From positions 1 to 64,000 of the IMG/VR virus record IMGVR_UViG_3300025652_000047: DNA of 64,000 nucleotides. One strand, given 5' to 3'. The notes under the pieces were generated by a model. That model was not told the DNA's origin. It was given only the letters and a program-made list of their open reading frames with translations, and searched no databases. Every line of letters begins with the position of its first letter. Position 1 is the stretch's first letter. Positions 1-64,000 of this stretch are shown here, piece after piece. Origin of the DNA: a virus. A program made the translations under genes and the position numbers.

Positions 1-12
1 GACTTCTTCATT

Positions 13-207
13 TTAAGGTATTTTTTCTAATAAGATACGTTCTCTAAATTTATTTTTTTCTTCTCTGTCATCTGTTATATAATTCAGTATGTGGCCAGCT
101 ATATGTATATATACTTTATCAGCAAATATCATAGACATGAGTGTGAGAAATAGACACAGCGGCACAACAAATGCAAATTCAAGAATAAATAATATTATTT
201 TAATCAT
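13..207 (-). CDS. Small single-pass membrane protein
   Basis: A 64-residue protein. Residues 4-30 are strongly hydrophobic and form one transmembrane helix or an uncleaved signal anchor. A short charged tail rich in Lys, Glu and Arg follows. The start overlaps the stop of the upstream 31-codon ORF in an ATGA arrangement, so the two are probably translationally coupled. I recognise no family. Its place at the end of a string of small leftward genes suggests an early accessory role, but no function can be assigned. Confidence 0.55.
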   Translation of the reverse strand: MIKIILFILEFAFVVPLCLFLTLMSMIFADKVYIHIAGHILNYITDDREEKNKFRERILLEKIP

Positions 208-299
208 AGTTTTTTAGTTTTTCTTACATAAAATGCGTCTCCTAATCTACTTTCCCATCTACCTTTGCTTATTATGTAAATATTATATTTCGGATTCAT
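204..299 (-). pseudogene. Short ORF resembling the N-terminus of a phage glycosyltransferase-like protein
   Basis: A 31-codon ORF starts inside the end of the 283-534 gene and ends with an ATGA overlap onto the next gene. Its residues 3-18 (YNIYIISKGRWESRL with a Pro-Lys lead) resemble the opening strand of a phage GREB1/TET-associated glycosyltransferase-like family. In that family SKGRW-x-S is followed by about 200 more residues. Here the reading ends 13 residues later in a basic tail. I infer a truncated remnant or a retained N-terminal micro-protein. Family recognition is from memory of motif shape only. Confidence 0.4.
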
Positions 300-534
300 C
301 TTTATTGTAGTATTTTTTTTCAGAAAATGCAGAACGGTTTAATTTTGGAAACCAGTAATTTTCCTTAGATTTTTTTACATCTTGATTTATCAACTCACTA
401 AATGCAATCATATCATTTTTAGTTTTGAAATGAAGTTTAATAGTGTGTAATGGTATTTCAGGTTTCATTGAAAATGAGGGCATATCTTGCCATTCCTCAT
501 CCCAAAAGTCTTTATCATCAAATAATTTATTCAT
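283..534 (-). CDS. Conserved phage protein of unknown function
   Basis: An 83-residue protein with an acidic, Trp-rich N-terminus (FWDEEWQDMP at about 10-19). A short alpha/beta segment follows, in which IKLHFKTKNDMIAF leads to SELINQ and then NYWFP. This layout (hydrophobic strand, acidic pair, Phe, then Leu-Ile-x-Gln and Trp-Phe-Pro) resembles small phage proteins often found beside the glycosyltransferase-like family suspected at 204-299. No catalytic motif is visible and the function is unknown. Confidence 0.6.
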   Translation of the reverse strand: MNKLFDDKDFWDEEWQDMPSFSMKPEIPLHTIKLHFKTKNDMIAFSELINQDVKKSKENYWFPKLNRSAFSEKKYYNKDESEI

Positions 535-648
535 GTGTTTTTGTTTTCTAATTAGTAAAAAAGACTGCGTACATTAGCGTAATCATAACATGGTGTTTGA
601 TGCTATAAATTTATGAAAAATAAATTTCCATCACAATACACTTGTTCG

Positions 649-831
649 TTATCTGCAATCTATTTTTTGCCCACTATCCTTAATTAGTTCATATAGAGAT
701 ACTATTCCTTGCTCTATGTTTTTACGTCTTGTAGCATGGAAGTAAGACTCTTTAGTCTTATAACCAAAGAACTTGGCTATATCCTTATTGGTTATGCCAA
801 GTTCTTTTTTGATTTTCCTTATTGCCATCAT
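649..831 (-). CDS. XRE/Cro-like helix-turn-helix protein
   Basis: I chose the ATG that overlaps the upstream stop as ATGA, giving 60 residues. The longer ORF adds an unsupported 14-residue extension inside the neighbouring gene. The segment AIRKIKKELGITNKDIAKFF looks like helices 1-3 of an XRE/Cro HTH, followed by a Tyr-rich recognition region and a short C-terminal helix. A small DNA-binding regulator is the likely role. It is cotranscribed with the 167-codon gene upstream and so probably shares its promoter. Confidence 0.6.
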   Translation of the reverse strand: MMAIRKIKKELGITNKDIAKFFGYKTKESYFHATRRKNIEQGIVSLYELIKDSGQKIDCR

Positions 832-1331
832 ATAGCACATGAAGTTAAAGCGATTGTTTGACCATTCACCCACTGACTATAAGTCAATCCCTTTGGGTTC
901 TTGAAAGACAAATAGTCTTTCTTGCATTGAGCTGCAAACTTTTCAAAACTCCAACCCTTGTATGCGTGACGTACAGCGATGAATAATGCTTTGACATCAT
1001 CAATATCAATAGACATATTGATACTTGGATCGTCTGCACTTGGATTTGCACCCAAAGCATAAATGCGTCTCTCAGCATCTACCAACGGGCTACATGGTGA
1101 ACTCAACTTAGAGAAGTTCTTGTAGAACATTCTACCAAATAAATCCAAATCCTTTTTGGTTTCACAATCACCAGAAAGAATGCACGTTGCATAATGAAAA
1201 GCTAATAGCTCTTCTTTAGCATTACCAATGTGACCATTGTCTAACACATAAACAATGTCATTAAGAATCTCCATGTGAGAATCCATAGAATCAAGAAGAG
1301 AAGAAACTGAAGAAGAGAAAGAATAAGCCAT
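828..1331 (-). CDS. Unknown 167-residue protein, GC-richer than its neighbours
   Basis: I use the ATG giving MAYSFSSS, which sits behind an AT-rich leader and downstream of a well-matched promoter. An upstream in-frame ATG would add 22 residues that overlap the leader. The protein has a Ser-rich N-terminus and a mostly helical body containing the segments HMEILNDIVYVLDN and DDVKALFIAVRHAYKGWSFE. Codon use is noticeably GC-richer than in flanking genes. It has its own promoter and stands first in a two-gene unit with the HTH protein. I recognise no family. Confidence 0.65.
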   Translation of the reverse strand: MAYSFSSSVSSLLDSMDSHMEILNDIVYVLDNGHIGNAKEELLAFHYATCILSGDCETKKDLDLFGRMFYKNFSKLSSPCSPLVDAERRIYALGANPSADDPSINMSIDIDDVKALFIAVRHAYKGWSFEKFAAQCKKDYLSFKNPKGLTYSQWVNGQTIALTSCAI

Positions 1332-1394
1332 AATAAAAGAATTAAAAAGTAACTTGGCAATATTGCCGATATGATTATCTTTATAACCATGATT

Positions 1395-1426
1395 CAAATA
1401 TATAGTATATACTACACATAATCAAA
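1395..1426 (-). promoter_or_regulatory. Bacteroidota-type promoter
   Basis: On the minus strand the -7 element is TATATTTG (plus positions 1395-1402), an exact match to TAnnTTTG. A TTTG -33 element lies at plus 1423-1426, with a 20-base spacer. It points at the 167-residue gene starting at 1331, leaving a leader of about 55 bases. It is the best match to the host consensus noticed in the window. Confidence 0.6.
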
Positions 1427-1553
1427 TTGTTTCGACAAATAAACTTAGTATTAACTAAACTTTAACATTTCAAAGCTCCGCAACTCAAAAAAATAGACAG
1501 TAGATAACAATAGATATGATGTTCATAGGCTACGCCTACGCCACATATTATCA

Positions 1554-1577
1554 GCGTTAGCGGTAATGCGTTGCTAA
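1554..1577. terminator. Inverted repeat at gene end
   Basis: GTTAGC (1554-1559) pairs with GCTAAC (1572-1577) across a 12-base loop, overlapping the stop of the 1574-1846 gene. The flanking GC-rich stretch at 1530-1570 differs in composition from the surrounding AT-rich DNA. It is possibly a transcript end or a processing site. No long U-tract is present. Confidence 0.3.
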
Positions 1578-1846
1578 CTCATTTTGCAGCTACCCGTTAC
1601 CCATTCCATTTTTTTAACCAAGTCAGGTTTACTGAGTCCCTTCTTGCAATGGGCATTTATTAATTTCATTAAGTCGGTGTAGAAATCAGAAGCACTACCG
1701 CTAACACTCGCTAAATCCCCATCTGAGGCTAGTTTGTATTGATGGTAGTCTTCTGTAATCTTTTCCAGTTGTTTGCCTGTGTAGATTGATCTGTCAGTAT
1801 GTAGCATTATGCCGTTTACCTCAGTCATGTATTCTTTAAAAGTCAT
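1574..1846 (-). CDS. Unknown 90-residue protein
   Basis: A soluble, mainly helical small protein containing EYMTEVNGIML and DFYTDLMKLINAHCKKGLSK. It lies between a terminator-like hairpin upstream and an inverted repeat at its own end, so it may be a separate transcript. No domain is recognised. It could be an early host-takeover protein, but nothing in the sequence proves that. Confidence 0.5.
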   Translation of the reverse strand: MTFKEYMTEVNGIMLHTDRSIYTGKQLEKITEDYHQYKLASDGDLASVSGSASDFYTDLMKLINAHCKKGLSKPDLVKKMEWVTGSCKMS

Positions 1847-1889
1847 ATTCTCGTTATTTATACCGCCTCAGACGGTGTTTAGCTTTTTC

Positions 1890-1918
1890 GTTGTAAAACA
1901 TTAAAACGATTTTACAAC
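1890..1918 (-). terminator. Hairpin after 1940-2080 gene
   Basis: GTTGTAAAA (1890-1898) and TTTTACAAC (1910-1918) form a perfect 9-bp stem with an 11-base loop, just downstream of the 46-codon gene on the minus strand. It is a plausible intrinsic terminator without a strong U-tract. Confidence 0.45.
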
Positions 1919-1939
1919 AACGTGTATAAATAATAAAAA

Positions 1940-2080
1940 TTACTTACCTTTCAACTCTTTAAGTTCTTTCTGCATTTTATGTAATTCATTATTTGTGTCG
2001 GGTGTTGGGTAATCAATCATTTGTATTCTCCAAATTTCCTCTTGTATCTTTTGTTCTAATTCTTTAATTCTTTTTTTCAT
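1940..2080 (-). CDS. 46-residue coiled-coil peptide
   Basis: The start overlaps the upstream gene as ATGA. The peptide is almost entirely charged helix: KKRIKELEQKIQEEIW at the N-terminus and ELHKMQKELKELK near the C-terminus, separated by a short YPTPDT break. This fits a helical hairpin or a dimerising coiled coil. It closes an operon running from 3226 leftward and is followed by a hairpin. Function unknown. Confidence 0.5.
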   Translation of the reverse strand: MKKRIKELEQKIQEEIWRIQMIDYPTPDTNNELHKMQKELKELKGK

Positions 2081-2289
2081 AATCCTGAATGTTTATCCAT
2101 TAATGCTTCAAATACACTATAATCATAATCCATATCATTTAGTATTTCTAATTGCTCATCTGTCATAGCTACACCATCATAATCTGCACTTGATATATAT
2201 GCATCTTCAAATTCAGGGTATTGAGAAGTATCTGCTTCTACTTGTATATTACTCACTAAATCTGGATTTAATATTATTTCTTCACTCAT
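2077..2289 (-). CDS. Small very acidic protein
   Basis: A 70-residue protein with many Asp and Glu and few basic residues, for example in segments around residues 20-40 and 45-65. It overlaps both neighbours by 4 bases. Highly acidic small phage proteins can act as DNA mimics that inhibit host nucleases, but no specific family signature is visible. I therefore record only the composition and coupling. Confidence 0.55.
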   Translation of the reverse strand: MSEEIILNPDLVSNIQVEADTSQYPEFEDAYISSADYDGVAMTDEQLEILNDMDYDYSVFEALMDKHSGL

Positions 2290-2600
2290 AATTTGTTTTG
2301 TTTATATCTTTTCATTCTTGTTAATTTGCTTTGAACTTCTGTTTTATTATGACAAGTTCTGCATTCTATTAACATGTTATCTAAATCCCATGCTAATTCA
2401 CTCATAGAGGACTCCTGAGCCTCTTTTACTGAGACTAGGTGGCTACAATCCAATCTAGTATTTGAAGCATTCCTACCGCATGTTTCGCAGTAGGGGTACT
2501 CCATAGATTCCCATTTATCTCTTTTACTTTTTTTGATTTTTATATCTATCTGGGATTTCTTCCATCTTTTATCATTTGAATCTGAGTATGTGTTACTCAT
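2286..2600 (-). CDS. HNH endonuclease
   Basis: A 104-residue protein with a zinc-binding and betabeta-alpha-metal layout. CETCGR (about 38-43) supplies the first CxxC, DCSHLVSVKEA supplies the catalytic His region, and NMLIECRTCHNKTE gives the Asn, the second Cys pair and the final His typical of HNH nucleases. The lysine-rich N-terminus probably contacts DNA. It could be a free-standing homing enzyme or a packaging/recombination nuclease. Being coupled to small early genes and far from the terminase, it is more likely the former. Confidence 0.75.
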   Translation of the reverse strand: MSNTYSDSNDKRWKKSQIDIKIKKSKRDKWESMEYPYCETCGRNASNTRLDCSHLVSVKEAQESSMSELAWDLDNMLIECRTCHNKTEVQSKLTRMKRYKQNKL

Positions 2601-2621
2601 TATCCTTTGTGTTTATTTCTA

Positions 2622-2912
2622 TCATGGTTTTTCTTTTAAATTCTCTGCATCTGCATAATAGTCAATTGCATTCCAGATATGACCCATTACAGATCCATTT
2701 TGTAATGACATTTCTAGTATATCTAATGCTTCTGGTTTTGTACATTCATAGCGTTCTTGTACGTCATCTATACACCAAAGGTTTTCTAATTGGTAATAAT
2801 TTTCTTTATGCTTTGGTAATTTATCTTTTCCATGTTCAATGGTTAACATATCAAATTCTGACTTTAATAACTCTATTTGTTTTTCTGACCCTTCAAATAT
2901 TATTTTACTCAT
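2622..2912 (-). CDS. Unknown 96-residue protein
   Basis: The start chosen is the ATG overlapping the upstream stop as ATGA, giving MSKIIFEGSEKQIE. The ORF extends 12 residues further upstream, but that part lies inside the neighbour. The N-terminal half looks alpha/beta, with CIDDVQERYECTKPEALDIL in the middle and a helical C-terminus. No family is recognised. It is cotranscribed with the following HNH gene. Confidence 0.5.
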   Translation of the reverse strand: MSKIIFEGSEKQIELLKSEFDMLTIEHGKDKLPKHKENYYQLENLWCIDDVQERYECTKPEALDILEMSLQNGSVMGHIWNAIDYYADAENLKEKP

Positions 2913-3226
2913 GATAATTCTCTCTTTATAAGTGCTTCTTGAATGCAAAGGTATACAATTAAATCTCCAATTTTCTCTTCAACTTTAGCAATAGAAACTG
3001 GTTTACCAGCATCTATATCATTAAGTATATCTCTATAACTTATTCTGTGCTTTAACATAAACCCATCTAGAATCCTAGTAGGGTTTTCTTCCATTTCTTG
3101 AGCACCTTCGTCAAAATTATGGAAAGGATTATTATTTCTAACATATTCAAGACCTTTAACTACTAATAATTCTTTAGTAGATTCTAATCTATTTTCAATT
3201 ACTTCTCTAAATTCTAATTGATTCAT
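2909..3226 (-). CDS. DUF1599-like all-alpha protein
   Basis: A 105-residue helical protein. It carries the pattern KGLEYVRNNNPFHNFDEGA, later FMLKHRISYRDIL and EKIGDLIVYLCIQEAL, which resembles phage DUF1599/Nmad1-type proteins related to MazG-like nucleotide hydrolases. The conserved Glu, His and Asp positions (EY, FHNF, KH, EKxGD) are visible. It may act on nucleotides or modified bases. It is the first gene of a leftward operon just downstream of a hairpin terminator. Confidence 0.5.
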   Translation of the reverse strand: MNQLEFREVIENRLESTKELLVVKGLEYVRNNNPFHNFDEGAQEMEENPTRILDGFMLKHRISYRDILNDIDAGKPVSIAKVEEKIGDLIVYLCIQEALIKRELS

Positions 3227-3245
3227 ATTTTTATTTTTAATTAAC

Positions 3246-3275
3246 TATAGGACAACTATTTCTAGTTGCCCTATA
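3246..3275 (-). terminator. Terminator after the OMP gene
   Basis: TATAGG (3246-3251) pairs with CCTATA (3270-3275). Inside, CAACTA pairs with TAGTTG across a TTTC loop, making a 12-bp stem with one mismatch. It lies 20 bases past the stop of the outer-membrane protein gene at 3295. Confidence 0.6.
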
Positions 3276-3294
3276 ATTATTATTATTTAATGAT

Positions 3295-4707
3295 TTAATA
3301 CCCAGAGTTCTTGTTACTTTTGTACTTATAAACTTTAGGTATTACTACTTTCACATCTGCTTCACATTTACAACAGCAGTCTTCTATTTTAGCTGCTAAT
3401 GGTACAGTTCTCTGCTCAATTAACGCTATTACGTCTTCTACTGTAGTATAAGTAGGAACAATTGCTATTCCAACTGTATCAACTTTAAATCCTCTAGGTG
3501 AATAAATTTCATGATCAATACCATCTGGGAAGCTATCCCCATCACTATCCAATGTAACTCCCCTTGTACTAACTGGAAATCCTTCTATAGTATTAGGTTC
3601 TTCATCTAAGATATTAATAACGCCATCATTATCACTATCTGTAAAATCACAAATAGGTCTCTGTTTAAGATCAGATATATCATTCAAAGTAGAAGATAAA
3701 GGATTTAACCAATATAATGGCTCTGTTCTTTTATTAAAATCTCCCAAATTAAAAGATAATCTGATGTTTGTATAGTGAGCTATATCTGCATTATTAGTTT
3801 GATCAACTGCAGTTCTAAATTTAATACCATCTAAATAATCATTATCCTGTAACATTACTTGATGTTCTATACCTATGTTGAATCTTTTAGAAATTTTTCT
3901 AGATATACCCATTGAAGTAGTTAATACCACATGAAAGTTTATATCGTCCCCAAGTCTAAAGATTCCACTTTTTTTAAAACCTTCAGTTTCATAGTCTCCA
4001 TCATAAATTTCGTTTAAAGCATCTTTAATCTCAGCTCTTCCAGCTTTGGTATTAAACTTATCATTGGTCCATCCAATTGATTGTCTCAAGTTCGTGTATG
4101 GGTTACCATTTTCATCTAATAAATCTAACTTTGCTTGGTGATTGGCAAACCCTGCTCCTATAACCATGTACCAATTCCATGTGTTTCTGTGTTTATGAAA
4201 TAATATATTACCTATATTTAAAACACCTTGAATTGCTCCATATACTTGTCTAGTTTGATATTTTGGAAACCATTCTCCATCAGATAATCCTAATGAAGGG
4301 TTATAACTACTAAAAGTAGGTTCTATTAACCCACCACCTAATGAACTATGTTTAGAAGGTTGAGGATCAAATCCTGATGCTTTTCCATAGAATACATCTG
4401 CTCTAATAGAAAATGCATAATGAATTGATTTCCTCAAATGAAGACCTAATCCATAACCACCTGGAATAGCCATATCGGTATCCCCAGAAATAAAGAAATG
4501 ACCAAAGTGAACCCCAAGTTCCCAAGCATCTTTTGGTTTGGATGGATATATTGCTTCTCCTACTCTCCATTTTGCATTGTTGTCTGGGTCTACAGTCATT
4601 GAATCAGTAATAATGTCAATGGTTTTAATTGTATCACTATCTTGTGAGTAAATATTAGGGACAAATACCCCTAATACTACACACAGTAAATAAAATTGTT
4701 TTCTCAT
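3295..4707 (-). CDS. OmpA-like outer-membrane barrel protein with thrombospondin type 3 repeats
   Basis: A 470-residue protein with a signal peptide at residues 1-21 (FYLLCVVLGVFVPNIYSQ). Alternating beta-strand segments through about residue 330 fit a beta-barrel (ELGVHFGHFFISG, YGLGLHLRKSIHYAFSI, NIRLSFNLG). Two calcium-binding thrombospondin-3-type stretches follow (DSDNDGVINILDEEP and LDSDGDSFPDGID). In host OmpA proteins these lead into a peptidoglycan-binding OmpA domain. Here that domain is absent and the tail has a CCCKC cluster and a basic end. A phage gene of this type may remodel the host envelope or mask receptors. Confidence is good for an exported OMP and low for the role. Confidence 0.75.
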   Translation of the reverse strand: MRKQFYLLCVVLGVFVPNIYSQDSDTIKTIDIITDSMTVDPDNNAKWRVGEAIYPSKPKDAWELGVHFGHFFISGDTDMAIPGGYGLGLHLRKSIHYAFSIRADVFYGKASGFDPQPSKHSSLGGGLIEPTFSSYNPSLGLSDGEWFPKYQTRQVYGAIQGVLNIGNILFHKHRNTWNWYMVIGAGFANHQAKLDLLDENGNPYTNLRQSIGWTNDKFNTKAGRAEIKDALNEIYDGDYETEGFKKSGIFRLGDDINFHVVLTTSMGISRKISKRFNIGIEHQVMLQDNDYLDGIKFRTAVDQTNNADIAHYTNIRLSFNLGDFNKRTEPLYWLNPLSSTLNDISDLKQRPICDFTDSDNDGVINILDEEPNTIEGFPVSTRGVTLDSDGDSFPDGIDHEIYSPRGFKVDTVGIAIVPTYTTVEDVIALIEQRTVPLAAKIEDCCCKCEADVKVVIPKVYKYKSNKNSGY

Positions 4708-4734
4708 AAAATTATATTAAATAATTATTTTTAA

Positions 4735-4809
4735 TTAACGATTGTAATGTACTGGAGTAGGTACTGTACCTATAGTTCTCCAACGTCTTCTTCTAAACTT
4801 CCTTTTCAT
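4735..4809 (-). CDS. 24-residue arginine-rich peptide
   Basis: An ATG overlaps the upstream stop (TAATG). The peptide starts MKRKFRRRRW and ends in a Pro/Thr-rich segment, with eight basic residues among the first ten or so. Short Arg-rich proteins bind nucleic acid or are packaged with DNA, but no family can be named. Tight coupling and codon continuity argue that it is translated. Confidence 0.45.
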   Translation of the reverse strand: MKRKFRRRRWRTIGTVPTPVHYNR

Positions 4810-5063
4810 TAGTTTCTAATCTTAAAATACTCTCCTTTGAAAGCTAATGCTAATGTATTATTAGGGCTTACACTGATCTTTCTACCGTCTTTAGTCTTAA
4901 ATCTCATATTCCCTAACTCATTTTGTAAGTTATTTAAATAAGGTTTTACAGTTTCAAATCTATTTCTACCTGCTTTTGTTGTAAAAGCAATATCAAATTG
5001 TTTACTACCGTTTTCTTTAATCATATTAACGGCTCTTGTTCTTCTAATGTACTTAATTTTCAT
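4809..5063 (-). CDS. Unknown small basic protein
   Basis: An 84-residue protein, strongly basic at the N-terminus (KIKYIRRTR). A segment resembling a two-strand plus helix fold follows (FDIAFTTKAGRNRFETVKPY). The gene feeds directly into the Arg-rich 24-codon peptide by start/stop overlap. Possibly nucleic-acid binding by composition. No recognised family. Confidence 0.5.
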   Translation of the reverse strand: MKIKYIRRTRAVNMIKENGSKQFDIAFTTKAGRNRFETVKPYLNNLQNELGNMRFKTKDGRKISVSPNNTLALAFKGEYFKIRN

Positions 5064-5074
5064 TGTTTATATAT

Positions 5075-5476
5075 TTATTTTTTTAAAAAATAAGACCTTT
5101 GGAGGTAACCTGCTCCATGTCTTGGGTTTGTATACTCTATATATTCTACTTTTAATTCGTTTAAAGCATTACATAATTCAGTTGTATAATAATCTTGACC
5201 TACTTGTATTAAATAAGCACCGCAATCATAAGTACTATATGAATTTGCTTTTTGTTCTGGAGTTACTAAAGTATCTTGCATAAATTCAAGTATCTCTTTC
5301 CAGTCTGACCTATTTTTTGCATTAACCCAATTATAAAATTCAAATAACCCACATCCTCCTTTTGGGTTATTAGTTTCTCCTATTGTATAGTCAGTTTCTT
5401 CTTCTCTTATTAAAAAATTAGTATGCCATCTACCTTTAGTAGTTTTTTCTTTAACGTATTTAGATACTTTCTCCAT
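5075..5476 (-). CDS. Unknown 133-residue protein
   Basis: A soluble alpha/beta protein with scattered Cys (GGCGLFEFYNW, YDCGAY) and a central helix EILEFMQDTLVTPEQK. No recognised catalytic motif. It sits between ribonucleotide reductase genes upstream and small basic genes downstream, and overlaps its upstream neighbour by 17 bases. A nucleotide-metabolism or regulatory accessory is possible but unproven. Confidence 0.5.
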   Translation of the reverse strand: MEKVSKYVKEKTTKGRWHTNFLIREEETDYTIGETNNPKGGCGLFEFYNWVNAKNRSDWKEILEFMQDTLVTPEQKANSYSTYDCGAYLIQVGQDYYTTELCNALNELKVEYIEYTNPRHGAGYLQRSYFLKK

Positions 5477-5699
5477 TTTTTATTAGTTTTTTATATTCTT
5501 CAACTATAACTTCTTTCCTTATTTTACACCTATGTGGAGTAAATAATCCTGCAGCATCTGGTTCTAAGAACCTTTTTTGTATCTGAGGGATATAATTGAA
5601 TTTTAATTGGTAATATATTTCTAACATAGATACTAACTCTATGTCTTCATCATCTCTAGCCTTATTAATTCTAAGACTAATTGCTTTTCTATCTGTCAT
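5460..5699 (-). CDS. Unknown 79-residue helical protein
   Basis: A charged, mainly helical protein (SLRINKARDDEDIELVSMLE near the N-terminus, VIVEEYKKLIKN near the C-terminus). It begins three bases after nrdA ends, so it belongs to the same operon. No family is recognised. Confidence 0.5.
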   Translation of the reverse strand: MTDRKAISLRINKARDDEDIELVSMLEIYYQLKFNYIPQIQKRFLEPDAAGLFTPHRCKIRKEVIVEEYKKLIKNGESI

Positions 5700-5702
5700 A
5701 AA

Positions 5703-7355
5703 TTAACTTTCACATGCTATACAAGAGTTTATTTCTCTAGCAAAATTCTGAGCTTCAGACTCTCCTATTTGGTAATATAATGTTTTTACACCTTCTTTCC
5801 AAGCTGTAATATACAATTGATTAATATCTTTTATAGATATATCATCATGTATACTTAAATTTAAACTTTGGGATTGATCTATAAACTTCTGTCTTTGTGC
5901 AGCTTGAGTTATTATTTCCATAGGACTAATTTCTACAAAGCTTTTAAATACTTCTTTATTAGGAATATCTAAATGCTGTACAGAACCATTATTATCAAGT
6001 ATAGACTTCCATATAGTAGGTGTATTCTTACCTATAGATTCTAAATGTCTAAGTAATGTAGGATTTTTGTATACTGATTTTACTTTAGCAGTATCCTTTA
6101 CAAAGTAATTAGAAGTTATAGGTTCTATACCTAACGATACTTGTCCAAGTATAAAGCTAGAACTCTTAGTAGGTGCAATAGCCATAGTAGTTGTATTTGC
6201 TCTACCTTCAATATAACTATTACTTATTCCTAATTCTGTATGACAATACTCAGAAGCTTTATAGGAGTCTTTCTTTAGGGTTTTAAATACTTCTTGGTTA
6301 AATTGTTTAGCTTTTATAGATTCAAACTCTATAAAATGCTCTTGTAAGTAACTATGGTATCCTAAAACTCCTATTCCAATTGCTCTATGGTTCTCTGCAA
6401 ATCTTACTGCTCTACCCATTCCTGGTAAATTCTTAGCTTTATTAATAAAATCTTGCATTACTGCATTTAAAAATAAAGTATAACAATGAATAGCATTTGT
6501 ATCTTTTATTTCATCCCAATGTAGTAAATTAATACTACCTAAGCAACATACAAATGATTCATCTATATTACTAGGTAAACATATTTCTGAACAAAGATTA
6601 GATGCTAGTATAATTTCCTCTTTATAAGGACTATTATCATTTACATTATCTTTGAAAAATATATAAGGGTAGCCTACTTCTTTTCTGCTTTCTATTAACT
6701 TAGCCCATACTACTCTTGAATGCTGATCTCCAGCTATCATCTTTTCCATAAAAGAATTCCCTACACATATACCATGTTGTAAATTCTGTATATCATTACC
6801 TTCTTTTCCAATATCTAAAAATTCTAGTATATCGTCATGTTCAATATCTAAATATATAGCACAAGCCCCTCTACGAGCTTCAGCCTGCTTACATTTATCT
6901 ATTATGGTATCAAATATATGGGAATAGTGTGTAGGACCGTCAGCAAGCCCTCCTGTGCTAATAGGAGTACCTCTAGGTCTAATTGCAGATACATATGCAG
7001 ATGTACCTCCTCCATACTTAGACATCATTCCTAATTCTCTACCCATATTAAGGATAGAATCTAAAGAATCATCACAGTAAGAACCATAGCAGCTAATAGC
7101 TAGTCCATCTTTCCTACCAAAGTTAGTCCATACAGGAGTACTAAAGGAATAATATCCTAAACTTGCGTAATTATAAAATTCAGTTACAAAAGATTGTCCT
7201 AATCCAAGTATGGAAGCTGCATTTTCAGCCATATCTTGAATTCTGGATTCACCTGTTTCATTTTCTTTTAAGTATCCTCTACTTAAAAAAGTTCTACTCT
7301 CTTCATTTAACCAGTAGAATGGCTTTCTGTCTTTATTAATCATCGAATAAGTCAT
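5703..7355 (-). CDS. nrdA: Ribonucleotide reductase large (alpha) subunit
   Basis: A 550-residue class I alpha subunit that reduces ribonucleoside diphosphates with NrdB. It is shorter than cellular NrdA (about 750) and lacks the N-terminal ATP-cone allosteric domain, as many phage enzymes do. Visible motifs are the first active-site Cys (ISCYGSYCDD), the catalytic segment NLCSEICLPS, CLGSINL, the substrate loop MAIAPTKSSS and the C-terminal redox pair CIAC just before the end. It overlaps nrdB by 20 bases. The thioredoxin-like protein at 36.8 kb could reduce its C-terminal cysteines. Confidence 0.93.
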   Translation of the reverse strand: MTYSMINKDRKPFYWLNEESRTFLSRGYLKENETGESRIQDMAENAASILGLGQSFVTEFYNYASLGYYSFSTPVWTNFGRKDGLAISCYGSYCDDSLDSILNMGRELGMMSKYGGGTSAYVSAIRPRGTPISTGGLADGPTHYSHIFDTIIDKCKQAEARRGACAIYLDIEHDDILEFLDIGKEGNDIQNLQHGICVGNSFMEKMIAGDQHSRVVWAKLIESRKEVGYPYIFFKDNVNDNSPYKEEIILASNLCSEICLPSNIDESFVCCLGSINLLHWDEIKDTNAIHCYTLFLNAVMQDFINKAKNLPGMGRAVRFAENHRAIGIGVLGYHSYLQEHFIEFESIKAKQFNQEVFKTLKKDSYKASEYCHTELGISNSYIEGRANTTTMAIAPTKSSSFILGQVSLGIEPITSNYFVKDTAKVKSVYKNPTLLRHLESIGKNTPTIWKSILDNNGSVQHLDIPNKEVFKSFVEISPMEIITQAAQRQKFIDQSQSLNLSIHDDISIKDINQLYITAWKEGVKTLYYQIGESEAQNFAREINSCIACES

Positions 7356-8316
7356 TTGCGGTTATTGATTTTGTTTTCTTAGTATAATCTATTGATCTTT
7401 TATAGAATATATCTCCTTCCTTTTTACTTTGTAATTCTACATCAAACCATAGAGTTGATTTTAAAAGGCTTTCGTCTATATCAAATTCTTTATCATATCC
7501 TATACTTTCTAAACTATTATTAAATCTGTTCTTTATAAACTCTTGGACTACTTTTACAGGTAAGAAATCTAATTTCCCCTCTTCAAATATCCAATCTAGT
7601 ACTTTACATTCTGCTTTATAAGCTTTCTGAACTGCAGATCTTATTAATTCTTCAAATTCTGAATCAAACCATTCTGGGTTTTCTTTTTTAATTATATTAA
7701 TTAATTCAGATCCAAACTGTCCATGTATTGTTTCTTCTTTACTAGTTGCTTGAACTACATTATCCATTCCACTAAGTACATTAAGCTCTTTGTTGAAAGA
7801 CATTATAATTAAGAATTGACTAAATAAAGATACATTCTCTATAAATAAACTAAATAATAATACGGACTTAGTAAACATTTTATTATCTCTACTTCTAGTA
7901 CCATCTAAATACTTATTTAAGTACTTTATTCTAGCTTGAATAGCAGGTACTTCTACTACAGTTTCAAATTCTCTCTGCAATCCAAGTTTCTCTATTAGGA
8001 AACTATAAGCATCAAAATGTCGTACTTCACTATCTGAAAAAGTAGCTCCAGTTGCTTGAATTTCAAGTACGGGGAGTCTTTTATACAGATCTCCCCAGAA
8101 TGCTTTTACGTTAACTTCTATTTGAGATATAGCTAACATTGCTCTTTTTATAACTTCTCTTTGTACTGGTGTTAGAGTAGTTTTATAATCAGATATATCA
8201 TTAGTTAGATTAAATTCAGTATGTAACCAGTAACTATGCCTTATTGCTTCCTTATATTTGAGTAGTTGAGGATATTCATAAGGTAATAAGGTTTTTCTTT
8301 CTTTAAATATTCCCAT
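7336..8316 (-). CDS. nrdB: Ribonucleotide reductase small (beta) subunit
   Basis: A 326-residue ferritin-like radical subunit. The di-metal ligands are seen in SEVRHFDAY (ExxH, with the radical Tyr four residues after His), in FIENVSLFSQF and in SKEETIHGQFG (ExxH). The radical Tyr is present, so this is a canonical class I type rather than a Tyr-less subclass. The acidic C-terminus ending LFDD should dock onto NrdA. Its product supplies dNTPs for phage replication together with the overlapping nrdA. Confidence 0.93.
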   Translation of the reverse strand: MGIFKERKTLLPYEYPQLLKYKEAIRHSYWLHTEFNLTNDISDYKTTLTPVQREVIKRAMLAISQIEVNVKAFWGDLYKRLPVLEIQATGATFSDSEVRHFDAYSFLIEKLGLQREFETVVEVPAIQARIKYLNKYLDGTRSRDNKMFTKSVLLFSLFIENVSLFSQFLIIMSFNKELNVLSGMDNVVQATSKEETIHGQFGSELINIIKKENPEWFDSEFEELIRSAVQKAYKAECKVLDWIFEEGKLDFLPVKVVQEFIKNRFNNSLESIGYDKEFDIDESLLKSTLWFDVELQSKKEGDIFYKRSIDYTKKTKSITANDLFDD

Positions 8317-8323
8317 TATTAGT

Positions 8324-8719
8324 TTATTTTAAATATTTATTTATAAATTCAAGTTCTCTAAATGCGGTTCCGTCTACTCCTGTAATAGGAGTATAAACAT
8401 TACTAGGTCTTGTAAATACTCTATATACTGTAGTAGTTCTAACTTTTGGACATCCATAAAATGCGTAAGTTTTTTCATTTAAAATACTTTGTACAAAATT
8501 GTCTTTAGTTAGTCTAGGAAAATACCCTTTAGCAATTCCAAATAGGGCATCTATAGACCTATATCCACCTTGATGAAAAGCTGTAGATGTGCATTTTTTA
8601 TCCCAAAAAGTATTATTCTTAGTAGTTTCGTCGTGGTATCCAAAAGTACGTTCATTATAAATATAATTTACTACATCTATAGCTCTTTTAGGAGTTTTTT
8701 TTATATATTGTCTTTTCAT
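8324..8719 (-). CDS. Paralogue-family protein A (unknown)
   Basis: A 131-residue protein. It shares a clear pattern with the 21447-21866 gene: KCT, then GxYRSIDA, a Pro and KDxF, ILxxKxYxF, a Cys, and TxYRV. The two are diverged copies of one phage gene family. The YRSIDA core and basic surface may indicate nucleic-acid or regulatory function, but no named domain is recognised. It lies directly after nrdB, with an 8-base gap. Confidence 0.6.
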   Translation of the reverse strand: MKRQYIKKTPKRAIDVVNYIYNERTFGYHDETTKNNTFWDKKCTSTAFHQGGYRSIDALFGIAKGYFPRLTKDNFVQSILNEKTYAFYGCPKVRTTTVYRVFTRPSNVYTPITGVDGTAFRELEFINKYLK

Positions 8720-8972
8720 CTATTAGTTCTTTATATACTGCAGCTTCAGAGTAATTTTCAGCATCAACAGCTTGTTTTAATAATCTATGTAATTCTTCTA
8801 CATCATTTTCTACTATAGTTCGGTCTATAGTTCGTATGACTCCATTTTCTACATCCCATGCTTTTTCTACAGTACAGACCCCGTCAATTTCCTTTTTAAA
8901 CTCTCTATCTGGCAATCTGTCTGGTATAGGATGAATAAAGCCATCAAAGTATTCATCAAATATTGTTATCAT
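8688..8972 (-). CDS. UVR-motif protein
   Basis: A 94-residue protein. Residues about 55-85 (DVEELHRLLKQAVDAENYSE followed by AAVYKELID) match the UVR motif of UvrB/UvrC/McsA, a helical hairpin used for protein-protein contact. The N-terminal part is acidic and has no catalytic site. It overlaps the polynucleotide kinase gene by 4 bases. It may interact with a host UvrC, clamp or protease system; that is an inference from the motif alone. Confidence 0.55.
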   Translation of the reverse strand: MITIFDEYFDGFIHPIPDRLPDREFKKEIDGVCTVEKAWDVENGVIRTIDRTIVENDVEELHRLLKQAVDAENYSEAAVYKELIDEKTIYKKNS

Positions 8973-9454
8973 AATTTGTTTAATGTTTTATAATAGTCAG
9001 TTTCTTTAAGTTTTAGAAATTGATCATATTTTTGTGTAATATAAATTTTACCTACTATTCGAGTAGAATTCTGATCTCTAGAGATACAAGTGTTAAGTGG
9101 TGTATTAAACTCTTTGATATAGAATAAGTCTCCATAGAAACTTGCCATAGTCTCAAACTCTTCTAAAGAAGCTTTTTTTAAGTTAATATTGTCTACTATA
9201 ACATCTATACCTCTCATATTTAACAAAGATACTAATTTATTAACAGAATACCAAATTATTTGCTCATTTTCTTTTAATTTTTTATGATTCCAATATTCTC
9301 GTATTCTAGCTGGATTGTAAGCAAATAACATTTCCCTTAATCTATCAGCATTTACTCTGACAGTATTAGGGTTTTCCCTGATATACTGTTGGCTCCAAGT
9401 AGATTTCCCTGATCTTGGAGGTCCAACAGTAAGAATAATTTTATTCTTCTTCAT
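8969..9454 (-). CDS. Polynucleotide kinase (P-loop 5'-kinase)
   Basis: A 161-residue P-loop kinase resembling the kinase half of T4 Pnk. The Walker A is VGPPRSGKST at residues 10-19. VNADRLREMLF after the first strand gives the acceptor-binding Asp/Arg, and VIVDNINLK is the Walker B-like strand. The phosphatase domain of T4 Pnk is missing. It probably phosphorylates 5'-OH ends of RNA or DNA during repair of host nuclease damage, for example of cleaved tRNA. No partner RNA ligase was recognised in the window. Confidence 0.8.
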   Translation of the reverse strand: MKKNKIILTVGPPRSGKSTWSQQYIRENPNTVRVNADRLREMLFAYNPARIREYWNHKKLKENEQIIWYSVNKLVSLLNMRGIDVIVDNINLKKASLEEFETMASFYGDLFYIKEFNTPLNTCISRDQNSTRIVGKIYITQKYDQFLKLKETDYYKTLNKL

Positions 9455-9662
9455 CTTTTATTTCATCTGTTGTATTTAATGCTAATTGTAATCGTTTCTT
9501 AAGCCTACGAATTTGTCCATTTCTAGACTCTATCTCACCTTGTTGTTTATCAATAATCCCAGCAGCTAAGTATAAATCTCTAGTTAGGTTTATATTATCT
9601 ACTTTTAAAGTATTGAAAGTTTCTGTTACTCTACCTGTTTTTTTAGTTTTTGTTTTAGCCAT
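9441..9662 (-). CDS. Small coiled-coil protein
   Basis: A 73-residue protein with a basic N-terminus (AKTKTKKTGR). A heptad-like helix follows (GIIDKQQGEIESRNGQIRRL), ending in an acidic tail. It is likely an oligomeric adaptor. The gene overlaps the kinase gene by 14 bases. Family unknown. Confidence 0.5.
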   Translation of the reverse strand: MAKTKTKKTGRVTETFNTLKVDNINLTRDLYLAAGIIDKQQGEIESRNGQIRRLKKRLQLALNTTDEIKDEEE

Positions 9663-9999
9663 CTTGTTTGTTATACCAGTTAATAAATTCTATTACTAAG
9701 GAATATACCTCTTCTATGATTGTACAGGAGCCAGGAAAGTTACCATATAAAGTTAAATCTTTAGTTACTTCTTGATAAAAAAGACATCTATGACCTGTTA
9801 TACACCAAATTTTCTCTACTACAGGCATTAACCAATTCCAATCTTCATCGAATAGTAGTTCGTCAAAACAGTTGCCGTCTTGTTTATCATAGACCATCTG
9901 TGACATCCTCATCTCATTGTCGTACCATCCAATGTTCTTTTCTTTAGTGAATCCCATAAATTCAGCTATACGTTTATTACTTTCTACTACATTATCCAT
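9655..9999 (-). CDS. Unknown 114-residue protein
   Basis: A compact protein with several Trp (IGWYDNEMRMSQMVYDKQDG; DEDWNWLMPVVEKIWCITG), resembling the small Trp-rich phage/Bacteroidota proteins that follow a 'window of a numeric or structural' pattern without catalytic residues. It overlaps the ATP-grasp gene by 8 bases and is probably cotranslated. No function is assigned. Confidence 0.5.
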   Translation of the reverse strand: MDNVVESNKRIAEFMGFTKEKNIGWYDNEMRMSQMVYDKQDGNCFDELLFDEDWNWLMPVVEKIWCITGHRCLFYQEVTKDLTLYGNFPGSCTIIEEVYSLVIEFINWYNKQDG

Positions 10000-10942
10000 C
10001 TAGCTGTTCATTTTTAAAAAAGAAAGACTTTGCTTTAGTCCATTCTCTCCAGTTATAATGAGGTCTTCTTTTATCAGAATTAAATAACCAATTCCAATAC
10101 CTACCCCATCTTTTAGCAGTAGTAGGGCATGAATTTAAAGTAGGAGCTGTATTAACTTCTAATACATATGCTTTATCATCCTTGAACATTACATCTACAC
10201 CTCCACAATCAAGCCCTAGAGCCTCTACAGCGTGTACTGATTGCTTTAATACATCTAAGTAAGGTTCTGAATCATTCCATCTTACAACTTCAAATCCAGC
10301 TACATCATCTTCTACATTACCACCTCTATTGGCTGCTATATTCCAAGCTATATTACCATTGTTAGGGTTTTGCTTCTTCATGAGTCTAAGTACTTTACCA
10401 TGCCCTACATGTGTTCTAAATTCTAATTCTTTATCTATGAATCTAGCATAGTAGTACTTTTCAGGATTATAATGTGCATTAAACTCTTGTATACTATTAA
10501 GTATAATAAAGTTTTTACCTTTACTATGTACAAAAGGTCTGCATATAATAGGTAAATGTTTCTTTTTAATGTTATTAGGATTGATACTCTTAGGTACTCT
10601 AACTTCAGACTCATTCATTATAACTCTAGCTAATCCTTTGTCAGTTGCATTCCGTAATCCAGGGATCTTATTATAGACTATAGAACTAGCATTAGTATCT
10701 ATTGGCTCTTGGGAACCCCATCTGAGTACTACATAATCAGAAAAGTCTAGAGTATCGTCTTTTACTTTCTTATAGTTTTCTTTACTTTCTTGACTAAATA
10801 CTCTATAGTATTTTACAAATTTACCATTTCTTTTAGTAAATTGTCTTCTTTGTACTAGATTACCTGTATCACATGATTTAAACGCTTCTTTAGTCGAAGG
10901 TCTTCCATGTTTACCTGTAAGTACTACTTTTACTTTTGTCAT
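9992..10942 (-). CDS. RimK-type ATP-grasp ligase
   Basis: A 316-residue ATP-grasp protein. ATP-grasp enzymes join a carboxylate to an amine through an acyl-phosphate. Motifs include the basic ATP-binding segment LPIICRPFVHSKGK (about 130-143), FIDKELEFRTHV, and the metal site GGVDVMFKDDKAYVLEVNTA, which gives the Asp and Glu/Asn ligands. The N-terminal 90 residues are a basic pre-ATP-grasp region. Its closeness to two amidoligases, two amidotransferase folds and a gamma-glutamylcyclotransferase suggests that it builds or extends a peptide or isopeptide. The substrate is unknown. Confidence 0.85.
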   Translation of the reverse strand: MTKVKVVLTGKHGRPSTKEAFKSCDTGNLVQRRQFTKRNGKFVKYYRVFSQESKENYKKVKDDTLDFSDYVVLRWGSQEPIDTNASSIVYNKIPGLRNATDKGLARVIMNESEVRVPKSINPNNIKKKHLPIICRPFVHSKGKNFIILNSIQEFNAHYNPEKYYYARFIDKELEFRTHVGHGKVLRLMKKQNPNNGNIAWNIAANRGGNVEDDVAGFEVVRWNDSEPYLDVLKQSVHAVEALGLDCGGVDVMFKDDKAYVLEVNTAPTLNSCPTTAKRWGRYWNWLFNSDKRRPHYNWREWTKAKSFFFKNEQLDG

Positions 10943-10949
10943 TTTAATA

Positions 10950-11594
10950 TTATATTAATAAATGATTATTAAAAACCTCTTCTTTAAATATAGGAGGTAA
11001 ATCTAATTCAATGTCTACAGCTATATCTTCTGGATATCCAAATTCTGCTTTTAGTAAATTTCTAAAGCCAGGTCTACCTTTATTATCTTTGTGCAATACA
11101 AGGTTATCCTGGTTTCTACTTTCTATTTTACCTTCTTTAATTATTTTTGGAAACAGCAAGTTTATATCTTCTACATTAGGATATAACTGACTATACTTAC
11201 CTTGTAAAAAATTTAGTTTCATATCTTCATATGGTAATTCTACCACTATCATATGGTAATTTTTATCGTAAGTATAATCAGTTACAAATCCTTTCTTTTG
11301 TTTAATCATAGCTAATCCTGCAGTAAACTTATTAGTGTAATGTTCCTTACTAGCATATTTATTTTTATGGTAAGGTCCAAATACATCTACAAGTATATAA
11401 AAGGTATTATCTAAGATTGATTTCTCATTAAATTCTAAATCTCCAACTCCAGTTGCAAGTATTGTAAACCTATTTAGTATATAAGCGTAAATACTTTTGT
11501 TAGTTAATTGTATACTGGGGTATAGGTATTTAAGACTTTTATTCTGAAATCTCTGTCCTGGTTGAATCTTTATCTGGTTGTTCTTGCTCCACAT
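10950..11594 (-). CDS. Unknown 214-residue protein in the amidoligase region
   Basis: A mixed alpha/beta protein with many aromatic residues (MIVVELPYEDMKLNFLQGKY; LLFPKIIKEGKI). It is located between the ATP-grasp gene and a PD-(D/E)XK nuclease gene, and overlaps the latter by 56 bases. It resembles no named family that I can identify. Large uncharacterised proteins of this kind occur in phage replication operons. It might be the substrate or a partner of the neighbouring ligases, but nothing in the sequence demonstrates that. Confidence 0.5.
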   Translation of the reverse strand: MWSKNNQIKIQPGQRFQNKSLKYLYPSIQLTNKSIYAYILNRFTILATGVGDLEFNEKSILDNTFYILVDVFGPYHKNKYASKEHYTNKFTAGLAMIKQKKGFVTDYTYDKNYHMIVVELPYEDMKLNFLQGKYSQLYPNVEDINLLFPKIIKEGKIESRNQDNLVLHKDNKGRPGFRNLLKAEFGYPEDIAVDIELDLPPIFKEEVFNNHLLI

Positions 11595-12042
11595 ACGTTG
11601 TTTTTGCAGTAACTACCTCTTTCATTAAGGCTTTCCAGTCTTTAAATGTCATAGTAATAAGATGTTCTTCTGGCTTATTACCAAATTTATGCATTAAAAG
11701 TCTAGGAGCCTTAAAGATTGTATGGTCGGAAGGAAAATACTCGCTCAATTTCTCGTGCATTTTTCTAAATTCAACATCAGCTTTAGGTCTTTGTTTAAGA
11801 TACCCTGCTTTACATTGAATTAGAAAATCTAAGTTGTCTGTAATTGGTCCATTAGGTGCAATATCTACACAACAATCATCTAGTAATCTACTACATGCTC
11901 TAGTTGTTTTTGCTTTGGTCCAACCCAAATCCTTGAGTACATTCACGATCATTCTTTCATAACCATGTCCTTTTCTTCTACTCTTCTTTGCTCTAGCAGA
12001 TGCTTCTGCTTTACTCTTTAATTTAATGTTTTCCATGTGCAT
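11539..12042 (-). CDS. PD-(D/E)XK nuclease, Holliday-junction-resolvase-like
   Basis: A 167-residue protein with the restriction-endonuclease fold layout. A basic N-terminus leads to GHGYERMIVNVLKDLGW (helix with conserved Glu), then DDCCVDIAP (catalytic Asp) and FLIQCKAGY, where Gln-Cys-Lys replaces the usual E-x-K. Conserved Arg residues precede the Asp. Resolvases of this type cut branched DNA during replication or before packaging. The Q-x-K variant occurs in some active relatives. A loosely similar nuclease is expected in crAss-like genomes. Confidence 0.65.
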   Translation of the reverse strand: MHMENIKLKSKAEASARAKKSRRKGHGYERMIVNVLKDLGWTKAKTTRACSRLLDDCCVDIAPNGPITDNLDFLIQCKAGYLKQRPKADVEFRKMHEKLSEYFPSDHTIFKAPRLLMHKFGNKPEEHLITMTFKDWKALMKEVVTAKTTYVEQEQPDKDSTRTEISE

Positions 12043-13424
12043 TGTACTTCTTTATCTTTTAAAAAAATCTCGTAATAAGGAATCTGAGCTGAATAATAAT
12101 TTGCCATCTCAGTTTTTCTATCACATACATATTTCAACAAGTGACTTTGAAGATCTTCGTTATTTAATTCTTGTAAAATATCTTTAAATGTAATTTTAGT
12201 ATTACTTTTTAAGATTTCTAAACTGTTATTTGTAGCAAATTTAATAAAAGCTATATTCAATAACAGCCAATTTGATACTTTACCGTAATTTAAAGTACCT
12301 TCATGATACCTAAATTCAATAGTTCTACTGTCTGTAAAAAAGTAGTTATTCATATTAATTATAGAATATCTATTCGTATAGTGCCATTTTTGATTACCAT
12401 TCTTAGAGTGAGTTCTATTTTCTGGATTACTTCTTTCAGTTGGAGGTACTCCATCATTCCAAAAAGTCCAAATATCAGTAAAAGCTTTATTTAAACTTTC
12501 TTGATTAATAGATCCATCTTCTAATATATAATTTCTACCATAAGCTAAATTTAACTCAGGTAGTAATTTACAGTAATCTTTTGCGTCTCTACCTCTTCTA
12601 GTTAATGCAGATAACATTTTTTTAAATGGAGGAAACATAGCGTTAATTTCATTTTGAAATCTATACATCAATAAGTAGAAAGATACTGCAAACTCTTTTG
12701 TTCTAGGTAAATTTCCAATATGAATATGAGTACTAGTTTTCTCATCTACACTACACTGTCTAGATAAGTAATAACATTGTTCTTTTAGAGAAGATAATTC
12801 TCCACTCATAGGTACTGTTATATACTCATAACCACCTATACTTCCATCTTTTACAGGTACTAGATAAGTATCTTTCATCATATTTGGATGTAATGCACCT
12901 TCACTAGTTTCAAACTCAACTCCGTAAGTATAATCAAATACTTCATTTACTTTTGATAAATGCTTAGACTCTTGTATATACTTAGCCCATGCTATATCAA
13001 ATTGTGCATTGTTATCAGCACCATATAATCTAGTATTAAACTCTCCATAGTTTTCAACTGTTGCAGTTGGACTTGCATGAAAGATATCAGTTCCTGCTCT
13101 ATAGTAGTATTTTGGAAATTCTCTATAATCTTTAATATAAAATCCATCTATAGTTTTTACAGTATACTTATCTTTTCTAAAATACTCAAGTTCTCCATTA
13201 GGTTTTATTAGCCCTTTAACAATAGCATCAGTTAATCTACAATAAAGTTGCCTTTTCTTATTATAGTAACAATCAGTACTTTTATACCAGTATAAAGATC
13301 CTACTTTATAAGCTTCTCCACTATCTAATTTATTTCTCTTACCTTTAATGTACCACTCATTATCTATGAGGGTACATTTGTCTTTTAAAGTTTCATATCC
13401 ACTCTTCGTAATTACTGTTAGCAT
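12018..13424 (-). CDS. Amidoligase (glutamine-synthetase-like fold)
   Basis: A 468-residue protein. After an N-terminal accessory region of about 165 residues, the amidoligase core shows YGVEFETSEG (metal-binding Glu residues), VKDGSIGGYEYITVP (Asp and Glu in the usual D-G-S...E order), TSTHIHIGN (nucleotide-phase His pair) and TIEFRYHEGTLN (Arg and Glu). These are the hallmarks of amidoligase family 2. Such enzymes form amide or peptide bonds with ATP. The N-terminal extension is unusual and may bind the substrate. The gene overlaps the class II amidotransferase gene by 32 bases. Confidence 0.85.
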   Translation of the reverse strand: MLTVITKSGYETLKDKCTLIDNEWYIKGKRNKLDSGEAYKVGSLYWYKSTDCYYNKKRQLYCRLTDAIVKGLIKPNGELEYFRKDKYTVKTIDGFYIKDYREFPKYYYRAGTDIFHASPTATVENYGEFNTRLYGADNNAQFDIAWAKYIQESKHLSKVNEVFDYTYGVEFETSEGALHPNMMKDTYLVPVKDGSIGGYEYITVPMSGELSSLKEQCYYLSRQCSVDEKTSTHIHIGNLPRTKEFAVSFYLLMYRFQNEINAMFPPFKKMLSALTRRGRDAKDYCKLLPELNLAYGRNYILEDGSINQESLNKAFTDIWTFWNDGVPPTERSNPENRTHSKNGNQKWHYTNRYSIINMNNYFFTDSRTIEFRYHEGTLNYGKVSNWLLLNIAFIKFATNNSLEILKSNTKITFKDILQELNNEDLQSHLLKYVCDRKTEMANYYSAQIPYYEIFLKDKEVQCTWKTLN

Positions 13425-14694
13425 ATTCTTTATATTTTTCTAATGTTTCAAATATTACAGTCCCTTCTGGGTCTAAATCTTCTTTGTCAAATTCAAATAG
13501 TATAGAATCCATAGTTTTATGTAATTCTTCTATTTGGTCCATAAAATCTTGTGGCGAATAATATGCCATTTTTATGAATTGTCCTTGATCAAAATGGTAA
13601 TAAGTTTCTGATCCTATAGGTTGTATTATGCCATCAGCAAGTTCATCTTGATTAAAAAAGTAAGCATTTACATCTGCATTGTAGTATAACATATGGTGAG
13701 AAATATCCTTACTAAGTTGATCGTACTCTTTATCTATTAATCCTATATTTAAAGCAGTAGTTTCTAACGGATTTTCAGAAGGTTTATTGATAATATCAAC
13801 TAAAATTCCATTTATAAATTTCAATTTACTTTGAAAGTTATTCTCATGCATACTTACAATACTACCATCTTTAAGAAAGTTACCAACTCCAGTGTATAGC
13901 TTATTATCTTTATAATATGCTCCTCCACAGTATAGTACTTTACTACTACTTTTATTTAAAGAATCTAAAGTAGAAAAAGAAAGATTGTAAGGTAAAGCTA
14001 ATGCTTGTCGTTGTACTTTTGCTAATTCTACAAGTGGATAATTTCTATCTATAGGAGTTTCTTTTGTAACAGCAGCTTTATCATTCATTGTTATTAAAGA
14101 ATTACATAAAAAATGACTAACTACATTACCCTCAGCTATAACTTCTAAATCTCTTTCTAAAGTAGAAAAATACATAGTAGTACCTATATAACAAAAATGT
14201 AAAGGTCTTTCTACTTCTCCACCACTTTTACCAATCCAAAAAGTTGTAGAAGTTTTGTGCCTATATACAAAAGTTGCTCCACCAGTATAATATTGTAGAA
14301 ATTCAGTATTACCTTCTTTCATTAACTTTAATAGGTAACTAGTATCATTACTTCCAAGGTCACCAGATATACCAGTAATTTCTTCTAAAGCAAATTGGTT
14401 TTTAATAGTACCATTTAATACAAATACATGGTCACCATCTACTAGAGGCTGTGCATTTTTAACAGTATTAGCACCACTAGACCCTTTTCTAGTATGTCCT
14501 AATACAAACTTATTAGCTTTCTTAGGATACTCAGATTCTAAAGTAAGAGAATAAAAATCTCCAAGAGATTTTGTACATTTTTTATTAGTATAAATACCAG
14601 CAGAGTCTCCACCTCTTTCGTTATTTAATACACCAAGTATTTTAATCTTATTTAAATCTATGTTTGAGCCTATAGCTCCAAAAATTCCACACAT
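13393..14694 (-). CDS. Class II glutamine amidotransferase (Ntn hydrolase)
   Basis: A 433-residue protein beginning MCGIFGAIG. Once Met is removed, Cys becomes the N-terminal nucleophile. Other class II GATase signatures are NERGGDSAG, GHTRKGSSG and VFVLNGTIKN, followed by the YTGGATFVY strand. It is a stand-alone glutaminase domain with a C-terminal half of unknown type, rather than a GlmS, PurF or AsnB fusion. It would release ammonia from glutamine, or hydrolyse gamma-glutamyl amides, for the adjacent ligases. The stop and next start overlap (13393 to 14694 to GGCT). Confidence 0.85.
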   Translation of the reverse strand: MCGIFGAIGSNIDLNKIKILGVLNNERGGDSAGIYTNKKCTKSLGDFYSLTLESEYPKKANKFVLGHTRKGSSGANTVKNAQPLVDGDHVFVLNGTIKNQFALEEITGISGDLGSNDTSYLLKLMKEGNTEFLQYYTGGATFVYRHKTSTTFWIGKSGGEVERPLHFCYIGTTMYFSTLERDLEVIAEGNVVSHFLCNSLITMNDKAAVTKETPIDRNYPLVELAKVQRQALALPYNLSFSTLDSLNKSSSKVLYCGGAYYKDNKLYTGVGNFLKDGSIVSMHENNFQSKLKFINGILVDIINKPSENPLETTALNIGLIDKEYDQLSKDISHHMLYYNADVNAYFFNQDELADGIIQPIGSETYYHFDQGQFIKMAYYSPQDFMDQIEELHKTMDSILFEFDKEDLDPEGTVIFETLEKYKEYANSNYEEWI

Positions 14695-15050
14695 TATAAA
14701 TTTTGTTTTTTAGTTATAAAATCAACCCAATCTCCATTTTTAATTAGATTATTTGGATTGGTAAATCCCATATATGGATACAATTTACCTTGTACTCCAT
14801 CTATAGTAATATCTACTTCTGCATATCCTGCTCCTATTTCCATTCTATGGATCCCTTCGTAGTCTTCTTGGCTTACTTCTATTAAGTCAACTACTAAGCT
14901 TCTACTACCTTGTAAAATGCCTGGGTAAGATCCTAAAGAATATAAATCATAACCATGTACAACATGGCTACTTATGTGATTTAAAGATTTAATATGGTTT
15001 GCATTATACATCCCTGGTCTTAAGCTTCCGTATACAAATATGTTTTGCAT
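14694..15050 (-). CDS. Gamma-glutamylcyclotransferase-like (AIG2/GGCT fold)
   Basis: A 118-residue protein with the family opening FVYGSLRPGMYN (substrate-binding YGSL loop), SYPGILQG, and the catalytic-type Glu in HRMEIGAGYAEV. GGCT enzymes cleave gamma-glutamyl amines to 5-oxoproline and a free amine. Its place between the class II GATase and the COOH-NH2 ligase suggests that it trims gamma-glutamyl isopeptides produced in the same pathway. Translation is coupled to both neighbours. Confidence 0.85.
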   Translation of the reverse strand: MQNIFVYGSLRPGMYNANHIKSLNHISSHVVHGYDLYSLGSYPGILQGSRSLVVDLIEVSQEDYEGIHRMEIGAGYAEVDITIDGVQGKLYPYMGFTNPNNLIKNGDWVDFITKKQNL

Positions 15051-15877
15051 GATTCTTCTTTTAAATAATTAATATTATTTTCGTCACAATATAGTCTAGC
15101 TGCTTCTACATCATAGTTGTTAATGATATCTTCTATAGGAGAGTATTCATTTATATCTTCCCTAATATACATAACATCTTTATTTAAGTCTTCACCTAAT
15201 TCAAGTTGTTGTATACAAGTTTCTATACCTTCCCATACCCATTCAATTAACTTAGCACTAGATAAGAAATAAGCTCCTAAAGATCTACATTCAATACCGT
15301 AATCTTTAAATCTTATTTCTCCTGCTCTGCCGTATAATTCTCTACGACCTCTTTCTGGATCTAATAAAATAGAAGGTAAGGTAATGTATTTATCAAACAA
15401 CTTAGCTAATCTTTCTTGTGTACCTATGTCTGTATTTTCATCTTTATCAGCAATACTTTCATGTCCAAAGTGAATATGAAATCCTGCAGATCTTAAATTA
15501 GGGTTTGTAGATTGTACAGGTGTACTCATACCTCGTTTGTATACATTCATACTGCTTTCACACCCAAATAAGGTAGCTTCAGCAGTATTTAACTCTTCAT
15601 CTGGGTATATTAACATTGAATTAAAACTATACTCATACTCAGGTATCATTTCAGCTACAGTAGTTAATCCATATTCAATATAACTAATGAATTCTTCAAA
15701 ATTATTTACTGGAGGTTGTGTAATTTCAACATTTACATTGTCTTCTTGTCTTGCACATCCATTACCAATACTTAAAGGCTCATCTTTAGTGCCTCCTATT
15801 TTACCTACTATAGATACAGGTATACCATTTTTTGCTATAGGAATTTCATAATCAGTCCCAATTTTCCAATCTTTCAT
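15020..15877 (-). CDS. Phage COOH-NH2 ligase (GS-like amidoligase)
   Basis: A 285-residue protein with the distinctive phage COOH-NH2 ligase pattern: IGTDYEIPI at the start, IGGTKDEP, ARQEDNVNVEITQPP (Glu, Asp, Asn, Glu), GFHIHFGHE and EIRFKDYGIECRSLGAYFL at the C-terminal half. These correspond to the metal and nucleotide ligands of glutamine-synthetase-like ligases. A second, distinct amidoligase beside the one at 12-13.4 kb implies two successive ligations or two substrates. It overlaps the GGCT and C26-type genes. Confidence 0.85.
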   Translation of the reverse strand: MKDWKIGTDYEIPIAKNGIPVSIVGKIGGTKDEPLSIGNGCARQEDNVNVEITQPPVNNFEEFISYIEYGLTTVAEMIPEYEYSFNSMLIYPDEELNTAEATLFGCESSMNVYKRGMSTPVQSTNPNLRSAGFHIHFGHESIADKDENTDIGTQERLAKLFDKYITLPSILLDPERGRRELYGRAGEIRFKDYGIECRSLGAYFLSSAKLIEWVWEGIETCIQQLELGEDLNKDVMYIREDINEYSPIEDIINNYDVEAARLYCDENNINYLKEESCKTYLYTEA

Positions 15878-16556
15878 CTAATGTTGTTTTTATTAAATAA
15901 TCAAATAATTTTGTATTTTCTAACTCTTCCATATGACCTTGGAATCCAAATATATTCTTACCTTTTACTCTGAATAATTCTAAATTGCTTTGCTCTTTTG
16001 AATATGCAATAGGACTAATCTCACTAGGTAAGGTTTTTAAATTTACAGTCTGATGGTGTAATGAATTAACTCCTGAAGTATATCCAGGAATAAATTGTAA
16101 ATAATTATACTTTTGGGTTAACTTTAAGTTCTCAACTATTTTACCTCTGTTCCCTTTGTTATTGTGTTGAGTAAAAAAAGAACCCTGAGTACTAGATGGA
16201 AGTTCTACATGTTGATTTAATGTGCCTCCATAATGTACATATAAGTCTTGAAATCCACGGCAAACTCCTATTATTGGAATATTAGCCTCAATATAATCTG
16301 GAAGAATATATTGTGAGAAATAATCATATTCTACATTAGGTGCTCCACTACCAATTCTATATTCTCCATATCTAAGAGGATTAATATCTGCACCCCCAGT
16401 AAGAACTATTGCATCTAAACTTTTATTAACTCCTTCATATGGAGCTATTGATTGTAAAGATCCAAACTTACTAAAGTATGTAAGATATGCTTGATTAACT
16501 TCGTAAGCTCCTTTATTAGTTTTATTTGGATATAGTATTCCTATTTTGTAATGCAT
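15852..16556 (-). CDS. Class I GATase-fold gamma-glutamyl hydrolase (peptidase C26-like)
   Basis: A 234-residue protein. The nucleophile elbow is PIIGVCRGFQDL with the Cys, and LTGGADINPLRYG is typical of PuuD-like enzymes. The C-terminal dyad is FGFQGHMEE (His-x-Glu). Peptidase C26 members hydrolyse gamma-glutamyl bonds. It can remove or recycle the product of the neighbouring ligases. A second, more canonical copy lies at 22949-23584, so the phage encodes two such hydrolases. Confidence 0.85.
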   Translation of the reverse strand: MHYKIGILYPNKTNKGAYEVNQAYLTYFSKFGSLQSIAPYEGVNKSLDAIVLTGGADINPLRYGEYRIGSGAPNVEYDYFSQYILPDYIEANIPIIGVCRGFQDLYVHYGGTLNQHVELPSSTQGSFFTQHNNKGNRGKIVENLKLTQKYNYLQFIPGYTSGVNSLHHQTVNLKTLPSEISPIAYSKEQSNLELFRVKGKNIFGFQGHMEELENTKLFDYLIKTTLDERLENWD

Positions 16557-16879
16557 TTCATTTCATTTATGTTAGTAAAATAATTATGCAATTTAAGAAT
16601 TGCTAATCTAGCATCTTCAATGCTTAAATTAAAAGTATCATTATCTTTTAAGTTTAACTCATCTATATTTACAGGGAGTTGTAACTCAAAATCTTTATTA
16701 TCTTGTATTTTAGAATATAGATTACCATCTGTATCACATTTTTCAATAGATATAGTATGTCCATCACGTCTATTTATTGATAAAGTCCAACCGTCTCCTG
16801 CTTGATTAAACCCTGCGGTAGATCCTCCTAAATTAGATATAGGGTAAAAATTATCTTTCATTTTTATATAATATATCAT
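16541..16879 (-). CDS. Unknown 112-residue protein
   Basis: Mostly beta-rich N-terminal part (FYPISNLGGSTAGFNQ; WTLSINRRDGHTISIEKC) with a C-terminal helix (IEDARLAILKLHNYF). Overlaps the amidotransferase-fold hydrolase upstream and the primase gene. It may be a small single-strand or ligand-binding accessory to replication. No family is recognised. Confidence 0.5.
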   Translation of the reverse strand: MIYYIKMKDNFYPISNLGGSTAGFNQAGDGWTLSINRRDGHTISIEKCDTDGNLYSKIQDNKDFELQLPVNIDELNLKDNDTFNLSIEDARLAILKLHNYFTNINEMKCITK

Positions 16880-17798
16880 TTGTGAATTTTTTTAAAGTTT
16901 TAAAATCTTTTGTTATTAAATCTGCAGTATCATTACCTTTAGGTAAAAATAGTTGTTCTGCATTTAGCGTTCTAGCTAATAATCCTCCTTGAGTAATACC
17001 TGTTTTATCATTATCATATAGAACATATTTATTCTTATATTTATTAATATCTAACCCTAAATCTCCATACTCTTGTTGTTTACCAATAGCTTGTACATTA
17101 AATACTTTCCATAGTATTAATGCATCTAATTTGCTTTTGGTAATTAATATATGAGAATCATTAAATTCTTCAAGATAACAACTGTTGAAAATTTCATATT
17201 TACAATTACTCCACCATTTAAATTCTTGATTTCTAAAATACAATTTAGTATTTCCTGTTGGAAATGTAAAAGCTAAGGTTGGTATTTTGTTTGGATCGTG
17301 AAACCTATTCTTAAGTATTACAGGATCTTTCTTTGTATTTGTCCAATAAGCTTTTACTAGGTGTATTTCTGAATCAGAATTTAATATTTCTGGAGTTAAA
17401 TGTAATTCAGATAATATATTATTATCATCTGTAAAGGGTATAGTTTTGGTAAAAATAGTAATATTCTGTTCTACTGAAGGTTTATAATCAATAAGAGAAG
17501 GTGTAAAAGTATTAACCACAGTATCTATTAGTTCTTGTGTAGTACTTAAACCTTCTCTTATTTTGATTATATCAAATGCAGTAAATGCAAGTTTATTATT
17601 ATAAGTAGCATTATCTATAAAAAATAATACTCCGTTATGATAATTAAACCTGCATCCTGCATTAGTATCATGAGTCCTTAATAAACTGGTATATCTTTTA
17701 GTTAGGCTAGGATATCCTCCTATATACTGACTAAATATATCTTCTTGATATTTTCTAAGCAGGTAAGCTAAGTCTAGAGATATTCCATTGATCATCAT
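16851..17798 (-). CDS. DnaG-type primase-like protein with TOPRIM domain
   Basis: A 315-residue protein. The C-terminal half has TOPRIM features: SHILITKSKLDALILWKVF, where the usual catalytic Glu is replaced by Lys or displaced, then KYVLYDNDKTGI with the Asp-x-Asp pair, and LFLPKGNDTADLI as the third acidic segment. The N-terminal half may be a catalytic or DNA-binding portion without an evident zinc-binding CHC2 motif. The genomic place beside DnaB-like helicase and SSB genes supports priming. The replaced Glu is worth noting because it would normally be essential. Confidence 0.7.
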   Translation of the reverse strand: MMINGISLDLAYLLRKYQEDIFSQYIGGYPSLTKRYTSLLRTHDTNAGCRFNYHNGVLFFIDNATYNNKLAFTAFDIIKIREGLSTTQELIDTVVNTFTPSLIDYKPSVEQNITIFTKTIPFTDDNNILSELHLTPEILNSDSEIHLVKAYWTNTKKDPVILKNRFHDPNKIPTLAFTFPTGNTKLYFRNQEFKWWSNCKYEIFNSCYLEEFNDSHILITKSKLDALILWKVFNVQAIGKQQEYGDLGLDINKYKNKYVLYDNDKTGITQGGLLARTLNAEQLFLPKGNDTADLITKDFKTLKKFTNDILYKNER

Positions 17799-18279
17799 AA
17801 GTTAATAAAGGTTCTATTTTAATGTTTAAACTAACTCCTTCGCCTTTAAAGTATTTATTAAGCGCAGTAGTAGTAATTCCTAAATAAGCTGCTAGAGCTT
17901 TTTTAGTACACATTAAATAAATAGGATCCAATTGTTCACTATTGTAATCTGAAATTATTTCATTTAACTGTTTTTGAATACATTCTTTCATTCCTGGGGC
18001 AGATAAATCTCCTTCTATAAAAGCAGCTTTAAAATCTCCAGGTGATAGACCACATCTGTTAATTATAAATCCTTTAGTTATAGGTAAATATCTATAAGGG
18101 CTAATTTTATTTTTACTTCTAGATCTCATTGACCTTTTTTTAACTACAGGCAATGGTATTAAATTAGGATCTTCTTTTACTACTTCATCTACAGATTTTT
18201 TACCTAATTTATAACTATCATAAAGCATAAATATTACTCCTGCTATAATAAAAACTATAATACAAATTTTAAATATCAT
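17755..18279 (-). CDS. Membrane-anchored unknown protein with helical C-terminal domain
   Basis: A 174-residue protein. Residues 2-20 are a transmembrane helix (IFKICIIVFIIAGVIFML). A charged linker (KKRSMRSRSKNK) and a soluble domain follow, containing KKALAAYLGITTTALNKYF, which looks like a helix-turn-helix. Such a membrane-attached DNA-binding layout could tether replicating DNA, but that is an inference. It overlaps the primase gene by 44 bases. Confidence 0.55.
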   Translation of the reverse strand: MIFKICIIVFIIAGVIFMLYDSYKLGKKSVDEVVKEDPNLIPLPVVKKRSMRSRSKNKISPYRYLPITKGFIINRCGLSPGDFKAAFIEGDLSAPGMKECIQKQLNEIISDYNSEQLDPIYLMCTKKALAAYLGITTTALNKYFKGEGVSLNIKIEPLLTYDDQWNISRLSLPA

Positions 18280-18296
18280 ATATATATAAGTTTAAA

Positions 18297-18328
18297 AATA
18301 AGAAAGAGGGGTTACCCTCTTCCTTATT
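18297..18328 (-). terminator. Strong intrinsic terminator
   Basis: AATAAG-AAAGAGGG pairs with CCCTCTT-CCTTATT around a GTTA loop. On the minus strand the stem is followed by a run of five Ts and more AT-rich DNA. It lies just downstream of the SSB-like gene, between it and the membrane-anchored gene. Confidence 0.85.
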
Positions 18329-18343
18329 ATGATTAATAATTAA

Positions 18344-19159
18344 TTAAAATGTAATTGGTTTGATTTCTGTTGCATCATCTGCTTGAGCTACAGCAGGACT
18401 TTCCCCTGTAAACTCTTGAAATTCAATACTAGTAGCTAATTTAATAGGATATCCAGCAGCTTCTTGAGTTGCTAACATCTTCTTAAATTGCTTCTTAGCA
18501 TAGTTCATACTAGCCATGTGATAGAAACAGTTGTTTTTAGTAATTATATTCTGATAATTTCTAGTAGCACCTGTATCAGTCATTGTCTCTTTTACTCCAA
18601 AAGGTACAATCATAGTCATAGCATTATCATTAAATATCTTAACTAGAGAATCTAGACTAACTACATTTCCATTATAAATATTAGCTGGATTATATCCTAC
18701 TTTATTTACTAGTTCATCTAAGAATAAAGTATCTTTATCTATACCTAATCCTTGTTTGAAAAAAGATACTAATGATTCTTCACCTATAAAAGCTGGTCTT
18801 GAGATTTCCCCAAACCAAGCCATATTAGGATTAGAAGTAATAGCTGCTTCATCTACTCCCCAAGAGAAGTTACCTTTAGTACTAACAAATTGAGTTTTAC
18901 CAGTACTAGATAACTGGGGAGTATTGCCCAATAAGAAATCTATTACTTGGTATCCTGCACTCTCATTATGTACTAGTATGCGTACTGGTTTTAAATTATT
19001 ATCACCTATCGCATTGTAGGTCATATTTCTAGGATATCCTGTGATAGCCTCAAATTCTTCTGAAGTAGGGTTTACCTTTTTCAGGGTTACTTGTCCTAAT
19101 CCCGTGTATTGAGAAAAGGTAGTAGTTGGTTCTTTACTTGTGTTAATTCCTTGAATCAT
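18344..19159 (-). CDS. Candidate single-stranded DNA-binding protein
   Basis: A 271-residue protein with no enzymatic motif, followed by a strong terminator, in the replication block. Its C-terminus is acidic with a terminal hydrophobic tip (QADDATEIKPITF), resembling the protein-interaction tail of SSB proteins. The body has beta-rich segments (KPVRILVHNESAGYQVIDF). In crAss-like phages an SSB is expected beside the RecA-fold ATPase and helicase genes. Moderately likely. Confidence 0.5.
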   Translation of the reverse strand: MIQGINTSKEPTTTFSQYTGLGQVTLKKVNPTSEEFEAITGYPRNMTYNAIGDNNLKPVRILVHNESAGYQVIDFLLGNTPQLSSTGKTQFVSTKGNFSWGVDEAAITSNPNMAWFGEISRPAFIGEESLVSFFKQGLGIDKDTLFLDELVNKVGYNPANIYNGNVVSLDSLVKIFNDNAMTMIVPFGVKETMTDTGATRNYQNIITKNNCFYHMASMNYAKKQFKKMLATQEAAGYPIKLATSIEFQEFTGESPAVAQADDATEIKPITF

Positions 19160-19177
19160 AGTTTGTGTTTAGTTTGT

Positions 19178-19858
19178 TTAATAATTAATAATTGCATCTA
19201 AAATAAGGTTGTAGTCATTTGGTATAATTCCTTCTAACATTCCTTGATTACTTCTAGCGGTATTGCTACCATTGTTTTGAGTCTCTAATAAGAACTCTGG
19301 TTCTCCTGTAGCATCATTCTTACTTACTACAGAGTATAATACATGTTCAAGATTACCTTCTATTTGCATCTTGTTAGCTAGTTTACCTAAAGTCTTTAAT
19401 CGTACTCTAGTTTCATGTCCTGATTTATAAGTTTCTGTATGCCCACATATAAATGCTACTTTCTCATCCTCAAACATATCTGCTGCTATTCCTGCATTTA
19501 TATGTTCTATAATATCAGAGTATGCTGCAGGTAATTGGTGTAAAGTTGTAGTAGGGTTAAATTTCTTACCATATTCTGCTCTACCTCCTAACCAAGTAGG
19601 ATTCTTCTTGTCTGCATTATACCATATATTAGTTCCAGATTCTAATGTTCTCATACCTGAACTTTTACCAGTGCCAGGTTCTCCAAGTATTAGTACTATT
19701 TCAAATCCTAAATCAGTAAGTTGATTTACAAAGTGAGATATAGTTATACCATAATCAAACCACTGATCATGTCCAGGCTTCTTCTTATCAGCTACATACT
19801 GTCGTTCTTGTATAGCTGTTAAAGTATCTATACATATACTTTTAATCTTCTTTGCCAT
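19178..19858 (-). CDS. RecA-fold ATPase (Sak4-like) with unusual motif order
   Basis: A 226-residue P-loop NTPase. The Walker A is LILGEPGTGKSS at residues 57-68. A Walker B-like strand, KSICIDTLTAIQ, lies at residues 5-16, before Walker A, whereas Sak4/AAA_24 proteins carry A first. The strand after Walker A (NIWYNADKKNP) and the later VAFICGHTE strand are in expected positions. The arrangement suggests a circular permutation. Sak4-type ATPases assist annealing or recombination with SSB. It is adjacent to the DnaB-like and SSB-like genes. Confidence 0.7.
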   Translation of the reverse strand: MAKKIKSICIDTLTAIQERQYVADKKKPGHDQWFDYGITISHFVNQLTDLGFEIVLILGEPGTGKSSGMRTLESGTNIWYNADKKNPTWLGGRAEYGKKFNPTTTLHQLPAAYSDIIEHINAGIAADMFEDEKVAFICGHTETYKSGHETRVRLKTLGKLANKMQIEGNLEHVLYSVVSKNDATGEPEFLLETQNNGSNTARSNQGMLEGIIPNDYNLILDAIINY

Positions 19859-19874
19859 TCTTTAATTTTAATTG

Positions 19875-20918
19875 TTAAATAAATTTGTATTTTTCTTTGT
19901 CTTCATCTGTTAACTCTGTAAAAAAGTTACTAGCTCCATTAAATTTAAACAGTATTGATTGATTAGAGTTACCATATCTATTTTTAAGTATATTCACTGA
20001 TCTTAGAGAATCAACTCCATTATCATATGCCCACTTTTTCAAGTTAATATTCCTAAAATTATTTTTAGCAACTATGTTATCATGTCTAAATGGATCAAAT
20101 ACTCCCATTACAATCATTGCATCATTCTTAGTAGATTTTGCATCTGCTAGGTTATTAAGTCTAGGCTCTAATGCATTTGCTTTTGCATGAGCTATATCTT
20201 CCCCTACATTTGCTTGTTGTTGTACTTTTATTGATGTATAATTGAATTTCTTAGTAAACATTTTTCTAGAATAATCTGTACTATACTTTAATATAGTTTG
20301 CATTTGAGAATTTCCTTTCTCTGTATTCAATAGACTCATGTGATCACATACTACTATTACATGTTCATCTGGATTATCAGGAACATAATGGTCATAGTAT
20401 TCTTCGCCTTCTTTGACTACTTTTACATGCTTACCTCTAATACCTGCAAAATTATAAACATGCTTCATTATTCCAGTAGGATTGTAAATATAGTCTATTA
20501 TTTCAATATACTCAAGGTATTGTTTAAGTGTTTCTTCACTTTTTCTTACTATCTCAAAATTTACTATTTTATCACTAATTCCTTGAAGGTCTAAGACAGA
20601 GTATGTTACTCCTGAATCTCTTAATATTAAATAAGATAGTAAGGAATCTGTAAACTCTTCTAGTGACTCTTCTAAGGCATAGTATAGTATCTTTAAATCT
20701 ACACCATTCTTTATAGCGTATTCTATAGGATTAATTACTCCTATAGTTTTAGTAAATTGAGTTTTACCAACTCCAGTAGCTGCAGTAAGTATATAAGGTG
20801 TACCCTTAATTACTCCTGGAACCATTGAAGCTAGTTTAGGATAAACAAAAGGAACATAATTTCTTATTCCTTGTGCTTTCTTAATGTGTACTTCTTCTAA
20901 TTCTTTAATTCTTTCCAT
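19875..20918 (-). CDS. DnaB-like replicative helicase
   Basis: A 347-residue RecA-type helicase. TAATGVGKTQF (about 46-56) is Walker A, LKILYYALEES is the H1a/Walker region, and VIVVCDHMSLL gives the Walker B Asp-His. IKVQQQANVG is the conserved glutamine strand (H3) and LKNRYGNSNQSILFKF resembles the terminal H4. It lacks the separate N-terminal DnaB domain of cellular helicases, as in some phages. It should unwind DNA at the fork with the polymerase and primase. Confidence 0.85.
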   Translation of the reverse strand: MERIKELEEVHIKKAQGIRNYVPFVYPKLASMVPGVIKGTPYILTAATGVGKTQFTKTIGVINPIEYAIKNGVDLKILYYALEESLEEFTDSLLSYLILRDSGVTYSVLDLQGISDKIVNFEIVRKSEETLKQYLEYIEIIDYIYNPTGIMKHVYNFAGIRGKHVKVVKEGEEYYDHYVPDNPDEHVIVVCDHMSLLNTEKGNSQMQTILKYSTDYSRKMFTKKFNYTSIKVQQQANVGEDIAHAKANALEPRLNNLADAKSTKNDAMIVMGVFDPFRHDNIVAKNNFRNINLKKWAYDNGVDSLRSVNILKNRYGNSNQSILFKFNGASNFFTELTDEDKEKYKFI

Positions 20919-20956
20919 AATATATTATTTCTATACTTTCCTTCCGAGAGAGATAG

Positions 20957-21460
20957 TTACAATGTATTATTAGTTAAATTAGTTTCTAAGTCGCCAAAGT
21001 CGGCTTCTTCTAAGGTAGCTCCTAATGCGGAGTCCCCATTCTTTTCAATAAAATAGTGAGCTTTCATGATATATCTAGCATCTGTATTTTCGATATACCA
21101 ATTAGTAGCTGCTAGTATTTGCTGAGGAGTATAGCTGTTTTGTTTTAAGAATTTCTTCATTTTCTTAATTACACCTGATCTATCTCCCATTGCTCCAGGC
21201 TTAATGCCCCTAAATAAGCTCCTATAATCATTTATCCAATCTAAATTAGGTTCTTGAAAAAGATCCACATTTAGGTAATATTTGTTAGTTTCATAGTTTT
21301 TATTTATAACATTAGCATGATCTAATTTTACAATTACTATAGTAGGAATAAACTTTGTAATATCTAATTCAAAGTAAATCCCTACTAAGCAACTATAACC
21401 TACATCTACGTCAATCTCATATTCTAAAAACTTAACTTTTAAGTCTTTATTCAATGTCAT
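20957..21460 (-). CDS. Unknown 167-residue replication-block protein
   Basis: A mixed fold with beta-strands at the N-terminus (DLKVKFLEYEIDVDVGYSCL; IVIVKLDHANVI). A helical middle follows (GVIKKMKKFLKQNSYTPQQI) and then an acidic tail. It overlaps the paralogue-family gene at 21447. The middle segment (helix, KN-SYTPQQILAATNWYIEN) resembles helicase-loader-like helices, but confidence in that is low. Confidence 0.5.
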   Translation of the reverse strand: MTLNKDLKVKFLEYEIDVDVGYSCLVGIYFELDITKFIPTIVIVKLDHANVINKNYETNKYYLNVDLFQEPNLDWINDYRSLFRGIKPGAMGDRSGVIKKMKKFLKQNSYTPQQILAATNWYIENTDARYIMKAHYFIEKNGDSALGATLEEADFGDLETNLTNNTL

Positions 21461-21866
21461 CTAAATTATATTTTTTAAGTATTTGTGGTATATATGGGTA
21501 GTTTGTCTTTATTGTTCTGCTAAAATTATTAAATTGTATAAGGTCTGATATAAAGAAACTAGTTTGTAAGTTTGGTGAGAGTACACGATAGCAAGTTATA
21601 TTCTTTACTACTTCACATATTTGAAAATGATACCCTTTAGTCGTTAATATTTCAGCTTTAAACCTATCTTTGTTATAGCTAGGTATATGAGAACATAGTA
21701 TAGCATATATAGCATCAATAGACCTGTATGTCCCAGAAGTAACATGTATTTTAGTACATTTTAAATCTTTAAAAGAAGGCTTAGCTGTTTGTCCAGAATT
21801 TGTCCCATATAAATGGGCTAATAATGATTGTAAGTTTGTAATATTAGCATCTACGAATTGATCCAT
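21447..21866 (-). CDS. Paralogue-family protein B (unknown)
   Basis: A 139-residue protein homologous to the 8324-8719 product. Shared positions include KCT, GTYRSIDAIYAI, KDRF, a YHF strand, CEVV and TCYRV. The rest differs. The gene overlaps a helicase gene by 16 bases. Two diverged copies of one family, near nrdB and near the polymerase, suggest a repeated replication-linked role of unknown nature. Confidence 0.6.
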   Translation of the reverse strand: MDQFVDANITNLQSLLAHLYGTNSGQTAKPSFKDLKCTKIHVTSGTYRSIDAIYAILCSHIPSYNKDRFKAEILTTKGYHFQICEVVKNITCYRVLSPNLQTSFFISDLIQFNNFSRTIKTNYPYIPQILKKYNLDDIE

Positions 21867-22939
21867 GTTATTTTATTTTGATTAAATAATTTAAGAGCGT
21901 TTTTTGTCCAAACAATATCTTGAGTATCTTTATATGTACATACATGTATTTCTGCTGTCGTACCTTCTGGATCTAAATTCATTGTTCTTAATATCTTCTG
22001 TATAGCATCTTCTTGTGAACTAGTTAAGTGGTGTATTACTGCCTTTTTTAAAGTAGGATCAGTAAACCCTCTACTTAAGTATTTACATACTGCAATATTA
22101 TTTAAATCTCCAGATAAAAACTTATCTAAAACATCTTTAGACTTGCTATGGTATCCATTACCTAAATAATCTGCTCTATCTGTTCTTGATGTAAATACTA
22201 TACATCTATCTAATGAATCTACAATATCTTTAGCTTTTTTAAGCTTAGAGAAATACCTACTTATATATTGAGACCTCATTAACCCTATTTGCATACGCTT
22301 TTGGATTAAAGTTCTTCTATTATAAAGAGATCTTGGGTTATCATAAGTATCTTTCAGTTGTCCATTAATCTCTAATAACTTACCTGTCCAAAAATTGTAA
22401 CTTTTTAACTCCGTAGTCTTCCATTTACCTACGTCTACATACTCTTCAGTTTCATTTAACTCTACTTGATGTATATAAATATGATAATCAGCAATTACAT
22501 TCTCATCTATGGCTTGTTGTATAGAATATTCATATACTATATCCATTTTAAGGTCCTGTAAGAGCCGATCTTTCATTTTATCTCCTAGACTACCAGTACA
22601 TCCATAAAGGATATTCTTATAAGGCTTTAAGTGCTTTACATTAGCAGGAGATAGAGTATCTATTTCATCTATAAGTATAGCATCATAGCTATCATCTTTA
22701 ATCTTTTTAATACTTGATTTATTAATAATCTTATAAGTACCATTGAACTTCCATTTTTCAATCTCATTTATCCAACCTATTTTTAAATCATTATTAGGAA
22801 TAACAATAAGTATATGCAATCCTTGCAATGTCTCTAAACATACTTTAGTTTTTCCAAATCTAGGGGATGCTAATAATATTCCTCCATTTTTAAATGCTTG
22901 TACAGCCTCTGCCTGTCTGGATTCTCTTGTATATTTCAT
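21851..22939 (-). CDS. Superfamily II helicase (DEAD/SNF2-like)
   Basis: A 362-residue SF2 helicase. ILLASPRFGKTKVC is motif I, HILIVIPNNDL is motif Ia, and AILIDEIDTLS is motif II (DEID, a DExx variant). YGCTGS is motif III (TGS), SLDRCIVFTSRTDRAD is motif IV and HHLTSSQEDAIQKILRTM is motif VI with its Arg. It is shorter than full SNF2 proteins. It probably remodels DNA during replication or recombination. Confidence 0.85.
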   Translation of the reverse strand: MKYTRESRQAEAVQAFKNGGILLASPRFGKTKVCLETLQGLHILIVIPNNDLKIGWINEIEKWKFNGTYKIINKSSIKKIKDDSYDAILIDEIDTLSPANVKHLKPYKNILYGCTGSLGDKMKDRLLQDLKMDIVYEYSIQQAIDENVIADYHIYIHQVELNETEEYVDVGKWKTTELKSYNFWTGKLLEINGQLKDTYDNPRSLYNRRTLIQKRMQIGLMRSQYISRYFSKLKKAKDIVDSLDRCIVFTSRTDRADYLGNGYHSKSKDVLDKFLSGDLNNIAVCKYLSRGFTDPTLKKAVIHHLTSSQEDAIQKILRTMNLDPEGTTAEIHVCTYKDTQDIVWTKNALKLFNQNKITWINS

Positions 22940-22948
22940 AAGATATTT

Positions 22949-23584
22949 TTAAAGGTCGTTGTTTAATAATTTGTGAGAATATGCAGTTACTATACTCTTG
23001 AATCTTTCTGGTGCTCCTTCATGTTCAGGATGCCCTTGCACTGCTAACATATGAGTTTCTGGATAGTATACTATTTCTGGTTCAATTTCTGGCTTTTCAA
23101 ATCCATGAGGTAGTCCTTCGTATACTTTAGTTAACTCAGATGCAAAAGCTAATATCTTGTACTGATGTTTCTTTAAGTTAAAAGGATACATCATTTGATG
23201 GTGAGTACTAGTTACATCATAAGTTTCTTTAAAATGAGTATCTGTTACAGGATGGATATAAGATTGTCCTCTTACATTTTGAATTAACTTACCACCTGAA
23301 TATACTGTAGCAAGCTGTGCTCCTCTACAAATACCTAATATAGGTAACTGTAAAACTATAGCTTTAGCTATTTCTTCACATTCATTGATATCTCTAGTAG
23401 GGTTATAACTAGTAGTTGGGTGTTTAGTTTCATTATATAGTGCTGGCATTACATCTGCTCCACCTGTTAATATAACTATATCTGCTTTTTCTAAAGTATC
23501 TACTACAATTGAATTTTGGATTGCATTTTTATATGTAGACTCTCCACCTATAATATATACATTAATATTGTTATTTTTACTCAT
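22949..23584 (-). CDS. Class I GATase-fold gamma-glutamyl hydrolase, second copy
   Basis: A 211-residue peptidase C26/PuuD-like protein. ILTGGADVMPALYN leads to PILGICRGAQLATVYSGG (nucleophile Cys), THHQMMYP and MLAVQGHPEHE, giving the His-Pro-Glu catalytic end. It is clearly homologous to the 15852 product but closer to canonical. It overlaps no gene and lies between the SF2 helicase and the polymerase. Two such hydrolases imply two points of gamma-glutamyl bond breakage. Confidence 0.85.
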   Translation of the reverse strand: MSKNNNINVYIIGGESTYKNAIQNSIVVDTLEKADIVILTGGADVMPALYNETKHPTTSYNPTRDINECEEIAKAIVLQLPILGICRGAQLATVYSGGKLIQNVRGQSYIHPVTDTHFKETYDVTSTHHQMMYPFNLKKHQYKILAFASELTKVYEGLPHGFEKPEIEPEIVYYPETHMLAVQGHPEHEGAPERFKSIVTAYSHKLLNNDL

Positions 23585-23594
23585 TTTTTTATAT

Positions 23595-25820
23595 TTAGTG
23601 TTCCCAAATCTTCGAGATTTCTCCTGAAGTTTTAAATTTAACAGTAGGACAGAAAAATTCTGCTGCTTCTACCATATATTCTCCTTGTAATTTAGATACT
23701 TCATCTTTATTACTTTCATCTGTTTGACTACAGATTTCATCATGCAATAATAAACATAATTTCCAATTTAATTCTGGATGATTTACATAATGGCGTCTAC
23801 ATCTAATCTGTGCATACTTACTCTGTTTAGCTGATGTACCTTGTATTTTAAGATTACATCCTCTATTGCCAAGTCTTGATTTAAATATACCTATATCAGT
23901 ATAGTTCTCTTTAATATGTGGCTTATCTTTGTATAAGTTTCTTTTGTATTTTTCTCGTTGATCTTGAGATTTATTCTTATACTCATCTGTAAAGAAGAAA
24001 CTGCTATTATATCTTTCCTTTTTCTTAATGTCTTCATACCCATCTTGGATATAAATAGCTTGTAATTTAGGTTCAAAAAGTACATATCCCTTAGCTAAAG
24101 CTTCAGACATAGAATCTTTAATAAATGATTCTAACTCAGGAAATGCTGAGAAATAATCAGTTACTAAATGCTCTGCTTCCTCTTGGGAGATACCTAATTG
24201 CTTAGATAATGATATAGCTGTTATGCCATATGCTAAACCAAAATTAATAGATTTAGTATTCTGTCTTGTACCTTTCATCCATTTTTCATAATCAGGATGA
24301 CTATCAGGATATATCTTAAAATTGATATCACTAACTTCACCTACTAATTGAGCAGTATAACTATGAAAATCAGATCCAAATAACTCATGACCATTATTAA
24401 AGAAATCTAATAAGGATGGATCTTGAGATAATCCTGCAATAACATGACTTTCTTGACTCGAATAATCATTTACTACTAAATATTCATCTCCAGCATGAAA
24501 TGCATCTCTATGTGTACTAGGTACAGCTAATAAATTAGGTTTAGTAGTTGCTGTTCTACTACTTATCAAATGCTGTCTGTAATTAGGATGTAACCTCTTA
24601 GTAATAGGATGTACATACTTTAAAAAATCAACACCATAGGTAGTTATATTCATTTGTGACTTCCTAACTAGTAAGTAAGCCATTTTAAGGCTATCTAAGC
24701 ATTGGATCTCTATGTCTGTATCTGTAAGGTAATTCTTTTTAAATGGAGAACTTGATAGTACTGCTTTAGCACCTACAGACCATTCCATTCGTTTAGTTTG
24801 CTTACTCTTCTCTTTATCACATATTCCTAAGTCTCTAAACAAAGCTATTACTTGCTTAGGACTACTCCAATCTATAATACAATCACCATCTGGATTAAAT
24901 AAAGATAGCTGACCATAGTTAGGAAAGTTATTAACTACATACTTGTTTAGAATATCTAACCTATCATAATAGATAGTTTTGTTCTTTTTAGCTAATTCTT
25001 CCCATACTTGTATATTAAATGGCATTCCATTTAACTCCATGTCTGCAACTACTTGTGTATATTCAGATTCAAATCTGATATTATCTTTATTACAAAAATG
25101 AAATCCAAGTAGATCATGCCCTTCTAATTGCTTGGCTTTTACTTCTAAAGGAATTGTAACATCTTCAGCTCCATATTTAATCTGCTCATAAGTAAATGGC
25201 TTATCTTCTATTTTAAGAAAACCTAACCTAATAGATTTGTCTATGAAATTAATATCTTCTAACTCAAATTGAGATATAGAATCATTAATATCATGTTTTG
25301 ATATCTGATTAGTATTAATTACTTTTAACTGATTAAATAGATCAAAAGAATCTTGTGATTTATAATTAAGATACTTTTTACTCATAGCTTCTAAACTAAG
25401 ACCTATATTAAGTCCGTTATACAAGCTTATCTCAGCAAGCATAGTATCATATACTTTACGCATACTAATGCCATAGTTATGCTTAAAATGCTTACCCTCA
25501 AACTTAAGATTTTGACCTACTAAAAGTAAATCATGATTCCAATTTATAAGATCTAATAAAGGTTTTAATGCAATTGCATCATAATCTCTAGTATCTATTA
25601 TAAATTGCTCATCTAAATCTCCTATCTGTAACATAACTATCTCTGTAAGATAAGGATCTAATCCTCCTCTATAGATAGTTTCATCAAATGTTCCAGGTTC
25701 AAATTTAGGAGTAGTTTCTATATCTATTCCTAACTCTGGCTTACCTCTACAATATTCTATGCAGTCTTCCAGAGTACAGTTATTTATTCCTTCGACTTTA
25801 TAATTTGCTATTAATCTCAT
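23595..25820 (-). CDS. polA: Family A DNA polymerase with 3'-5' exonuclease
   Basis: A 741-residue replicative polymerase. Exonuclease motifs are LGIDIETTPKF (DxE), FEGKHFKHN and YGAEDVTIP (DEDDy Tyr and Asp), so proofreading is probably active. Polymerase motif A is LVVNDYSSQESHVIA, a variant of the standard DYSQIELR. Motif B is RQNTKSINFGLAYG, with Phe at the ribose-selecting position. Motif C is LLLHDEICSQ. No 5'-3' exonuclease domain is present. The start is supported by an ATGA overlap with the 55-codon gene upstream. Confidence 0.92.
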   Translation of the reverse strand: MRLIANYKVEGINNCTLEDCIEYCRGKPELGIDIETTPKFEPGTFDETIYRGGLDPYLTEIVMLQIGDLDEQFIIDTRDYDAIALKPLLDLINWNHDLLLVGQNLKFEGKHFKHNYGISMRKVYDTMLAEISLYNGLNIGLSLEAMSKKYLNYKSQDSFDLFNQLKVINTNQISKHDINDSISQFELEDINFIDKSIRLGFLKIEDKPFTYEQIKYGAEDVTIPLEVKAKQLEGHDLLGFHFCNKDNIRFESEYTQVVADMELNGMPFNIQVWEELAKKNKTIYYDRLDILNKYVVNNFPNYGQLSLFNPDGDCIIDWSSPKQVIALFRDLGICDKEKSKQTKRMEWSVGAKAVLSSSPFKKNYLTDTDIEIQCLDSLKMAYLLVRKSQMNITTYGVDFLKYVHPITKRLHPNYRQHLISSRTATTKPNLLAVPSTHRDAFHAGDEYLVVNDYSSQESHVIAGLSQDPSLLDFFNNGHELFGSDFHSYTAQLVGEVSDINFKIYPDSHPDYEKWMKGTRQNTKSINFGLAYGITAISLSKQLGISQEEAEHLVTDYFSAFPELESFIKDSMSEALAKGYVLFEPKLQAIYIQDGYEDIKKKERYNSSFFFTDEYKNKSQDQREKYKRNLYKDKPHIKENYTDIGIFKSRLGNRGCNLKIQGTSAKQSKYAQIRCRRHYVNHPELNWKLCLLLHDEICSQTDESNKDEVSKLQGEYMVEAAEFFCPTVKFKTSGEISKIWEH

Positions 25821-25984
25821 AACCTAGTGCATTTATGAATATTACAGTATATAATAGAAGGAATTCTACCTTTATCTGTATTTACATCTATTTGTGCTTC
25901 TTGAGCACCTTCTATTGCAATTAAAATTCCAATTTCATTATACTCTTCACTCTTCACTTTGTCTCCTATTTTTAAATTATTCAT
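25817..25984 (-). CDS. 55-residue beta-rich small protein
   Basis: A complete ORF between the 26014 hairpin and the polymerase. Its TGA overlaps the polymerase ATG, and the composition matches its neighbours. MNNLKIGDKVKSEEYNEIG opens with a KIGDKV strand like those of KOW or SH3-type small domains, then IGILIAIEGAQEAQI. It may be a polymerase accessory or translation-coupled regulator. No family is assigned. Confidence 0.45.
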   Translation of the reverse strand: MNNLKIGDKVKSEEYNEIGILIAIEGAQEAQIDVNTDKGRIPSIIYCNIHKCTRL

Positions 25985-26013
25985 CTTTTTTTGTTTGGTA
26001 TCATTAGTAAAAT

Positions 26014-26043
26014 GGTGACACTACTTCTCCAAGTAATGTCACC
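26014..26043 (-). terminator. Terminator after 26051-26467 gene
   Basis: GGTGACA-C-TACTT (from 26014) pairs with AAGTA-A-TGTCACC (to 26043) around a CTCC loop, giving a 12-bp stem. It lies seven bases downstream of the stop on the minus strand and is followed there by a short T-rich run. Confidence 0.65.
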
Positions 26044-26050
26044 AAAATTA

Positions 26051-26467
26051 TTATACAGTCTGAACTTCTACAATCTCATGCCCTGCTCTTGAAAAAGCAG
26101 TATCAACTTCTACACTAAAACTTGGATCTTTTACATCTCCAAGCACTACAGTTTTGTAGGACTCTACTGTCCTTACTTCTCCCGTCTTATCAGTGAAGTT
26201 ATATGGTACTACTTTTCTTCTTACAATATCTCCTAAAAGAAAAGTACCTTCTTTTTCATCAAAACCTAAGTCGTTGATGCCATTATCCCACCTGTTTTCC
26301 CAAGCTACAATAGTTCCTGTTTGTGGTACACCTTTTGCAAATGCTATTGTTCCATCTGCATTTGTGAATTTACTAATTACATTCTTACGAACATTAATTA
26401 CTCTGTAGTTTTTTTGTGCCTTTTCTGATAATTTAGGCTCTGATACATTTGTGATTTCTAAATACAT
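26051..26467 (-). CDS. Unknown 138-residue beta-rich protein
   Basis: A soluble, strand-rich protein (RVINVRKNVISKF; GTIVAWENRW; DIVRRKVVPYNF; SYKTVVLGDVKD) with charged ends. It has its own terminator and starts after an AT-rich gap. It resembles small OB- or Ig-like DNA-binding folds, but no sequence motif proves that. It could serve as an accessory to the polymerase upstream in the transcript order. Confidence 0.5.
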   Translation of the reverse strand: MYLEITNVSEPKLSEKAQKNYRVINVRKNVISKFTNADGTIAFAKGVPQTGTIVAWENRWDNGINDLGFDEKEGTFLLGDIVRRKVVPYNFTDKTGEVRTVESYKTVVLGDVKDPSFSVEVDTAFSRAGHEIVEVQTV

Positions 26468-26509
26468 ACTATTTTGTTTAAATGTTAATTAATATACCTA
26501 TATTAGGTA

Positions 26510-26770
26510 TTAAAATGATTTCAATGGTTTATTCTTATCAAAAGAAGCTTGAACTCCCTCTAATGCATATATTAATTCTCTCTCTGAGAATTTTCCACAC
26601 ACATTATATCTTAGGTTCTTAACCATATAAATATGTGTAATAATTACGTCTAGTTTAGCTAGTAGATCTTTTCTACTTCTAAATTTTGATTGTAACCTCA
26701 TTACAGATCTATCAAATTTTACTTTGTTACTTGCTGCACTCCATAACTCTTCTTTCGTTCTATTATTCAT
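26510..26770 (-). CDS. Unknown 86-residue helical protein
   Basis: Charged helices (RSVMRLQSKFRSRKDLLAKL, then ELIYALEGVQASFDK). No recognised motif. It lies downstream (in the transcript) of a signal-peptide protein gene and upstream of the 26051 gene. Its function is unknown. Confidence 0.5.
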   Translation of the reverse strand: MNNRTKEELWSAASNKVKFDRSVMRLQSKFRSRKDLLAKLDVIITHIYMVKNLRYNVCGKFSERELIYALEGVQASFDKNKPLKSF

Positions 26771-26825
26771 CTGAATAATTTAAAATATAATACTTATATA
26801 CGTTTACTAGGTACGTATTGGAACC

Positions 26826-27221
26826 TTAATAACAATCTATCGCATTTGGCTTTATATACAATAGAAATGCCTCTCTAGGAGTAGATAAACCACTATCTAA
26901 AGAGGATAATACTTTGCTAATGATACTTTTACTAGTCCAAAATGGAGTTGTTCTATCATTAACGTATACAAATGCTACATTTACTGTAGTATCTGGATTT
27001 ATACCATCACTCAATAACAAATATGAGTAAATGTTCATACTATCATAAAAACAGTCTTCATGACCATCATCTATGAAACGAAACTCTAAAGTTCCTCTCT
27101 CTGTTAAATTATCATGTATGTTAACACACGACATTGGTGCATTTTGAGAATATGCAGCATTATAGAATCCAGCTATTAATATAACTGCAATTATTACGAA
27201 TAATGTTTTTAATTTTTTCAT
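26826..27221 (-). CDS. Exported protein with signal peptide
   Basis: A 131-residue protein. Residues 1-25 are a typical signal peptide (LFVIIAVILIAGFYNAAYSQ) ending at AYSQ. The mature part has several Cys (SCVNIH, HEDCFYD, AIDCY), likely forming periplasmic disulfides. It sits immediately downstream of a lipoprotein gene, so both probably act in the host envelope. No domain is recognised. Confidence 0.65.
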   Translation of the reverse strand: MKKLKTLFVIIAVILIAGFYNAAYSQNAPMSCVNIHDNLTERGTLEFRFIDDGHEDCFYDSMNIYSYLLLSDGINPDTTVNVAFVYVNDRTTPFWTSKSIISKVLSSLDSGLSTPREAFLLYIKPNAIDCY

Positions 27222-27227
27222 TCTTTT

Positions 27228-27758
27228 TTAGTTTAATACAAATGTATATTGAAAAGTGTTATTGTTTGGATTAGTGTCCCCACCTGATCCCATTATAATA
27301 GTACCTAAAAATTGAGTAGTTTCATTTTGAACATATTCTATACATTCAAAAGAAATTTCTATTATAGAACTACCTATTATATCAGTATTACTTACTAGAT
27401 AGACTAAATTTCCTCCTACATAAGTGTAATCCCAATCTTCATTATTAGTAGGTAATATAAATCCACAAATATCTATTGTATTAGATACTTCAGGTATGCT
27501 AGCTTGTAATAAATCAGTATCAGGTAGTATAAGTAATACTGTTACAGGTCCACATACTTCATCGTCATTTATATTCTCAATAGAGAATATCATAGACCTT
27601 ACATCTCCTAGTCCACCAAAACTACCTCCATTATTACAAGATGCTACTGTATATTCTGTTATACATGGAGTTAATACTTGGTCTGTTGAAGGTATGCTAT
27701 CTGTAGAACATGATCCTATTGTTAATGCTGCAATTAGCATTATTGATAATTTTTTCAT
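27228..27758 (-). CDS. Lipoprotein with domain shared with a phage tail protein
   Basis: A 176-residue protein with a lipoprotein-type signal peptide and lipobox (ALTIGSCSTD, Cys at about residue 17). The remainder is one beta-rich domain. It aligns along about 120 residues with the C-terminal domain of the 50951-51580 virion protein. Shared landmarks are the FSIENINDD / LRIRNIGDD strand, NNEDWDYTYVGG / NNNDWIAIPMVGG, and the end GSGGDTNPNNN / GSGGETNYTNN. A phage-made lipoprotein carrying the same domain as a tail protein could occupy the receptor. That part is an inference. Confidence 0.75.
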   Translation of the reverse strand: MKKLSIMLIAALTIGSCSTDSIPSTDQVLTPCITEYTVASCNNGGSFGGLGDVRSMIFSIENINDDEVCGPVTVLLILPDTDLLQASIPEVSNTIDICGFILPTNNEDWDYTYVGGNLVYLVSNTDIIGSSIIEISFECIEYVQNETTQFLGTIIMGSGGDTNPNNNTFQYTFVLN

Positions 27759-27925
27759 TCTTTTAATTTGTAAAGTTTATAAATATATACAAGTGCAACT
27801 ATCGGCAATGTATATTCCATGATCATTGTTAATGTATCCCATTGTAATAGACTAATCCAGCCTATTACAATGAGCATTAATACAAATGATAGTAGTCCTA
27901 CTACCATTACTTTAAAACATTCCAT
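27755..27925 (-). CDS. Small membrane protein, two hydrophobic segments
   Basis: A 56-residue ORF with two hydrophobic helices (VMVVGLLSFVLMLIVIGWI; MIMEYTLPIVALVYIY), separated by QWDTLTM. The C-terminus is lysine-rich. It overlaps the lipoprotein gene start as ATGA. It belongs to a run of small membrane genes and resembles the 28335 product (similar TLPI-VYxxW ending). It could be a holin or lysis-inhibition protein, but this is unproven. Confidence 0.55.
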   Translation of the reverse strand: MECFKVMVVGLLSFVLMLIVIGWISLLQWDTLTMIMEYTLPIVALVYIYKLYKLKE

Positions 27926-28008
27926 ATGTACTGTGTTTTTATATTCCTAGTATATTGTTGTAAGTGAAATAATCTTCTTTCCCTTGTATTCCTTCTCCTA
28001 TGGTAATG

Positions 28009-28212
28009 TTATTTTTCTAATAGGTTAAGTAAATAACCTATTAAACAGATCATAATTATTCCAAATGGGAAAAATATGACGTTGTTTACTAGGAAACTAG
28101 CATTACTAGATAGTAATTCAACTAGTCCTAATGCTACTATTAAGCAAAAGCCTAGTATTAATGCGATAGATATTGCTATAAATGCAGTCCGTACTGTTTT
28201 TCGTAAGATCAT
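28009..28212 (-). CDS. Small membrane protein, two helices
   Basis: A 67-residue protein with helix 1 (AISIALILGFCLIVALGLVEL) and helix 2 (NVIFFPFGIIMICLIGYLLNL). Short charged termini. It lies just downstream of a terminator and therefore starts a separate small transcript. Holin-like topology by inspection, not by family. Confidence 0.5.
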   Translation of the reverse strand: MILRKTVRTAFIAISIALILGFCLIVALGLVELLSSNASFLVNNVIFFPFGIIMICLIGYLLNLLEK

Positions 28213-28240
28213 CTTATTTTATTTTAAGGTTATAAAAAAT

Positions 28241-28258
28241 GAAAGCTACCCAGCTTTC
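28241..28258 (-). terminator. Intrinsic terminator
   Basis: GAAAGCT and AGCTTTC form a 7-bp stem with a 4-base loop. On the minus strand the stem is followed by a run of six Ts. It ends the transcript carrying the 28335-30331 genes. Confidence 0.75.
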
Positions 28259-28334
28259 TTTCAGAGTTAATTCTCTTGCGCTCTATTTGATAAAGATGTC
28301 CAGCGTGACACCTAAATATTAATTACCCCAATAA

Positions 28335-28532
28335 TTAATCTCTCTTTTGCTTAAAAATCCATACTAAATATACAACTACAGCAATTGGTAGTGTATATTG
28401 TAAACATAAGGTAAGTATATTACTACCTATAGTGCTTATGATTCCTAAAACAACAAATAATAGTATAAATGCTACTAAGCCTGCTATAACTACTCCTATG
28501 GCTCCTAAAAGCTCTTCAGTTTGTTTATTCAT
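28335..28532 (-). CDS. Small membrane protein, two helices
   Basis: A 65-residue protein with helix 1 (IGVVIAGLVAFILLFVVLGII) and helix 2 (CLQYTLPIAVVVYLVWIF). The C-terminus KQKRD is basic. Its second helix (TLPIAVVVYLVW) resembles that of the 27755 protein (TLPIVALVYIY), so the two are probably related. Cotranscribed with the 28546 gene. Confidence 0.55.
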   Translation of the reverse strand: MNKQTEELLGAIGVVIAGLVAFILLFVVLGIISTIGSNILTLCLQYTLPIAVVVYLVWIFKQKRD

Positions 28533-28545
28533 GATTAGTTATTTT

Positions 28546-28950
28546 TTACCAACAAAGATATTGTTCTAATATTACATATCCTACTAACATTGAGGCTGCA
28601 ATAGATAATATTACTGTTACACCTATTAATATTTTTTCAGCACGTGGAGATGTAAAAGACTCTAGGTAATTATCAGCTTTAGATACCCAATTTGGCATTT
28701 TAAAATTATATTTAAGGGTTACCCATGTCCACGCCTCGGTTATACCTATAACCAAACATACTAGTAATGGTGATGCAAATGAAATTAATAATATATATAA
28801 AATATCTATTATTAATTGTTCTCTTGTTATTATTTCACATTGTTCAGGAGCTAAAGTTACTGGTAAATAATGTAGTAACATATACATTACAATAAGTCCT
28901 ATTATACTTAAAATAGATCCTCCTATATAAAATTTTAATAATTCTTTCAT
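28546..28950 (-). CDS. Multi-pass membrane protein
   Basis: A 134-residue protein with three or four hydrophobic helices (LSIIGLIVMYMLLHYL; IDILYILLISFASPLLVCL; ILIGVTVILSIAASMLVGYV). A soluble basic loop lies between helices 2 and 3. The charged loop includes NWVSKADNYLE. No recognised transporter or holin family. It may be an inner-membrane protein used in superinfection exclusion or lysis control. Confidence 0.55.
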   Translation of the reverse strand: MKELLKFYIGGSILSIIGLIVMYMLLHYLPVTLAPEQCEIITREQLIIDILYILLISFASPLLVCLVIGITEAWTWVTLKYNFKMPNWVSKADNYLESFTSPRAEKILIGVTVILSIAASMLVGYVILEQYLCW

Positions 28951-28955
28951 GATTG

Positions 28956-29276
28956 TTATATTTTAATGTTTTTAATAGTAGTCCTAACCTTCTCAGCTAG
29001 GCCATGTCTTTCATTATACTTGTTACCTCTATACTCAGGATATTGTTCTTGTACTTTTCTTCTATTTCTACTTATAGTAGTAGGTGAGTATAAATTAGTA
29101 CTACTAATAACTTTTAAAAGCTCCATAGCAGTCATGTTAGGTACATCATATCCTAATGTACCTAACTGACCATATAGTACGTTAGCTATAAGCCTAGCAT
29201 CGTTATCAGCTAAAGATTTATCCAAGCTTATCCAGTGTTTTATTATATCTGCAAGTTTTTGCTTGATTATAGCCAT
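28956..29276 (-). CDS. Phage helical protein with RxRRK...P..RG signature
   Basis: A 106-residue protein with an acidic opening helix (KSLADNDARLIANVLY) and a conserved-looking C-terminal motif SPTTISRNRRKVQEQYPEYR, followed by GNKYNERHG. Similar small phage proteins with this RRK-QE-P-RG string are known, without an assigned function. The Arg-rich segment suggests nucleic-acid binding or a terminase-like small protein, but position does not support the latter. A regulator is plausible. Confidence 0.6.
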   Translation of the reverse strand: MAIIKQKLADIIKHWISLDKSLADNDARLIANVLYGQLGTLGYDVPNMTAMELLKVISSTNLYSPTTISRNRRKVQEQYPEYRGNKYNERHGLAEKVRTTIKNIKI

Positions 29277-29287
29277 TGTTAGTTATT

Positions 29288-29407
29288 TTAAGTGACAGGA
29301 TATCCTAGTATAATAAGAGCTATACCAGTTACTGCTAATCCTAGTAAAGTAAAAGCAGTTGCAATACTTAAACCTATTGCAGTGTGTTTAAAGATTGATT
29401 TTATCAT
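29288..29407 (-). CDS. 39-residue membrane peptide
   Basis: ORF with a short basic start (MIKSIFKH), then a hydrophobic span of about 25 residues (AIGLSIATAFTLLGLAVTGI onward). It overlaps the upstream gene as ATGA. It is a likely single-pass membrane micro-protein. Function unknown. Confidence 0.5.
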   Translation of the reverse strand: MIKSIFKHTAIGLSIATAFTLLGLAVTGIALIILGYPVT

Positions 29408-29670
29408 ATTGTTGCGTTTAATTGAGCTATATGCTCGTGAGTATTGAAAATTGTTTCTAAAGCGTTTAATTCTTCAAGCATAGCAGCTTGCGTAGGTCCA
29501 CACACTAAATGAGATGCAGGATTAGGGATATTTGCATATGAATCTAAACCTACAAAAGTATCTTGGAATTGCATAATAGTATTAACCCTAATAGCCTTAC
29601 CATTATAATCGCATAAGAATAAGATAGCTAAAGTATTAGGATTTAAATAATCTCTGTTTATTAATTGCAT
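29404..29670 (-). CDS. Unknown 88-residue protein
   Basis: A soluble mixed protein (LAILFLCDYNGKAIRVNTIM; CGPTQAAMLEELNALETIF). No motif. It overlaps the following membrane peptide. It is likely part of the same transcript as the membrane cluster. Confidence 0.45.
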   Translation of the reverse strand: MQLINRDYLNPNTLAILFLCDYNGKAIRVNTIMQFQDTFVGLDSYANIPNPASHLVCGPTQAAMLEELNALETIFNTHEHIAQLNATI

Positions 29671-29959
29671 TGTTCTTTATTTAATTAGTTAATAAATTCG
29701 CCCAACAGTAATACTGCTGTCCTCGTGTCAATAGAGTTAGAGCTAAAGTTTATCCAGTATCTTATGGTTACTTGCTTCGCCACCTACTAATTGAAAAGGT
29801 ATCTATACCTAGTAAGATTTTCTTGTTACAGGAACTTACTATTAACTCAGGTCTACTACACTACATAGCTTATGTTCGTGCGACACCACACTATCATAGG
29901 AGCTATCCTATGCATTTATCTTCTGTAGAATGATCAAAAAACTCTTGTTGCTCTAAAGA
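29671..29959. other. Gene-free 289-base stretch with hairpins
   Basis: No credible ORF. CATAGGA (29895-29901) pairs with TCCTATG (29906-29912) around GCTA. AT-rich flanks and further short inverted repeats are present. It may be part of the neighbouring structured-RNA region separated by the 29960 gene. Confidence 0.4.
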
Positions 29960-30331
29960 TTAAGTTTCTAACTCTTGTATCTCTATCATTGCTTCTACCA
30001 TTGCGTCCTCATCTGCCTTCAATGGTTCAAGTATAGAATCAATATCTAACTCTACTTCTCCATACTGATCCATTAATCTATGCTTACGCATAAACTGAAC
30101 AGCACTGGTATAGCTATTAAAATCAATAATTTCTATTCCATTGTTGAAATATATAACAGGATGCCAATAATCAGTATTAATTTCATATGTAACCTGAGCA
30201 TTAAACCATATAGACTCTTTAACTTTACATAGTAAAGAATATAAAGCAGGAATTACACCATTGCCAGGTTCTAAACCTAGTTTAATACATAATTCATCAT
30301 TGTTGATAATATTGTTAATTATAGTTTGCAT
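29960..30331 (-). CDS. Unknown 123-residue protein within the structured region
   Basis: A soluble alpha/beta protein (NGVIPALYSLLCKVKESIWF; ITYE-type strands WHPVIYFNNGIEIIDF; acidic C-terminal helix EDAMVEAMIEIQEL). It lies between two gene-free structured segments. It is possibly a partner of the putative large RNA. No family is recognised. Confidence 0.5.
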   Translation of the reverse strand: MQTIINNIINNDELCIKLGLEPGNGVIPALYSLLCKVKESIWFNAQVTYEINTDYWHPVIYFNNGIEIIDFNSYTSAVQFMRKHRLMDQYGEVELDIDSILEPLKADEDAMVEAMIEIQELET

Positions 30332-30360
30332 TGTTATTTATTTAATGATTAAAAAAAATA

Positions 30361-30443
30361 TACTCCTGTGGACTTGAACCACAATTAATAATAACTTCAG
30401 GATGTTCCCTGCATTTTATATTATACCATTGAACCTCTCAGTA
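30361..30443 (-). tRNA. tRNA-like element, atypical
   Basis: On the minus strand there is a perfect T-arm (TGTGG, loop TTCAAGT, CCACA; plus 30367-30383). Further 5' is a D-arm-like GGTTCAATGGTATAAT. The possible acceptor pairs only TACT with AGTA. The anticodon arm is uncertain (stem CAGG/CCTG around a 6-base loop), so no amino acid is assigned. It is either a degenerate tRNA or a tRNA-mimicking module of the large RNA. Confidence 0.3.
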
Positions 30444-31363
30444 AAGAGTCAGTTCTGGACTTATGACTTTGTTATTATTAACCTCGCACGTAAAGAGAGA
30501 GTATACACTTGAACACTCTTGGAAACATTGTTTGTGTTAGCACCATCATAATAGCTGAATCCTAGTCATTGAACAAGCCTATTGCACTATTATAATGGTC
30601 ACGTAGATACATTAAAATTACAGGTCTTAAACAGGGTTTATGTAATGTTATTCCCTATGCGTCTGCACCTTTATCTACTTGCTGTAAACTCCTAAGTGTG
30701 TAAACTAATCAGCTCACTATTTATATTCTATCAACATATTACAATACAGTTGATACACTTGAATGATTTATATACTAGATATGAGAATCTAAGCGATATT
30801 ATTTTCAAACTCATTTTTAATTATGTTTCTAACAAACACACTCAAGTAATTTATATTCACTCTTCATTTAATTGCTTATGAAGGGTTTAAGTCTTCAATT
30901 GAGTCAATTAGGTGGTAGGTTTCACCTGCTAATTCATAAAATAGGTCACGACCTTCGTCTGTCTACCTAGTCTACATGTTAATGCAGCTTACTTGAAAGC
31001 TTATACATTGGCGCATCAATAGGGACTTTCAGCCTATTAGATTAACTCCATTTATGCTTTGGATTCATGGATTCCCATGTATTATCTCCAATGTATAAGT
31101 AATAATACACTCAATGTCTTATGCAATTACCAGTCAATACTACTAGAGTACTGAATTTCTGCAACCTGCATAAGACGTAGATAAAGGTACACAAGCTGAT
31201 CAGTGCTTACCCAACTCCGTTTTCCTCCCAATATCTACAGGAGTGTGTATAATACTATAACCAAACCTCATGGTTACTACGCATACTTAATTTTAGATGT
31301 GGTATATATTTTGTTGTATGTTCCACTTTTCCAATGTTGGTAGGTTATAGTATATTAAATTTG

Positions 31364-31412
31364 TAAGTGCTGAAGGACTCGAACCTCTATCTGCTACCTA
31401 ACTAGCGCACTT
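31364..31412 (-). tRNA. Minimal tRNA-like element lacking one arm
   Basis: Minus strand. The acceptor AAGTGC/GCACTT pairs 6 of 6 (plus 31365-31370 with 31407-31412). A T-arm carries loop TTCGAGT (plus 31372-31388), and one further hairpin is GCTA-GTTAGG-TAGC. The whole is only 48 bases plus a discriminator, about 24 short of a tRNA, so either the D-arm or the anticodon arm is missing. Not a functional canonical tRNA. Confidence 0.4.
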
Positions 31413-31663
31413 ATGAACAACTACTTAAAATCGTAGCTGTTCGCTGAATCTTGAGTCATTAAGACCCCATATATACTTACGAACATAGTATAGTATTTAG
31501 TAGTTAATGTTATGACCCTCTATAGATCAAGATTTCAATGCCTTTTAGCTTAGTCTAAGTATTAATACCTACATAGAATGTAAGCATAATACTCCACTAG
31601 CTAATACTGGTGAGGCTTATTACAACCTCATGGTTTATTGCCATTTGCAATTTACATGTGTAG

Positions 31664-31688
31664 AATTTTGCTATTCCATAGCAAAATT
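31664..31688 (-). terminator. Perfect 11-bp hairpin after 31730 gene
   Basis: AATTTTGCTAT (31664-31674) and ATAGCAAAATT (31678-31688) pair perfectly around TCC, 42 bases past the stop of the 31730-32047 gene. It could be a terminator or the first stem of the structured RNA region. Confidence 0.55.
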
Positions 31689-31729
31689 TGAGGGTGAACC
31701 CTACCCGTTTAAGGGTAGAGTTCTAGCCA

Positions 31730-32047
31730 CTAGAAGTTAGTGACGCTGTCCTCCCAGACCACGTGGTGGTTGGTGTACGAAGTCCCTTGGACGACTTCCA
31801 TTTCGCCAGTAGTCTGGTTCGGAACTTTTTTAGGTTGCGCTACCACAACTTTAGTGCGAAGCTCGAACTTGTCACCGTTAGGCACTAGTCTTTTGGCGAA
31901 AGACTCAGCGTTAAAGCTGATTCGAGTCCTAGTCTCGTTAATCCACTGAGACTGATAGCCGTTAGGCTTACCTGTTTCACGGTCAAGCTCAGGCTTAGTG
32001 CCAAATGAAGTAATGTCTAATTTTGCTTTGATTTCAGAAAGTGTCAT
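31730..32047 (-). CDS. Unknown 105-residue protein, GC-richer than surroundings
   Basis: First leftward gene next to the divergent region. About half its bases are G or C, against about 30% around it. The protein is soluble and beta-rich (RTRISFNAESFAKRL; FELRTKVVVAQPKKV; VVQGTSYTNHHVVWEDS), possibly a small Ig- or OB-like fold. No family is recognised. The high GC may reflect strong expression with optimised codons, or transfer. A hairpin follows its stop. Confidence 0.6.
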   Translation of the reverse strand: MTLSEIKAKLDITSFGTKPELDRETGKPNGYQSQWINETRTRISFNAESFAKRLVPNGDKFELRTKVVVAQPKKVPNQTTGEMEVVQGTSYTNHHVVWEDSVTNF

Positions 32048-32459
32048 AGTTGTTGTATTTAGTAATTTGTAAATGCAATATGACCTCAGGGGTCATCCTC
32101 GCTAGTAATTAGCAATGGGCTATTGTTTGTTATACATGAACCCAAGTTTCCCTAGCGATTTGGTTTTTTTTAAAAATTTTTTTTTTTTTCTTATCCATCC
32201 AAGGGGGTTACTATAGGGATTGGATGGATGGATGGGGGGGGTTTGGTTTATACTATATGTCGCTGGAAAACACGTAAAAAACAGCGGAGGGTATATTTTA
32301 GGCGACTATTTCGGCTATTTTTCTAATTTACAAATAATTAAATTTAGATTTCCATTAATTTATTCTCATATAATAAGCTATACCCTAGGTGGTTATTGAC
32401 TTTACGGTTAATTAATTTTTTTTAAAAATAATTGCTTAAAAACTTGCATATGTCAAATG

Positions 32460-32489
32460 TTTGTTTTATATTTACATCTGTTATATTAG
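32460..32489 (+). promoter_or_regulatory. Candidate rightward promoter
   Basis: TTTG at 32460-32463, an 18-base spacer, then TATATTAG at 32482-32489, which matches the TAnnTTTG consensus at 7 of 8 positions. Transcription would start near 32497, giving a leader of about 290 bases before the first large rightward gene. Confidence 0.4.
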
Positions 32490-32593
32490 TTCAACTACTA
32501 ATTACATCTTGGTTAATAGCATCTATCCTTATAGAAAGCACAAGATCAGAAGTTGGGTTGTAGGCTATGCTCTTGAGATAATAGAGGAACATA

Positions 32594-32638
32594 ATGGCTA
32601 AGATGTCCCCAATAATAACAAAAATTGCCTGTATATAA
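32594..32638 (+). CDS. Possible 14-codon leader peptide
   Basis: An ATG preceded by GAGGAA at a suitable distance encodes a 14-residue peptide (MAKMSPIITKIACI). It lies in the leader between the promoter candidate and the first rightward gene. It might be a leader peptide or chance. Low confidence. Confidence 0.2.
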   Translation: MAKMSPIITKIACI

Positions 32639-32788
32639 TACTTAGGGAGGAATAATACTAAGGGTTGATATAGAAGTACCTCTGTGGGTGTAGGATTAAG
32701 TTCTAACGTACAGTAAGTGGAAATTACAGGTTAATATCGGATTTAAGAAATTAGATCTCAAAAAAGATAAAAATTTTTAGGGGGATTC

Positions 32789-33205
32789 TTGAGTTTAGTT
32801 AAGAACAAAAAATATAAGATTATGGAATTAAATTTATTAAACAAGCGGTTAAGTGACAAGACTAGCAAGGATGTTAGTGAGTTACAATTTTACAGGTATT
32901 TTTTACTTATATTAAATGAGTCCCAGGGTATATTAACTACTAAGCAGTTGGATATGGTATCTTATATGATGTCTAAGGGTACTTCTTTTAAATGCAAGGG
33001 TAGTGGCATATTAGACATTATGAATAAGGAGTTGTACATGAGTAAGCAGCATATATCAAATGTTAGGAGTCAGTTAATAAAGAAGGAGATAATTAACGAG
33101 GACGGTAGTTTATCTAAGTTATTTGCGCCTTTAGTGCATTTAGTGGACCAAAAGAGAGAGATTAAATTAGTATTACCAATGAAGATTAAAGAAAATGAGT
33201 ATTAG
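32789..33205 (+). CDS. Probable winged-helix DNA-binding regulator
   Basis: A 138-residue protein if started at TTG 32789, behind a purine-rich GGGGGA site, or about 127 residues from ATG 32822. The central helices read LTTKQLDMVSYMMSKG, and YMSKQHISNVRSQLIKKEII has the shape of a winged HTH recognition helix with its wing. A regulatory role at the head of the late operon is expected, since crAss-like phages carry small regulators there. No cofactor site is seen. Confidence 0.6.
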   Translation: MSLVKNKKYKIMELNLLNKRLSDKTSKDVSELQFYRYFLLILNESQGILTTKQLDMVSYMMSKGTSFKCKGSGILDIMNKELYMSKQHISNVRSQLIKKEIINEDGSLSKLFAPLVHLVDQKREIKLVLPMKIKENEY

Positions 33206-33437
33206 AGACAACATTGATGACTTATACAGAGTTTATCAGTTAGAGCATGGTGCGATCCCTGAGATGTTAATTATGAATCATTATGATTACTTATCCTTTA
33301 AGGATGAGATGGGGGTTGATTTTTTAGATGAGATTGACCATTACCATGGTTTACAGATAAGGGTAGAGGAAGAATCAGAGACTAGATTAGAGAGTTATGC
33401 GACTTACGAGCCAAGAGACGATTATTACTATGACTAG
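33195..33437 (+). CDS. Unknown 80-residue acidic protein
   Basis: Starts 11 bases inside the regulator gene. Acidic with aromatic clusters (IMNHYDYLSFKDEMGVDFLD; YATYEPRDDYYYD). The MNHYDYLSF pattern recalls short phage proteins related to capsid-protein fragments, but only weakly. Its role is unknown; it probably belongs to the virion-gene transcript. Confidence 0.45.
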   Translation: MSIRDNIDDLYRVYQLEHGAIPEMLIMNHYDYLSFKDEMGVDFLDEIDHYHGLQIRVEEESETRLESYATYEPRDDYYYD

Positions 33438-33615
33438 TAAAGAGACAGGTTATCCTGTTGAATTAGTGGAGTATGTGTATAGAAACTTTTACGCTACTTT
33501 GAGGAGTATGTTAACTAATAGGGTAGCCGACTTCATAAAATTAGAGAAATTTTTAAAATTTAAAGACGATGAAAAAGAACAATATGCTAGAAGGATTAAA
33601 TCTAGCGGAGAATGA
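33430..33615 (+). CDS. IHF/HU-like small DNA-binding protein
   Basis: A 61-residue protein started at ATG 33430, which overlaps the previous stop. The helical pair TGYPVELVEYVYRNFYATLR followed by FIKLEKFLKFKDD resembles the helical body and first strand of phage IHF-like subunits, which crAss-like phages commonly carry. The long DNA-binding beta arm is not evident, so it is a reduced version. It would bend DNA for recombination, transcription or packaging. Confidence 0.45.
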   Translation: MTSKETGYPVELVEYVYRNFYATLRSMLTNRVADFIKLEKFLKFKDDEKEQYARRIKSSGE

Positions 33616-34132
33616 GAGTGAGAGGTCCTATGTAGAGGATCAGGTATTTACGTTACAGGATGTAGAGGATGTAGCTACTTATAATAAGAACATTAAGGAT
33701 TTTGATCCTATGTATAATAATTTAGAGAGTATTAATTACAACATACTTGTTAGGGCGTATAAGACATCTCCAGTAGAGGAAGATGGGGTATTTATACCAC
33801 CTACTAGAAATATAGAGGTATCTACTGCTGGGGGCAAGGGAGTTTGGACTACTGTAGCTGATCCTTGGTTATTTAGTCAGAAGGTAGTTGCGGTATCTGG
33901 ATTAAAGACTGATAGGAAGGATATAGTACCAGGAGAGGAGTTAATTATTAGTCAGGCTATGATAGGTATTACACCTACTGGGGATGCTGACAATGTGACT
34001 TTAAATTTAAAGAATTCATTTATTCATCCTGAATCAGGACTTTCGGGTATGCCTACAGATCCAGCTAACAAGCATCATGGCTACTTTTTAATCCCTGTTT
34101 CACAATTATTATTTTCATGTGGAGTAAAATAA
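33569..34132 (+). CDS. GroES-like co-chaperonin candidate
   Basis: A 187-residue protein. The layout follows GroES. NYNILVRAYKTSPVEEDGVF matches the first strand and the mobile-loop region, with IPP in place of the usual GGIVLP. QKVVAVSGLK is the VVAVG strand, IVPGEELIISQ is the VKxGDxVLF strand, and HGYFLIPVSQLLFSCG is the final strand pair. It has an insertion between strands. The GroEL-like protein at 40.7 kb makes this reading plausible. No search was run. Confidence 0.5.
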   Translation: MKKNNMLEGLNLAENESERSYVEDQVFTLQDVEDVATYNKNIKDFDPMYNNLESINYNILVRAYKTSPVEEDGVFIPPTRNIEVSTAGGKGVWTTVADPWLFSQKVVAVSGLKTDRKDIVPGEELIISQAMIGITPTGDADNVTLNLKNSFIHPESGLSGMPTDPANKHHGYFLIPVSQLLFSCGVK

Positions 34133-34377
34133 AATATGCTTGGCATAATCCTATTAACGTCTTGTATTTTATACAGGGGTGTTTAAACTGGTTGATTATG
34201 AAGTTAACAGGAGTGCCTATAGGTCATAGTAAATATATTAATAAACGATTAGGAGCTAAGGAGTGTTTAGAGAATGGAGTATGTTTAGAATGTGGGTGTA
34301 ACACTAATTTGATGTTACTTTCATCTAAGCCATGTCCAAAGCGCACATATTCTCCTGATGAAAAGCCTTGTTATTAA
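34117..34377 (+). CDS. Cys-rich zinc-ribbon-like protein
   Basis: An 86-residue protein with a hydrophobic N-terminal segment (NVLYFIQGCLNWLIMKL). A Cys cluster follows (KECLENGVCLECGCN, later KPCP and KPCY), typical of a zinc-binding ribbon. It overlaps its neighbours and is probably cotranslated. It resembles small phage and Bacteroidota cysteine-rich proteins without an assigned role. Confidence 0.6.
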   Translation: MWSKIKYAWHNPINVLYFIQGCLNWLIMKLTGVPIGHSKYINKRLGAKECLENGVCLECGCNTNLMLLSSKPCPKRTYSPDEKPCY

Positions 34378-34673
34378 TGTGGGATGCAGAGATTAAAGAC
34401 CTAGGAGATGTCCAGGCAACGGTAAAGCAGACAATAGTATATACGTATACAGGAGACAAGAAGATTAAATCAGTAAGGACCTCATGTGGGTGTACTGTAG
34501 CTTCTTATCCAAAAACAGATACAGGATATACTATTAATGCACAATTTACACCTAAGCACAGTAGTAAAGACTACAAGAAGAATGGGAGTATAACGGTTAC
34601 TTTTACAGACAATATAATAAAAATATTAAAATTTAAATCAAATGTTAAGACAAACAATGGTCCAGGAAATTAA
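34377..34673 (+). CDS. DUF1573-like Ig-fold protein
   Basis: Start at ATG 34377 in a TAATG overlap; the TTG three codons earlier is less likely. A 98-residue protein whose core KSVRTSCGCTVASYPK, then INAQFTPKHSSKDYKKNGSI and VTFTDN, matches DUF1573, an Ig-like domain frequent in Bacteroidota and known for its S-C-G-C-T motif. No signal peptide is present, so it is probably a virion part or decorates a virion protein rather than acting in the periplasm. Confidence 0.75.
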   Translation: MWDAEIKDLGDVQATVKQTIVYTYTGDKKIKSVRTSCGCTVASYPKTDTGYTINAQFTPKHSSKDYKKNGSITVTFTDNIIKILKFKSNVKTNNGPGN

Positions 34674-34836
34674 CTGGAAATCAGATAAGATAGCTAATAC
34701 AAAGGAAACAATTAGTAAATATTTATTTGGGTGGAACTATAGGACTTTTATAAATGAGACACATAATATTAACTGGGAGGCTTCAAAGGAGGACAATATT
34801 CCTGGGATAGTTCAAGGATTTAAGAATGGCTACTAA
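34642..34836 (+). CDS. Unknown 64-residue protein
   Basis: Charged, Trp-rich small protein (QEINWKSDKIANTKETISKY; FGWNYRTFINETHNINWEAS). A second ATG at 34657 is also possible. It overlaps both neighbours. No family is recognised. Confidence 0.45.
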   Translation: MLRQTMVQEINWKSDKIANTKETISKYLFGWNYRTFINETHNINWEASKEDNIPGIVQGFKNGY

Positions 34837-35392
34837 GGGTTGGACTCCTGATACTAACTGTTGGAAAGCTAATCCACATTTTATTACTATGCGTCCTTTT
34901 TCAGAGTTATATGAAACTGATGAAGGGGGAATATTATCTAGTAATTATATGTGGATGGTTATTCTTATGGAGGAGAATGATGAGGAGATAAACCCACAGT
35001 ATAGCTTACCTGAAGAAACTAGGATACAGAATGCAAAAGACAAGTTCTTTCCTAAGTTCAACAAAGACTTTGAGTTATATATGGGTTGCAAGTTACAATA
35101 TTCAGACCAGACTATGTCTTTTGCACAGAGGGCTGTAAAGTTACATCAAGACCAGATAAAGAGGTATCAAGAGTTTATAGACAATACAGAGCTTACTTTA
35201 GATACTCCTGATACAGAGGGAAAGATGAGAATTATACCTGGAACAATAAAGCAGGTAGCTGCATTATCAAAGACTATAACTGGATTATTTAAAGAGTTAA
35301 AAGATTTAGAAGTATTATGGCAACTAGAAAAGACGGAAGCACAATTAAAGGGAGGAAGGAAATTGACAGCTTCAGAGAAGGGTTTGATATAA
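34826..35392 (+). CDS. Unknown helical protein, possible terminase small subunit
   Basis: A 188-residue protein. The N-terminus is Trp/Phe-rich (KGWTPDTNCWKANPHF) and the C-terminal half is coiled-coil-like (RAVKLHQDQIKRYQEFIDN; LSKTITGLFKELKDLEVLWQ). Small terminase subunits often combine a DNA-binding start and a helical oligomerisation end. The gene lies 2 kb before the large subunit, with several genes between. Assignment is by position only. Confidence 0.45.
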   Translation: MATKGWTPDTNCWKANPHFITMRPFSELYETDEGGILSSNYMWMVILMEENDEEINPQYSLPEETRIQNAKDKFFPKFNKDFELYMGCKLQYSDQTMSFAQRAVKLHQDQIKRYQEFIDNTELTLDTPDTEGKMRIIPGTIKQVAALSKTITGLFKELKDLEVLWQLEKTEAQLKGGRKLTASEKGLI

Positions 35393-35637
35393 AATTTAAT
35401 ATTCCTTTAGATTTTATTGCAGTATTAGAAAATGGTAATGTAATAACAGATGGTAACAGGACTTACTATTTAAGATTAGAGGATATTATAATGGTAGAGA
35501 GGAATTCTGAAGGCGTAGAACAAGACTCTTTTATATATAAAATTGAAGATGCTCCTCTCTATGTAAAAAATCATTATATAGATTTATTAAAAATGAATTT
35601 GGAAAGATTAGGAGTTAATTTAAAGCAAAAAGATTAA
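35317..35637 (+). CDS. Unknown 106-residue protein
   Basis: A mixed fold with a basic N-terminus (RKDGSTIKGRKEIDSF) and strand-helix body (IKFNIPLDFIAVLENGNVIT; YLRLEDIIMVERNSEG). It overlaps the preceding gene by 76 bases in another frame. The overlap is long but both frames look coding. Function unknown. Confidence 0.45.
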   Translation: MATRKDGSTIKGRKEIDSFREGFDIKFNIPLDFIAVLENGNVITDGNRTYYLRLEDIIMVERNSEGVEQDSFIYKIEDAPLYVKNHYIDLLKMNLERLGVNLKQKD

Positions 35638-35638
35638 C

Positions 35639-35944
35639 ATGATAATAAGCGCATTAAAAAGAAAAGGATTTATGTTAATGAATTCTACAGGATTTACAGA
35701 TGAACTATGGAGTCCTGAAAATAACTTTATTATACATGTAGATTGGGTTACTAATAATCAAATCACAGTTATAGGTAGAAGTAAAGCAGGAGGATCTAAT
35801 CAATATCTATTTAATAACCCAATAGATTTTGAAAAGTGGATTAACAGTAATTTTAAAGATCCTAGACATAAGGTTATAAGATATACTGATCACAATAATA
35901 AGAAAGTTGAAATTAATAATGAAAGATATGAATACCCATTATGA
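35639..35944 (+). CDS. Unknown 101-residue protein
   Basis: An alpha/beta protein (FIIHVDWVTNNQITVIGRSK; NPIDFEKWINSNF). It begins one base after the previous stop. No catalytic residues are recognised. It probably belongs to a run of small packaging- or metabolism-related genes. Confidence 0.45.
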   Translation: MIISALKRKGFMLMNSTGFTDELWSPENNFIIHVDWVTNNQITVIGRSKAGGSNQYLFNNPIDFEKWINSNFKDPRHKVIRYTDHNNKKVEINNERYEYPL

Positions 35945-36228
35945 TAAAAGCACATAGCGAATACGTTAAGAAAATGAAGACTAATAGTAATCAACAAGCA
36001 ATTATACAAGACCATTTTTCTAAATCAATACCTTGGAGTGGAAATATGACTACTAAAATGATGGAAGAAGCTTTAGATTTTTATGGTAAGAATGCAATAG
36101 AACAAAGCGGTAAAGGGGTTGTTATAGAAGTAACCAACCCAAGATTATATGAATGGTACATGGAGAAACAAAAGCAAGAAGTAGCACCATTAGATGTATT
36201 TTATAAAAACCATAAAGACAGCGAATGA
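35941..36228 (+). CDS. Unknown 95-residue protein
   Basis: A mostly helical protein (YVKKMKTNSNQQAIIQDHFS; EEALDFYGKNAIEQSGK). It overlaps the neighbours by 4 bases on each side. It contains no recognised motif. Confidence 0.45.
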   Translation: MIKAHSEYVKKMKTNSNQQAIIQDHFSKSIPWSGNMTTKMMEEALDFYGKNAIEQSGKGVVIEVTNPRLYEWYMEKQKQEVAPLDVFYKNHKDSE

Positions 36229-36572
36229 TAACACTAGCAGGAGAATTAAAAGGAATAAAACAATTAGTAGACGGTAGTTTAACTATTCCAATACACACAC
36301 AAGAGCTTAGTCCAGAAAAAATGGCAGCAATATTTACCATGAGTAAATTCTGTTACATAGGATTAAAGCCAGAAGCATTTACAGCAAAGGAGTTATCTGA
36401 TTTAGATAATATGAAGTCAGATGCTTCATTTGGACAGACCTTATCAAAGAGAATGAGGAATACATTATATGTAGTATATAAGAAGAGTAATATAGATGAA
36501 TCTTTTGAAAACTACTATTCCAGACGAATGAGTGATTTAATTGAATTAATAAAAGATGAGATAGATGAGTGA
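36225..36572 (+). CDS. Unknown 115-residue protein
   Basis: Helical with an N-terminal strand set (LAGELKGIKQLVDGSLTIPI), then KMAAIFTMSKFCYIGLKPEA and a charged tail. A family common in phages may match the 'LAGELxGIxxxxDGsLxlxF' opening. No function known to me. Confidence 0.5.
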   Translation: MITLAGELKGIKQLVDGSLTIPIHTQELSPEKMAAIFTMSKFCYIGLKPEAFTAKELSDLDNMKSDASFGQTLSKRMRNTLYVVYKKSNIDESFENYYSRRMSDLIELIKDEIDE

Positions 36573-36834
36573 TGAATTAGATAAAACATATGGGGAAAGG
36601 ATATATGGAGTATCTTATGATGTACCCCCAGATGATATAGTATCTGAGATTAAATACAATACTGCTAAGTTAGCTGACTCATGGGCTGACATAATGGAAA
36701 GTTCTACTTTAGATATGAAAGACCAAGATATGGATGCTCAAGCAAACACTATGGTTAAAGTAGATTATATAATTAGGGCTTTAGAAAAGTTAGAAGAGTG
36801 TAGTTTTTTAGCAGTAAAATCACAGTATATATGA
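36565..36834 (+). CDS. Unknown 89-residue protein
   Basis: Acidic helical protein (YDVPPDDIVSEIKYNTAKLA; MVKVDYIIRALEKLEECSFL) overlapping the thioredoxin gene by 4 bases. Function unknown. Confidence 0.45.
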   Translation: MSDELDKTYGERIYGVSYDVPPDDIVSEIKYNTAKLADSWADIMESSTLDMKDQDMDAQANTMVKVDYIIRALEKLEECSFLAVKSQYI

Positions 36835-37118
36835 AAGAAATAGAGTTGGCTGGAGCTAAATGGTGTGTACCATGTAAGAATACTAAAGATAATATATCTA
36901 AAGTAGCTTATCAAATGGGTGCAAATATGACTTACCATGACTTAGGAGCTAAAGAACATCTACATAGAAACCTAGGAGATTTAAAAGATAGAGGATATAT
37001 TATGGGTAATTTAGTAGGTATACCTATGTTTTTTGTAGATAAAAAGCAGATACCAGGTCCTACAAGTTTAGAAATGTCAGACATATATATTTGGATTACA
37101 GACAATTATAGTACTTAA
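36831..37118 (+). CDS. Thioredoxin-like protein
   Basis: A 95-residue thioredoxin fold protein. The active site is KWCVPCKNTK (WCxPC). The second half has YIMGNLVGIPMFFVDKKQI, with the cis-Pro preceded by a Gly-Ile strand. It could reduce the C-terminal CIAC pair of phage NrdA, or serve as a polymerase processivity factor as T7 uses host thioredoxin. Shorter than cellular thioredoxins (about 105). Confidence 0.75.
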   Translation: MKEIELAGAKWCVPCKNTKDNISKVAYQMGANMTYHDLGAKEHLHRNLGDLKDRGYIMGNLVGIPMFFVDKKQIPGPTSLEMSDIYIWITDNYST

Positions 37119-37187
37119 GAAATACATTCGTGCAGGATAGTTTCTGGTTGTACTATCTGTAAATTCAAACAACTTAATAGGTGAATA

Positions 37188-37217
37188 GCAGGAGAGGCTC
37201 GAAGCTCTCCTGCGTTT
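37188..37217 (+). terminator. Intrinsic terminator before tRNA-Lys
   Basis: GCAGGAGAG (37188-37196) and CTCTCCTGC (37205-37213) form a perfect 9-bp stem with an 8-base loop, followed by G and TTTT. It ends the small-gene transcript, or separates it from the tRNA and head genes. Confidence 0.7.
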
Positions 37218-37218
37218 T

Positions 37219-37290
37219 GGCTTAGTAGCTCAACTGGAAGAGCCCTACCTTTTAAGTAGGAAGATATAGGTTCGACTCCTATCTAAGCCA
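37219..37290 (+). tRNA. tRNA-Lys (anticodon UUU)
   Basis: A full cloverleaf is visible. The acceptor GGCTTAG pairs with CTAAGCC. The D-arm is GCTC/GAGC. The anticodon stem CCTAC/GTAGG encloses loop CTTTTAA, giving anticodon TTT. The T-arm is ATAGG, TTCGACT, CCTAT, and the discriminator is A. No CCA is encoded. It would serve AAA-rich phage mRNA. Confidence 0.92.
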
Positions 37291-37315
37291 CAATAATATA
37301 ACGTATGAAAAACGT

Positions 37316-40300
37316 ATGAAAGAATATAAACATTGGAATTGTGGGCAGCCTGACTGGATAAAGATAGATAATATAAAAGAATTTAATCTAGATGAGGTAA
37401 AGATATTCCACCCACAAGATCCTAGATATGTAGAGTATTGGAAGCAAGAGAAGAAGTACTGTATAGAAGGCAGGTGGGAAAGACAATTTGGAGGATGGAT
37501 GCATATGCCAGGTTGTTTATATTTCTATGGTAAGTTTGGTATAATTGTAGATACAGACAAGTTTACAAAAGTAACTGAAAAAATTAAACCCCTAATCCAG
37601 GACTTAGAGTTTGAACAAGCTTTTATGTTTTGGGAAGCTAGGGGTTTTTCTGGGTATATAGATGACGATGAATATACCTCAGATAACATGTGGTTCAAAT
37701 TCAATGAGAAAGGATTACCTACCACAGAAGAGATAGAGAAAATGGGAGATTCCCAAAGAACTGCAGTTCTTAACCTTATAAATAATAATGGTAATTTAAA
37801 GGAATATCTAACACCAAGAAAGAATTTAAGAAGAATTGCAGAGAAGCCTTTAGGTAGACCTTTGTTTCAAAATGATGCAAAGAATAAAGATACTATGGGT
37901 TGTCATGCTAAAGATAGTAAATTTAGAATGTATGATGGTTCTGTTAAAGAAGTATTTGATATAAAAATTGGGGATGCTTTAATGGGTCCCGATAGTTCTC
38001 CAAGAGAAGTTAATGAAATATTAACTGGAGAGAATGTTATGGTTAAAATTACTCCTAAATATGGAGACGCTTTTAAAATAACTCCAAATCATATTCTTAG
38101 AGTTAGGGAAACTAATAAACATACAAATGAAAAATTAGAATATGATTTACCTGTTTGGGAATATTTAAACAAATCAGATTCTAAAAAATCATTTATAGAA
38201 ATAATAGATAGAAATAAAATTGAATATCCTGAAGTACCTTTAGTTTTAGACCCTTACTTTATAGGACTATGGTTAGGAGATGGGTTTAAAAGAGAGAAAT
38301 TAATATGTATTAATCAAGGTAAAGATAAAGAAATTTTAAATTGGTTATTAGAATATTGTAACTCTAAAGATAATTTGTCATATACTACTTCCGTATCTAA
38401 AAACGGTTTATCAAATGGTTTTACAACTAGATTTAGATTAACAGATTCTAATTTATCAGGTAAAGGAAATTATTGGGCTAAAACTTTTAGAAATAACAAA
38501 CACATACCTAATGAGTATCTTATTAATAGTTTAGATAATAGATTAAAATTATTAGCAGGGTATATTGATTCTGATGGATGTTACGAAAAAAAATCAAATA
38601 GATATACAATTACGTCTGTAGATTTAGATTTATTAACCCAAACGCAAGAGTTAGCAAGATCCTGTGGATTTAGAGCAGAGATAAATAAACCTAGTAAAAC
38701 TGGTATTACTGATTCTTTAAAATATAACTTAAGAATTATAGGAGATATTAATTCTATTCCAGTGAAATTAAGTTATAAAAAAGCAACAGGAATTAGAGAA
38801 AAATTCCATAGAAATACATTTACAACTCAAGTATTACCTCCTGAAAAGTTCTATGGAGTAGAAGTTGATAAAGATCATTTGTATATGCTTGCTGATGGTA
38901 ACAAAGATCACAACAGTAGGGGTGGAGGTAAGAGTTTCTTTGAAGCTGTTGCAGTCCAACTATATACTTTAACTTTTGATGGGGCTACAGAGTATATTAT
39001 AGATCAAGTACAAAAGGTTGAGACTTGTATAGGTTCAGGAGATACTGATAAGTCAGGAGAACTTGTACAGAAAGTAGTAGATGCAATGAATGAGTTTGCT
39101 ATTAACCCTAAGCTAGGAGCATGGGGACAACAGGGAGACTCTGACTGGACTCCTAATCCTTTTTATAGGGATATGAATGGACCAACTAACGCAGGTAACA
39201 AGCAAAAAGGAGGTTGGGTACATAAGTACGAGAAGAAGATTAATGGTAGATGGGTAGATGGATTTGGAACAGGAACAAGAATGTTTCATGTATCTTACTC
39301 TTCAAATAAGAAAGCAGGAGCAGAAGCAGGAGCTGGAGGTAGATATAATGTATCTACAGTAGAGGAAAAAGGTTTAACTATATTACTTATAATGTTGTGG
39401 AACTCAAATAGAGCCACAGTAATGAGAAATGGAGTTCAATTTGGAGTACAATCTTTCTTAGGAACATCTGGTAATGCAGAACTAGTATTACCTTCAAAAG
39501 AGATGTTTACTACTCCTCATGAATTTAACCTAGTAGCTTATCCTGATGTATGGGAAGGCACTGGAGATCTAGGATTCTTTATACCTGCGTATATGACGTA
39601 TAGGCAATTTAAAGATGTAAATGGAAATACAGATGTTAAAGCAGCGAGAGAGCATTGGTTAAAAGGGTATTTAGCAGCAGGAGAATCTGCAAACCCTAAG
39701 ACTCTTAGGATGTACTGTATGAATTATCCTGATATACCATCTCATATGTGGGTAACAGATGCTCAGTATCTTTTACCTTATGAAGAAGCTATAGATAGAG
39801 AGAGGCATTTAATGGATAAGAAGTTATACCAAACCATAGGTACTGCTATAGATTTAAGATGGGATACTTCAAAACAGAATGGAGTTACTTATGATATAGT
39901 ACATAATCCACAGCCTTTCTATGATTTTCCAATTAGGAAGGATATGGAAAGGATGGATGGAGAAATAATGATGTATCAGACTCCACAAGAGATTAGAGGA
40001 GTTGTACCTAATGATATGTATTTCTTTGTACATGATCCATATGTATCAGATAACCAAGAAGACGGGGCTTCATTAGGGGTAACCTATGGATTTTTAAATC
40101 CTAAATATTCAGTAACACATGATGGAAGTCAATTAGTATGTTCATATATAGGAAAGCCAAAAGGAGGAAAAAAAGCATATTATCAAAATTTAGAGAAGTT
40201 ATTAGCTTTCTACGGCAATCCCTTTAGGGGACTAGCATATGAAGCAAACAGAGGAGAGTACTGTAGGTCTTATTTCGAGAAGAAAGGGAAACTACATTTA

Positions 40301-40711
40301 CTAGCTTTAAGACCACAGCATGCAAAGGGAGATGGCATATACGAAAAAAATGTTACTCAATTTGGATATATGGTTGGAGCTAGAGGAGCAATAGGTAAAT
40401 TAACTATGGTAGATGATACTAATGATTTTTTATTATCAGATGTAGTTAGGAGTAATGGTACAAATAAATTAATTGAGACTATACCTTGTATATTTTTAAT
40501 TAGACAAATAGCACAGTTTACATTGAATGGTAACTTTGATGCAGTATCATCTTTAATTTTAGTACCTACATTTATTTCAGAACAAGAGTCCTATATGACT
40601 CAAATTAGAAAACAAAAAGAAACAAACAGATTACAGTTTTTATCAACAAATAGCGCAATACATGACAAGAATAATAGACACAAAGGAAAAGGTATTAACA
40701 GGCTTATCTAA
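37316..40711 (+). CDS. terL: Terminase large subunit, interrupted by an in-frame intein
   Basis: A 1131-residue precursor. After removal of a 338-residue intein (residues 196-533) the mature TerL would be 793 residues. The P-loop of the packaging ATPase is rebuilt at the splice junction as GSRGGGKS, and FFVHDPYVSDNQEDG resembles the C-terminal nuclease motif I. The N-terminal 190 residues include Trp/His-rich stretches such as WERQFGGWMHMPG. The gene overlaps the chaperonin gene by 50 bases. TerL translocates DNA into capsids and cuts concatemers. Confidence 0.9.
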   Translation: MKEYKHWNCGQPDWIKIDNIKEFNLDEVKIFHPQDPRYVEYWKQEKKYCIEGRWERQFGGWMHMPGCLYFYGKFGIIVDTDKFTKVTEKIKPLIQDLEFEQAFMFWEARGFSGYIDDDEYTSDNMWFKFNEKGLPTTEEIEKMGDSQRTAVLNLINNNGNLKEYLTPRKNLRRIAEKPLGRPLFQNDAKNKDTMGCHAKDSKFRMYDGSVKEVFDIKIGDALMGPDSSPREVNEILTGENVMVKITPKYGDAFKITPNHILRVRETNKHTNEKLEYDLPVWEYLNKSDSKKSFIEIIDRNKIEYPEVPLVLDPYFIGLWLGDGFKREKLICINQGKDKEILNWLLEYCNSKDNLSYTTSVSKNGLSNGFTTRFRLTDSNLSGKGNYWAKTFRNNKHIPNEYLINSLDNRLKLLAGYIDSDGCYEKKSNRYTITSVDLDLLTQTQELARSCGFRAEINKPSKTGITDSLKYNLRIIGDINSIPVKLSYKKATGIREKFHRNTFTTQVLPPEKFYGVEVDKDHLYMLADGNKDHNSRGGGKSFFEAVAVQLYTLTFDGATEYIIDQVQKVETCIGSGDTDKSGELVQKVVDAMNEFAINPKLGAWGQQGDSDWTPNPFYRDMNGPTNAGNKQKGGWVHKYEKKINGRWVDGFGTGTRMFHVSYSSNKKAGAEAGAGGRYNVSTVEEKGLTILLIMLWNSNRATVMRNGVQFGVQSFLGTSGNAELVLPSKEMFTTPHEFNLVAYPDVWEGTGDLGFFIPAYMTYRQFKDVNGNTDVKAAREHWLKGYLAAGESANPKTLRMYCMNYPDIPSHMWVTDAQYLLPYEEAIDRERHLMDKKLYQTIGTAIDLRWDTSKQNGVTYDIVHNPQPFYDFPIRKDMERMDGEIMMYQTPQEIRGVVPNDMYFFVHDPYVSDNQEDGASLGVTYGFLNPKYSVTHDGSQLVCSYIGKPKGGKKAYYQNLEKLLAFYGNPFRGLAYEANRGEYCRSYFEKKGKLHLLALRPQHAKGDGIYEKNVTQFGYMVGARGAIGKLTMVDDTNDFLLSDVVRSNGTNKLIETIPCIFLIRQIAQFTLNGNFDAVSSLILVPTFISEQESYMTQIRKQKETNRLQFLSTNSAIHDKNNRHKGKGINRLI
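37901..38914 (+). mobile_element. Intein with LAGLIDADG endonuclease, in TerL
   Basis: It begins with Cys196 (CHAKDSKFRMYDG) and ends with Asn533 (DKDHLYMLADG then DHN), followed by extein Ser. Splicing block B is TPNHILRV. The homing endonuclease motifs are IGLWLGDG and LAGYIDSDG, each with its catalytic Asp. Block F is FYGVEVDKDHLYM. Insertion lies inside the conserved Walker A loop, a well-known intein hotspot. Confidence 0.92.
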
Positions 40712-42071
40712 AGCTGCAGATGTAGTAGCCTCCACAATGGGAGCACATGGTAAGTATGTACTTATAAACAAGAATGGAGAATCTAGGTTTACAAAAGATG
40801 GAGTATCAGTAGCAGAAGAAATTATACTAAGAGATCCTGTAGAAAATATAGGTGCACAGTTAGTTATTAATTCTGCTAAAAAAACAGTAGAAGACTGTGG
40901 GGATGGTACAACTGCAACTTCAGTATTACTACGAGCAATGGCTAATAGAGATATTCCTACTAATACAAGGGAGTATGTATCTAAATTAAAGGAAGATATA
41001 GAAACAGTTATTTCCAAAGTAGAGTCAAGTTCTAAAGAGTTAAAGACTCTAGATGAATTAGAATCTATAGCCTCTACGTCTGGTAATTCTAAAGAAGTAG
41101 GACAAATACTTAAAACTGTATATGAGCAAGTAGGATTAGAGTCTAGAGTTACTTTAGAAGAAGACGAAGATTCTACAGAAACATATTATGAAGTTGCTAG
41201 AGGAGTTGAATTTATAGGTAATACAGGATATATTTCTGAGAGGTTTAAAAATCAACGTAATGGATACTGTATATTTGAGAATGCATTAGTTATTATAGAT
41301 GAAAATAAAAGTTCAGACCATACTACATATACGGAAGCTATAAAAGCTGCCAATGCTATGGGAGCACCTTTAGTAATAATTTCACCTAATTTTTCTAATG
41401 CAGTAATATCTACTATAGCTGCAAATATGTCTAAGGGATTAAAAGCTTGTTTGGTAAGTGCTCCAGGTTGGGGTAGAAATCAAAAAGAGAATTTTAGAGA
41501 TATAGAAGCTCTTAGAAATGAAAAGTGGCTAGTAGATAAAATAGTTATTACTCCAGTAGCATTTACTATCTTCACAGAGAGCAAAGAAGGTATAGATGAG
41601 AGAATCAAAGAAGTAGAAGATTCATTCGATGGGTATATAGAAGACCATGAAGTAAGATTTGCTGAAGTAAGAATAAATAAACTAAGAGGTTCCACTGCTA
41701 TTATATATGTAGGAGGAATAACAGAAAAGAACAGACAAGAAGAGTTTGATAGAATAGAAGATGCTCTAGGAGCTGTACAGACAGCCATAGAGGGAGGATA
41801 TGTAAAAGGAGGGGGTATCGCACTAGCTGAAGCCGCAAAAGGCTCTCAGATTGAGGATATATGTTTCTCTCCAGCATTCCAGATTAAAAGTAATGCAGAG
41901 TTAGACCAGACTATTGAAGAAGTCAATGTGCTTACTAAGAACCCATGTAATCTTTTAAAAGAAGGTATTATAGATCCTACTCCAGTAGTAGTTCAATCCT
42001 TAAAGAATGCATTTGCATCTTATGAGTTACTTTTAAACACAAATTATATACTAAATAATGAGAGCATTTAA
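40662..42071 (+). CDS. GroEL-like chaperonin, reduced
   Basis: A 469-residue group I chaperonin homologue. Equatorial ATP site: RFTKDGVSVAEEI, DPVENIGAQLV and CGDGTTATSVLL (with the catalytic Asp in GDGTT). Other family matches are SAPGWGRNQKENFRDIEAL, IEDALGAVQTAIEGGYVKGG and EGIIDPTPVV. It is about 80 residues shorter than GroEL, lacking the conserved NCGEEPSVV-to-NAATEEYG stretch before MGILDPTKV and the GGM tail. The gene overlaps terL and the portal gene, so it is expressed with head assembly. Confidence 0.9.
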   Translation: MTRIIDTKEKVLTGLSKAADVVASTMGAHGKYVLINKNGESRFTKDGVSVAEEIILRDPVENIGAQLVINSAKKTVEDCGDGTTATSVLLRAMANRDIPTNTREYVSKLKEDIETVISKVESSSKELKTLDELESIASTSGNSKEVGQILKTVYEQVGLESRVTLEEDEDSTETYYEVARGVEFIGNTGYISERFKNQRNGYCIFENALVIIDENKSSDHTTYTEAIKAANAMGAPLVIISPNFSNAVISTIAANMSKGLKACLVSAPGWGRNQKENFRDIEALRNEKWLVDKIVITPVAFTIFTESKEGIDERIKEVEDSFDGYIEDHEVRFAEVRINKLRGSTAIIYVGGITEKNRQEEFDRIEDALGAVQTAIEGGYVKGGGIALAEAAKGSQIEDICFSPAFQIKSNAELDQTIEEVNVLTKNPCNLLKEGIIDPTPVVVQSLKNAFASYELLLNTNYILNNESI

Positions 42072-44646
42072 TACAGCGAATATACCGCTAAATTTAAAAG
42101 TACCAGATTCTAAGAAAGTTAAGGACTGGTATATAGATTACATGGAGTACTCCGTCCCTTATAAAGACGCATATATAGAAGACTACAACAGACTCCATAA
42201 GAATTACCAGATTTACAATGGAGATTTGTCAAGCATAAAAGAGGAGACAAAGAAAGTTTGTAATCCTTTAGGAGTCTATTCAGACTTTAACATAGAGGAA
42301 GAGTTAGTATCTTACCCTAAATTGCATAACCTAGTTAACATTCTAAAAGGTGAGAAACTAAAAAGGGTAGAGGATTTCAAGGTTATGATTCTTTCTGCTA
42401 AAGCAATTAAAGATAAAAATGAGCAGTTATTAGCTGCTATAAGTGCATCTGTAGAGGAAAGGGTACAGATTAAGATACAGGAGATGCAGGCACGTATGGA
42501 AGGTATGCCACCTACTGAGATTGAAAAAATGATCCAAGAGCTGCGGACACAAGAAGAGCCAGCAGATATTAGATTAAAAAACTTTACATCTGAATGGGAA
42601 ATATTTTACTCGCATGCTTTAAAATTCTGTAAGACCACTCAAGAGACTAAAGCAAAGGAGCTTGATACAATTGCAGATTTAATTATAAATGATAGGTTCT
42701 TTGTTCACTCAGGATGGAAACATGGAGTACCTGTAGTAGAAGTATGGAATCCTTTAAGCACTAAGTTTCATAAATCTCCTAATGAGCCTAAGATACACAA
42801 AGGAGATTGGATTGCACATATAGATACTCTTTCTCCAGCTCAAGTAATAGAAGAGTACATAGATGATCTTTCTGATAAAGAGATAGAAGAGTATTCATTT
42901 ATATCTAGTTCAATTAGAGACAAAAGAAATTCATTAGGTGTAGGGTCTAGAAGTATCCAAGGGTATGAAAAAGACTATGACTATTTAGAAGAGTTATATG
43001 ATGAAAATATAGCAAATCAAAAGAGATCTGATGGGTTATATCAAAGTCAAAATTTAAGAGAAAATCAGTTAGTTACTAGGACTAGGTTTGAGTTCAAGGC
43101 GTTTAAGCCTGTGTACTTTATGAGTTATATTAATGAATTAGGAGAGAAGCTTACTTTACTAGTAAGAAATGACTTTGAGATTCCTAAAACTGCAGAGAAA
43201 GTAAAGTTTACTAATAAATTTGGACATAAGACTTCTAAGTATGTATGGATGGATGATGATTCTGAATATACAGCAGAGGAGATCTGGATACCAAGAAAAT
43301 ATGAAATAACTAGATTAGACTCTGATAAGTATTTAAGATATAGAGAAGTACCTTACCAAACTACCAACTTAGAAAATCCTTATGCTAATTTTTCTTTATC
43401 TACTAAAGGAATTGTTTTAACAGCTAGGAATGCAGATTCAGTATCTTTATTTGAACGAGCATTGCCATTATATATGCAGTACTTGTTTGTAAAGAATATA
43501 CAGAATAGAGAGTTAGCAAAGTATGAAGGGTATGTACAAAATATAGATATTGATCAAATACCAGAGTCTTTAGGTAAAGATGTTGATGGAGAGATTATTA
43601 ATGATCCTCTAAAGGTAGCACTAGTTTACCAAAGATATTTAGGTAAGAACTTTTATTCTGGATCTCAAGTAGGAGTATCTGGGTTACCTAATCCTCAAAG
43701 AACACCTGGAGGACATGGTATGATGTTATCTACTGCTAATGAAATATATCTTCTACAGCAGTTATTAGAGTTATTAGAAAGAGAAATGTCTATGTCTATG
43801 GGAATAAGTCCACAAAGACAAGCTGCATTTAGTTCTAATTCAAATGTATCTGATAACCAACAAGCTATTGCTCAATCTCACCATATTACTGAGCCATTGT
43901 TTTTTGCACACTCTCAAGTATGGGCAGATGTATTTAATGACTACTTAGGTAACTTTAGAACTTATGCAGAGAGAGTATTACTAGAAGATAAAGAAGAACA
44001 TTCATTAGAGTACTTACTTGAAGATGGTACTAGAGAGTTATTTAAAATAACTAATAAATCTGTAGAAATGCTAAATACTATGGTATTCTGTACTAATACA
44101 GGTAATAACATAGAGTATCAGAACTATATGAAGCAGAACTCTCAAGCTTTTTCTCAAAACCCAGATGGTATGGAATCAGTATCAATGTTACTGAAGTCTA
44201 TTACATCAGGACAGTCTGCAGAAGAGACACATAAGTTAATTCAGTTAGAAATTAAAAAGCAACAAGATAGAATGCAAGCAAATCAAGAAGCTAGTATCCA
44301 ATCTCAAGAGAAGATGGCACAGATGCAGAAAGAACAAGTAGAAGATGCACAAGCTCACGAAATACAGTTAATGGGTATGCGTAATGCATCTAGTGAGAAA
44401 ATAGCTGCTATGAATAATACAGCTAGATCTGAAGATAAAGATGCTGACAATGATGGAGTGCCTGATTACATGGAAGTATTAAAGTTAGGTCAAGATGCAG
44501 AGATTAAAAGTAGAGAGTTAGATATTAAAGACCGTGATATGGATATCAAAGAATCTAAACTTAGGAGTGAAAAGGAGATTAAAGAAAAAGATATTGCTAG
44601 TAAAGAGAAAATAGCAGCATCTAAATCTACTCAAAATAGTAATTAA
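42058..44646 (+). CDS. Portal protein
   Basis: An 862-residue protein directly after terL and the chaperonin. Its length, large helical body (PVVEVWNPLSTKFHKSPNEP; ETHKLIQLEIKKQQDRMQAN) and position before scaffold and capsid identify a portal. The C-terminal region contains a calcium-loop-like DADNDGVPDYME at about residue 795. It is followed by a long charged helix with repeats of the D-I-K-x-R/S-x-D-I-K type, unusual for portals. Its 3' end is followed by a hairpin rather than a gene. Confidence 0.8.
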   Translation: MRAFNTANIPLNLKVPDSKKVKDWYIDYMEYSVPYKDAYIEDYNRLHKNYQIYNGDLSSIKEETKKVCNPLGVYSDFNIEEELVSYPKLHNLVNILKGEKLKRVEDFKVMILSAKAIKDKNEQLLAAISASVEERVQIKIQEMQARMEGMPPTEIEKMIQELRTQEEPADIRLKNFTSEWEIFYSHALKFCKTTQETKAKELDTIADLIINDRFFVHSGWKHGVPVVEVWNPLSTKFHKSPNEPKIHKGDWIAHIDTLSPAQVIEEYIDDLSDKEIEEYSFISSSIRDKRNSLGVGSRSIQGYEKDYDYLEELYDENIANQKRSDGLYQSQNLRENQLVTRTRFEFKAFKPVYFMSYINELGEKLTLLVRNDFEIPKTAEKVKFTNKFGHKTSKYVWMDDDSEYTAEEIWIPRKYEITRLDSDKYLRYREVPYQTTNLENPYANFSLSTKGIVLTARNADSVSLFERALPLYMQYLFVKNIQNRELAKYEGYVQNIDIDQIPESLGKDVDGEIINDPLKVALVYQRYLGKNFYSGSQVGVSGLPNPQRTPGGHGMMLSTANEIYLLQQLLELLEREMSMSMGISPQRQAAFSSNSNVSDNQQAIAQSHHITEPLFFAHSQVWADVFNDYLGNFRTYAERVLLEDKEEHSLEYLLEDGTRELFKITNKSVEMLNTMVFCTNTGNNIEYQNYMKQNSQAFSQNPDGMESVSMLLKSITSGQSAEETHKLIQLEIKKQQDRMQANQEASIQSQEKMAQMQKEQVEDAQAHEIQLMGMRNASSEKIAAMNNTARSEDKDADNDGVPDYMEVLKLGQDAEIKSRELDIKDRDMDIKESKLRSEKEIKEKDIASKEKIAASKSTQNSN

Positions 44647-44671
44647 TTTTACTAAAAGTTAAATATGTTTG

Positions 44672-44709
44672 GAACTTCAAATAGTGTCTAGTATACATTT
44701 TGAAGTTTC
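44672..44709. other. Imperfect hairpin after portal gene
   Basis: GAACTTCAAAT (44672-44682) pairs with ATTTTGAAGTTTC (44697-44709), allowing small bulges. It lies in the 104-base gap between portal and scaffold genes. No T-run follows, so it is more likely a processing, attenuation or mRNA-stability element than a terminator. Confidence 0.4.
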
Positions 44710-44750
44710 AACATATTATATTATATTTATAAAACATAAAAAGAAAAATT

Positions 44751-45776
44751 ATGGAAAATACGTTTGAGATTCCACTAGTGGATGACCTATTAGACAATGA
44801 AGATGTAGAAGTAATAACAGACCCTGACTTTTACAAGGATGGTGATGTAGATAGTTCTACAGAAAAGGAAGATACTATAGAAGAAGATAGTATTTCCTCT
44901 ACAGAAGATGTAGAAGATGCAGAAGTAGAAGAAGAAATTGCAGTTAATGAAGATCCTACTGCTGTTGGTACATATAAGACTTTAATAGATAAAGGTTTTA
45001 TATCCGAAAGGGAGGACTGGGATGGAACATTTGATAAATTAGATGAAATCTTTGATGAGATTCCAGAAAATGTAAAGAATGATATTCTATCTAATACTAA
45101 CCCTAAAGGTAAGCAGATAATGGAATTTATCATGAATAAAGGTCACGACCTTGATGATGATGATATCCAAGGATTTCTAAACCTTTACAGTCAACCAACT
45201 GAAGTTGATTCAATAAGTGCAGCAAAAGACATAATTACTGCACAATTAAAGTCTCAAGGATTTGATGATGATATGATCGAATCTAATATTGACCTTTTAG
45301 AGTCCAAAGACTACGAAGGGGAAGCTTTAAAAGAACTAGCTAATAAATATGTTAAGGGTACTGCACAGGATCCAGACAAAGTATTAGAAGCTCAGAGACA
45401 AGAACAGATGGAGCTAGAAGCTGCACAAAGGGAATTTACTAATCATTTATATGATAATATAGATAATAATAAATACCCAAAAAGAACAAAAGAAGCTATA
45501 AAAGCTAATTATAGAAGTAATGCATATGTAGATAGATTTACAGAAGCATTTACGAATCCAGAAGCATTAGTACAATTAATAACATTAAGCCAGTACTATG
45601 ATTCAAAGACAAAAACATTTGACCTGACCGAGTTTGCAAAAGTAGCAGCTTCTAAGCAGGTAGAAAAATTAAAAGACAACTCCATTAGGCAAAACTATAG
45701 TTCAACGACACAAAATGGTCAAAAAGCTAAAGGAAAGTCTAGCCCAATGGATGATGTTCAATTTGTTAATCCTTAA
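44751..45776 (+). CDS. Capsid scaffold protein
   Basis: A 341-residue very acidic protein located between portal and major capsid, the usual place for scaffold. N-terminal 70 residues are mostly Asp/Glu. A helical middle (VLEAQRQEQMELEAAQREFT) and a Ser/Lys-rich C-terminus (SSPMDDVQFVNP) follow, the latter a plausible capsid-docking end. No protease motif was noted, so removal of the scaffold would need an outside protease or exit without cleavage. Confidence 0.7.
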   Translation: MENTFEIPLVDDLLDNEDVEVITDPDFYKDGDVDSSTEKEDTIEEDSISSTEDVEDAEVEEEIAVNEDPTAVGTYKTLIDKGFISEREDWDGTFDKLDEIFDEIPENVKNDILSNTNPKGKQIMEFIMNKGHDLDDDDIQGFLNLYSQPTEVDSISAAKDIITAQLKSQGFDDDMIESNIDLLESKDYEGEALKELANKYVKGTAQDPDKVLEAQRQEQMELEAAQREFTNHLYDNIDNNKYPKRTKEAIKANYRSNAYVDRFTEAFTNPEALVQLITLSQYYDSKTKTFDLTEFAKVAASKQVEKLKDNSIRQNYSSTTQNGQKAKGKSSPMDDVQFVNP

Positions 45777-45792
45777 TATAAATAAATAAAAA

Positions 45793-47421
45793 ATGAGTAC
45801 ATTTAGAAAAACCGCATTGGAGTTTACACGAAGAGAAACTCTTGGAGGTTCATTTCAGGACTCATTCTCACATGCGCAGATGTTTAAAAAGTATGGTCCT
45901 CACAACTTCGGTGTGAGAGGAGCACAACTGTTTTCATCTAAACCTGGGTCACATTTACTTAATAAAAAATTCCTTTACATGACTAAAGGAAATAATAACG
46001 TACATACACTCCGTCCAGGAGTTGATGATTATAAGTGGGCTTTGATTAGTGAGACTGAGACAGCATTTACTATTACTGATGTTCTAGTACCCCTAGACAG
46101 TAAACCAGGTAGAGCTGGGCTATCCTTTATGATTGGACTTGATACTCCACATGTACATGAGCCTACAGTACTTAAAACTGAAAGTTCTGATGCACCTATG
46201 ATGAAAATTATAGGACATGGTAAAAGAGTATCTGATAATAATTATCACTATGTAGTAGAACTACAAGATGGAGATCCAAGTTCATGGATAGATATCAAAT
46301 ACCTAATGCCAGGTAGAAAAGTTATTGATGCAACTACACAAGTAGCAACAGAACTTAACACAAAATATTCAGCTCCTATTTTTAATCAAATGTTTGAACT
46401 ACAATCTGTAGTTGGTGCATTTGCTAGAAAAGTAGAAGTTACTGATAAATTTATCAGACTAGAGATGGGTTGTAGACAAGGTGGTTCTGCATCTGGTATG
46501 TCTTACTCTGATGGTACAAGCTCTCACAATGGAGAAGCTCTAGGAGTAGGGTATATGTATTACTCTGAAACTAAGAACCTTGGAAACAAAGGTAAAGGTG
46601 GAAAGAGTACTAGAGTAATGGCTGGTACATATCTTACTAAGATGGAATCTATTCTAGAAGAAAGAATTCACAGAGATGTTGAATTCAATATGGAATGGGG
46701 TCGTCTACAGTTCTCACAAGATCATGATTCTGGAAGACCTATCAAAACACCTCCAGGATGGAGACAGTTAGTAAAAGATGGTAACTTCTATTCTCATAAT
46801 GGTTCGTTAACTCTTTCAGATTTATCTGAATACCTAATGTCTGTATTTATTACAAGACGAGATTTCTCTGATAGATTGATTATTCTTTCTACAGGAGAAG
46901 CAGGAGTTGACTTCTTCCACAGATTAATTGCAAGAGAAGCTTCACAGTTCCAATATGTAACTGTTGATGATAAGTTTATCCGTAATGTAGATTCTAGATT
47001 CCACCAAAACTCTTTAGAGTATGGATCTCAGTTTACATCTATTAGACTTACAAACGGTCTAGTGATCCAAGTTCAACATGATCCAATTAAAGATGATAGA
47101 AATCTATTCTCTGAAATGGCTCCAGGAGCTGACAGAACATTAGAAAGTTATGCATATGATATCTTTGATTTCGGAGCTACTGACCAAAAAGCAGCAGCAG
47201 CAGGAAATGCTAACATTACATGTATACAAGAAGGTGGAGTAGAATCTTACTACACAGTATCTAACATATACGATCCTGTTACAGGAGCAATCAATGACGG
47301 TTCAAATGCCTATTCTAATAATAAGAAAATGGGTATGTATAGAGAAATGTCAAGTGGGCTTTGTGTATGGGATACAGAAAGAATTGGTAGAATTGAATTT
47401 GATCCTACTTTAGATTACTAA
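45793..47421 (+). CDS. Major capsid protein
   Basis: A 542-residue protein after the scaffold gene, followed by a strong terminator, as expected for the most expressed virion gene. It has extended beta/alpha segments (KKYGPHNFGVRGAQLFSSKP; AGLSFMIGLDTPHVHEPTVL) and a mature-looking body (VTDKFIRLEMGCRQGG; RDFSDRLIILSTGEAGV). HK97-type fold is inferred from position. Codon use is GC-richer than neighbours, consistent with high expression. Very few charges at the N-terminus suggest an uncleaved start. Confidence 0.8.
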   Translation: MSTFRKTALEFTRRETLGGSFQDSFSHAQMFKKYGPHNFGVRGAQLFSSKPGSHLLNKKFLYMTKGNNNVHTLRPGVDDYKWALISETETAFTITDVLVPLDSKPGRAGLSFMIGLDTPHVHEPTVLKTESSDAPMMKIIGHGKRVSDNNYHYVVELQDGDPSSWIDIKYLMPGRKVIDATTQVATELNTKYSAPIFNQMFELQSVVGAFARKVEVTDKFIRLEMGCRQGGSASGMSYSDGTSSHNGEALGVGYMYYSETKNLGNKGKGGKSTRVMAGTYLTKMESILEERIHRDVEFNMEWGRLQFSQDHDSGRPIKTPPGWRQLVKDGNFYSHNGSLTLSDLSEYLMSVFITRRDFSDRLIILSTGEAGVDFFHRLIAREASQFQYVTVDDKFIRNVDSRFHQNSLEYGSQFTSIRLTNGLVIQVQHDPIKDDRNLFSEMAPGADRTLESYAYDIFDFGATDQKAAAAGNANITCIQEGGVESYYTVSNIYDPVTGAINDGSNAYSNNKKMGMYREMSSGLCVWDTERIGRIEFDPTLDY

Positions 47422-47436
47422 AAATCGCTATCTGTT

Positions 47437-47460
47437 TTTGATTATATATAGATAATCAAA
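47437..47460. repeat. Perfect inverted repeat after the capsid gene
   Basis: TTTGATTAT (47437-47445) and ATAATCAAA (47452-47460) pair perfectly with a 6-base loop. It lies upstream of a second hairpin with a long T-run. Possibly an mRNA-stabilising or termination-assisting element. Confidence 0.55.
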
Positions 47461-47473
47461 CTGGAGATTGGTT

Positions 47474-47508
47474 ATAGGTGACAACATGAAAAGGAACCTA
47501 TTTTTTTT
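47474..47508 (+). terminator. Terminator after the capsid gene
   Basis: ATAGGT (47474-47479) pairs with ACCTAT (47496-47501) and is directly followed by a run of eight Ts. The loop is 16 bases, long for a terminator. It probably limits read-through from the capsid gene. Confidence 0.6.
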
Positions 47509-47536
47509 AAATTAACAACGAAAAAGTTAAAATGAT

Positions 47537-48667
47537 ATGAAAAATCATACATTATATGTTAATCCTGTACAAGGGATTAGTGTCCAAGGAAGGCACACAA
47601 GAACTTACAAAACATTTGATCCTGTAACAGGAGAAGAAGTTAATAGAAGTCCTATTAATCAATCAAGAGGGTCAAAGGTACATGATCAGTATAAGTTTAA
47701 AGCAGATTATGCTAAACGAAGATTGATTACTGGTTTAGATGTACTAATTGAAAATCCTTTTAAAGGTAAAAAAGCTACTGAGTTACAAGTAGAATATGGT
47801 CTATCAAAGTTATGGGATTCATTATTAGAATCATTAGTAATAGAAGATAAGATTTCAAAACAAAGAGAATTTGAAGTAAAAGATGGAGTAGATCCAGATT
47901 TCTATACTTCAGAAATGAAAGGTGCAACTTTAATGGATGCAGGAAAAGGTACTGAACGAGATGCAGAAGCCCCAACCTTTCTACAAAAATTTAAGATTGT
48001 TCTTTATCCTAGAACTAATAGATTTTCATCAGACTCACCTAGAGGAAGGTTATCTATGCAGTTGATAAAGAATCATAATAGGATTGCAAGCTCACTAGAT
48101 GATATTAATCCTACTTCGCATAGATTCTTTATTTCTGAAGAAAATGAAGCTACAGAAAGAAGAGTTAAACGAAGAGAGAAGATTACTGAAGCAGCATACA
48201 ACTATGAAACTCTTAAACGTAAGTTTGAGGCTTTAGATAGATACAAAGCAGCGATAGTACTAAAAGATAATAATGGTATTAACATCCTAAAAGGACGAGC
48301 TACTGATGATAAAGTAAAAGAAGTTTTACTTGAGTATATCTCTAGTACTAATAGGCATCAACTTTCTAATGGGGAAAGGTTAACTGCTTTAGTTGAAAGA
48401 ATGGGTATAGCTGAAGAGTCTTATAAAATAGATATTGAGTACTTAATACAACAAGCTCTAAATGGTAATGTAATTACTGCTAGAGATGGAAGGTATACAT
48501 GGCACTCACAAATACAAGATCCTAATGTAGGGGAGTTTACTTCATCACTTACATTTAAAAACTTTATTCTTTCTGAATATGAAAAATACTCTCCAAAGAG
48601 TAAATCTCAGAACTGGTATAAGATTTTATTTGATGAAGTTAAATCAAAAGACATTTGGATAGAATAA
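47537..48667 (+). CDS. Unknown virion or connector protein
   Basis: A 376-residue protein following the capsid gene and overlapping nothing. It starts with a Tyr/Asn-rich segment (YVNPVQGISVQGRHTRTYKT) and becomes helical and charged (ERRVKRREKITEAAYNYETL). Likely a head-tail connector or internal protein because of position between capsid and the 248-residue neck-type gene. No motif. Confidence 0.5.
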   Translation: MKNHTLYVNPVQGISVQGRHTRTYKTFDPVTGEEVNRSPINQSRGSKVHDQYKFKADYAKRRLITGLDVLIENPFKGKKATELQVEYGLSKLWDSLLESLVIEDKISKQREFEVKDGVDPDFYTSEMKGATLMDAGKGTERDAEAPTFLQKFKIVLYPRTNRFSSDSPRGRLSMQLIKNHNRIASSLDDINPTSHRFFISEENEATERRVKRREKITEAAYNYETLKRKFEALDRYKAAIVLKDNNGINILKGRATDDKVKEVLLEYISSTNRHQLSNGERLTALVERMGIAEESYKIDIEYLIQQALNGNVITARDGRYTWHSQIQDPNVGEFTSSLTFKNFILSEYEKYSPKSKSQNWYKILFDEVKSKDIWIE

Positions 48668-48668
48668 T

Positions 48669-49415
48669 ATGGATGCATTAATTGAGAGAGTACACGTACT
48701 GGTAAAGGCTAAGGTAGAAAAGCTAGATTCAAATTCTAGATATGATCTACCCCCAGCATTAATAGATGAGCTGATTAATGTTAGTCAGGATAACTATGTA
48801 GATGCAGCATTTGCAGGTACTGTACTGGCTCAAGGAATGGGGTTTGAAGCTACACAAATGAGAATAGATATGATATCTAATTTGGTAGTAAAGCAACCTG
48901 AGCAAGCTCCTTTATTCCCTATATCTCATAATGATGGGGTTTATGAAGTGCCATTTTCATATCTTACACATAAGTATAGACATTTAGTAAGAGTTAGTAT
49001 TCAGACAGATTGTGGTCCAGTTAATTTAAAGCTAGACCAACATAATCAATTAAATACTATTTTAAATGATCAATTTTCAAAGCCTTCTAGAAAATGGAAA
49101 AGAATTCCGTTTACTATTGCAAGGGCATCATCAGGGAATGGATCTGCTTTATACTTATACACAAACAAGGAATTTACAATTTCAACAGTAGATGTTGAAT
49201 ATATTAAACAACCTAGAAGAGCTTTTATTGGTGGCTATAATAGTATAGAAACTACTAAAAACTTAGAAGGTTATTCACAGACTGATGATTCAGTTAATCC
49301 AGAAATAGATGAAACTTTCATTGATGTTCTAGTTAACTTTGTTGTTAGGGAATGGGAGGCTATGCAGATTACTGACTATAATGTAGCACAGAGTCAATTA
49401 TCTTCCAATATTTAA
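48669..49415 (+). CDS. Probable head-tail connector/neck protein
   Basis: A 248-residue protein with helical N-terminus (LIERVHVLVKAKVEKLDSNS), a hydrophobic middle (AAFAGTVLAQGMGFEATQMR) and a beta-rich C-terminal domain. Position one base after the preceding gene and before tail genes suggests neck or head-completion function. No specific family is recognised. Confidence 0.5.
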   Translation: MDALIERVHVLVKAKVEKLDSNSRYDLPPALIDELINVSQDNYVDAAFAGTVLAQGMGFEATQMRIDMISNLVVKQPEQAPLFPISHNDGVYEVPFSYLTHKYRHLVRVSIQTDCGPVNLKLDQHNQLNTILNDQFSKPSRKWKRIPFTIARASSGNGSALYLYTNKEFTISTVDVEYIKQPRRAFIGGYNSIETTKNLEGYSQTDDSVNPEIDETFIDVLVNFVVREWEAMQITDYNVAQSQLSSNI

Positions 49416-49434
49416 TTAAAATAATTTTATTAAA

Positions 49435-50880
49435 ATGACACAATTTAAAAGAAATAATAAGCTTGACATGGAAGAAATTCTGGTTGCAAAGCCACAAGCT
49501 TTTTCAAAAAACACTCCTGTATTAGGAGCTAGTAACATGAACCTAGTAGATGGACAATTTGGTGTAGCATCTGCAGATTTTTATGGTACAGTTACTGCAA
49601 ATACATTTTTAGCAGGTGGTGAGACAGCATCAAATGTTAGAGCTATTAGAGTAATTCAGGGTACACCTGCAAGTTCTAATTTAGCATTAGCGGATGCATG
49701 GCAAGTATCTGATCCTGCGTATGTAGCATCAGATGATATACACAAAGATAATGTAAGATCTCTTACTTTAACTAAGCCTAGGACAGCAGTATATTCTGCA
49801 ACTGCGGTTGTTGATTTTCCTGCACCTTTAGACAATTCTGATTATGGAATTATAGTAGAGATGGACTCTAATCAAATAGAGAAAACTCATGGGTTCAATA
49901 CTAAATCAGCAATAAGCAAAATACTTAGCCCTGATTTTACAGATTTAGGTACAGTTAGTCCTAAAGATTATGTACTTCAGAATTTACTTTACAAACTTAA
50001 CCTTAAGTCTTTTACTTTCACAGGAGAGAACGGAGATTCAAAAGGTAAAGATCCGTTTGTAGCTTTAGCTATCAATGCAGTAGGTGGAGCAGGTACTCCA
50101 ATAGGTGCAATAGTAGTAGGAGATGTAGTACCATTTATGACATACCAAGGTATCACATCTAGTGTTACAATTACTCCAGAGATGGTAGCAGGTTTAGCAA
50201 AATTACTTAAGTTACAAGCTGCAGCAGTAACTGCAGGAGATGCAACTGAAGCAATTGTAGCTGCATCTACAATAGAGGTAATTGACCTTACTACTGCAGG
50301 AGCAGCAGCTAAAGTAGATGGCTTTATTGTTTTAGGTGAGAGAGATTCAATTCCATTAGGAGTGAATACTAATCCAAATTATACAGTAGATGTTACAGTT
50401 AATTTAACTGATGCATTTAGAGTATCTGAAGGATTTAGCCAAACAAAGTCTTACAGTGAAGAGTCTAAAAACATGAATTGGTCTTTAGCTAATAGACGTA
50501 GATCACAAAGAATGAATCATAATCTATATGTAGAAACTGATTATCCTTCATTCAATGTAGTAGAAGGTTTTAATTATGTTGGAGAAAATACTCCATATAC
50601 TTCTGCTATTTTAGATTACTTTGATTACGAGGAAACTTTAACTAGAGAGGAGCATAATCCTAAGCAATTAGTTATGCTTATGCCAGCAGTTATGGATGTA
50701 ACAGAAACAGTTACTACTGTACTAGCAGCTTATACTTCTGATACTGATAATTTATTTTCAGTAATTGCAGTTAGTGCAGACGGTGCTACTTCAAATGTAC
50801 CATTTGTAACTGATTACAATGCAGTATTTGTACCTTGGGTAGCAAGTACTGATGCAGTAATTGTAGGTACTCTTTCTTAA
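49435..50880 (+). CDS. Virion structural protein (tail or decoration)
   Basis: A 481-residue, Ala/Thr/Val-rich protein without Cys clusters (TVTANTFLAGGETASNVRAI; LAKLLKLQAAAVTAGDATEA; GAIVVGDVVPFMTYQGI). A strong terminator follows. The regular beta-rich composition and position after the neck-type gene suit a major tail or sheath-like structural protein. GC-richer codons hint at high expression. Confidence 0.55.
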   Translation: MTQFKRNNKLDMEEILVAKPQAFSKNTPVLGASNMNLVDGQFGVASADFYGTVTANTFLAGGETASNVRAIRVIQGTPASSNLALADAWQVSDPAYVASDDIHKDNVRSLTLTKPRTAVYSATAVVDFPAPLDNSDYGIIVEMDSNQIEKTHGFNTKSAISKILSPDFTDLGTVSPKDYVLQNLLYKLNLKSFTFTGENGDSKGKDPFVALAINAVGGAGTPIGAIVVGDVVPFMTYQGITSSVTITPEMVAGLAKLLKLQAAAVTAGDATEAIVAASTIEVIDLTTAGAAAKVDGFIVLGERDSIPLGVNTNPNYTVDVTVNLTDAFRVSEGFSQTKSYSEESKNMNWSLANRRRSQRMNHNLYVETDYPSFNVVEGFNYVGENTPYTSAILDYFDYEETLTREEHNPKQLVMLMPAVMDVTETVTTVLAAYTSDTDNLFSVIAVSADGATSNVPFVTDYNAVFVPWVASTDAVIVGTLS

Positions 50881-50896
50881 TATTTACAAATATATA

Positions 50897-50937
50897 ATGC
50901 AAACTTTTCCTAGTAATGGGAGAGGTTTGCATTTTTT
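50897..50937 (+). terminator. Strong intrinsic terminator
   Basis: ATGCAAAC-TTTTCC pairs with GGGAGA-GGTTTGCAT around a 7-base loop and is followed by TTTTT. It separates the structural gene at 49.4-50.9 kb from the paired fibre-type genes. Confidence 0.85.
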
Positions 50938-50950
50938 AATATAATATCCC

Positions 50951-51580
50951 ATGGACATTAAAAAAACATTTATAAAAGTATTTAATTCTAAAGATACTAT
51001 TTTTGGGAGATCAGATGCTAGAGAATCTAAAAGTATAAGTGGAGGATTAGCTAACTATAATAAAAGTTTTATAAGTTTAGTATCTAAAGCGTTAGAATAT
51101 TTGGGAAATACTGAAGGAAATTCCCTATGCGATGCAATTAAAAATTGCACTCCAGATATAGACATTATAACTTCATTTGAACTCCAAAATAATACTTACA
51201 ATCTTGGGGATTTTAAAGACCAAGTATTACGAATTAGAAATATAGGAGATGATCCTACAAAAGGACTTATTACAGTATTTATGTCTGATATAGCTGGATT
51301 TACAATTACTTTTGACCAGACTCAAACAACTGCTTCCGTAGTTTTAGGATCAAAAGATGTAAATAATAATGACTGGATAGCAATACCTATGGTAGGTGGA
51401 ATAGCATATCAGAGTATAGTATCTATACCAGGAAACGGAGAAAGTAAAATTGGAATAATTACAGAAGCAACTCAAGCAGGTGTAAGTTCAACTATGGAGA
51501 TTATTATACAGAATGGATCTGGAGGAGAAACTAATTACACTAATAACTCAGACACTAAACTTCTTTCGGTTTCAGCATAA
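50951..51580 (+). CDS. Tail protein with shared N-terminal module and a CARDB-like domain
   Basis: A 209-residue protein. Residues 1-45 (MDIKKTFIKVFNSKDTIFGR then SGGLANYNKSF) are a module repeated in the next gene. Residues from about 78 onward form a CARDB-like beta domain also present in the phage lipoprotein at 27.2 kb (LRIRNIGDD, NNNDWIAIPMVGG, end GSGGETNYTNN). The module probably anchors the protein to the virion, and the domain may touch the receptor. Both inferences need structural proof. Confidence 0.65.
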   Translation: MDIKKTFIKVFNSKDTIFGRSDARESKSISGGLANYNKSFISLVSKALEYLGNTEGNSLCDAIKNCTPDIDIITSFELQNNTYNLGDFKDQVLRIRNIGDDPTKGLITVFMSDIAGFTITFDQTQTTASVVLGSKDVNNNDWIAIPMVGGIAYQSIVSIPGNGESKIGIITEATQAGVSSTMEIIIQNGSGGETNYTNNSDTKLLSVSA

Positions 51581-51590
51581 AAATATAATA

Positions 51591-53825
51591 ATGGATATTA
51601 AAAAAACATTTATAAAAGTATTTAATTCTAAAGATACTATTTTTGGGAGATCAGATTCTGCTGGATCATCTAAAGTAATAGGTGGATTAGCTAACTACAA
51701 TCGTAAATTTGTAGATTTAGTAGCAATGGCTGCTGCAGAACTCAATATAGCAAATGTAGGAGGATCTGTTATTTCAGGAGTTACAGAAGTTCCTGATTTC
51801 AATGCAAGTACATACCCAGAAGGTACAGTAGTGCAAGGAGATAGTATAGGAGCATTTATTTCTGATGGTATCCAGTGGGTAACACTTCAATCATCTCAAA
51901 AAAAAGTTATTGAAATACCTAATACTGAATTTGCTATTGTTAGTAATCCTACTATATCAGAAGTGAGAACTTGGGTTGATGCAAATTTGACTGATTTACA
52001 GAAAGTAAACAGTGAACTCTATATGATAGAAGCTTTGCAAGACTTTTCTACTGAAGATGTATATACTGGGGTAACTTTCTTTACTCCAGGATTAAGTGGG
52101 GTAGCTGATATTAATATTACATCAATGGATATTGATGGCGTTAATTATCCAATAAGCTCTTCATATAAAACTGGAGGTGTATATGACCAAGACGTAGTAC
52201 AACTTTTAATAGATATAAATACAGCTACAGCAAGTGCAGGCTTAGTATTTGATACTATAACTGTAGGTGGACCACACCAAACTGGGGATAATTTTATTAT
52301 GCCTCTTAATTTAGTTTCAGGTAATTCTGAATCTATTAATATAAGTATTAACTTTGATAATATAGCAACTCTTGGTCCTGAAACTATAGATTATGAGCTT
52401 GTATATACTATTACAACATTAGGTTCAACTCCAGATGAACCAGATTATATTTGGAGTATTGTTCAAGATGAAATCTTACAAAAGTTTAGAAGACAAAATG
52501 ATGGTGCAATTTGGTACATAGATCCTTCAATAGCAGTAGGGAGAGAAGTTTATGGACAAAAAGGTAACCCTGATAGACCTTTAAGAGTATTTGATCATAT
52601 ACAAGCTAATGCTAATTTAGTAGACAATGATACAGTATTATTTAGAGCAGGAAATTACACAACTACTAACGCAACTGCAATTGTCAAAGGTAATGTATAT
52701 TATAAATTTGAACCAGGTGCAATAGTAGGAGGGTCTGCTGTTGGTACAAAGATTATTACTGCTCCTGACGGTGAATTTTTAAATATTACAGGATATTTAG
52801 ATACTCAAATGTACGTAGAATCTGATGGAGTAGGGGAAGTATCGGTTACTGCAAAAGCACTTGGAAATCTAATTATAACAAATGGAACTGTATCTAAAGT
52901 ACATATGGATGTAGACCACATTGAAGGTCAAAATACATCTAGTTCATTTTTAAGTTTTTATACCCCTAATGATATAGGAGCAGTAGTAGCAAATATAAAA
53001 ACATTACGTAGTAATTTTCTTACTGATAGTTTTCCAAATAATTGTGATTATAACGTAAATATAGGTAGGATATTATTCGATGGTTATAATGGTCCTCAAC
53101 TTTTTCCTATTTATCAAGTAGATGGATTAAATGCAAATATAAATATAGGATCCGTTATAGTAAATGGAGATAGTTTACCAAGTAATGCACTTATTGGTAA
53201 AGCCATAGGGGGGTCAGGGCATTACCTTACCAATTCCACTGTTAATATAACAGTTGATTATTTTAAAGCTATAACCGCACCTTCAAGTGAATTTAATACT
53301 TCAAGTTTAGTAAATCTAAATTCCCTCCTTACTTTTACAAATAGCAATATTACTTTAGATATAAAATCAGGAGTTACAGCCTATCAATTATACAAAGGAG
53401 GTGCAAATGATACAGTTACTGATGCTTGGACTAATTCAAATATTACTTACAAAGGCAATTTAGAATTACTTGGGTTATTTGATCCACTACAACAATTTAT
53501 GGTTATGGATTCTACTTCATACATAGCTTTAGAAGGTAAATTTACAACTCCTGCTGCCAACTTACTTAGGTTATCTAGAATAACATCTGCAGGCACAATT
53601 TTTATAAGAGATGCAAAATTGCAATCTGAAAAAGAAGCTATTGAAGTTACAAGTCCAGATTCTATAATAATAACTAACAGTACAATTATTACAGATGGTA
53701 CAGTAGATATAATAAATACTACTAATGATGTAGTATCAGATAGTGTAGTTACAAATACACTTGTAACAGGAGGTTATTCTGTAGTAGGTACTGCACCAGT
53801 CAGAAATGCAGCTTTTAGAATATAA
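51591..53825 (+). CDS. Tail fibre/spike with beta-helix-like domain
   Basis: Start taken at ATG 51591 (744 residues) because it begins with the same module as the 50951 gene. The 26 extra upstream residues overlap the previous gene and are unlikely. After the anchor, a beta-rich part leads to about residues 300-720, rich in Asn/Thr/Val with regular short strands (NDTVLFRAGNYTTTNATAI; GEFLNITGYLDTQMYVES; VKGNVYYKFEPGAIVGGSA), typical of a right-handed beta-helix spike. It may bind or degrade a host polysaccharide. No catalytic residue could be pointed out. Confidence 0.65.
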   Translation: MDIKKTFIKVFNSKDTIFGRSDSAGSSKVIGGLANYNRKFVDLVAMAAAELNIANVGGSVISGVTEVPDFNASTYPEGTVVQGDSIGAFISDGIQWVTLQSSQKKVIEIPNTEFAIVSNPTISEVRTWVDANLTDLQKVNSELYMIEALQDFSTEDVYTGVTFFTPGLSGVADINITSMDIDGVNYPISSSYKTGGVYDQDVVQLLIDINTATASAGLVFDTITVGGPHQTGDNFIMPLNLVSGNSESINISINFDNIATLGPETIDYELVYTITTLGSTPDEPDYIWSIVQDEILQKFRRQNDGAIWYIDPSIAVGREVYGQKGNPDRPLRVFDHIQANANLVDNDTVLFRAGNYTTTNATAIVKGNVYYKFEPGAIVGGSAVGTKIITAPDGEFLNITGYLDTQMYVESDGVGEVSVTAKALGNLIITNGTVSKVHMDVDHIEGQNTSSSFLSFYTPNDIGAVVANIKTLRSNFLTDSFPNNCDYNVNIGRILFDGYNGPQLFPIYQVDGLNANINIGSVIVNGDSLPSNALIGKAIGGSGHYLTNSTVNITVDYFKAITAPSSEFNTSSLVNLNSLLTFTNSNITLDIKSGVTAYQLYKGGANDTVTDAWTNSNITYKGNLELLGLFDPLQQFMVMDSTSYIALEGKFTTPAANLLRLSRITSAGTIFIRDAKLQSEKEAIEVTSPDSIIITNSTIITDGTVDIINTTNDVVSDSVVTNTLVTGGYSVVGTAPVRNAAFRI

Positions 53826-53862
53826 ATTTTCAATTAATACACAACATTTAAAATAAAAAATT

Positions 53863-54084
53863 ATGGGTAAGTATAACGATTTAACAATAATGGATCAGAT
53901 AAAAGGATGGAGATATAGTTTATTATATGTAGCTGCATTCTTAGTTATGTTAGCATATTTCTATATATTTGATAACACAGAAGAAGTATCTAATTCAGAT
54001 ACTGTAATGATAGCAGTTCCATACATTGTCATAGGAGCAATTGCAGGGGTAGTACATTGGAAAAAGCTATTAGGAACTAAGTAA
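53863..54084 (+). CDS. Small membrane protein, two helices (holin candidate)
   Basis: A 73-residue protein with helix 1 (YSLLYVAAFLVMLAYFYIF), an acidic loop (DNTEEVSNSD), helix 2 (VMIAVPYIVIGAIAGVVHW) and a Lys-rich tail. Two-helix topology with charged ends and a position between tail and adhesin genes suit a class II holin. No family match is claimed. Confidence 0.55.
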   Translation: MGKYNDLTIMDQIKGWRYSLLYVAAFLVMLAYFYIFDNTEEVSNSDTVMIAVPYIVIGAIAGVVHWKKLLGTK

Positions 54085-54103
54085 CATAATAAATATATAA
54101 ACA

Positions 54104-54466
54104 ATGGGAATTTTGAAAATAGCACTAGTTATAGTAGCAATAGTATATTGGATTATATATACTGCAAAAGTAGATGCTGGACATATTTTAGAAGGGGAAG
54201 GTATTAAAGACCATACTCCTAGAACAATACAAAGAATCTGTGTTGGAGTACTAGTTGCTTGTATTCATCCTTTCCTTGGTTTAATTACAGCTCTTTTGTT
54301 TTGGGCGTTATTTGATACTATATTAAATTATTTAAGAGGACTCCCACTTTCATATATAGGTAATACTGCAAAAACAGATATATTTTTTACTAATCATAAA
54401 TATACTTACTGGGCATTAAAAGGACTTGCTTTATTTTGGTCATTAATTCTAATAACATATATATAA
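54104..54466 (+). CDS. Multi-pass membrane protein
   Basis: A 120-residue protein with helices at about 4-22 (IALVIVAIVYWIIYTA), 45-75 (ICVGVLVACIHPFLGLITAL then LFWALFD) and 100-120 (GLALFWSLILITYI). A soluble segment before the second helix is polar. It may act with the 53863 protein in lysis or in membrane remodelling. No family. Confidence 0.5.
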   Translation: MGILKIALVIVAIVYWIIYTAKVDAGHILEGEGIKDHTPRTIQRICVGVLVACIHPFLGLITALLFWALFDTILNYLRGLPLSYIGNTAKTDIFFTNHKYTYWALKGLALFWSLILITYI

Positions 54467-54467
54467 T

Positions 54468-56714
54468 ATGAACACAACTTTTAATTGTTATAACAGTGTA
54501 ATCATAGAAAACCCTGATTCTAACCCTTACTATGGGATATTTTCAGGCTTTGACTATGTTAATATGTCTGCATATGGTGGGGATAGTTATACTGTAGTAA
54601 CATCAAACCAAGATATTATTGATGCTTTTGCAGCATTAGGTATACCAGTCAAACTAAATGGCTACGAGATAGTTATATTAGATACTACTTATAGTGCTGT
54701 AAATCTAACTTCTTCAAAGAATCCTGAAATAAAATTTACAGATGCATTAAGTGTAGATACTTGTATTACTACAGAGACTAGGTTTAACTTAGCATTTTAT
54801 GGAGGAGATTCTATAGAGTTTTTATATTCCATAGAAGAAATAAAAACTAGATTAGAATTTTTAACTCAAGTAGATGTTACAGTAACAACATGTGGAGCTA
54901 TTTTTGATAAGTATCCTGGATCTGTTCAAGATATTATAATAGATAGTGACCCTACAGCAACATATACCATAAGTACGGTAGCTACTTCAATTGATTTTGG
55001 AATACATAATGCTATAGATTTAACTCCATATGGAGGCACTATAATAGGTGTAACTACAGAAGCACAGGTTATAACAGCTTTTGCAGCATTAGGAATTACA
55101 ATAACTTTTGATGATACTGCACCTATATTGGTAGAGTACACAGGAGCTGTATACCCTATAGAATTATGCTTAATAGATACTTTTGAAATAACAGGTTTTA
55201 ACTTTGATAAAGTTAATTTTCCTGTAGAATACGGAGGTACACAAGTACTTAATTCACCTGCTGCTATACAGAGTTATTTAGCAACTAATTATTCAACATC
55301 TACTACGTTTGTAAATAACCCTACAGGTTATACTTACACTGTAGTTACTCCAGTATGTACAGAGATAGCAAATATAACTACAGATATATTCAATGTTGTT
55401 TCCGCTAATCCTGATATATATGAGTTTTGTATAGAACAAAATACATCTTTTTCTACTAATATATTGGGTAATGATTCAATGGTAGATGGTGAAGAAGTAA
55501 TTAAAATAAATGGACAAAGTGTTGTAACAGGTACTTCTGTTAATATTGCTGCTGGATTAGATATAATTTACGAAGGTAATGGAGATATTCAAATAGTAGG
55601 TTCAAATGATTACGTATCTAATTTAACAGACACAGTTACTTATACAATAAGAAACAATGATAATCAAGAGGCTGGGTCTTTTATTCAGTTTTGCTTTGCA
55701 GATACTCCAGTAGTTAATCCTGATGCAGTTACAATGACTTGTAATACGCCATCAGCGTTACTTACAGTATTAGCAAATGACTTTACTGCATACAATAACC
55801 TAACTATAACACATATAAATAATATACAAATAGGAGTACAAACTAGTATTAACTTAGAACCTGGGTTAGATATTACAAGTATAGATACTGCAGTAGGCTT
55901 TATAATTACACCTAGCGATGATTACCAAGGTTCTGGTAGTATATCTTATACAGTAACAAATGGAGCCTTTACAGCTACTGGGTACGTAGAGTATGTAGTA
56001 AGTGATTGTGATCCATGTGTTACAAACAATTTAACATTTCCAGTGACAGCAGATTGTGCTGAATTATGCTGGAGTTCATTATTAAATTCACTATCTCCAG
56101 TTGCTAATTTTATACTACAATTCTTAGATAGTTCTGGGAACCCAGTAGAAAATGCAAATGGAGACATAATAAAAGTTGCAAATGGTACATTCTATGATTC
56201 GAGTAGTACTTTGCCTATTGACACTTGTATACCTTTTAAAGCAGGAGACTATTCAGTAGAAATAATAGATTCTGATTTAGGTAGTAATTTACTATGTCCT
56301 TCATTGGATTTTACTATGTTGCCAGTAACTTGTGATGGAAACCCTTGTACATTTAGTTATAATGGACCAGGTGGAGTAGCTTCTAGTTTACAATTTAATG
56401 TAGAAGTAGGTCCTACAGCTACTATAACAATAGTAGATTTTGAACCTTATAGTCAGCCAGATGGAATAGTAATAGAGTATAATGGCAGTGTTATATATCA
56501 TACAGGATTATCTGCAACAATGCCATATATAAGTGATGCAATAACTAGTTTTGTATGTAGTGGAATAATTTATACTTCACAAATAGTTCCTGATCCTGTT
56601 AATGTAGACATATCAGTACCATACATACCAGGAGTAGAAACTGCTTTAGTAAGTATTTATGGAAAACCATGTACAACTACAGGTTGGAATCTAACAATTA
56701 AATGTACCGCATAA
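54468..56714 (+). CDS. Large repeat/adhesin-like virion protein
   Basis: A 748-residue Cys-containing protein. The first 260 residues contain four degenerate repeats marked by YGG at residues 36, 111, 188 and 255, with helix IIDAFAALGI or VITAFAALGI following two of them. Residues about 330-500 carry cadherin-like/Big_9-type segments (NILGNDSMVDGEEVIKING; VLANDFTAYNNLTITHINN; GSGSISYTVTNGAFTATGYV). The C-terminus ends NLTIKCTA. It is probably a fibre or adhesion protein of the tail. No signal peptide. Confidence 0.6.
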   Translation: MNTTFNCYNSVIIENPDSNPYYGIFSGFDYVNMSAYGGDSYTVVTSNQDIIDAFAALGIPVKLNGYEIVILDTTYSAVNLTSSKNPEIKFTDALSVDTCITTETRFNLAFYGGDSIEFLYSIEEIKTRLEFLTQVDVTVTTCGAIFDKYPGSVQDIIIDSDPTATYTISTVATSIDFGIHNAIDLTPYGGTIIGVTTEAQVITAFAALGITITFDDTAPILVEYTGAVYPIELCLIDTFEITGFNFDKVNFPVEYGGTQVLNSPAAIQSYLATNYSTSTTFVNNPTGYTYTVVTPVCTEIANITTDIFNVVSANPDIYEFCIEQNTSFSTNILGNDSMVDGEEVIKINGQSVVTGTSVNIAAGLDIIYEGNGDIQIVGSNDYVSNLTDTVTYTIRNNDNQEAGSFIQFCFADTPVVNPDAVTMTCNTPSALLTVLANDFTAYNNLTITHINNIQIGVQTSINLEPGLDITSIDTAVGFIITPSDDYQGSGSISYTVTNGAFTATGYVEYVVSDCDPCVTNNLTFPVTADCAELCWSSLLNSLSPVANFILQFLDSSGNPVENANGDIIKVANGTFYDSSSTLPIDTCIPFKAGDYSVEIIDSDLGSNLLCPSLDFTMLPVTCDGNPCTFSYNGPGGVASSLQFNVEVGPTATITIVDFEPYSQPDGIVIEYNGSVIYHTGLSATMPYISDAITSFVCSGIIYTSQIVPDPVNVDISVPYIPGVETALVSIYGKPCTTTGWNLTIKCTA

Positions 56715-58207
56715 TGATATCATATAACACTAATTATATTAATATAGTAAATGATTATATTCCTCAAGTTTTTAACTCTAAGGATTTACTAAAATTATCT
56801 GTAGAGGGTAAAAAGAACTGTTGTACAGATTTAGAATCTATAGAGTTTGATTTACAATATGATCCATCTTGTATATTTACTGCAAGTTATCAGAATTATC
56901 AAGAGCAATCTACATGTACCCCTACAGGAAGTAAAAATCCAGAGGATTGCTTACCTAATCCAATTGCATCTTACTATAAGAATGTATCGGAGTTATATAT
57001 TTTGTTAGGAGGTAAGTCTACTAATATACTTGATAGAGTATATGATATGACTTTAGAAGCTGATATTACACTATTACAGGAAGATATTATTGCTTATTTT
57101 ACAGCTAACAATATAAAAGCCGTAGTAGAAGTTAATATCACTACTAACAGTACAGGATATCTAAAAACAGAAATACTTATATCTAATTTACCTACTAATG
57201 TAAAGTTTGAAAGCTTTATATTAGCAAATGATGAGACTTGTTATGTTAACATAGTTGCAGTATGTGACTTTGGTATTGCATGTGCAGTATCTCAATATGA
57301 GTTACCTAATAATGCTTATATATATTCTATAGTAACAGATGATACTGAATTAATATTATCATCTACTGTAGGGAAGTTTGCGACAGAAGAAGAGTTACAA
57401 GTACTTACTGATTTAATGGCTAATCTCAATTACAATATTGAGTTTTCATTTGATGATACTAATTTTATAGTAAGTACATTAGATAATCCAATTAACTATA
57501 TTAAGTATAAAGTAGGAGCTGGGGAATTTACTTCTTTTAGTACATGTATAACATATGAAGAAGAGCTACCTAAATGTGTATACTCTACAAAGATACCAAA
57601 AGGAAATACAGTTAATTCTGTGTTAGTATATAATGAAGACGAAAGTTTTACTTCTTCTTTATTTGTAGGATCAATAGATTTAACTACGGATACTTATGAA
57701 AATGATTTATACCAAAGTTTCTTACCTTCTAACAGTACTATAACAGTTGAAGAAGACTCTATAACTATAGAGATTACAGATGGAACATATATTCCTTATT
57801 CTATAATAGTAGATGATGTAGTATATTACTTTGCTTGTAACTCGTTAGAATATTTTCAAAATAACTATGACTCCGACTCAATAGAGTTTACAGGTAATGG
57901 GCTCAACTTAAAGTCTGAGTATTTAGGAGGATATACTTCAGGAGTATACAACGTAAAGCTTACAGTTGAGACACAAGAGCAGATAATATCAGAAAGCTAT
58001 TGTTTGTTTGTTGATTTAGACCTCAAGTGTAAAATAGCAAAGCTTACAGACTTAGATGAGCTAAGAGAAGCTATATTTTTATATGAAGCTTTAAATAGCA
58101 TACAAGACTGTGCAGATTGTGAATGTGAAAATGCTTGTATTTTATACCAAGAACTATACAATATTCTTTCAAGAAACAATATAACAAGTGAAAACTGTAA
58201 CTGCTAA
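56714..58207 (+). CDS. Cys-rich fibre-type protein with VFNSKD motif
   Basis: Start at ATG 56714 in a TAATG overlap; the ATG at 56702 would give four extra residues. A 497-residue beta-rich protein. Near its N-terminus it contains QVFNSKDLLKL, sharing VFNSKD with the duplicated module of the 50951/51591 genes. Many Cys (KKNCCTDLES, DCADCECENACILY) lie near the ends, and it terminates ENCNC. Likely a tail-fibre or adapter component. Confidence 0.55.
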   Translation: MISYNTNYINIVNDYIPQVFNSKDLLKLSVEGKKNCCTDLESIEFDLQYDPSCIFTASYQNYQEQSTCTPTGSKNPEDCLPNPIASYYKNVSELYILLGGKSTNILDRVYDMTLEADITLLQEDIIAYFTANNIKAVVEVNITTNSTGYLKTEILISNLPTNVKFESFILANDETCYVNIVAVCDFGIACAVSQYELPNNAYIYSIVTDDTELILSSTVGKFATEEELQVLTDLMANLNYNIEFSFDDTNFIVSTLDNPINYIKYKVGAGEFTSFSTCITYEEELPKCVYSTKIPKGNTVNSVLVYNEDESFTSSLFVGSIDLTTDTYENDLYQSFLPSNSTITVEEDSITIEITDGTYIPYSIIVDDVVYYFACNSLEYFQNNYDSDSIEFTGNGLNLKSEYLGGYTSGVYNVKLTVETQEQIISESYCLFVDLDLKCKIAKLTDLDELREAIFLYEALNSIQDCADCECENACILYQELYNILSRNNITSENCNC

Positions 58208-58433
58208 TATAATAGATAGTAAAGTAAATGCAATAAAGGCTGCTAAGTTCCTTATGGACTGTGGTTACGATGATAGTGAGTATATAGACAATTGGTTAAA
58301 AAATTCTGAATGTCCAGAACTTGCTTGTAAGATCATACTAGTAGATCCTTTATGTTCTACAACTTCAAAAAGTTGTATTACAATAAAGAATAAAATTAAA
58401 GTAACAGAAAAATCAAAGATTTGTAATGATTAA
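58188..58433 (+). CDS. Small Cys-rich protein
   Basis: An 81-residue ORF beginning with GTG (VKTVTANIID), overlapping neighbours by 20 and 8 bases. It has a short helical start (SKVNAIKAAKFLMDCGYDDS), then a Cys-rich segment and a basic ending KVTEKSKICND. The Cys near the C-terminus follows the pattern of its neighbours. Its small size suggests a linker or adapter for the adjacent large fibre proteins. Confidence 0.5.
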   Translation: MKTVTANIIDSKVNAIKAAKFLMDCGYDDSEYIDNWLKNSECPELACKIILVDPLCSTTSKSCITIKNKIKVTEKSKICND

Positions 58434-61400
58434 GATAACAAAAGAATTTACTTTAGAAAATGTAGTGGGAGAATTCACATATGAGTGGGTACTCCCTGAT
58501 TGCATTACTCTAATTTCTAGTGTAGTAGTAGATACTACAATAACAGCAACTTTTGATTTCTGCGATAATAACTGCTTATTAGATTCTAATCTAATAGGCT
58601 TAACTATTAAAAGTAGTGATGGATGTATAACAGAAATAGAAAGCATCTTTAATAACGTCTGTAAGGACTTTGCATTTACACAAGGAGGTATAGTCCCACT
58701 AGAAGACTGTGACGGCTGTACAATAGCTTATAAAGCACCTGTCAACGATATTAATGGAGTTTATAACTGGACTTATGATGAAGATATCTTTACAGCATCA
58801 TTATTGGGTAATAGAATATACTTAACGTATAAAGACAATATAGAAGTTACAGTTACTTCTACTCCATTATCAGTAGTAGTAAATAATGAATATGGATGTA
58901 CATTAGAAGACACCCTACCTTTACCTATATGTTCATATGAAAGTTTAAAGTTTGACTTTGAACTAGTATGTTCAGGAGATAGAGATGGTAACTTTGCATA
59001 TGTAACTCCAAAATTAACACCTTTAAATAGTCCTTGTGGTTTAGAACTAGATTATAGAACTACTACAATATTGTCTGTATTAAATATAGACTCTTCGTAC
59101 CTTACTTTAAGTACAGGAGCTGATTATGTTAAAGTTATATTAGATGGAATAAGCCCTAATAGTACTATAGTAGTAGAGTTACAAACAAAAGATTGTACAG
59201 GATTCCCTTACATATATACTTTATGTTTAGCACCTAGACCTTGTTCTGATGTTCCTAACATAAATAACTTTGAACATACTTTTGGGTGTGAAGAATGTGC
59301 AGATACAACTAAATTTAGACCCGTAAACTCTAGTAGAGAGGAAGATTGCAGCTCTAATTTAAGTATCAACTTAGAAGATTTAATAGAGGGAGATATAGAC
59401 TGGTCTACATTTACGTTTGTACCTAGAACAGGACAAACATTAAACGGATCTACTTCTCTTACTACACCACATGGTGACGCTAATTTAGATATAAACAGAA
59501 ATGTATTATTTACATATACTGGAGGATTAGTTAATACTGAAGTAGTTGAATATAGAATAGAAATAAACGGAGTAGAAACCTTTGGAGTATTAAACTTTAA
59601 AGGAACCAGATGTGGAGATACTCCAGTAGCAATAGATTTAGAAGTTTGTGTACTATCAGATAGCCAAACAGACTATATTGATATAACCGCAAATGATTCT
59701 GGAGATATAGCAGAGCTTATAATTGTAGAATATCCTCAAGTACAGACTTTAGTAAATGGATTTAATGTTAAGTTCATTCCTAATGGGTATATTGGGACAA
59801 CTGTATTGAAATATAGAGTAAAGAGTTCTACAGGTGTAGAGTCAAATATAGCTAGAGTTGCTATTACTTCAATAAATGCAGATATAACTACTACAGATTT
59901 ATCAGTATGTCTAGGAGATATACTCGATCTTAATACTTTAGTAGATGATAATACTGGAATGCCTTGGTCATTTGTAGGGTTTACTACAGAAGTATCAGAT
60001 ATTCCAGGAGATTTAGATAGTTCTACGTTCAGCGTAGGAGATGTTATAAGTAATCCTGCAATTACATTATCAGAAGCAGGTATTTTTACTTTCCAATATG
60101 GTGAAATAGGTACATGTAATGCATATACTACAGTCAATGTAGAAGTAATAGATGATAATGCACAAGTAGATTTAACTGTTGCAGTATGTAATAGTACTGC
60201 AGATTCTTATAATCTCAATGAGTTAACTAATTTAACTGATGGTACATGGACTGATTTAAATCAAACTAATGTATTAGACGTAGATGGAGTTACAGTATAC
60301 TCTACAATACCAACAGGAGCCTATATGTTTAGGTATAATAAAGTAAGTACAGGTATATATAATACAACAACTTGTAACAATACTTTTATATTAACTTTAG
60401 ATATGCAATCAGAACTAGAAGACGTTGCTCCTATTTGTTTAAGCTATTGTTCTTATGGTCCAAATCCTGAATTAGATTTAGATTGTAAAACCAATCCTAT
60501 AGTACTTAATTCAGAACCTACTACAGGATGTGAATATGATTTATATGAGCAAGTAGGGTTACCTACAGGTAGTAAAATACAGCTATTAAATGCACCATTT
60601 ACACCTATATATTTACATATTAATGGTATGGATCTACTGTTAACAACAGGGTCTTTCTTACCAGAAGGGCAAGCTATATGGGCTAACGGAGATGCACCTT
60701 TAGGTACATATGTATTTAGGGCTTTCTACGGAGATGCTTGTACAAAAGAAGTTGATTTTGAAGTAAACATATATGCTGCATCTTGTCAGTTAGAAAGTGA
60801 TACTATTACAAAATGTAACTCTGATAATGCATTCAATATATTCACTGAATTAACAGGAAGTTCTAGTTGTTTAGATAATAATATAACAGGATTAACACTA
60901 ATATCTGAAAACCTAACAGGTACAGGTACAGTTGATTACAATTTAACAACAGGAGACTTTACTCCAGGAGCACCAGGACAATGGGTGTTTGGATTTACTT
61001 CTACAGTAATTGGAACTGATGGTACTTGCTCTGCATGTAATGTAGATGCTACTATAACAGTAATAGTTACTCCAATACCAGGACCAGGAGTTCCGCAACC
61101 AGGTACAGTCTGTAATGATGGTACTTGTGTAGTAGATGTATACCCTGACATGTTTATAGCTAATCAAACTATATTAGGTACATTCTGCTTTGACGGATTT
61201 GCAACAACTCCATCAGGAACTCCTATAGCAGGAGGATGGGGAGGTATAGAGCCTACATTATTACCTGGAGATATATCAGGTCCTGCATATACTTTTGAAG
61301 GAGCACTAGAAGGTTTCTATTTCTTTAGTAATAAAGTAGAAGATGCCAATGGTTGTTCTTCAACTTCACAAACAATAGTTCAAGTAACTAGTGCAGGTTC

Positions 61401-61758
61401 AGCAGGAACAGCAGATGTAATTGCAGATGTTTGTGAATTAACTCCAGCATGTTATACTCTACTAGATCACTTAACAGGAGAAGGTACAGGTGGAACATGG
61501 ACAACAGGAGGTACTTACACAACAGCATTTATTAGTTGTGACCCAGGATTCTTTGTATTAGGAGATACAGCAACATTTAATACAGAAGGTATGCCAGCAG
61601 GCACATATACCTTTACATATACAGTAACTACTCCAAACAACTTATATCCTATATATGATGGGTGTATATCTTGTACAGGTAGCACAGCAACAATTTCAAT
61701 AACAATAACAGCAGCAATACCAGCAGGGGGAGGAAGTTCTCAGATGGTATGTGCATAA
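58426..61758 (+). CDS. Giant adhesin-like fibre protein with Ig-type modules
   Basis: A 1110-residue secreted-adhesin-like protein without a signal peptide. It consists of successive beta domains with Cys pairs. The C-terminal half shows the flavobacterial adhesin pattern of an AG-rich strand, VC, then GGTW and GxYxF/YTYTV (examples VIADVCELTPACYTLLDHLT, GTYTFTYTVTTPNNLYPIYD). It ends PAGGGSSQMVCA, which looks like the first strand of a further module. Likely a tail fibre binding the host surface. Confidence 0.65.
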   Translation: MIKITKEFTLENVVGEFTYEWVLPDCITLISSVVVDTTITATFDFCDNNCLLDSNLIGLTIKSSDGCITEIESIFNNVCKDFAFTQGGIVPLEDCDGCTIAYKAPVNDINGVYNWTYDEDIFTASLLGNRIYLTYKDNIEVTVTSTPLSVVVNNEYGCTLEDTLPLPICSYESLKFDFELVCSGDRDGNFAYVTPKLTPLNSPCGLELDYRTTTILSVLNIDSSYLTLSTGADYVKVILDGISPNSTIVVELQTKDCTGFPYIYTLCLAPRPCSDVPNINNFEHTFGCEECADTTKFRPVNSSREEDCSSNLSINLEDLIEGDIDWSTFTFVPRTGQTLNGSTSLTTPHGDANLDINRNVLFTYTGGLVNTEVVEYRIEINGVETFGVLNFKGTRCGDTPVAIDLEVCVLSDSQTDYIDITANDSGDIAELIIVEYPQVQTLVNGFNVKFIPNGYIGTTVLKYRVKSSTGVESNIARVAITSINADITTTDLSVCLGDILDLNTLVDDNTGMPWSFVGFTTEVSDIPGDLDSSTFSVGDVISNPAITLSEAGIFTFQYGEIGTCNAYTTVNVEVIDDNAQVDLTVAVCNSTADSYNLNELTNLTDGTWTDLNQTNVLDVDGVTVYSTIPTGAYMFRYNKVSTGIYNTTTCNNTFILTLDMQSELEDVAPICLSYCSYGPNPELDLDCKTNPIVLNSEPTTGCEYDLYEQVGLPTGSKIQLLNAPFTPIYLHINGMDLLLTTGSFLPEGQAIWANGDAPLGTYVFRAFYGDACTKEVDFEVNIYAASCQLESDTITKCNSDNAFNIFTELTGSSSCLDNNITGLTLISENLTGTGTVDYNLTTGDFTPGAPGQWVFGFTSTVIGTDGTCSACNVDATITVIVTPIPGPGVPQPGTVCNDGTCVVDVYPDMFIANQTILGTFCFDGFATTPSGTPIAGGWGGIEPTLLPGDISGPAYTFEGALEGFYFFSNKVEDANGCSSTSQTIVQVTSAGSAGTADVIADVCELTPACYTLLDHLTGEGTGGTWTTGGTYTTAFISCDPGFFVLGDTATFNTEGMPAGTYTFTYTVTTPNNLYPIYDGCISCTGSTATISITITAAIPAGGGSSQMVCA

Positions 61759-61771
61759 AACAAATAAAAAA

Positions 61772-62539
61772 ATGGCTTGTACAATACTATTAAGCGACCA
61801 ATTAAATTTACCTAGTCCAGGGGGTTATTATATATACCTGGGATATAATGTAGAATCCCAGATTAATGCATCTATAAACACTCCAGGGGACAATGGGGAT
61901 TTGTGTTTTGGAATAACAGACCCTTTAACTGACAGTACTCCTAGTTTATATGCGGATGTAGGACCACTAAATGGATTAGACGCTAATGCTTTTATCTCTG
62001 GAACCCCTAGCCCTACAATAGATTTTACAGGAGTAACTCCAGGGTTCTACGGCTTTATGTACATAGTAGGAGATGATAGTGATAATGGAATAATAGATGG
62101 AATAGAATGTGGAGATGTAGAATGCTTTGAAATAGAAGTAATAGCAGGTCCTTCTGCAATGTCAACATGTAATGAAGGAGCAGATGATCCTTGTCTTTCT
62201 ATATGTGAATCTAATTTACCTACAGATCCTGTTATAGATTTAACTTCGTTTTTTGATGTAGACCCTGCTGTTGCAGGAGCCCCTGGATTTATTGCAGGAG
62301 GAAGTTGGGAACATACTGGGGGAGCATTTGTTACTTTAAACGGCAATGATGCTACTATTTTAGCAGGAGCACCTATAGGTACTATTGTATTTACATATAC
62401 AATTCTACCTACTGAGTTAGGCGCAGTTCACCCTCCAGATGGAGATTGTGATGATTGTACTTCAATAGTAACAGTAACTATACAAATAACTGAACAACTA
62501 TCAGCAGGTGAAGGAAGTTCATTAGCAGTTTGTAACTAA
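61772..62539 (+). CDS. Ig-module fibre protein, second in the series
   Basis: Start at ATG 61772 (MACTILLSDQLNLPSPGGYY, 255 residues) rather than the GTG at 61751, which overlaps the previous gene. It opens in the middle of an adhesin-type module, at the Cys, without the preceding AG strand, and has one further full module (TSFFDVDPAVAGAPGFIAGG; TGGAFVTLNG; GTIVFTYTILPT). It ends SAGEGSSLAVCN, similar to the end of the previous protein. Probably works with it. Confidence 0.6.
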   Translation: MACTILLSDQLNLPSPGGYYIYLGYNVESQINASINTPGDNGDLCFGITDPLTDSTPSLYADVGPLNGLDANAFISGTPSPTIDFTGVTPGFYGFMYIVGDDSDNGIIDGIECGDVECFEIEVIAGPSAMSTCNEGADDPCLSICESNLPTDPVIDLTSFFDVDPAVAGAPGFIAGGSWEHTGGAFVTLNGNDATILAGAPIGTIVFTYTILPTELGAVHPPDGDCDDCTSIVTVTIQITEQLSAGEGSSLAVCN

Positions 62540-62550
62540 AATATAAATAG

Positions 62551-64000
62551 ATGGCGTTTTGTTTAAATACACTTTTAGATCCTGGATACATACCTAATGG
62601 CACTTGGCTACAGGTATCTAATCCAGCAGGTGCAACTATGTATACTCCAGTAGGAGCAGATGGTTGTATAGAAGATTGGAGTATAGAAAGTGATAAGTTA
62701 ACAGTTACAGGAGAATCTTGTCCTGTACCTGGAACTTATACATTTAGTTATGATATACCTGGATTAGACTGTATAGACCCTGCATTTGTAGAAGTAGATA
62801 TAGTAGATAGTCCAACTGAAATAGCGACCCCTGATACATTATATGTATGTAGGGATGGTTCAGAAGTTGTAGGAGCTGATCATACTTTTATGTTAGCAAA
62901 TGGATCTACTATAACTAATTACAGTATAGATGCTTTCTTTAGACAATGTGATGGGGTATCTATTATAGATTATTCATTATCAGCAACTACAGGTGGCAGT
63001 GGTATTGCAGATTTTGAAAATTCATTTACACTAATTTGGAATAATATAGATAATATTGTAAATTCAAACTTTGGGTTTACACATACAACTCAAAGTTGTA
63101 CTACAATAAATATAAATACTTTTGGAGATTTAAATTGTGGAGACCAGCTAGATATTAAAATGATAGTAAGTCCTGATATAGAGGGTTACAATAGTACCTT
63201 AGTTACTTGTGATACAGTAAATGTATATGATAATATGCCAACTGGGTTAGTTACGTTTCTAAATAATATAACCGTTGGACCTCTATCTCCTATAGGTGGA
63301 GAAGCATTATTTAATATAGATACAGTAGGATATAATGGATGTACTTCAACAGGGCAAATAAGAATACAATCTAGTACAGACAATGGTGTAACATGGAAAA
63401 ATATTTTAATTTCTGATACTGTTGATCCTTTATTAAATCCTACTATACAATATAAAGTTATATGGATACCAGAAGGAGTACCTGCAGGATTTGATTGTGG
63501 AGGTATTTCTATTCTTACGATAGATACGGATAATTGTTGTGATGATACTCCAGGAATAGAATGCCAAGAAGCATTAGTAGAAGAGGCAGGAACTGATTGG
63601 GAAATAACTATAAATGGAGTTAGTGAAGTTTATTATAGTCCTTCTAGTTTTGTACTTAATGATGCTCTTAATCAACAAGCATTACTAGATTATTTAAATA
63701 CTATAGCATGTAATACGGTTACAATTTCAGCAAATGTAACTACGGGAATATTACAAATATTTAACTTTAACGGTACAATAGATAGTATAACAAGTTCTTC
63801 AGGAAATATAGGAGTATTTACTTCTCCTTGTTGTACTGAAGTTACAGATATATCTTTCTTGAGTGGTAGTTTTATTACTGATACAATACCTTGTTCAACT
63901 GCAGATATAGCACTAGTTAATACTGGGAATGAAAATCTTATTTTAGAAGCTAATCAAGATGTAACAGAATGGGAGTTAACTGGAATAGATGGAACTGTTA
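62551..64000 (+). CDS. Ig-module fibre protein, incomplete at right edge
   Basis: An ATG at 62551 opens a frame with no stop up to 64000, at least 483 residues. It begins MAFCLNTLLDPGYIPNGTW, again starting at the Cys of a module without its first strand. Further Cys-containing beta modules follow (CPVPGTYTFSYDIPG; CDGVSIIDYSLSATTGGSG; CQEALVEEAGTDWEITING). It belongs to the same adhesin-like series. The true end lies outside the window. Confidence 0.65.
   Translation, partial: MAFCLNTLLDPGYIPNGTWLQVSNPAGATMYTPVGADGCIEDWSIESDKLTVTGESCPVPGTYTFSYDIPGLDCIDPAFVEVDIVDSPTEIATPDTLYVCRDGSEVVGADHTFMLANGSTITNYSIDAFFRQCDGVSIIDYSLSATTGGSGIADFENSFTLIWNNIDNIVNSNFGFTHTTQSCTTININTFGDLNCGDQLDIKMIVSPDIEGYNSTLVTCDTVNVYDNMPTGLVTFLNNITVGPLSPIGGEALFNIDTVGYNGCTSTGQIRIQSSTDNGVTWKNILISDTVDPLLNPTIQYKVIWIPEGVPAGFDCGGISILTIDTDNCCDDTPGIECQEALVEEAGTDWEITINGVSEVYYSPSSFVLNDALNQQALLDYLNTIACNTVTISANVTTGILQIFNFNGTIDSITSSSGNIGVFTSPCCTEVTDISFLSGSFITDTIPCSTADIALVNTGNENLILEANQDVTEWELTGIDGTV

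Follow-up and report, generated by a model that had tools for sequence, protein, structure and literature searches.

A crAss-like version of the phage amidoligase cassette with a putative role in peptidoglycan modification

The window analysed here is a 64,000-nucleotide stretch (positions 1 to 64,000) of a 78.9-kb, probably crAss-like virus record, IMGVR_UViG_3300025652_000047. It contains matches to terminase (1.1e-47), portal (5.3e-64) and head (1.6e-32) families of PHROG. Cellulophaga phage phi14:2 is its nearest DNA match, and several of its replication genes group with Steigviridae genes in clustering. Six intact genes of amide chemistry, encoding an ATP-grasp ligase, an Amidoligase_2 protein, a class II glutamine amidotransferase (GATase), a gamma-glutamyl cyclotransferase (GGCT), a COOH-NH2 ligase and a C26 hydrolase, lie on the minus strand between positions 9992 and 16556. 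Pfam and PHROG searches confirmed these six enzymes, which a preliminary description of the DNA had proposed. The features of the region are the following:

9992 to 10942, minus strand: ATP-grasp carboxylate-amine ligase, RimK-like, 316 aa (phrog_2599, 3.6e-19)
10950 to 11594, minus strand: 214-aa protein, relatives of which adjoin exonuclease genes
11539 to 12042, minus strand: nuclease (RusA-like), 167 aa (phrog_244, 6.4e-7)
12018 to 13424, minus strand: Amidoligase_2, 468 aa (Pfam, 9e-8; AF2 model)
13393 to 14694, minus strand: class II GATase (Ntn), 433 aa (Pfam GATase_6, 7.6e-9)
14694 to 15050, minus strand: GGCT (GGACT/AIG2-like), 118 aa (Pfam, 9e-13)
15020 to 15877, minus strand: COOH-NH2 ligase, phiEco32-type (GCS2/GS-like), 285 aa (PF14395 and phrog_3815)
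15852 to 16556, minus strand: Peptidase C26 / class I GATase-like gamma-glutamyl hydrolase, 234 aa (Pfam C26, 6.4e-24)
16851 to 17798, minus strand: DNA primase homologue (clusters with the annotated primases of phi14:2 and cr108_1)
22949 to 23584, minus strand: second C26-like hydrolase, 211 aa (phrog_7218, 8.7e-35)

From 10950 to 16556, neighbouring genes overlap by 1–56 nt each, in agreement with the overlaps noted previously. The COOH-NH2 ligase, Amidoligase_2, class II GATase and ATP-grasp genes form a same-direction block, but the ATP-grasp gene stands two genes away, split from the other five by the nuclease and the 214-aa protein. Promoter-like sites were no more frequent in the region than in shuffled sequences and give no information on operon limits. 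The primase gene is directly upstream of the cassette, a position that recurs in relatives. The 214-aa protein had been suggested as a substrate; as a substrate or carrier it was rejected, because its relatives in Fpv1 and phi14:2 come after exonuclease genes, and in the relative L185 after an exonuclease-like ORF. Judged by these neighbourhoods, it is tied to the recombination module and is no member of the cassette. The 167-aa nuclease has the E...D...QCK motif of PD-(D/E)XK resolvases, its L185 homologue adjoins the exonuclease-like gene, and it is probably outside the amide pathway.

The COOH-NH2 ligase matches PF14395 (COOH-NH2_lig) with 26.4 bits (curated cut-off, 25) and phrog_3815 at 3.6e-60, and its alignment has 22 columns invariant across 13 phages. 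Amidoligase_2 scores 32.7 bits against a curated Pfam cut-off of 22 and consists of an N-terminal extension of ∼167 aa followed by a glutamine-synthetase-like core. The fold predicted by AF2 is glutamine-synthetase-like, with matches in the GS superfamily (Z 11.9 over 244 residues; YbdK, 11.7), and the GxExE, HxH and EFR motifs, which hold the E/H/R active-site columns, are invariant or nearly so in the alignment. The amidoligase alignment was too variable to serve for a scan. Searching solved structures by sequence with the two GS-like ligases returned nothing useful. The extension, also put forward earlier as a possible substrate, is instead a region conserved among crAss-like amidoligases and partly folded in the model, residues 1–40 having a pLDDT of about 90. 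The RimK-type assignment of the remaining ligase held in part: it is an ATP-grasp enzyme that retains the K, D, E and N columns, and its profile matches RimK structures at 8.8e-15, but it falls below the RimK cut-offs of Pfam (PF08443, 19.7 against 21 bits) and NCBIfam (TIGR00768, 27.7 against 143.4). Its sequence thus points to an ATP-grasp ligase that is not a canonical RimK, and its closest relatives are RimK-type ligases that add glutamate to proteins or cofactors. A LysW-like carrier beside the ATP-grasp gene was considered and rejected, the small genes there looking unrelated by eye.

The class II GATase (GATase_6, 36.1 bits; curated cut-off, 27) carries Cys2 directly after the initial Met and retains the HTR, NG and D motifs, PurF and GlmS being the nearest solved structures. 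GGCT (GGACT, 49.3 bits; curated cut-off, 22.8) retains the YGSL motif and the catalytic Glu71 and is nearest to structures of the YtfP family. The first C26 hydrolase (Peptidase_C26, 85.4 bits; curated cut-off, 20.5) retains the GVCRG nucleophile motif and H-x-E (HME); its nearest NCBIfam family, gamma-glutamyl-CDP-amidate hydrolase, is matched at 6.7e-10, under the cut-off. The second C26 adjoins the DNA polymerase gene, outside 9992–16556, and is closer than the first to the C26 proteins of other cassettes (phmmer: cr108_1, 3.1e-35; CVT22, 5.1e-27). The window therefore encodes one GGCT and two C26 enzymes as gamma-glutamyl-cleaving partners. Alignments with 8–12 distant phage homologues showed that the catalytic columns are retained in all six cassette proteins; loss of these residues, named beforehand as evidence against the proposed pathway, was found in none of them.

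Relatives of the COOH-NH2 ligase are encoded in at least 308 sequenced phage records, and the isolate hosts of the ligase-bearing phages, among the matches listed, are nearly all Gram-negative. A scan of viral_contigs with a single ligase sequence gave no match, whereas a scan with the alignment did. In 60 ligase-anchored loci with more than 6.5 kb on both sides, GATase and amidoligase were each present in 60/60, ATP-grasp in 56/60 and a gamma-glutamyl-cleaving enzyme (C26 or GGCT) in 58/60. The reverse test, anchored on ATP-grasp, found GATase in 41/41 loci, amidoligase in 39/41 and the COOH-NH2 ligase in 34/41, whereas every cassette family occurred in only 2–6 of 80 control loci anchored on RNR. 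The cassette genes cluster far beyond chance. The distance matrices of ligase, GATase and ATP-grasp correlate as well (Mantel test; rho 0.45–0.76, 0/500 permutations). Because unrelated phages carry these enzymes as a set, with the catalytic residues retained, the earlier proposal of one amide/gamma-glutamyl pathway is supported. C26 and GGCT tend to replace one another (Fisher p 0.004), which, with the presence of one or the other in 58/60 loci, fits an obligatory de-gamma-glutamylation step. Among close relatives the cassette genes share 24–43% identity compared to 74–79% for RNR; because they diverge so much faster, enzyme specificity may vary.

The window cassette is a crAss-like version of a known phage amidoligase cassette and is not new. 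Versions recur in Steigviridae, phiEco32-, LUZ24- and RIO-1-like phages, Grimontviridae and Zobellviridae. The preliminary description rightly held the function to be unsettled, but descriptions of the cassette go back to 2009 and 2013, and it already has a name, the putative ‘peptidoglycan modification cassette’ (Iyer 2009; Hardies 2013; both as cited in PMC5498523 and PMC11945000). According to these two citing papers, which refer to Hardies 2013 and to Iyer et al., its putative role lies in three unusual peptidoglycan linkages and in superinfection exclusion. In phage PSA-HP1, the only phage for which this is reported, the cassette genes are transcribed immediately after infection (PMC7082346). 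RIO-1-, phiEco32- and LUZ24-like cassettes (PSA-HP1, PMC5498523; U17, PMC11945000) have the same enzyme set as the window, with two GS-like amidoligases, a class II GATase, an ATP-grasp ligase and GGCT and/or C26, in co-directional genes placed among replication genes. Unlike these, the window encodes neither phrog_4877 nor the C(C/F)G proteins; its amidoligase is extended at the N-terminus, it has two C26 enzymes, and it places ATP-grasp beyond the nuclease and the recombination-linked gene. The nearest annotated viruses, phi14:2 and crAss-like cr108_1 (Steigviridae, Asinivirinae), share with it the primase linkage, the extended amidoligase and the order ligase-GATase-amidoligase; however, their ATP-grasp gene is upstream of the ligase rather than downstream, and within the cassette stretch examined of each, phi14:2 lacks C26 and cr108_1 lacks GGCT. 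The Puu putrescine pathway and butirosin BtrJ/BtrG are cellular gamma-glutamyl protection pathways. They resemble the cassette in that a ligase attaches a gamma-glutamyl group and C26 or GGCT takes it off, but the phage cassette combines a pair of GS-like ligases with a class II GATase.

The cassette-linked phrog_4877 protein is predicted to fold as an SH3-like domain (pLDDT 93); a search by fold returned weak SH3/tudor-like matches and nothing confident in the PDB. Amidoligase extensions of 133–291 aa are found where phrog_4877 is missing, whereas with phrog_4877 present the amidoligase N-terminus is at most 105 aa, with one exception. The idea that the extension is a phrog_4877 protein fused to the amidoligase was rejected at the level of sequence, where the two show no similarity (hhalign probability 0.2) despite their complementary distribution, which follows lineage and may reflect one event. 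Proteins with a C(C/F)G motif are encoded upstream in many cassette loci. We found no earlier description of the C26/GGCT interchange, of the extension in the absence of the SH3-like protein or of these upstream proteins.

We tentatively favour, at somewhat less than even confidence, an early-expressed gamma-glutamyl/amide modification, most likely of a cytosolic peptidoglycan precursor peptide, that serves superinfection exclusion or lysis preparation; a cell-wall peptide was among the targets suggested in the preliminary description, as in the published hypothesis. In this model, glutamine would be the source from which the class II GATase, early in infection, supplies the GS-like Amidoligase_2 with ammonia (or gamma-glutamyl), further amide bonds would be formed on carboxylates by the COOH-NH2 and ATP-grasp ligases, and C26 and/or GGCT would strip a gamma-glutamyl group acting as donor or temporary protection. 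The substrate would most likely be the peptide of the cytosolic precursor, and the new wall, unlike that of the host, would exclude superinfecting phages or be readied for phage lysis. The substrate assignment is the weakest step of this model. In its favour count the intact catalytic residues, the GS-like fold of the amidoligase, the linkage of the genes and the mostly Gram-negative isolate hosts among the matches listed. Against it, the cassette contains no Mur-ligase or lipid II-binding domain, it is surrounded by replication rather than lysis genes, the RimK-type relatives of the ATP-grasp ligase would point equally to protein tagging, and the fast divergence of the cassette genes may go with varying specificity.

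It is rather unlikely that the product is a soluble gamma-glutamyl metabolite (a glutathione-like tripeptide, gamma-glutamyl amine or modified polyamine) used in metabolism, nitrogen supply or DNA packaging and recycled by C26/GGCT. The pair of GCS2-like and ATP-grasp ligases follows the logic of glutathione synthesis, and C26/GGCT relatives use small gamma-glutamyl compounds (PuuD match, gamma-glutamyl-CDP-amidate hydrolase, YtfP family); however, amidoligase and class II GATase recur no less regularly than the ligase pair, which exceeds the needs of a glutathione-like pathway. For phage ZRK32, an involvement in nitrogen metabolism has been put forward (PMC10945688), but its growth effect was not linked to cassette genes, and its host is doubtful because its DNA is 75–87% identical to that of a Pseudomonas phage. 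A protein-tagging pathway that attaches glutamyl groups or other residues to the host ribosome, RNA polymerase or a phage protein, with C26/GGCT as the enzymes that remove them, appears unlikely: the RimK-like ATP-grasp, the SH3-like phrog_4877 and the extension present in its place would suit target recognition by the SH3-like protein or the crAss-like amidoligase N-terminus, but the dissimilarity of the two and their lineage-bound distribution weigh against it, and the gamma-glutamyl-cleaving partners are mostly small-molecule enzymes. We consider quite improbable a phage-specific pathway whose tag (peptide or gamma-glutamyl) has no known cellular use, in which the SH3-like protein or the extension would present the target and the fast-evolving C(C/F)G proteins would be tagged substrates or additional transferases. 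Hypermodification of phage DNA with amide-linked groups is very improbable: primase, polymerase or uracil-DNA glycosylase genes adjoin the cassette in most loci, but DNA of the cassette-bearing phage tf is cut by RsaI, HpaI, EcoRV, SmaI and HaeIII (PMC3517423), LUZ24-like U17 is sensitive to 11 of 16 enzymes (PMC11945000), and no recurrent base-hydroxylating or glycosyl enzyme was seen in annotated cassettes.

The phages in which ligase relatives occur, across the 308 or more records, include phiEco32- and LUZ24-like phages that infect laboratory strains, and the rest of the set is present in nearly all long-flank loci, yet we found no biochemical or genetic test of the cassette or its product in the papers examined, Iyer 2009 and Hardies 2013 being known via citing papers. 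The linkage counts, the C26/GGCT interchange and the extra conserved proteins provide handles on this long-annotated phage pathway.

Profile searches confirmed all six enzymes of amide chemistry that the preliminary description had read at 9992-16556. In this interval, eight genes lie on the minus strand, each overlapping or abutting its neighbour; a second C26 gene is found further along the window:

9992-10942, minus strand: ATP-grasp (profile search)
11539-12042, minus strand: nuclease, RusA-like phrog_244 (PHROG family match)
12018-13424, minus strand: Amidoligase_2 (profile search)
13393-14694, minus strand: class II GATase (profile search)
14694-15050, minus strand: GGCT (profile search)
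15020-15877, minus strand: COOH-NH2 ligase (profile search)
15852-16556, minus strand: C26 (profile search)
within 9992-16556, minus strand: 214-aa protein, the eighth gene of the block
22949-23584: second C26, adjoining the DNA polymerase gene

The second C26 is nearer than that of the block to the C26 proteins of other phage cassettes, and no additional cassette genes were found elsewhere in the window or in the 15 kb of the record outside it. One 112-aa unknown ORF separates the block from a primase homologue on its upstream side. The IMG/VR record is 78,947 bases long, and its terminase, portal and head proteins have matches in PHROG families regarded here as crAss-like. Clustering places several of the replication genes with those of Steigviridae, and Cellulophaga phage phi14:2, assigned to Crassvirales, Steigviridae in database taxonomy, is the only sequenced phage that the cassette matches at the DNA level. 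The RNR genes of another IMG/VR contig (L184, IMGVR 3300022072_000590) are 100% identical to those of the window, indicating that the same virus is present in another assembly. The late module includes, between the terminase and portal genes, a GroEL-like chaperonin gene (phrog_5725, 2.2e-78) at 40662-42071 (+).

The window copies were aligned with 8-12 distant phage homologues. The alignments retain D9/E11, E51, H134/H136, R189, E196 and R198 in the COOH-NH2 ligase; Cys2, HTR, NG and D in the GATase; GxExE, HxH and EFR in the amidoligase; K, D250, E262 and N264 in the ATP-grasp; and YGSL and E71 in GGCT. The Cys nucleophile and H-x-E were read off the sequences of both C26 copies. Loss of catalytic residues, named beforehand as an argument against the pathway, was thus not observed, and on these residues the six enzymes look active. 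The amidoligase model has a pLDDT of about 90 for the N-terminal 40 residues and mostly 80-96 over most of the core, with low confidence from about residue 67 to 147. Structural searches with its core brought up glutamine synthetases, YbdK and glutamate-cysteine ligase (best Foldseek E 8.4e-3), with a match of Z 11.9 over 244 residues (YbdK, Z 11.7).

An alignment-based scan of viral contigs returned 350 relatives of the COOH-NH2 ligase, the best 80 of which were fetched. Only nine were detected in the bacterial genome collection, every one on a MAG contig and most accompanied by the rest of the cassette. Among 60 ligase-anchored loci with >6.5 kb on both sides (near-duplicates included), GATase and amidoligase were each present in 60/60, ATP-grasp in 56, C26 in 47 and GGCT in 29. 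Anchoring on ATP-grasp (41 full loci) recovered GATase in 41, amidoligase in 39 and COOH-NH2 ligase in 34. As a control, 80 RNR-anchored loci (1.18 Mb) contained each cassette family in 2-6 loci, and four of these loci (L185, L186, L188, L192) carry the cassette genes together. The between-locus distances of the ligase, GATase and ATP-grasp genes correlate (rho 0.45-0.76, 0/500 permutations). The block is thus a single inherited pathway. ATP-grasp-anchored loci with no detectable COOH-NH2 ligase (L141, L147, L139, L114, L180) contain an additional class II GATase, as a gene or a fragment. The window cassette proteins are 24-43% identical to those of the related locus L185, beside 74-79% for RNR, reflecting either fast divergence or exchange.

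Two main gene orders were found, C26-ligase-phrog_4877-amidoligase-GATase-ATPgrasp and GGCT-ATPgrasp-C26-ligase-GATase-amidoligase. In the window, which differs from both, GGCT stands between the ligase and GATase genes, and the ATP-grasp gene is shifted downstream. The 214-aa protein and the nuclease are recombination-linked genes that now part ATP-grasp from the block. In Flavobacterium phage Fpv1 and in phi14:2 (hhalign E 1.3e-7, probability 94), relatives of the 214-aa protein come after a gene annotated as exonuclease; in L185 a relative comes after a putative exonuclease-like ORF, and the nuclease homologue lies just ahead of that ORF. The earlier proposal that the 214-aa protein could supply a substrate was therefore not borne out, and the nuclease was rejected in the same role.

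We found no published description of three patterns among these loci. C26 and GGCT tend to substitute mutually, both being absent in only 2/60 loci (Fisher p 0.004), which suggests that gamma-glutamyl removal is an obligatory step. A protein of roughly 200 aa with no assigned function, phrog_4877, is encoded between ligase and amidoligase in 55/93 loci (including L018:10765-11370); it has a conserved RxPxRQWxRGI motif and a confident model (pLDDT 93) with an SH3-like N-terminal part, and a fold search of the PDB gave no good match for this model. Loci without phrog_4877 have an amidoligase N-terminal extension of 133-291 aa (one truncated copy apart), whereas in loci with it the N-terminus is <=105 aa, with one exception. 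The two have no detectable sequence similarity, and their complementarity could be explained by lineage. Finally, in 37 loci (L018, L015, L022, L030, L002, L004, L008, L009 and others) divergent C(C/F)G-motif proteins are encoded in the 5 kb preceding the ligase, often as a tandem pair and many also with a C-terminal N-x-NSGN motif; those tested had no significant Pfam match. Such ORFs account for 49/378 in this upstream interval and 31/907 in the remainder of those loci (p 1e-9, a value that ignores relatedness of the loci). Neither phrog_4877 nor C(C/F)G proteins were found around the window cassette.

In PMC5498523 (section 16) and PMC11945000, with reference to Hardies 2013 and Iyer et al., the gene set is called a peptidoglycan modification cassette or module; the prediction is that it introduces three unusual linkages into peptide side chains and keeps superinfecting phages out. 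Transcription of the cassette genes in phage HP1 begins immediately after infection (PMC7082346), which suits a modification made early. The analysis establishes the genes, the amidoligase fold, the catalytic residues and the linkage, and from these we infer each chemical step, the step order and the target: tentatively, the likeliest target is a cell-wall precursor, followed by a soluble metabolite or protein. Modification of DNA is disfavoured because many restriction enzymes cut the DNA of the cassette phages tf and U17. For phage ZRK32, effects on growth have been ascribed to these genes through a role in nitrogen metabolism, the effect not being tied to the genes (PMC10945688). Over nearly the whole compared stretch, the DNA of the ZRK32 record (L003, OP650935.1, 'Poriferisphaera phage ZRK32') shares 75-87% identity with that of Pseudomonas phage SCYZ1 (L010), so the record's assignment to a Planctomycetes host may be wrong.

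The cassette recognized in the preliminary description was correctly observed, and is already known and widespread among phages; the window is a further instance of it, with some rearrangement of its own.
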